20,276 bases of DNA from a virus. The stretch lies in the IMG/VR virus record IMGVR_UViG_3300042469_000253, positions 1 to 20,276 of that record. The stretch is one strand, 5' to 3'. This document shows positions 1 to 20,276 of this stretch, piece after piece. The stretch's first letter is position 1, and each line of letters opens with the position of its first letter. Position numbers and translations under genes: made by a program. The notes under the pieces are model-generated. The model had not been told where the DNA came from. It saw nothing but the letters and a program-made list of their open reading frames with translations, and searched no databases.

Positions 1-603
1 AAAATGTGCGTGCTCAGTATCAATTCCTTTATTTAACAATTCAAAATTTTTTTGTAATGTGATTAAATAGTCATCTAATAAAGAAGGACAAAACGAAAAT
101 AATCTTGTTATTAACAAGTCTGTTGCTCCAGAAGCGTTCTGAATTTCTTTTGGTAACCAAGAGGGAATTCTTTTTCTAAAAACATATTTACCAAACAATC
201 CTTCGTAATCATTAATATCAAACGTTTTTTGAAGGTTATACCTTCCGCTTAATTTGAAAATTCGCTTGACAGAATGGAACAACTTCATTAATTCAATATT
301 TTGCTTGAATTGGTATAAAGTATTTAATAGCAACACCGTTTCCGCTTGACTTTTTAACCCTTTATCTCCAAATTCTGTCGGACCGATATTTAAGAATATA
401 TCAATATATCCCTCAAAAGGTTTTAAATCTTCTTGGGTAATTGAATCTGAAGAAGAATCTGCAAAAAGGATTATAGAATTTGGAACCCTTTTTATACTCT
501 TAAATGTTTCTAGCGTTTGGTTTATCCTAGTTGAATTATCAAAAATTCCAATTTTGGGTTTTAATGAAGAACTTACTATAAACAAATTTTTATCTGGGAT
601 CAT
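1..603 (-). CDS. Glycosyltransferase-like protein, C-terminus cut by window edge
   Basis: An open frame of 201 codons starts at ATG 601-603 and runs off the left edge without a stop. The ATG overlaps the TAA of the upstream gene (TAATG junction), which supports translational coupling and this start. The N-terminus reads MIPDKNLFIVSSSLKPK, followed by an ST-R-NQTLETFKSI stretch and then IILFADSSSD. The strand-helix-strand order and the Ser/Asp-rich turn resemble the start of a nucleotide-sugar-binding GT-A fold, and the gene sits at the end of a glycosyltransferase cassette. I do not recognise the family, so glycosyltransferase is an inference from fold-like pattern and context. The middle is rich in Lys, Leu and Phe, and no membrane segment is visible. 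Confidence 0.6.
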   Translation of the reverse strand, partial: MIPDKNLFIVSSSLKPKIGIFDNSTRINQTLETFKSIKRVPNSIILFADSSSDSITQEDLKPFEGYIDIFLNIGPTEFGDKGLKSQAETVLLLNTLYQFKQNIELMKLFHSVKRIFKLSGRYNLQKTFDINDYEGLFGKYVFRKRIPSWLPKEIQNASGATDLLITRLFSFCPSLLDDYLITLQKNFELLNKGIDTEHAHF

Positions 604-1622
604 TATAAGTAGTCTCCCAAATTATCGGCATCTCTGAAAACGTTAATCGCCTCTGCTCTTGGATATGGGTTGGCGTGGTTATAGTCATTAATTAATAATC
701 TTCTAGCGTTTTGTAATCCATAGATACATTGAAACTCATTAAACCCTAAACTCTTTAACATTTTTTCCGTGTCTTGTTTGGCAATTTCTGGTCTTGCTGT
801 TGTAAATATAAACTGTGATCCCTTATTATAAAATTCCAACAACCGTTTCACATTATTTTCGATTATTGTTGGTTGTAAATGCCAATCTCCATGAGATTGG
901 GCTTTCACTATAGTCCCGTCAATATCGCAAAATATAACTGGTCTATCGTTATATTCAAACCAATCTTTGGAAGTCCCTACGTCAATATAATTGGAAATGG
1001 ACTTTTCGGAAAATACTTCTCCTTCTTGAATACAATTTTGTATCACATGAGAAACGAAGAATTCTGAATTTATCTGAATCTTTTCAAAAGAATCGCAAAA
1101 GAGTTTTGCAGACTTAAATGCATACCCTCCAACACAAAACGTGTCAGAAACAACTTTCTTTTCAATGATGTTCTGAACTATGCCTTGATCGTTAGAGATG
1201 GTAAAACTTTTAGAATATAATTTCTTTAATACTTCATGTTCTGATATTCTAGAAACACAAACGTAATTATCAAAAGTGAGTTCGTGATCGAAAAAACTAT
1301 CACAATCTTTTATAAGAATGGGAGAATTTAAATCAATATTAGACTTTTTAATAATTTGATAGACAGTATCTGCTGGACCTCTTGTTAATTCATCTAATAT
1401 AACAATATTAACTTTATCTCCAAGATAAGCCTTAATATGTTTCGTAGAGTTATACGTTTCTTCGTGCTCTTTCAATATACCAATAGTTATATTACAAGTA
1501 TTCAAATAAGGGTTTATTGCCGATTGTAACATTATTTTCTTCTTGTAATCAGCAAGAAGATATTTTGGGCGCATATTAGGGAATCTTGAAGATAAACCTG
1601 CTGCCGGTACGATTATTTCCAT
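603..1622 (-). CDS. Nucleotidyltransferase-HAD phosphatase fusion
   Basis: This 339-residue protein has two domains. Residues 1-225 form an NTP_transferase (sugar/alcohol-phosphate nucleotidyltransferase) domain: EIIVPAAGLSSRF at 2-14 is the nucleotide-binding loop with Lys20 shortly after, KDCDSF at 105-110 gives the metal-binding aspartates, and VGTSKDW at 215-221 is typical of the domain's end. Residues 228-339 are a HAD-type phosphatase: FCDIDGT at 231-237 (nucleophile and acid Asp), TTARPE at 274-279 (motif II) and INDYN at 311-315 (motif-IV-like). Such pairs occur in capsule and lipopolysaccharide precursor pathways, where one domain removes a phosphate and the other transfers a nucleotide. 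The substrate cannot be told. It lies directly after a kinase-fold gene, overlapping it by 10 bases, which suggests a kinase-then-activation route. The start is ATG 1620-1622. Confidence 0.85.
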   Translation of the reverse strand: MEIIVPAAGLSSRFPNMRPKYLLADYKKKIMLQSAINPYLNTCNITIGILKEHEETYNSTKHIKAYLGDKVNIVILDELTRGPADTVYQIIKKSNIDLNSPILIKDCDSFFDHELTFDNYVCVSRISEHEVLKKLYSKSFTISNDQGIVQNIIEKKVVSDTFCVGGYAFKSAKLFCDSFEKIQINSEFFVSHVIQNCIQEGEVFSEKSISNYIDVGTSKDWFEYNDRPVIFCDIDGTIVKAQSHGDWHLQPTIIENNVKRLLEFYNKGSQFIFTTARPEIAKQDTEKMLKSLGFNEFQCIYGLQNARRLLINDYNHANPYPRAEAINVFRDADNLGDYL

Positions 1623-2353
1623 AATTTATTGATCTCTCTTTTCAAGAATAATTTTTCGAAACTATTAGGTTTAGCGTGTTTATAAACTCTTAATAGCATT
1701 AATATTAGCAAATAATCATTATTCGCTTCTGGAAACTTGTTTAGTATTTCTTTTTCTATTTTGTTTAATTTTACATCTAAAGAAACTTTACTGTTTCGTA
1801 GAAACCATTTACATTTTAAATCTTGCCTAAGTTTAGCGATATCAAAAATGTAAGAATCATATTCTATAGAAACGGCATCTATTAAATAGAATTTTTTATC
1901 AGAACCATATAGAATATTTTCTAAAGTCAAATCTCCAAAATAATCACTTTGATGTAATTCTTTTGGTAGTTTTTCTATTAGGTCTTTCTTAGTAAAAGGT
2001 AGTTCGTCGAAGTCTATTTGTTCCAGCTTTTCTTTATATATGTTTTCGTAATTTACTAAATTTTTTTGGGAAGATAATTTAGTTAAAGTTTCTATTAAAA
2101 AGGAAATTAAGGTATTGATAGAATTATTTTCAAGGTACGTTTTCATATCCAAAGAAGGAATGTATTCAATATCTAGAACATTCCCTTCTTTATTATAAAT
2201 TTTTGGTATATTAAATCCGCAAGAAATTAAATGAGATATTCTTTCGTAATTTCTTTCTACATTTTCTATTTTTCGGACAAAAGTTTTAGAATTTTCTTCT
2301 ATTAACAAAACCGTACTACCAGAAAACCCGTTTAATGCCTTTATTACAGTCAT
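1613..2353 (-). CDS. APH/choline-kinase-fold phosphotransferase
   Basis: This 246-residue protein has the layout of the aminoglycoside-phosphotransferase/choline kinase family. A Gly/Ser-rich N-terminus (NGFSGSTVLLI, 8-18) is followed by a candidate ATP-binding lysine in FVRKIE (25-30). The catalytic loop is GDLTLENIL at 140-148, with Asp141 and Asn146 in the expected places, and the metal-binding aspartate is Asp159 in LIDA. The histidine that usually precedes this GD is Phe139 here. Members phosphorylate small alcohols or sugars with ATP in the cytoplasm, and LicA acting on choline is a known example in surface-glycan pathways. Its ATG overlaps the preceding stop (ATGA), and the nucleotidyltransferase-HAD fusion follows at once, so the two probably act in sequence. 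The true substrate is unknown. Confidence 0.75.
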   Translation of the reverse strand: MTVIKALNGFSGSTVLLIEENSKTFVRKIENVERNYERISHLISCGFNIPKIYNKEGNVLDIEYIPSLDMKTYLENNSINTLISFLIETLTKLSSQKNLVNYENIYKEKLEQIDFDELPFTKKDLIEKLPKELHQSDYFGDLTLENILYGSDKKFYLIDAVSIEYDSYIFDIAKLRQDLKCKWFLRNSKVSLDVKLNKIEKEILNKFPEANNDYLLILMLLRVYKHAKPNSFEKLFLKREINKLWK

Positions 2354-3036
2354 TTAGCCCATTTCTCGTAGTCTTCTCTAATCAAAGAATGCCAAGTGCC
2401 GTTATGAGGTCCAGGAGGAAAAGGGTTATTCATATCAACATATACAAGGTTTTCTCCAACCAAATTGTGATGTATAAGGTTTGCTTTTAACATTTCTTCT
2501 CCAATCATTTGAGTTCCTTGAGAATAATATTGATCAATATTTTCGTATGTGGACATGTATTTAATCATATTTTCCGCAGAAGAAAAGGCAAATTGGTCGT
2601 TTCCAAAATTTCTTTCTGGAACCATTCTACAATTAGGAATGTAAAGTTTATTGGTATGCATTTTCTCAAAGGCTATTTTTACATTAAGAGCATAATCGTA
2701 TCTGGTCCTTATTACGAAATCGTAATTAACCCCAAATTCTTGAAACAATTTTTTAGATTCATTTATTGAATAAAACGCCGAAAGAGTAAATCTTGGTGGC
2801 CATTTAGAAGCGTCAGGAGTATTTGTATACTTTTTATCTTCTTGTTCTGAGAACTTGGGGTCTTCAAATATATAAGATTTTGGTTTGTAAAGGTTTAGTA
2901 TTTTATGGTTAAGTTCAGAATTCCAAGAATGACAAAATACGTCAACGTCATAAAAATCCAACAAATTGGTTTTGTAATAATGAAACGCCTTGGACAACCC
3001 TCTAGGTTGTCCCGACAAACATAAAGCAATTTTCAT
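2350..3036 (-). CDS. Putative glycosyltransferase, SGQxR family, copy 2
   Basis: This 228-residue protein opens with MKIALCLSGQPRG, a strand followed by the SGQ-x-R loop, then DVDVFCHSWN at about 30-39. The central FVIRTRYDYAL carries an Arg-x-Arg-x-Asp motif that could serve as the DxD-like nucleotide-sugar/metal site of a GT-A fold. The same three landmarks, in the same order and spacing, occur in the next gene upstream (3033-3722), so the two are tandem paralogs. Proteins with this pattern turn up in phages and giant viruses beside glycan genes, but I know of no defined reaction. Its ATG overlaps the paralog's stop (ATGA), which points to coupled translation. No signal peptide or transmembrane segment is seen. 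Glycosyltransferase function is inferred. Confidence 0.65.
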   Translation of the reverse strand: MKIALCLSGQPRGLSKAFHYYKTNLLDFYDVDVFCHSWNSELNHKILNLYKPKSYIFEDPKFSEQEDKKYTNTPDASKWPPRFTLSAFYSINESKKLFQEFGVNYDFVIRTRYDYALNVKIAFEKMHTNKLYIPNCRMVPERNFGNDQFAFSSAENMIKYMSTYENIDQYYSQGTQMIGEEMLKANLIHHNLVGENLVYVDMNNPFPPGPHNGTWHSLIREDYEKWAK

Positions 3037-3722
3037 TTATAAAGCCTCACTGGAAAATTATATAAGTTAAACGGAACTCCGTTATTATATAGATTTCTTA
3101 ATAACAACATGTGCGGGCAGTACCTTTCTTCTCTATGTATCCTTATATTTTCCGATCCGTATTGTTTAATTTTATCGAGGTAATACAAAAACCCTTCTTC
3201 AAAATCTGAAGAATGAATTTTCTGAAAATGGTCAAACAAAAAATAATGTTTTGCGTACTTAAATGGAGATATGCAAAAAATATCAGAAATTAAATTGTAA
3301 GACTCTTCAAATGGAACAGATATAACATCAGACAAAGATATTATTTTGAATACATTAAAAAAATCTATATCGTATCTACAATATATGAAATTATCGTATT
3401 CTTCTTCAATAAGGTCTAAGGCTTGTTTTCTTCCAAAATTCATTGATGCGTGATTGGATAAAATATCCATAGTAGAAGGTTTTGGGTTTGTAAACCTTAT
3501 ACTGGACTCTATAGATTCAAAATATGGCTTATAACAATCAAAATCTTCAACTAATATTTTTTTGGGTTGAAGATTTTCAATAATATCATTAATTTCGCTT
3601 TCGTCAACAGACCATAAATGACAATATACGTCTAAATCATTTAAAGCGATAAATTGTTTAATATTTTCTTTTGTTTTACCAAAAGTTCTATATTGTCCAG
3701 AGAAAATTATACAGTTTTTCAT
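3033..3722 (-). CDS. Putative glycosyltransferase, SGQxR family, copy 1
   Basis: This 229-residue protein shares its plan with its downstream neighbour. It has MKNCIIFSGQYR at the start, LDVYCHLWS at about 30-38, and NFIYCRYDIDFF near the middle as the likely Arg-x-Asp nucleotide-sugar site. Length and motif spacing match the paralog closely, while the sequences between motifs have diverged, so the duplication is not recent. The likely role is transfer of one sugar in a short glycan, with the paralog adding another. This is inferred from the motifs and from the surrounding glycosyltransferases and methyltransferase. The start is ATG 3720-3722, five bases below the methyltransferase stop, with only a weak ribosome binding site. 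Confidence 0.65.
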   Translation of the reverse strand: MKNCIIFSGQYRTFGKTKENIKQFIALNDLDVYCHLWSVDESEINDIIENLQPKKILVEDFDCYKPYFESIESSIRFTNPKPSTMDILSNHASMNFGRKQALDLIEEEYDNFIYCRYDIDFFNVFKIISLSDVISVPFEESYNLISDIFCISPFKYAKHYFLFDHFQKIHSSDFEEGFLYYLDKIKQYGSENIRIHREERYCPHMLLLRNLYNNGVPFNLYNFPVRLYK

Positions 3723-3727
3723 TTGGT

Positions 3728-4303
3728 CTACTTATACCAATACCATACATCACATTCCGTAAGTAGAATACCTTTTTTACATTTTTCAGCAAATTCTGTC
3801 GCAGCCTTATTAACTCCAGAAATGGTTTGGAAATCGTGTCCAGAAAAAATGCCGTTATCTTTAACTTTAGAATAATAATTTAAACAATCTTTAGATAATT
3901 GTTCGTATGTGTGCAACCCGTCAATGAAAACGAAATCGAACGTTTTATCGCCAAAGTCTACAAACTTTTCATCAGAAGTTGTTCTGTGTAAAATAAACCT
4001 TTCGCCGAACTTTTCCATTCTATTTAAAACAGAGTAATACATTTCGTCTCTAGATTTTAGAGAATTTCCATTCCAATCAACATAATCAATATATGGGTCA
4101 ATAGAATGCAATACTAAATTTGGATTATTTTCTAAAAGGAAGAATGCGGTATCTCCAACATCACAACCTATTTCTAAACCAACAATTTCCCCTTTATTTT
4201 CTAGAAGCTCTAATAACCCAAATCCAGAACATTTGAATTGGTGTGTTGGTTTATTTTGTCCATAGGAGACAACTCCTGTATTGAATACAATTTCATCACT
4301 CAT
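3728..4303 (-). CDS. SAM-dependent class I methyltransferase
   Basis: This 191-residue protein has a Rossmann-fold methyltransferase core. Motif I is VGLEIGCDVGD at 41-51, the acidic end of strand 2 is HSIDP at 66-70, and a post-motif FVFIDGLHTYE at 124-134 is characteristic of the Methyltransf_24 group found in polysaccharide and natural-product clusters. GIFSGHDF at 151-158 matches the usual strand-5 region. It would transfer a methyl group from S-adenosylmethionine, most plausibly to a sugar hydroxyl or amino group made by the neighbouring genes. The start ATG overlaps the upstream TAA (TAATG) and has a good ribosome binding site, GAGGAG. The acceptor is unknown, and DNA or protein targets cannot be excluded. 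Confidence 0.85.
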   Translation of the reverse strand: MSDEIVFNTGVVSYGQNKPTHQFKCSGFGLLELLENKGEIVGLEIGCDVGDTAFFLLENNPNLVLHSIDPYIDYVDWNGNSLKSRDEMYYSVLNRMEKFGERFILHRTTSDEKFVDFGDKTFDFVFIDGLHTYEQLSKDCLNYYSKVKDNGIFSGHDFQTISGVNKAATEFAEKCKKGILLTECDVWYWYK

Positions 4304-5154
4304 TATGCTTCTCCTCTATATTTAGCATCTAAAACTTCATTCCATTCAGGAACCCTATCATATTGGTGAACAATTACAAACGGAACGTTATCAGAATTAG
4401 AAACGATTTCTCCATCAAATTTCGCCGATTCTTCTAACAATTTTGGCTTAAAAGAGTCGATTTTTGAAGGGTCGTTGGTTGTTCCGGCGTTTACGGCAAA
4501 ACCGTCAGATAACCTACAGAACTTGAAAATGTCTGAATACGGTTTAGTGTTTACAGTTACGTTAAAAACCGCTTGATCTACAATAGGGATTGGTCTATTA
4601 ACGCAATTTAAAAATAAATTTAAACAAAGGTCTTTAATATATTCTGACTCACCACCAAGAATACCAACATTAAAGATTTCTTTATCTTTGAACTTATCGT
4701 GTACAAACGCCCCATACGTTTGCATTAGATTTTCATTTCCCCAAGGTTCGTCAACATACTTTAATGCTTCAGAAGTACAAAGCACCTTTTTATCCCCAAG
4801 ATTGTTTTCCATCCATTCGAATGGGTCATTTTGAAAAATAACGTCTCTTACGTCCGTGGTGAAAACGTATTTATAATTTTGATGAACTTCTTTTAGGTAA
4901 TTATAAAGGTGAACAAAACGTTCTATATGGGGGGCGAAATTTGAAGTGTTATATACTATCCGTTTTTCTTCATCTGCGTTGCAAATAATGACATTTACTT
5001 CATGTTCAGTAATCTTATCAATAGTATCAAAATCCGAATTTAATACAATCAAAACAATATCTGCGTTTTTAATATTTCTCTTTGCAGAAACGACCCAAGG
5101 TTCAATAATTTTCCAATTATAATTTGAAAATACCCCAATCAATAAATTTTTCAT
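4303..5154 (-). CDS. GT-A-like putative glycosyltransferase
   Basis: This 283-residue protein begins with a hydrophobic strand (KNLLIGVFSNYNW). It carries YVFTTDVRDVIFQNDPF at 97-112, in which Asp101 and Asp104 look like a DxD-type metal and nucleotide-sugar site. FNVGILGG at 161-168 and DQAVFNV at 193-199 follow the order seen in GT-A enzymes that retain an acceptor-binding loop and a late Asp-Gln motif. VIVHQYDRVPEW near the C-terminus may supply the last metal-binding His. I cannot assign a CAZy family. It starts at ATG 5152-5154, nine bases after the upstream gene, with an AGGG element ahead, and is translationally coupled to the methyltransferase below it. Sugar donor and acceptor are unknown. 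Confidence 0.7.
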   Translation of the reverse strand: MKNLLIGVFSNYNWKIIEPWVVSAKRNIKNADIVLIVLNSDFDTIDKITEHEVNVIICNADEEKRIVYNTSNFAPHIERFVHLYNYLKEVHQNYKYVFTTDVRDVIFQNDPFEWMENNLGDKKVLCTSEALKYVDEPWGNENLMQTYGAFVHDKFKDKEIFNVGILGGESEYIKDLCLNLFLNCVNRPIPIVDQAVFNVTVNTKPYSDIFKFCRLSDGFAVNAGTTNDPSKIDSFKPKLLEESAKFDGEIVSNSDNVPFVIVHQYDRVPEWNEVLDAKYRGEA

Positions 5155-5163
5155 AATACAACC

Positions 5164-5550
5164 CTATAATGTAATAACATAATTATTCAAACGTCTAATC
5201 ACTTCTTCGCTCGTATGCCCGTCCCAAGGAGGGGATTTTTCTAGCGTATTTATATTTTCTAACATACCCCAAAATTTATCGGATACATGATATGTGATAT
5301 CTCCTGAAGGTAAATGCATACCAGCAATAAACCAACCGTCATAAGATGTTCCGTCGTTATGGAGCCTAGATTTCCAAGATAATTCTGGACTACCTTTCAT
5401 CAAGGCGATAAAAAGTAAAATTCTATGAGCGTATAATTCTTCAAAAGAATGATAAGAATCAGTCGCATTGAAATTTCCTTCTATAGTCATACCCTTGTCT
5501 AGACCTTTACAAACAAAATGGTCTATTTTTCCATCAATAACAACTTTCAT
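5164..5550 (-). CDS. Conserved phage protein with DGWFIAG and WDGHTS motifs
   Basis: This 128-residue protein has a beta-rich N-terminus (MKVVIDGKIDHFVCKG), a central helical stretch (ELYAHRILLFIALMKG), and two clearly patterned segments: DGTSYDGWFIAGMHLPSGDITYH around 67-89 and PPWDGHTSEEVIRRL around 107-121. The paired DGW...ITYH and WDGHT...RL signatures are ones I recall from uncharacterised proteins in many unrelated tailed phages. No function is known to me. It is embedded between two glycosyltransferases and has overlapping junctions, so it is co-expressed with them. The start is ATG 5548-5550 with a GGAG ribosome binding site six bases away. A nucleic-acid or small-ligand binding role is possible but not shown. 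Confidence 0.75.
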   Translation of the reverse strand: MKVVIDGKIDHFVCKGLDKGMTIEGNFNATDSYHSFEELYAHRILLFIALMKGSPELSWKSRLHNDGTSYDGWFIAGMHLPSGDITYHVSDKFWGMLENINTLEKSPPWDGHTSEEVIRRLNNYVITL

Positions 5551-6269
5551 TCTTTACTCCATGGCAATTCTTTATTAAATTGATCTAATACCACATTATT
5601 CCACTGTTTAAAGAAATCTCCTCGCACAGACCCCTCATTTCCCCCCGTTCTGTAGTTAACTGTATATTTACCAGAACAACCAAATTCTGGAAAATGTTGG
5701 GATAGCGCAGAATAAAAAACTCTATCTGTTCCCCACCCACCGTGCCAAACCTGACATATCCTAGTTAATATATTAGTTTTTATACAATAACAATTCGTAT
5801 CAACATGATTATATTGCATCACCGGGTTCCATTTACCCAAACTTTCACAATCATCTCTACATAAAAAGTTTCCTTCTTTATCAGTAATATTTCTTAAACT
5901 ATAACACCAATCGTAATTATTTTGCTCTATGGTTTTAACCATATTTTCTACATGGTCACTCCTATACCAACAATCTTGGTCTAGGAATAAAACGTATTCT
6001 GCGTTTACCAAATGTGGAATTGAGGCGTATACCCTATGACCATAGAACCCATTTGCCCCCACATTTTCTGGTATATTAAGAACAACCACCCTTTTATTTT
6101 CTGTATTAATGTTATATAGTACGTCACCCACCTTTTCTTTATAGTTAAATCCATCAACTACAATATATGCTTGTGTGGGGTACGTTTGATCCAATACAGA
6201 TTCAATACATTGCTTTAATGTGTCCGAACCTGTTGTTGGAATAATTGTTGTAACTTTTTTTTGAATCAT
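5547..6269 (-). CDS. Family 2 (GT2) glycosyltransferase
   Basis: This 240-residue protein is a single-domain GT-A enzyme. VTTIIPTTG at 6-14 is the first strand, CIESVLDQTYP at 21-31 is the classic GT2 helix, YIVVDG at 35-40 holds the UDP-binding Asp, and FLDQDCWY at 95-102 contains the DxD metal site (Asp97, Asp99). WHGGWGTDRVFY further on resembles the acceptor-side catalytic region with a Gly-x-Asp-Arg turn. There are no transmembrane helices, so it is probably a cytoplasmic enzyme adding a sugar from an activated donor. It overlaps both neighbours by four bases (ATGA junctions). The donor and acceptor are unknown. Confidence 0.88.
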   Translation of the reverse strand: MIQKKVTTIIPTTGSDTLKQCIESVLDQTYPTQAYIVVDGFNYKEKVGDVLYNINTENKRVVVLNIPENVGANGFYGHRVYASIPHLVNAEYVLFLDQDCWYRSDHVENMVKTIEQNNYDWCYSLRNITDKEGNFLCRDDCESLGKWNPVMQYNHVDTNCYCIKTNILTRICQVWHGGWGTDRVFYSALSQHFPEFGCSGKYTVNYRTGGNEGSVRGDFFKQWNNVVLDQFNKELPWSKE

Positions 6270-6691
6270 AATGTTATTATCCCAAAATTTTCGCTGGCAT
6301 CAGTTTTATCTAAGGTATAAATTACATTTTTTATACCATAATCGTTTATACATCTCATACAACCATCGCAAGGCTTTGCTATACCAGAAACTAAATTTTC
6401 TTTATCTGGAGAATCGTATTTCAACCTAGAAATATATAGGGTAGAATTTTTGAATTTTGCGAAACCCAACCTAACCGAAGCAATATATATAGCAGAAGTT
6501 TCTGCGTGCCAATAAATCGCTTCACTATTCCTACCATATTTTCTTTGGTATGGGTGGGTTTTCATTTGATTTACACCATAAGAAATAATTTTATTTCTAT
6601 GGACGAGAGCGGCGGCGATCCAAACTTTTGGGTGCGTCCCAGATAAAGAAAGAGTTTTCAACTCTTCAAGAATATTCAAATTTACAATCAT
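6266..6691 (-). CDS. Cytidine/deoxycytidylate deaminase family protein
   Basis: This 141-residue zinc-dependent deaminase has HAE at 62-64 (zinc ligand His and catalytic Glu), followed by PCDGC at 107-111 (two zinc-binding Cys). It would deaminate a cytosine nucleotide or nucleoside, feeding dTMP synthesis or acting on a modified pyrimidine. It lacks the NGTPSGF segment seen in the window's other deaminase, so the two are different subfamilies. A longer frame from TTG 6707-6709 exists, but that TTG lies inside the stem of a strong terminator. I therefore use ATG 6689-6691, which gives the usual N-terminus. No convincing ribosome binding site precedes this ATG. It is the first gene of the left cassette and overlaps the GT2 gene by four bases. 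Confidence 0.82.
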   Translation of the reverse strand: MIVNLNILEELKTLSLSGTHPKVWIAAALVHRNKIISYGVNQMKTHPYQRKYGRNSEAIYWHAETSAIYIASVRLGFAKFKNSTLYISRLKYDSPDKENLVSGIAKPCDGCMRCINDYGIKNVIYTLDKTDASENFGIITL

Positions 6692-6732
6692 AAAACGAAA
6701 AAGGTTCAAAGTAATATTTTACCTTGAACCTT
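6692..6732 (-). terminator. Intrinsic terminator after gp41
   Basis: On the minus strand AAGGTTCAAGGTA (6732-6720) pairs with TACTTTGAACCTT (6713-6701). This gives a 13-bp stem with one G-U pair and a six-base loop, followed by TTTTTCGTTTT. It starts eight bases after the gp41 stop codon, and its T-tract runs directly into the ATG of the deaminase gene. The plus strand has no T-run after the stem, so it should act on minus-strand transcripts only. Confidence 0.85.
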
Positions 6733-6740
6733 GCAAAAAG

Positions 6741-8111
6741 TCAAATCTTGAAACCTTCAAACGACTTCTTGGGACTAGAAAAGTTTTGAGGTGGTTGTCC
6801 TGAATCTACAATCCCCATTTGAGCAGATTGTTCTGCGTCAAAGAGTTTCATTTTACCACGATCAATACCCACAACAAACCGTTTGTTTTTTGTTGGGTCA
6901 TAATATCTGTTCTTTATTTGCTTAACCATAATTTGCCCCAAAGCTTCTAATTCTTCAGTAGAAATTAAGGCGAACATCATATCGGCAGTTGCTGCAGTAC
7001 CAAAACTCTCAGAAACGTCTTCCATGTTAGGATCAGAACTAGAAGCGCCAAATCTTGTTAACTGAGAAGCAGTTAAAATAGGAACGTTAAATTCCACAGC
7101 CAAACCGCGAATTTCTTCTGCTATACTTTTAACCAAGGTATAGGAATTTACATTTGAACTAACTTTGATTCTAGAAGAAGTACAAATATTCATATAATCA
7201 ATGAATATGATATCTGGTTTAAAATTCTTTTTTAAGTTTAATTCGTTCAACAAAGTCCTAAAATGTACGACAGAAGCGGAAGCTGTTGGATATTCTTTAA
7301 TGATTAGTTTACCAACAACTTTATTTTTCAATTTTCCAATTTTTCTTTCATATTCTTCTCGAGACAACTTTTCTAAGTCGTCAACAGTAACATTTAATAG
7401 GTTGGCGTCAATCCTTTCTGCTATTCTTTCTTCTGCCATTTCAAGGGTAATGTACAAAACATTCTTACCCTGAACCAAACAACTAGAAGCGTGGTGACAC
7501 ATAAATAGAGATTTACCAGCGCCAGGACCAGCAAGAATAATAGAAATACTCTTTTTTGGCAAACCACCTTTAGTTATTTTATTAAAATATTCCAAATCGA
7601 ATGGTATTCTTTCTTCTACTTTATGGTAAAAGTCATACCTACTGTTATAATCGTCTATATAATCGTGACCAACACTATTATCGAAACTTACTGCTAACGC
7701 TTTTGACAAAATGTCTGGTATTGCACCTTTATCGTGAGTTTTATTTTTCCCATCCAATATTTGAATTGATTCTTTTACTCCATTATAAATCGCTTGATCC
7801 TGACAAAACTTTTCAGTCTTGTCAGTTAACCAATCCAACTTAGACAATTCATCTTTCGATTTTTGAATTTCTGTTAATACCTCAACGCTACTTTTATATT
7901 CTTCTTCAGAAATACTCTTTTCATTTAATTGAATTATTAAAGATTCATATGTAGGGTTCGTATTATATTTTGCAATATAACTACCGATTTCATTGAATAT
8001 TAATTTTTCTATTCTGTCTCCAAAATAATCTTCTTTTAGAAAAGGTAAAACCTTACGAGTATATTCTTCGTCATATATCAAATGTTTAAGTATCGAGGTT
8101 TCCAGGTTCAT
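6741..8111 (-). CDS. 41: Replicative DNA helicase, T4 gp41-like (DnaB family)
   Basis: This 456-residue protein is the hexameric 5'-3' helicase that unwinds DNA ahead of the phage polymerase and works with the primase. Its RecA-like motor has GPGAGKS at 195-201 (Walker A), TLEMAEERIAER at about 222-233 and IIFIDYMN at 301-308 (Walker B). The N-terminal 150 residues are helical, as in gp41 and DnaB. The frame is open up to a TTG at 8151-8153, but ATG 8109-8111 follows AAGGAG at a spacing of nine and gives the family-like MNLETSILKHL, so I choose it. Its start overlaps the end of the acidic gene upstream by 26 bases. It follows uvsX as in T4 and is closed by a strong terminator. Confidence 0.95.
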   Translation of the reverse strand: MNLETSILKHLIYDEEYTRKVLPFLKEDYFGDRIEKLIFNEIGSYIAKYNTNPTYESLIIQLNEKSISEEEYKSSVEVLTEIQKSKDELSKLDWLTDKTEKFCQDQAIYNGVKESIQILDGKNKTHDKGAIPDILSKALAVSFDNSVGHDYIDDYNSRYDFYHKVEERIPFDLEYFNKITKGGLPKKSISIILAGPGAGKSLFMCHHASSCLVQGKNVLYITLEMAEERIAERIDANLLNVTVDDLEKLSREEYERKIGKLKNKVVGKLIIKEYPTASASVVHFRTLLNELNLKKNFKPDIIFIDYMNICTSSRIKVSSNVNSYTLVKSIAEEIRGLAVEFNVPILTASQLTRFGASSSDPNMEDVSESFGTAATADMMFALISTEELEALGQIMVKQIKNRYYDPTKNKRFVVGIDRGKMKLFDAEQSAQMGIVDSGQPPQNFSSPKKSFEGFKI

Positions 8112-8409
8112 TAAATATAGCTCCTTCACTTTTAACGGCTTGCGATAATACAATAGAAGTTAGTACGTCTCCGATATGATTTTTAAAATCTATATTTTTT
8201 TCTATACCTTCTATATCATTATTATCTTCTATATCAAAATCGAAATTTAAATACGCTTTATCGTTCTCTTCATCTTCTTCAACAGAAACTTTCCCATAAG
8301 AATAAACTACACCGGAAAAATCGCCTTTTAATAATGTAATTTTTACATTATTTCCCAAACCTTCAGAGAGATCGAACGCAAAATCAACACCTTCTTCCAA
8401 CTCATTCAT
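8086..8409 (-). CDS. Small acidic protein between uvsX and gp41
   Basis: This 107-residue protein is very acidic. It has many Asp/Glu in the centre (EEDEENDKAYLNFDFDIEDN) and a patterned N-terminus, VDFAFDLSEGLGNNVKITL. In T4, gene 40 lies between uvsX and 41, so this is the positional counterpart, but I see no clear sequence match and do not transfer its head-assembly role. It has a good GGAGG ribosome binding site ahead of ATG 8407-8409. It overlaps uvsX by eight bases and gp41 by 26, so it belongs to the replication operon. The strong negative charge would fit a partner for a basic DNA-binding protein; this is speculation. Confidence 0.75.
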   Translation of the reverse strand: MNELEEGVDFAFDLSEGLGNNVKITLLKGDFSGVVYSYGKVSVEEDEENDKAYLNFDFDIEDNNDIEGIEKNIDFKNHIGDVLTSIVLSQAVKSEGAIFNEPGNLDT

Positions 8410-9487
8410 TTTCTACATCCTCCATTTCTTCAACTTTATTAAATTCTTCTTGTATTTCTTCATCACCCAAAATGGAATTAGAGGAAATAGAATAATTATC
8501 ATATACAGCATCTTTAAACCTTTGAGAAACCAAAATAGGCTCCCAAAACTCTTTTGTGTTTGTGTCTTTTAACCTATATTTTTTATCTTCGACTTCGCCT
8601 GTTTCTACGTTTACCTTAGAATACCAACCATTAGAAGGTTTCATAACAAACCCTAATTCTAATGCAAGATCAAGCAAACCGGACCATTTACTAACGCCAC
8701 TATCAAAAGAAACGCTGATAGGGATTCTTGACTTTTCTTTAACGTATCTAGATTTTTCTACATTAATAATAAAATTGTACCCAGAAATTTCCGTACCATC
8801 CTTTTCTTGTTGGCGACCCAAGATATAGATATTATCCGCAGAAAGGTATACTCCAGTTCCGCCAGAAACAATCGCTTTAGGATACAAACCTTGTTCCATA
8901 TAGATATGGTTGACAGCAACCATAGGAATATCCAAGCGATTTAGGTATGGTGTGATCATCCTAAAAATAGACTTCATCTGTTTTGCCCGGCTCATATCTT
9001 GCACAGATTTACCCTCAATAGCGTCATCAAGTTCTTTTTTGCTAGACATATTACCCAAAGAGTCAATAACAAAAATCGCCTTCTCACCCCTTTCTAAGTT
9101 TTCCAACTGTTTAATTACATCAAACTTAAACTCTTCCATATCCATAATAGGAACGTGGAGGATTCTGTTAGTATCCATATTAAGGGAAGAAAAATATTTT
9201 GCGGGAGTACCGAACTCACAGTCATAAAAAACCATTACAGCATCAGGATACTTATCCATGTAAGATTTTGCCATAATTAAAGAAAACATACTCTTAAAAT
9301 GCTTTGACGGTCCACACCAAAGCGTCAAACCTGGAACAAACCCACCATCAATTTTACCAGACAAAGCAATGTTCAATGCTGGAATTTGCGTTTGAATCAC
9401 GTCCTTTTCGTTGAAATACTTAGATTTCGAAAGAACAGAAATATCTTTAATAGTGCTGTTCTTTTTAATTTTGTCCATTAAGCTCAT
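8402..9487 (-). CDS. uvsX: UvsX RecA-like recombinase
   Basis: This 361-residue protein forms filaments on single-stranded DNA and drives strand exchange for recombination-dependent replication and repair. GPSKHFKSM at 59-67 is a Walker A of the distinctive T4 UvsX type (GPSKxFKS), and FVIDSLGNM at 139-147 is Walker B. VSGGTGVYLSADNIYILGRQ in the second half corresponds to the loop 2 and DNA-binding region. The C-terminus is acidic, as in other RecA-like proteins. A frame extension to TTG 9503-9505 exists, but ATG 9485-9487 is preceded by GAGAGG eight bases away and is preferred. It follows the polymerase by ten bases, the T4-like order. Confidence 0.95.
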   Translation of the reverse strand: MSLMDKIKKNSTIKDISVLSKSKYFNEKDVIQTQIPALNIALSGKIDGGFVPGLTLWCGPSKHFKSMFSLIMAKSYMDKYPDAVMVFYDCEFGTPAKYFSSLNMDTNRILHVPIMDMEEFKFDVIKQLENLERGEKAIFVIDSLGNMSSKKELDDAIEGKSVQDMSRAKQMKSIFRMITPYLNRLDIPMVAVNHIYMEQGLYPKAIVSGGTGVYLSADNIYILGRQQEKDGTEISGYNFIINVEKSRYVKEKSRIPISVSFDSGVSKWSGLLDLALELGFVMKPSNGWYSKVNVETGEVEDKKYRLKDTNTKEFWEPILVSQRFKDAVYDNYSISSNSILGDEEIQEEFNKVEEMEDVENE

Positions 9488-9497
9488 ACTATACCTC

Positions 9498-12083
9498 TCA
9501 ACCAAAAAAATCTTCTAAACTATTTTGCTTTTCCAAAGACCAACCTATTGTATTTACAATAGCTCCCAACGGCTCCAAAAAAACTTTTTCAAACATAAAA
9601 TTATAGTCTATAAATCGATGTAAGTCAAGTTCTTTAGGTAATTTTTCCGGATATGCTATGACGTTCTCTTTCAAATGGTTTGGAGTCTTCAAATAACAAA
9701 ATTTAATTTTGTCGCCGTCTTTTATATATTCATATTCAGAGTCTAGGTTTTTATCCCCCAAGAGTTTATTGAATAATATAGAACCTCTTACGTGTATTGG
9801 AGTACCTTTTTTATAAATGGTAGTAGAGTCTGTATATTTGTGCAGACCATTAACTCCTCTAGGAAAAGAAATGTCTTCAACAAGCAACCTATTAAAATCA
9901 GATCGAAATAGTTCTATTCGTTTTTGTAATGTTTCTTCATCATTATCTAGAATTATCTTTACGCATTCTTTTAGGACGGACCTTACTATAGAAGGAGTAG
10001 AAGATTTGACTATTTCCAACCCAGTAACTTTAATTTTTGGCTCAGAATACACCACACCTTCGTTAGAATATACGTTCAGCGCATATCGCTTTTTGGCGAC
10101 AAACACCCCAGAAGAACAAATTTTCTCTAGTTTATAAGAAATGGAATTTCTAAAAGAATTGACATATTCTCCCAAATTCGAGCAAAAAAGGTCCACTTCT
10201 GGTTGAATCTTTTTTGTAATCGACTTATTAAGGAATTCTACTATTTCTTTATTAGAATAATTACTCGGACAAACCTTTTCAACTAACTTCTCAAGAGAAA
10301 TTAAGATAGAATCAGTATCCATGTATATACAATAATCCTTATTTGATTTCAACAAAGAATTAAGGTATAGATTTGTACGATTTGCAACCCAACGGTTAGA
10401 TAACTGACCCTCAAGGGTGATACCCTCAGCCATCCTTACATCAAACAACCTGAAATACTTAGTCCCCAAACATCCATATAAACTATTCAAACAAAGTTTT
10501 TTTGAATTTTGGAGATTATCATATCTAGAAGATTCGTAAGAAAGTTGTTCAAGTTTCCGTTTTAATTCTTCTGTAGGGGTTTTCTTATACAAAGAAGAAA
10601 CTTCCTCATATTCTTTTTGAGCAGACAACATTTTCTTTTTATAACTTTGCCTAGCAGCAAACATTTTTTCAACCATCTCAGGAAGAAAACCTTTCTGGTC
10701 TGTCCTAAAGAACTGACCGTTAGGGGTTATAGTTACATTATCTTCTTTTAATTTTTCCAAATTGATAGATTCAGAAAGGATAGAATCAACATTTACACCT
10801 TTTGAAATAATATTCCTCATATTTTCAGTGTAATCTTGTGGTTCTACTAGAGTTTCTGGAGAAACGTTCTTACCCATAATAATTGAAGGATATAGAGAAG
10901 TAGCATCCAAAGAAACCACCCATTTATGTATACCTGTAAGGGGAGGTTTTACATAAGCTCCTTCATACGGTTCATAGTCTTTCGCTTCCATTTGAGGGAC
11001 TTGAATACCCTTTTTCTTTAGATAATCGTAAACTAGAGCATCCCACATTCTAGTTTGAGTGAAAATGTCTTCTGGATTCGTCTTAGAATCGTAAGATAAA
11101 GTTAATCCCATTTCAAATAACTTACACTTTTTATCAAGGAGTTCTATAAGGTTTACGTCTTGTATATTGTACTCGTAAAACTTTTGTTTGTCTTCAACAT
11201 AAAGTTTATGAAGCGAACCATCATATTCCAACTTGTTTTCGCCAATTTCGGTTTCTGCTATAAAATCCAAACGATAAGATTCCCTTGAATTTCCGCCTGG
11301 TTGGAACTTTTTATACAATTCTAAATAATCTATAGAAGAAACCCCAGCAATAGTGTATGTTACTTCTTCTTCATAACCATTAAATTTAGTATTGAACTTT
11401 TTGGACCGCTTTTCGTTAATAAACCCCCAAGGCGATAATTTTCTTGTTTCTGGTTCTCCAAGAATTTTATACATTCTGTTAATCATGTAAGGAATGTCAA
11501 ATCCATTACTATTCCAACCAGAAACTAAGTTTGGATGGTTTATTGTCCAAATTTCAATAAACTTCTTTAACAAGGTCCATTCGTCTTTACATTTGATATA
11601 TACAACATTATCAGGAGCATTAAATTCGTCGTAACCCAATAGATAAAACTTTTCTTCGCCAAAGAACTTAAAAGCAATAGAAATTATAGGTTGAAACGGA
11701 TCTTGAGGAGAAGCAAAACCGCCAGCATCTGGATCAGAATTAACTTCAATATCGAACATTGCTATCCTTACTTTCGAGAAGTCCCATTCAACGTCGTTTG
11801 GGAATAAGTCAGATATCAAACAATATTCATATTTGGTATTACCATAAACCTTAAAATTCTCGACATTTTCGTATTCTTTAATGAATTCTTTAGACTTTTT
11901 TATAGAAGGAAAATTGATTTTCTTTAAGTTTTCTCCATACAAAGTATGGTATGGAGAATTTTCAGAAGTTGGTACATATAACGAAGGTTTGTAAGGAATC
12001 TTCATTTGGATTGGTTTACCATTCTTTATTCCTCTATAAAGAATATTATCACCAAATACCTTTGCGTTTAAATAGAAATCCAT
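9498..12083 (-). CDS. 43: Replicative DNA polymerase, T4 gp43-like (family B)
   Basis: This 861-residue family B polymerase has an intact proofreading exonuclease. Positions counted from the ATG: FDIEVN with Asp111 and Glu113 (Exo I), SGWNSNGFDIP at 188-198 (Exo II) and YNIQD at 305-309 (Exo III). The polymerase site has SLDATSLYPSII at 391-402 (motif A), KKLCLNSLYGCLG at 528-540 (motif B) and YMDTDSI at 587-593 (motif C). The last residues, QNSLEDFFG, look like the clamp-binding tail that tethers gp43 to the sliding clamp. The frame could begin at TTG 12087-12089, inside the upstream gene's end, but ATG 12081-12083 is the simpler start. No strong ribosome binding site is visible. RegA is known to repress translation of gp43 in T4. 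Confidence 0.97.
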   Translation of the reverse strand: MDFYLNAKVFGDNILYRGIKNGKPIQMKIPYKPSLYVPTSENSPYHTLYGENLKKINFPSIKKSKEFIKEYENVENFKVYGNTKYEYCLISDLFPNDVEWDFSKVRIAMFDIEVNSDPDAGGFASPQDPFQPIISIAFKFFGEEKFYLLGYDEFNAPDNVVYIKCKDEWTLLKKFIEIWTINHPNLVSGWNSNGFDIPYMINRMYKILGEPETRKLSPWGFINEKRSKKFNTKFNGYEEEVTYTIAGVSSIDYLELYKKFQPGGNSRESYRLDFIAETEIGENKLEYDGSLHKLYVEDKQKFYEYNIQDVNLIELLDKKCKLFEMGLTLSYDSKTNPEDIFTQTRMWDALVYDYLKKKGIQVPQMEAKDYEPYEGAYVKPPLTGIHKWVVSLDATSLYPSIIMGKNVSPETLVEPQDYTENMRNIISKGVNVDSILSESINLEKLKEDNVTITPNGQFFRTDQKGFLPEMVEKMFAARQSYKKKMLSAQKEYEEVSSLYKKTPTEELKRKLEQLSYESSRYDNLQNSKKLCLNSLYGCLGTKYFRLFDVRMAEGITLEGQLSNRWVANRTNLYLNSLLKSNKDYCIYMDTDSILISLEKLVEKVCPSNYSNKEIVEFLNKSITKKIQPEVDLFCSNLGEYVNSFRNSISYKLEKICSSGVFVAKKRYALNVYSNEGVVYSEPKIKVTGLEIVKSSTPSIVRSVLKECVKIILDNDEETLQKRIELFRSDFNRLLVEDISFPRGVNGLHKYTDSTTIYKKGTPIHVRGSILFNKLLGDKNLDSEYEYIKDGDKIKFCYLKTPNHLKENVIAYPEKLPKELDLHRFIDYNFMFEKVFLEPLGAIVNTIGWSLEKQNSLEDFFG

Positions 12084-12085
12084 AA

Positions 12086-12388
12086 TCAATTTAAAATAAT
12101 ATCTTTTGGTGGAACAACAATACCAGAACCAAAAACTGAATTATATTGATTTAAAAAGTCTTCTGCTATATCGCAAGTAAAAACTACATGAGAAAGTTTC
12201 ACAGAAACCTCTTTATCGTTGCTCATCAATGGGAATGGCATAAACCCGAAACTAGGTTGTCCTCCGCTCCTTGAAGGTATCGCCATCAATTGTACTGGAT
12301 TTTTTAGTAGAGCAGTTTCACCATTAACGATAAAATCGCAAACAATATCTTCTCCAGTAACCAACCTTACAGACCGTATATTACTCAT
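12086..12388 (-). CDS. LSm-like conserved phage protein
   Basis: This 100-residue protein opens with IRSVRLVTGEDIVCDFIV, a strand-turn-strand pattern typical of Sm/LSm/Hfq-like barrels. KNPVQLMAIPS, GFMPFPLMS and a C-terminal FGSGIVVPP segment follow, which I recall as conserved in proteins of marine T4-like phages. The fold assignment is by pattern only. If correct, it could bind RNA or serve as a small oligomeric scaffold, but no role is established. It has an excellent AAGGAG ribosome binding site six bases before ATG 12386-12388, in sharp contrast to the polymerase that follows two bases after its stop. It may therefore help set polymerase translation by coupling. Confidence 0.7.
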   Translation of the reverse strand: MSNIRSVRLVTGEDIVCDFIVNGETALLKNPVQLMAIPSRSGGQPSFGFMPFPLMSNDKEVSVKLSHVVFTCDIAEDFLNQYNSVFGSGIVVPPKDIILN

Positions 12389-12391
12389 AAT

Positions 12392-12778
12392 TTACTCCTT
12401 AGAAATTTTTACGGACAAAGGGACTTCTTTTTTTGTTGGTATTACTACTACCTTATCCCCCAAATCTCCTTTTAATTTAAACTTAATGTAATCCAAATAC
12501 TTTTCAGATTCTTCTGATACATCAGCAATTTCAGCATATACTAATACTTTATCATTTTCTGATTTTCTCAGAACTTCAAAATTCAAACCGCTATAAGCAA
12601 CCAATACAGCATTACCTTTATCCTGTATATATTTAACAAACCCATCGTTTCGGACTGATGACAATCTACTCAAAGACTCTTCTTCACTCAAACCAATAGT
12701 ATCAACCTTAATAATAAGGATATCTTCCGGTTTAAGGTTCAATTTTTCAAAACCAACACTATATTTTTCTTCCATCAT
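12392..12778 (-). CDS. Hypothetical protein
   Basis: This 128-residue protein is not recognised. The N-terminal half has MMEEKYSVGFEKLNLKPEDILIIKVD, with a predicted strand ending in an Asp. The centre has two further hydrophobic strands (AVLVAYSG and KVLVYAEI), and the C-terminus is Lys-rich (KLKGDLGDKVVVIPTKKEVPL). The alternation suggests a small alpha/beta or beta domain, with no catalytic motif seen. Tandem ATG codons (ATGATG) overlap the dCMP deaminase stop, and either could be used. It lies within the replication operon, three bases before the LSm-like gene, so a role in nucleotide or DNA metabolism is possible but unproven. Confidence 0.7.
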   Translation of the reverse strand: MMEEKYSVGFEKLNLKPEDILIIKVDTIGLSEEESLSRLSSVRNDGFVKYIQDKGNAVLVAYSGLNFEVLRKSENDKVLVYAEIADVSEESEKYLDYIKFKLKGDLGDKVVVIPTKKEVPLSVKISKE

Positions 12779-13194
12779 AACACCCGTTCTACTTTAATTC
12801 CACATTTTTCTAAAAACTTTAGACCGGAAGGATCTCTATATTCTTGAGAATAATATACTTCTTTTATGCCAGAAGAATATATACCCTTTGAACATTGAAT
12901 ACAAGGAGAATGTGTTATAAACATAACAGCACCAAACCCAGATTCAGAACTTTTTGCCAATTTAGATATGGCATTCATCTCAGCATGAATTGTTTCGTCT
13001 TTTGTTTTTAAAGAACCGTCTTCTAGTACATATTCCGCAACATTATCAAACCCAGAAGGAGTTCCATTATATCCAATAGAAATAATTCTGTCTTCTTTAA
13101 CTATTATGGAACCAACTTTTAATTTTTCAGCATAAGACAATAAAGCGGTTCTTTTAGCTACATCCATATAATATTTAATAAACTTATCTTTCAT
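12775..13194 (-). CDS. Deoxycytidylate (dCMP) deaminase
   Basis: This 139-residue zinc enzyme converts dCMP to dUMP, the precursor of dTMP, and so supplies thymidine nucleotides for AT-rich phage DNA. The motifs are GYNGTPSGF at 41-49 (substrate loop characteristic of dCMP deaminases), HAE at 70-72 (zinc ligand and catalytic Glu) and PCIQC at 97-101 (zinc Cys pair). A longer frame to 13350 adds 52 residues, but these are antisense-like overlap with the neighbouring gene and do not resemble the family. ATG 13192-13194 gives the typical start MKDKFIKYYMDVA. It overlaps the preceding gene by eleven bases. The usual phage N-terminal zinc site is not evident, so allosteric control by dCTP is uncertain. 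Confidence 0.9.
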   Translation of the reverse strand: MKDKFIKYYMDVAKRTALLSYAEKLKVGSIIVKEDRIISIGYNGTPSGFDNVAEYVLEDGSLKTKDETIHAEMNAISKLAKSSESGFGAVMFITHSPCIQCSKGIYSSGIKEVYYSQEYRDPSGLKFLEKCGIKVERVL

Positions 13195-13579
13195 CAAAGA
13201 AGTTATCCCACCTATTCTTAGGGTTAAGACCGTTAGCGCAATGAATAAAATATTGCAAATCTTCCGCAATATCTTGGATATACTTTTTTGGTGTTGATTC
13301 TTTATTTGCAATAATTGAAAGAACTTCAGAAGCGATTTTATAGAAAGCAATATCGTCTTTTGCTATTTCAAATTCTGCGCTATAATCAGAGTCTAAACAT
13401 TCCATCCTATCATAAGCAATTTTTCTTCCTTCGCTCTTGATGAATTTATCGTGATTACACCTAAATGCCCAACCGCACCTAACGAAAGTTTTATCTTCTT
13501 TATCAACCAAATCGGAAACAATAGTTATATCCCTCTTTTTCCAATCGTTGCGTACATACAAATACTTACATTTTGACAT
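13184..13579 (-). CDS. Conserved phage hypothetical protein
   Basis: This 131-residue protein is of unknown function. The most patterned part is FVRCGWAFRCNHDKFIKSEGRKIAYDRM at roughly 33-60; a phage-conserved DKF...GRKIA segment of this kind is familiar from uncharacterised phage proteins. Three cysteines and a histidine in that region could bind metal, but the spacing is not a recognised zinc knuckle. The C-terminal half is helical and ends in a charged tail, RWDNFFDER. There is an ATG at 13592-13594 without a ribosome binding site. ATG 13577-13579 has GAGG at a spacing of five and is chosen. It sits immediately before the dCMP deaminase. Confidence 0.72.
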   Translation of the reverse strand: MSKCKYLYVRNDWKKRDITIVSDLVDKEDKTFVRCGWAFRCNHDKFIKSEGRKIAYDRMECLDSDYSAEFEIAKDDIAFYKIASEVLSIIANKESTPKKYIQDIAEDLQYFIHCANGLNPKNRWDNFFDER

Positions 13580-13586
13580 TTTAACC

Positions 13587-13784
13587 TCACTCATTTGAAA
13601 TTTTAGACATCATTTCTTTCAGCATATAATGCAAAGTTTTATCCGAAGGTAATTTTTTCACCCCAATAAAAACCTTTCCATCAATAACCTTTTCTGGAAA
13701 ATCTTTAGAAGTATAATACAAGTCGGAATTTATCTTACTTTTCACCTTTACCAAAGGCGCTGGATTTCTTTTCATTTTCGACAT
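13587..13784 (-). CDS. Small conserved phage protein
   Basis: This 65-residue basic protein starts MSKMKRNPAPLVKVK and has LYYTSKDFPEKVIDGKVFIGVK in the middle. I recall such a segment from short uncharacterised proteins of marine T4-like phages. No catalytic motif is visible. A TTG 12 bases upstream is in frame, but ATG 13782-13784 has an excellent GGAGGG ribosome binding site and is the clear start. It is the first gene after the Hsp20 terminator, so it needs its own promoter or readthrough. A TATAAT box lies 20 bases upstream. Confidence 0.72.
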   Translation of the reverse strand: MSKMKRNPAPLVKVKSKINSDLYYTSKDFPEKVIDGKVFIGVKKLPSDKTLHYMLKEMMSKISNE

Positions 13785-13803
13785 AAAACCCTCCAAAAAA
13801 TAT

Positions 13804-13809
13804 ATTATA
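13804..13809 (-). promoter_or_regulatory. Possible -10 box for the post-Hsp20 genes
   Basis: A perfect TATAAT on the minus strand lies between the Hsp20 terminator and the 65-residue gene. The best -35 candidate 17 bases upstream (TTTACT) is only partly like TTGACA. In such AT-rich DNA the match could be chance; its position in a 70-base gap just after a terminator is what makes it plausible. Confidence 0.35.
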
Positions 13810-13829
13810 ATAAAAATATCAGAAAAAGT

Positions 13830-13852
13830 AAAGGGGGTTAAAAACCCCCTTT
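13830..13852 (-). terminator. Intrinsic terminator after Hsp20
   Basis: AAAGGGGGTT pairs perfectly with AACCCCCTTT around a three-base loop, a 10-bp G/C-cored stem. On the minus strand it is followed by ACTTTTTCTGATATTTTTATT. It begins four bases beyond the Hsp20 stop codon. The T-rich tail is interrupted but long. The hairpin is nearly symmetric, but the plus strand lacks a strong T-run after it. Confidence 0.85.
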
Positions 13853-13856
13853 AATA

Positions 13857-14315
13857 TCATTTAGATTTTTCTATCAAAAGGGTTTTGTCACATCCAATTG
13901 GAATTTTTTTTGGTTTCTTTTCTTCTGGAATTACATTTTCAATTTGAATCTTCAAAATTCCATTAACAATATCTGCCGAACGAACAACAGACAAATCGCT
14001 TAATGTATAAACGTGCTTGAAGTCTCTATTTGCTAGACCATGATGTAAATATACTGGTTCTACTTCTGGTTTTTTAGCGACACCAAAAACAATAAGTTTA
14101 TTTTGAGAAGTTTCCACCCCAATATCATCAGCAGAAAAACCAGCTACAGCAATTTGTATTTCGTAGTTGTATTCGTCTAGTTTTAGGATAGAATAAGGGG
14201 GATAAGAGGGCGCTTTTGTGTTACCAAAAAGCTTGTCCATTTCTTCCATTGTTGAAAATAACCGATCAAATCCAACGGTCATCGGAAGAATATTTTTACC
14301 ATATGCGTAAGTCAT
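13857..14315 (-). CDS. hsp20: Small heat-shock protein, Hsp20/alpha-crystallin family
   Basis: This 152-residue ATP-independent holdase binds unfolding proteins. The alpha-crystallin domain spans about 40-128, with PPYSILKLDEYNYEIQIAVAGF as the first strands, KLIVFGVAK at 73-81 and the hallmark NGILKI at 118-123. A KKIPI segment at 136-140 is a C-terminal Ile-x-Ile anchor for oligomer assembly. The N-terminal arm (VGFDRLFSTMEEMDKLF) resembles the IbpA type. Hsp20 genes are common in marine T4-like phages. The gene has an AGGAG ribosome binding site six bases before ATG 14313-14315. It lies behind a structured leader with a late-promoter octamer and is closed by a strong terminator, so it looks like an insulated single-gene unit between regA and the rest of the replication genes. 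Confidence 0.95.
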   Translation of the reverse strand: MTYAYGKNILPMTVGFDRLFSTMEEMDKLFGNTKAPSYPPYSILKLDEYNYEIQIAVAGFSADDIGVETSQNKLIVFGVAKKPEVEPVYLHHGLANRDFKHVYTLSDLSVVRSADIVNGILKIQIENVIPEEKKPKKIPIGCDKTLLIEKSK

Positions 14316-14469
14316 AGTTTTCTCCTTTTAAAAAAGCAAGAGTTAATAAAATTTGCTTCCCCGAAGGCAAAGCAATTGCTGGTTCCGCCGCCAGCATCCC
14401 TTTTTCGTATGGATCGGTTACATTATACGCTTTCTTTTATTTTAATTCGCTTTAAGCCCCGAACATTTT
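14316..14469 (-). ncRNA. Structured 5' leader of hsp20, candidate cis-regulatory RNA
   Basis: This leader of about 150 bases has patches much richer in G and C than the surrounding DNA. On the minus strand it holds hairpin GCTGG-CGGCGGAA-CCAGC (14395-14378). Next comes a stem TTGCTT...AAGCAA (14375-14353) capped by a C(UUCG)G tetraloop. The AAGCAA arm (14358-14353) can instead pair with a second TTGCTT (14339-14334), which is followed by a U-run and then AGGAG. The two pairings exclude each other, so the layout resembles a switch that could control termination or access to the ribosome binding site. A riboswitch of a kind known from marine phages, or an RNA thermometer, are both possible. No known class is assigned. 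Confidence 0.55.
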
Positions 14470-14477
14470 TATTTATA
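14470..14477 (-). promoter_or_regulatory. T4-type late promoter octamer for hsp20
   Basis: A perfect TATAAATA, the late-promoter element recognised by the T4 gp55 sigma factor, lies on the minus strand in the gap just after regA, about 155 bases before the hsp20 start. Transcription would begin near 14460 and include the structured leader. The octamer also occurs by chance inside AT-rich genes, so its intergenic position is the main support. Confidence 0.6.
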
Positions 14478-14481
14478 TAAC

Positions 14482-14892
14482 CTAATTAACTTTTCTAGAA
14501 CCTATAGAATATTTATGTTCTAACTTCCAATCAAATTTCTCTTTATGCGACAAAACTTTTATTTGGCTCATATCTAAAACTTTATCGCCTATAATGCTGT
14601 TACCAATAACTTTTACTAAATCCCAATCTTGGAGTAATAAAGTTATAGTATTCCTTCTAGCTATATCCGTTTCAGAAATGTCTGAAGTTCTTCCATCCAA
14701 CATAAAAAGTTCTTTAAAATGGAGAATATGATAAAACCCCTGTTTATGTAAAATGTGACAACTTTGCCACAAAGTTTTTTCTTTTCTTGATGCAATACCT
14801 ATTCTAGTTAGAGTTTCTCGAACTTTTAGAAAAGATTCTTCATCAGATAACTTTACAGGAACTCCATACCCTTTAAATAATTCCATAGACAT
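14482..14892 (-). CDS. regA: RegA translational repressor
   Basis: This 136-residue protein binds the initiation regions of early phage mRNAs and represses their translation, including those of the polymerase and clamp-loader genes in T4. The match to T4 RegA is clear. FLKVRETLTRIGIA, QSCHILHKQGFYHILHFKEL and MLDGR occur in the same order as in T4, and ITLLLQDWDLVKV and WKLEHKYSIGSR correspond to its later segments. The T4 protein is 122 residues; this one has a slightly longer N-terminus (MSMELFKGYGVPV). A TTG 15 bases upstream is in frame, but ATG 14890-14892 has a GGAG at spacing nine. A second ATG two codons later is also possible. It directly follows gp62, as in T4. Confidence 0.95.
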   Translation of the reverse strand: MSMELFKGYGVPVKLSDEESFLKVRETLTRIGIASRKEKTLWQSCHILHKQGFYHILHFKELFMLDGRTSDISETDIARRNTITLLLQDWDLVKVIGNSIIGDKVLDMSQIKVLSHKEKFDWKLEHKYSIGSRKVN

Positions 14893-14924
14893 AAAATAAT
14901 TCTCCAAAATTGATATATGTAGAA

Positions 14925-15329
14925 TTATTTATTATTTTTGAACCTTCCGCCTTTATCCAACTTTTCTGTAATATACTCCAAATCAGATTTAGATAATAGC
15001 GGAAAAACTTGTTCTGCTTGTTTGGTAGAATAAGAATAATACTCTTTAATTAATTGTATATCTTTGGACTCGTTATACTTCATCCATTTCTGATATTTCC
15101 TCTTATATTTTCTTATAGAATGAAATAGATAATCGTATTGCAACTTTTTATCTAAAAAATGTCTCCTATTCATTTCGTTAGCATAAAGAATTGTGTCTAT
15201 ATGCGCCGAAAGGGATTTATTCACCATAAATCCCGAATAAACCTTTTCGTCTTCTTCATTTGTCAATTGGTATTCTTTACTTTCAAGAATTGAAGGAATT
15301 ATTTCTTTGAATAGATCTTTATTTTGCAT
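14925..15329 (-). CDS. 62: Clamp-loader small subunit, T4 gp62-like
   Basis: This 134-residue protein is the small, non-ATPase subunit that joins four gp44 copies to load the gp45 clamp onto primed DNA. The best landmark is the SGFMVNKSLSAHIDTILYANEMN segment at about 32-54, matching the FMVxxALS region of gp62. A basic helical middle (HSIRKYKRKYQKWMKY) and a C-terminal helix pair follow. T4 gp62 is about 187 residues, so this version is short, as in other marine T4-like phages. Position between gp44 and regA supports the call. The start is ATG 15327-15329 with a weak GAG element, and a 147-base gap with promoters and a hairpin lies upstream. Confidence 0.88.
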   Translation of the reverse strand: MQNKDLFKEIIPSILESKEYQLTNEEDEKVYSGFMVNKSLSAHIDTILYANEMNRRHFLDKKLQYDYLFHSIRKYKRKYQKWMKYNESKDIQLIKEYYSYSTKQAEQVFPLLSKSDLEYITEKLDKGGRFKNNK

Positions 15330-15346
15330 TTTATTTTCTCATTATA

Positions 15347-15354
15347 TATAAATA
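15347..15354 (+). promoter_or_regulatory. T4-type late promoter octamer on the plus strand
   Basis: A perfect TATAAATA reads rightward, against all annotated genes, in the gp44-gp62 gap. Transcription would start near 15361-15365, pass through the hairpin at 15366-15396 and reach a micro-ORF with a good ribosome binding site. The surrounding (AAAT)n repeat raises the chance of a random match. Confidence 0.45.
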
Positions 15355-15365
15355 AATAAATAAAT
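15349..15365. repeat. (AAAT)n tetranucleotide run
   Basis: Four consecutive copies of TAAA/AAAT lie in the gp44-gp62 gap. The run overlaps the end of the plus-strand TATAAATA. It may be slippage-derived spacer or part of an AT-rich promoter. Confidence 0.8.
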
Positions 15366-15396
15366 GTAGGTCGCGATATAACCAGTATCCACCTAC
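15366..15396. other. Inverted repeat in the gp44-gp62 gap
   Basis: GTAGGT (15366-15371) pairs with ACCTAC (15391-15396). Inside it GATA and TATC can add four more pairs, giving a two-part stem with a seven-base inner loop. It would form in transcripts from either strand. No T-run follows on either strand, so it is not a simple terminator. A leader structure or protein-binding site is possible. Confidence 0.6.
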
Positions 15397-15430
15397 TCTA
15401 AATCTTAAACTTTAACATAGGAGACTCAGC

Positions 15431-15484
15431 ATGAGTATTTATATTCCATCTTCTAAGTTCATAAGAAATAAAAATCTCAGATGA
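15431..15484 (+). CDS. Candidate plus-strand micro-ORF, 17 residues
   Basis: ATG 15431-15433 is preceded by AGGAG with an ideal spacing of seven bases and opens a 17-codon frame (MSIYIPSSKFIRNKNLR) ending at TGA 15482-15484. A plus-strand late-promoter octamer lies about 80 bases upstream. It would be the only plus-strand gene in the window. The peptide is basic with an aromatic/hydrophobic first half. Its end overlaps the antisense end of gp44 by eight bases. I do not recognise it. The support is the combination of promoter, leader and ribosome binding site, each of which could be chance. Confidence 0.35.
   Translation: MSIYIPSSKFIRNKNLR
15435..15442 (-). promoter_or_regulatory. T4-type late promoter octamer ahead of gp62
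   Basis: A perfect minus-strand TATAAATA lies just past the gp44 stop and about 105 bases before gp62. It could give late transcription of gp62 and regA. It lies inside the plus-strand micro-ORF and faces the plus-strand octamer at 15347-15354, so the two would produce overlapping convergent transcripts. Confidence 0.45.
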
Positions 15485-16418
15485 ACTCGCATTCCATCAT
15501 AACTTCTACCATAAACGCAAGAAGGTTAATTTCTTGATCGCTACAAAAACCGGATTGATATTGATATTTCGCAATAACCAAAACCATTTGGGGGATGGAT
15601 TGAGGCTTTAGAAAATCATACATACCATCATATATTTTTCTATAGATTGAAACTGGATCGTTATGTACGTTATTGACTACCCATTCTCTAACTTTACCGA
15701 AATCCTTTTCTTTAAGACTTTTAATTAGGTCTTTTAGTTGAATTTCTCCGACTTGAGATAATATCCCCGCGTCGATTTGTCCATTTACGGAATATCTTTG
15801 TAGTTCGTTTAATACCCTTCTGTTATCAGGATACCATTTTGTGATAAAAGAAGCAACAGATTCTTTATCGTATGCAACATTTTCGTTATCTAAAATTTCA
15901 CAAACACGTTTAAAGAATTGTGTAATTAACTTTTTCTTTTCTGTTTTATTGATTACAAAATTAACAACAGCACATCTTGAGTGGATGGGTTGGATAATCT
16001 TATTTGCGTAATTACAAGTTAAAATAAAAGTACAATTCTTAGAAAAAGTCTCTAAAAAATTTCTAAATGCAGATTGAAAGTTATTTGTTGCAGCATCAAA
16101 CTCGTCTAAGATTACTACCTTACGCCCACCAGAAAGAGAAACTGAAGAAGCGTAATTGGATATCTTATTTCTAAGAGTGTCAATACCATTTTCATCAGAA
16201 GCGTTAATGAACAAATAATCACAACCAACTTCATTGCACAACGCTTTTGCTACTGTAGTTTTACCCGTCCCAGCACCCCCAACCAACAATAGGTTGGGGA
16301 TTTCTTTACGATCCACATAAGTTTGGAAAGTTTTCTTAATACCATCAGGAAGAATACAATCGTCAATGTTAGTTGGGCGATACTTTTCTACAAACAAAAA
16401 CTGTTCGTTACTCATCAT
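15477..16418 (-). CDS. 44: Clamp-loader ATPase subunit, T4 gp44-like (AAA+)
   Basis: This 313-residue AAA+ ATPase opens the sliding clamp and closes it on primed DNA in complex with gp62. FVEKYRPTNIDD at 9-20 is the conserved N-terminal clamp-loader signature, GGAGTGKTT at 47-55 is Walker A and VVILDEFD at 101-108 is Walker B. HSRC at 146-149 is the SRC motif holding the arginine finger that senses ATP in the next subunit. The C-terminal third is helical, as in the collar domain. Tandem ATG codons (16416-16418 and 16413-16415) follow a modest GAGAG element, and the second also fits. It lies downstream of gp45 and the DsbA-like gene. Confidence 0.96.
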   Translation of the reverse strand: MMSNEQFLFVEKYRPTNIDDCILPDGIKKTFQTYVDRKEIPNLLLVGGAGTGKTTVAKALCNEVGCDYLFINASDENGIDTLRNKISNYASSVSLSGGRKVVILDEFDAATNNFQSAFRNFLETFSKNCTFILTCNYANKIIQPIHSRCAVVNFVINKTEKKKLITQFFKRVCEILDNENVAYDKESVASFITKWYPDNRRVLNELQRYSVNGQIDAGILSQVGEIQLKDLIKSLKEKDFGKVREWVVNNVHNDPVSIYRKIYDGMYDFLKPQSIPQMVLVIAKYQYQSGFCSDQEINLLAFMVEVMMECEFI

Positions 16419-16441
16419 ATAAATTTCACTCTCAAAAAAGA

Positions 16442-16732
16442 TTAAACCAAATCTTCTACTTTCTTCACAATACCTTCGTATAACGCTTCAAATTCTTCTT
16501 GTTCTGCGATAACTTCGCTGTAATTTCTCTTATGATACGTTGTTGCCATTTTGCGGATCAACTTCTTTGGAATCTTCAATTCTTCATAAAGATGATTAAT
16601 CAATTCCTTCATAGTATCTCTTTGTGCTTCTTGCATCGTCATCACGTCGCTCATTTCGCGCAAACCTTTCTTTAAAGTATCTAATTCGGATTCAGTAAAT
16701 GTCCCAAAAGCAGAAACAATAGTTGTACTCAT
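16442..16732 (-). CDS. DsbA-like dsDNA-binding protein (putative)
   Basis: This 96-residue, mostly helical, charged protein has a C-terminal half (ELINHLYEELKIPKKLIRKMATTYHKRNYSEVIAEQEEFEALYEGI) that follows the pattern of T4 DsbA. T4 DsbA is a small protein that binds double-stranded DNA near late promoters; the shared pattern is ELxxPxKxxxKxxxxYHK, then an acidic helix ending in LYE. The N-terminal half is a likely coiled helix with Met-Gln-rich turns. In T4 dsbA lies elsewhere, next to genes 33 and rnh, so a place between gp45 and gp44 is unusual. The link would be sensible, since gp45 is also the late-transcription activator. The start is ATG 16730-16732 with GAGGG nine bases upstream. 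The homology is from memory of the pattern. Confidence 0.55.
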   Translation of the reverse strand: MSTTIVSAFGTFTESELDTLKKGLREMSDVMTMQEAQRDTMKELINHLYEELKIPKKLIRKMATTYHKRNYSEVIAEQEEFEALYEGIVKKVEDLV

Positions 16733-16749
16733 AATATAATACCCTCGAA

Positions 16750-17430
16750 TTAATTGTAAGAAGAAGAAGTTTCCAAAGTTACAAAATATACCAAACCCTT
16801 ATTAGGATCGTTAAATTTCGCAATACCCTTTGATGAAATTTCTACGTTGTAGTTTCCAGGCATCATTTTAAGGTTTTCAGTCTTAAAAATCAGCTTAAAA
16901 CTTTTGCCGCCAGAATCAACGCCATTAAGTTCTAAGTTTTGTGTTGATGCAGAATCGTCGTTTGCATCAAAAGTAAGCAAACTCACTACAGTTCCATCGC
17001 TAACCACAGCGACATGAGGGGAACCAAGGACGTTAGCAGAACGAAGAATCCAATTAAAATCCTCTTCCGAAAACGAAAACTCAACGTCCACCGAAGGCAA
17101 GTTGGGTCTTTTGTCTGGAGCTACAACAATCATAGAAGGATCAGTAAAGCGATACTTGACCTTAGAACGACCACCAACACCCTTTACAACAACATGTTTA
17201 TCATCAAATTCTAATTCCGCTCCATCTTTGAAAAGAGAAATAACCGAAAGAAAGTTATTCAAATCGTAAATTCCAAAATCTTGAGGAATGGTTTCTGATA
17301 TTTGAGCATCAGCTAGAATATTTTTCTGCGGGGATACCGTAGAAAGTATACTTCCTTGTTTAAAGAAAATACCAGTATTGATAGACGAAAAGTTCTTCAA
17401 TACAGTTAAAGTTTCATTAGATAATTTCAT
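16750..17430 (-). CDS. 45: Sliding clamp, T4 gp45-like
   Basis: This 226-residue processivity factor forms a trimeric ring around DNA, tethers the polymerase and, in T4, activates late promoters. The N-terminus (MKLSNETLTVLKNFSSINTGIFFKQG) and the DFGIYDLNNFLSVISLF segment at about 51-67 are typical of gp45. Two similar beta-rich halves follow, as expected for a clamp protomer, and the length is close to T4's 228. The ATG at 17428-17430 is preceded by GAGG at six bases. It heads the gp45, DsbA-like, gp44, gp62, RegA series, the core of the T4 replisome operon. The second half ends with NKGLVYFVTLETSSSYN, matching the final strand. Confidence 0.95.
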   Translation of the reverse strand: MKLSNETLTVLKNFSSINTGIFFKQGSILSTVSPQKNILADAQISETIPQDFGIYDLNNFLSVISLFKDGAELEFDDKHVVVKGVGGRSKVKYRFTDPSMIVVAPDKRPNLPSVDVEFSFSEEDFNWILRSANVLGSPHVAVVSDGTVVSLLTFDANDDSASTQNLELNGVDSGGKSFKLIFKTENLKMMPGNYNVEISSKGIAKFNDPNKGLVYFVTLETSSSYN

Positions 17431-17457
17431 TTTTTACCTCTATACATAATTTAAATT

Positions 17458-17727
17458 TCAACGACCAACGCTTTTGTAAGCACTTGTAGATACTACTGAC
17501 GAAATTTCTGTTTCTTCCTCCCACATTTCTATTCTTCTGTTTAAAGAAACAATTGCTTCTTTAACATCTTTTTGGAGATCTTTATGACCTCGATTTCCAG
17601 CAACCAACAATTTCTTTACAGCATGCTGAATTGCTGGATCGACGACTTCAAAAAGTTCCAAAACCCTATAAACGTCAATATATTCGTATGGAACTTTTTT
17701 ATAATAATGATTGTATTCTTTATCCAT
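17458..17727 (-). CDS. Small conserved phage protein, DUF3310-like pattern
   Basis: This 89-residue protein begins MDKEYNHYYKKVPYEYIDVYRVLELF and has AIQHAVKKLLVAGNRGHKDLQKDVKEAIVSLNRRIEMWEEE. A His-Tyr start, a central helix with a lysine cluster, an AG-x-R/K-G turn and a final DLxKxxxxI helix resemble the DUF3310/SaV-like group of phage proteins, whose function is not settled. The resemblance is by pattern only. The C-terminus is short and Ser-rich. It starts at ATG 17725-17727 with a weak GTGG element and lies between the glycosyltransferase-like gene and gp45, both on the same strand. Confidence 0.65.
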   Translation of the reverse strand: MDKEYNHYYKKVPYEYIDVYRVLELFEVVDPAIQHAVKKLLVAGNRGHKDLQKDVKEAIVSLNRRIEMWEEETEISSVVSTSAYKSVGR

Positions 17728-17754
17728 TATACCACTAATATCAAATAAAGTAAA

Positions 17755-18552
17755 TTACAATTCGCCCAAATTTTGAGCAATGGCTGGGAGATTGCCAGTG
17801 AAGATGTAACTTCCAACATGAGACAAACTCATCCAAGGACATAACCAAACTTCAATACCAATTTTCCGACATTGCTGACAGAAATAATAATCTTCGGACA
17901 AATATCTCTTAGTATCTTCGTCGATATGACAATCGAAAAATGCAGTAATTTCTCTAGAACCATCAAAATTTGCTTGACCCACATGATCCGGACGATACTT
18001 TTGCTGCGGATAAGCGTCTTCAAATTTCTTTAAAGCTTCTCTAGAAATCATCATAAAGCCTGTTCCAGTTTCTAAAACCGATAAAGGTTCTGTAATAGAA
18101 AATTTATTAGTACCTTTTGCTGGATTAAATACCATTGAACCCGTCAACTTAGAATATTCTTCTACAGGAAGGTTTGGATTCTTTTTAATCGCTTTGTGTA
18201 GTTGACCCCATTCAATACTCTTTTTTGGATACGGACCACCAATAATTTCCTTATCTAAAGCAAGCATTGCTACAATATCTTGAGGGTTAAACGCAACATC
18301 AGCATCGATGAACATGAGGTGCGTACAATCAGAACGATTATAAAATTCGTCTGTTAGATAATTTCTTGCCCTTTGAATAAGGGATTCATTAAATAGAAAA
18401 CTGAATTTGACTTCTACCCCATAATTACCCATTAACGCTTGCAAATCGAGCATAGATTTTGCTGTCATACCACAACACATACCGCCATACATTGGCATAG
18501 CAACGAACAATTTCTTTTTTGATAATTCTTCTCTAGAAATTTTAATTTCCAT
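17755..18552 (-). CDS. GT-A-type glycosyltransferase of T4-like phages
   Basis: This 265-residue protein has KKLFVAMPMYGGMCCGM at 13-29, NESLIQRARNYL at 55-66, FIDADVAFNPQDI at 81-93 (DxD site Asp83 and Asp85), IIGGPYPKK at 103-111 and SEDYYFCQQCRK at 219-230 (the late Asp/Glu acceptor motif). This plan is one I recall from conserved glycosyltransferase-like proteins of marine T4-like phages. It is separate from the glycan cassette at the left of the window and sits among replication genes, so it could act on DNA, a virion protein or the host surface; none is established. A shorter 64-residue frame within it is only a shadow. The start is ATG 18550-18552 with a GAGG element ten bases upstream. 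Confidence 0.82.
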   Translation of the reverse strand: MEIKISREELSKKKLFVAMPMYGGMCCGMTAKSMLDLQALMGNYGVEVKFSFLFNESLIQRARNYLTDEFYNRSDCTHLMFIDADVAFNPQDIVAMLALDKEIIGGPYPKKSIEWGQLHKAIKKNPNLPVEEYSKLTGSMVFNPAKGTNKFSITEPLSVLETGTGFMMISREALKKFEDAYPQQKYRPDHVGQANFDGSREITAFFDCHIDEDTKRYLSEDYYFCQQCRKIGIEVWLCPWMSLSHVGSYIFTGNLPAIAQNLGEL

Positions 18553-18569
18553 AATTTACCTCATTATTA

Positions 18570-19898
18570 TTAAATTTTTTCACCAACCAAAAACCCACGC
18601 AACCTTACAAACCTAGGAAACCTTAAAGAATAAGTTCCTTCTTGATTTTGAGTTATTGCATCACATTTAATTTCTGCAATTTTGCCGATGATTTGAGTTT
18701 TATTGCTCCAATATTGGATTCTTTCTTCGTCTGTCAACCCAGACCCAACATTCACAAATATCTCTTTATTTCCGTCAAACCCTCTACAGATTAATGCTCC
18801 CAACATTCCTTCATATTTATCTTTCCCTTCTTCCAACCCTATAACTTCTAAGTCTACTGTCATTACAGGTTTAAGTTTTAACCAAGCGGTAGACCTCTTA
18901 CATTCATACGGAGCTTGGGGGTCTTTGATCATTATACCCTCATAACCTTCTTCAATCGCCTTCCTATTGATTTCTTCAAAATGGGTCTTTCCAATTTCTG
19001 TATCTAAGTCTACAATTTCATATTGTAATACCTTTACGTTAGAAAGTAAAGTTCTGTTAGTATCATACCATTTATGTAAATTTTCCGTTCTGTATATTTG
19101 TTTCTCCAAACGAACGCCAAATATAAAATCAGATAACGGGATCATATCGAAAATATAAAGATTGGCGTCAGAAGTATTTACGTTTTCTTTTCTATAGAAT
19201 TGCGTCATCAAATCTTGAAAAGAAGAAGACATAATTTCTCCATCAAAAACCATAGGTTCACTAACAGTTTTTGCAACCAAAGAAAATTGATCTTTTATCA
19301 AATTAAAATTTAATATTTCTTTTCCGTTCCTTGAAAATTGTTGTACCCTTCCGTCAGGATAGACTAGAGTTAATACTCTAGAACCGTCCAATTTACATTC
19401 TATGATTTTTTTACCGAAAAGTTTTGAATCGTGCTGTTTTGAATCAAACGCTAGTTGACAAGAAAATACAGGAACTTTATACTTTTCGACCTTAACCTTT
19501 TTCGCACAATTATTGATAGTGGTTTCCGAAACGCCACATTTCAAATCTTTCAACAAGATCCTACGATACCAATTATTCCAAGTATGATGAGAAGTTTTAT
19601 TACAAATCTCTAATAAAAGATCTTTTGCAGCATTTCCAGTAATTTCTCTTTTAATTAGTTTTTCTATATAAAGTTCAAATTCTGAAAACTTTATATGATC
19701 TACATCTACCTCTGATTCATCTTTATATGGAATAGTTTTTTCATTTACTCCAAATGTGATTAACCTATCGCAAGCGTATTTAACGCCGTTAAAAAATTCA
19801 ACGTTATCAGCAGCCATTTCTCTAATAATAACAGACTCTTTAAATAATCTGCTATTGTCAGATTCCAATTCAATAATAATATCTGCAGGGGTTTTCAA
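18570..19898 (-). CDS. 30: ATP-dependent DNA ligase, T4 gp30-like
   Basis: This 442-residue ligase seals nicks using ATP. The catalytic lysine is Lys169 in ECKLDGSR at 167-174 (motif I). Motif III is FDGEIM at 218-223, motif IV is EGIMIKD at 320-326 and motif V is WLKLKP at 339-344. A C-terminal OB-like region has GALICRG and NVGSGLTDEERI. The N-terminal 160 residues are a helical DNA-binding domain with TGNAAKDLL and LLKDLKCGVS, both recognisable from T4 ligase. The frame starts at TTG 19896-19898. The next in-frame ATG is 27 codons on and would cut the conserved N-terminus. AGGAG lies seven bases before the TTG, so a TTG start is well supported. It abuts the deformylase stop with no gap. 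Confidence 0.95.
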   Translation of the reverse strand: MKTPADIIIELESDNSRLFKESVIIREMAADNVEFFNGVKYACDRLITFGVNEKTIPYKDESEVDVDHIKFSEFELYIEKLIKREITGNAAKDLLLEICNKTSHHTWNNWYRRILLKDLKCGVSETTINNCAKKVKVEKYKVPVFSCQLAFDSKQHDSKLFGKKIIECKLDGSRVLTLVYPDGRVQQFSRNGKEILNFNLIKDQFSLVAKTVSEPMVFDGEIMSSSFQDLMTQFYRKENVNTSDANLYIFDMIPLSDFIFGVRLEKQIYRTENLHKWYDTNRTLLSNVKVLQYEIVDLDTEIGKTHFEEINRKAIEEGYEGIMIKDPQAPYECKRSTAWLKLKPVMTVDLEVIGLEEGKDKYEGMLGALICRGFDGNKEIFVNVGSGLTDEERIQYWSNKTQIIGKIAEIKCDAITQNQEGTYSLRFPRFVRLRGFLVGEKI

Positions 19899-20276
19899 TT
19901 AAAATCTCCTAGACCCAACTAACTCTTTCGCAAAACTTTTGATTTTCTTTTCTCTACCCCTTTTCGCCATCTTTAGCGCAAGAGGTTTTGCGACCATATC
20001 AAAAGTTACACCGTTTAAATGATCCAATTCATGCAAGACTACCCTTGCAGAAATGCCGTCCAATTTCAAATTTACATAATCTCCAACCTCATTTTGGAAT
20101 TTAACAACCAAACTCTTAGGTCTGGTTATACTCAAAAACAAAAAGGGAAATGACAAACAACCCTCTTCCAAATGAACCTTTTCTTCAGAAACTTCAACCA
20201 GTTCTGGGTTATACATTGCGAAATAATTATCACCAGCCCCCATAACTAATGCCCTATGGGGTAAACCGCATTGAGG
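19899..20276 (-). CDS. def: Peptide deformylase, N-terminus cut by window edge
   Basis: This is the last 125 residues of a metal-dependent peptide deformylase, which removes the formyl group from new proteins. Only part of the gene is in the window: the frame runs to the right edge with PQCGLPHRALVM, part of motif I (GLAxNQ-type, then CGLPHR). Motif II is EGCLSFP, with the metal-binding Cys, and motif III is HELDHLNG, giving the HExxH-type zinc or iron site. The C-terminal helix is highly basic (KMAKRGREKKIKSFAKEL). An internal ATG at 20241-20243 would drop motif I and is not the start. Deformylases are known in marine T4-like phages and may speed maturation of host or phage proteins. Confidence 0.93.
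   Translation of the reverse strand, partial: PQCGLPHRALVMGAGDNYFAMYNPELVEVSEEKVHLEEGCLSFPFLFLSITRPKSLVVKFQNEVGDYVNLKLDGISARVVLHELDHLNGVTFDMVAKPLALKMAKRGREKKIKSFAKELVGSRRF
19906..19910 (-). promoter_or_regulatory. Ribosome binding site deciding the TTG start of ligase
   Basis: The minus strand reads AGGAG ATTTTAA TTG. A full Shine-Dalgarno core at the ideal seven-base spacing points to the TTG at 19896-19898. No other start codon lies within range. Confidence 0.8.

Follow-up and report, generated by a model that had tools for sequence, protein, structure and literature searches.

The stretch of DNA analysed here (the window) is a virus record of 20,276 bases, in which a small heat-shock gene, hsp20, is preceded by a long untranslated leader. 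The locus raises the question of how synthesis of a viral chaperone is controlled and whether this leader takes part in it. Cyanophages have hsp20 among their core genes (PMC3037559). Nevertheless, no description of its regulation was found in the literature searched, and the literature on cyanophage small heat-shock proteins leaves the leader unmentioned. The best explanation for the locus, to which we give a probability of about 0.8, is that a phage version of the ROSE-type RNA thermometer, extended at the 5' end by phage-specific elements, stands in front of hsp20; its response to temperature would follow from its form.

Upstream of hsp20 lie regA (PF01818), the clamp-loader gene gp62 and then gp44. 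The resulting order, 44-62-regA-hsp20, is that of T4-like phages, and the adjacency of regA and hsp20 is also annotated in S-RIM44, S-PM2 and P-HM2. The hsp20 ATG at 14315 is preceded by 154 untranslated bases, in agreement with the approximately 150 given in the initial annotation. Its other landmarks are also present on the minus strand: a late-promoter octamer, a GCTGG/CCAGC hairpin, a UUCG-capped TTGCTT/AAGCAA hairpin (Table 1), and a second TTGCTT copy (14339-14334) followed by a U-run and by AGGAG (14326-14322).

Table 1. Positions of the hsp20 leader elements and of the adjoining genes in the window.
Feature	Positions	Strand	Description or basis
hsp20	13857..14315	-	152-aa small heat-shock protein; PF00011 and phrog_432 matches
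regA translational repressor gene	14482..14907	-	PF01818; directly upstream of hsp20
T4-type late promoter octamer TATAAATA	14470..14477	-	Sequence and promoter scan
5' H-type pseudoknot	14434..14464	-	Hand parsing and covariation in an aligned subset
42-nt block TAACCGATCCATACGAAAAAGGGATGCTGGCGGCGGAACCAG	14379..14420	-	Invariant in the window clade and L090
Hairpin GCUGG/CCAGC, loop CGGCGGAA	14378..14395	-	Similar hairpins in other leaders
ROSE-like hairpin I, stable, with bulged G 14368 and UUCG loop	14353..14375	-	Covariation
ROSE-like hairpin II (putative sensor)	14322..14340	-	Anti-SD CUUGCUU 14340-14334 with SD AAGGAG 14327-14322; bulged G 14337
Whole two-hairpin candidate thermometer (65 nt)	14310..14374	-	Covariance model R1, 53.3 bits, E 1.1e-10

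A selected RNA fold had been proposed for this leader, a proposal that folding energy does not bear out: over its full length the leader folds no more stably than shuffled sequence (z -0.06 and -0.26). The case for the leader therefore rests on comparison, for which hsp20 relatives in viral contigs supplied leaders over a wide range of divergence. Judged from the aligned sequences of relatives, the leader is real and under selection, but the two hairpins of its core do not exclude each other.

ROSE thermometers, for which a definition and experiments are available, are defined by the motif U(U/C)GCU (PMC3669281, PMC11342760). Further marks of the class are two to four hairpins, of which those upstream are stable, a single bulged G in the helix that masks the Shine-Dalgarno sequence (SD), and a small heat-shock target gene. 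In the window, UUGCU (14339-14335) is found opposite the SD AAGGAG (14327-14322), just before the start codon. The pairing of hairpin II across from the SD reads C-G, U-A, Y-G, bulged G, C-G, U-A, U-A. This core is present in 95 of 105 distinct phage hsp20 leaders, compared with 16 of 776 other SD-bearing genes of the same contigs; the nominal p value of 6e-98 overstates independence, the sequences being related. Eight of the 16 cores outside hsp20 belong to the small first gene of an hsp20 operon, one to the likely true hsp20 start of P-HM2 and one to a phage dnaK. Among the ten hsp20 leaders scored as missing the core, several have wrong starts or carry variants, e.g., CUUGCCU/AGGAGG.

The structure itself was assessed in alignment A2, composed of 28 leaders, none of which comes from the clade of the window. 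With the two-hairpin structure, 95.2% of the cells are paired, versus 73.9% in shuffled and 42-59% in slid versions; in hairpin II, MAFFT displaced two rows by a single base, an error that works against the count and not in its favour. Compensatory changes, which the initial annotation had asked for in related leaders, were indeed found: hairpin I has 98.7% of its cells paired and compensatory change in six of its eight pairs. Hairpin II is less variable, with both-sided changes in three pairs, and its anti-SD/SD helix contains an invariant bulged G, flanked by pairs 37-54 and 39-53. A single bulged G is also found in the upstream hairpin of 81 of 99 leaders, compared with a frequency of 20% after shuffling. 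In the window, this upstream hairpin I is stable (-9.6 kcal/mol at 37 °C) and belongs to the covarying kind, and the element stands directly before the PF00011/phrog_432 gene, the small heat-shock target that it would control.

The covariance model R1, based on A2 and thus trained on sequences from outside the window's clade, matches the window (Table 1) and nearly all phage hsp20 loci. Each of the 18 phage records searched gave a match, as a rule a single strong one. R1-positive isolates include S-RIM44, S-PM2, S-H38, P-RSM4, P-HM2, HTVC008M, Melnitz and Atu_ph07, and the positive records comprise phages of Synechococcus, Prochlorococcus, Pelagibacter, Methylophilales and Agrobacterium. The related phages in which the element stands before hsp20 come from lakes, oceans and soil. 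The same phage-only model also detects the element upstream of bacterial hsp20, in 25 of 80 genome loci, with the best matches in Polynucleobacter and marine alphaproteobacteria. By this covariation and these model matches, hairpin I and the SD-pairing hairpin II are structurally conserved ahead of hsp20, both in bacteria and in T4-like phages that infect many different hosts.

Several contigs show particular arrangements. L027 carries a dnaK - hsp20 - clpS-like run (645, 145 and 100 aa) with a ROSE-like element before both dnaK (887-959, 30.4 bits) and hsp20 (2873-2949, 34 bits) on the plus strand. In P-HM2 (L245, 478-560), the annotated hsp20 start (478) is located upstream of the ROSE-like element, and the true start is likely about 72 bases downstream, at position 550, behind CTCGCTATAATAGGAG. 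A small gene (MLNNINTSIDTFQSVKTKFVETYVKNEEL...) sits between the thermometer and hsp20 in L198, L024, L035, L044, L056-L058 and L075, and the thermometer would therefore control this small gene first. Many tRNA genes are scattered along the phage contigs L096, L097, L114 and L123.

At low temperature, hairpin II is expected to cover AAGGAG. Warming would open it stepwise and let ribosomes enter, while hairpin I would stay closed. In the energy model, the median probability that GGAG is unpaired in hairpin II alone rises from 0.08 at 15 °C to 0.27 at 42 °C and reaches 0.62 at 60 °C; for other genes it is already 0.52 at 15 °C. The predicted opening is gradual and becomes nearly flat when longer stretches of leader are simulated. 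For the window, the pairing favoured by the model is a neighbouring register, CUCUU/AGGAG, that lacks the bulge. The lake and sea hosts of these phages seldom meet 42 °C. Energy modelling supports masking of the SD and is no proof of thermosensing. The earlier idea of an RNA thermometer acting on Hsp20 synthesis is thus upheld in form, through ROSE anatomy and covariation across phages and bacteria, and the temperature response is the part that we infer.

The two hairpins might also be mainly an operator for autorepression by Hsp20, with aggregated clients titrating Hsp20 and heat sensing secondary or absent. As the main role of the hairpins this is possible, if rather unlikely. The precedent is E. 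coli IbpA, which represses its own mRNA via the 5' UTR and requires R93 to do so (PMC10474464). The window Hsp20 has an Arg aligned with this residue (motif GLANRDF), at which IbpB has Gln, and the Arg is kept in 96 of 101 phage Hsp20s, although it might be retained for other reasons. The invariant bulged G in the covarying stem of hairpin I is typical of protein sites; however, the hairpin that pairs with the SD is also conserved, which suits a protein-free thermometer. Autorepression is compatible with the thermometer and is a live addition to that model. By analogy with bacterial IbpA, Hsp20 may bind its own leader and repress, and aggregated clients would then also relieve the block.

Transcription of the element is probably driven by phage promoters. 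From the layout of T4 late promoters, we infer a transcript start near 14464, the first base of the 5' pseudoknot. A late octamer lies at most 300 nt from 52 of 98 hsp20 genes, versus 43 of 729 others, and an octamer joined to a TTGACA box at -35 distance was found at 12 hsp20 genes versus one elsewhere. Leaders combining TTGACA with the late octamer TATAAATA are seen, e.g., in L158, L016, L022 and L037; the combination is possibly a dual early/late promoter. Phages would thus drive the element from the T4 late octamer, sometimes together with a sigma-70 -35 box.

Between promoter and thermometer, many of these phages carry a domain with a CGGGAUGGGA start and an H-type pseudoknot. In the window, P1 (GUUCG/CGAAU) pairs 14464-14460 with 14449-14445 and P2 (CUU/AAG) pairs 14456-14454 with 14436-14434, with an A-rich connecting loop. 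This is the weakest, reduced form of the family, with a P2 of 3 bp, and it is followed by the 42-nt block. Hand parsing of 21 leaders gave 13 P1 and 16 P2 arm combinations, all complementary, a 100% that is partly built in, as the arms were chosen by eye. In a MAFFT-aligned subset of 12 leaders, P2 is 100% paired with compensatory change in six of six pairs. Its variants in the window clade and L090 are CUU/AAG, CUG/CAG, CCU/AGG and CCAGAU/AUCUGG. RNAalifold detects little covariation in the 5' domain of the window clade because the 42-nt block never varies. The block is identical in the window clade and L090, which differ in pseudoknot stem and gene context; either recent transfer or very strong sequence constraint could account for this identity. 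In L090, a contig without hsp20, the block is on the minus strand, flanked by a porin gene (5980-5024) and by the gene that follows it (4894-4511).

The GCUGG/CCAGC hairpin is invariant within the clade except for one G-C to G-U change, and shows no covariation there. Comparable hairpins with loops ending in GUAA (GCCGG/CCGGC, GUUGG/CCAAC) are found in other leaders. Of 16 phage records, 12 contain the decamer CGGGATGGGA a single time and none contains its reversed control; among 80 bacterial loci, only one has the decamer. The bare 8-mer ACCUUAGG proved unspecific as a mark of hsp20, with 22 occurrences near hsp20 and 22 elsewhere. No Rfam family matches the 5' domain.

It is doubtful, and less probable than an autorepression operator, that this domain acts as an independent late RNA of the phage or stabilises the 5' end, with hsp20 merely read through from it. 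It starts at the predicted transcript start, and its pseudoknot covaries. Four contigs (L083, L086, L092 and L155) keep it after regA without hsp20, L090 has it after the porin gene, and the pseudoknot block of L155 is 92.6% identical to that of L099, versus about 71% for neighbouring coding sequence. Yet the contigs are incomplete and most copies of the domain do lead hsp20. Retention in L083, L086 and L092, taken at first as strong evidence, was weakened by the 99% identity of the flanks, which marks the hsp20 deletion as recent. The upstream hairpin of L083 ends in a terminator-like U-run, and L155 has a separate strong terminator-like hairpin after the 5' domain.

The phage-specific structured RNA, a pseudoknot with other hairpins, would be placed at the start of the late transcript, perhaps as a 5'-end guard or folding guide; a guard of the 5' end of late mRNA is a first guess. 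The suggestion that the leader represents a new class may be right as regards the domain with the 5' pseudoknot, which is without an Rfam match. Tentatively, and with the odds against it, this domain (CGGGAUGGGA or an equivalent start, a covarying pseudoknot, and ACCUUAGG plus GNAA-loop hairpins or the 42-nt block) could be a new structured RNA class that starts the late transcript and works alone as mRNA 5'-end guard, ligand or protein site or released RNA, joined to the ROSE thermometer as a two-input control of a viral chaperone.

A leader without regulation, offering only a strong ribosome site and an mRNA-protecting hairpin, is improbable. Late genes need stable mRNAs and hairpin I is very stable, but an anti-SD conserved along with the SD predicts poor rather than strong initiation, and other SD-bearing genes in the same contigs do without the anti-SD motif.

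The second TTGCTT copy had been proposed to compete for the AAGCAA arm; read against the relatives, it is the anti-SD of hairpin II. The UUCG stem occurs in close relatives as TTGCTT/AAGCAA, ATACTT/AAGTAT, AACTTC/GAAGTT, TATCTT/AAGATA and TTCTTC/GAAGAA. Hence, the hairpin arms, whose loss in relatives had been named as a possible refutation, change together by compensation. Because this stem covaries and the second copy does not depart from CU(U/C)GCU in the relatives' leaders, a full alternative hairpin can be formed in the window and the close relative L004 but in no other leader. A riboswitch-like choice of AAGCAA between the two TTGCTT copies is therefore highly improbable and was abandoned: both pairings can be drawn for the window, but the alternative is not conserved in relatives and, at -2.6 versus -9.6 kcal/mol for the UUCG hairpin (37 °C), is weaker by 7 kcal/mol.

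The ROSE-type thermometer, the preferred reading, was also compared with catalogued RNA families. In an Rfam search of the window, no family reached its gathering threshold; manA and wcaG, both suggested earlier, were not among the matches up to E 10. The fourU type, also put forward, does not fit, the conserved anti-SD motif being CU(U/C)GCU and not UUUU. The suggestion of ROSE fared better in part: no phage leader reaches the thresholds, but several phages give specific sub-threshold matches to ROSE_3 (RF02523), up to 35.7 bits against a cut-off of 43. The search covered 18 phage records, and the matches lie at the spots matched by R1; ROSE_3 has no match in the window's clade. ROSE (RF00435) and ROSE_2 (RF01832) have no match in the window or the phage loci, while the E. 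coli ibpA leader, used as positive control, was called ROSE_2 at 100 bits. Distant blastn searches of the leader against phages returned chance matches only.

If the thermometer reading is true, phages that infect cyanobacteria, SAR11, methylotrophs and agrobacteria would have their chaperone synthesis directly tied to the temperature of the water or to the aggregation of proteins, and a very common bacterial thermometer class would join the very short list of phage thermometers. The comparison suggests that phages retained the bacterial translational control of hsp20 but use their own promoters. The analysis also exposes a covarying pseudoknot RNA that is not in Rfam.

Among known systems, PMC11182007 names as phage RNA thermometers those of lambda cIII and SPbeta blyA, together with a Caudoviricetes sigma-70 leader. 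The blyA and sigma-70 elements are of the fourU type, and that source describes none as a ROSE element or as standing before hsp20. In the literature found, subscription papers being outside its coverage, no ROSE element is described in phages. Freshwater-2 RNA (RF02980) has a similar SD region, which is mainly what fits, but was rejected at 15.3 bits (E 6.5), far below its cut-off of 49.9. The hsp20 leaders of Polynucleobacter and marine alphaproteobacteria have the two-hairpin element in common with the phages (31-52 bits with the phage model). Unlike the phage leaders, the bacterial ones read show no phage 5' domain, and no T4 late octamer was seen in 13 of them read by eye; a sigma-32-like promoter sequence was noted, also by eye, in those of Polynucleobacter.

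E. coli ibpA (ROSE_2) and rhizobial ROSE share with the phage leaders the SD hairpin core CUCGCU...AGGAG and a small heat-shock target, and CUCGCUGAUUUCAGGAG, from the SD hairpin in the E. coli ibpA thermometer, can be aligned to the 3' half of R1. Their upstream hairpins differ, and the phage leaders are without a match to those models. The short ROSE-like thermometer of Pseudomonas ibpA (ROSE_3) likewise has two hairpins before a small heat-shock gene, the first stable and of AUGCC...GGGU shape, the second pairing U(U/C)GCU with the SD. In comparison, the phage leaders are AT-richer, with a weaker hairpin II, a late-phage promoter and the extra 5' pseudoknot domain. We therefore class the element as ROSE-like in mechanism, and as a variant that lies outside the present Rfam families.
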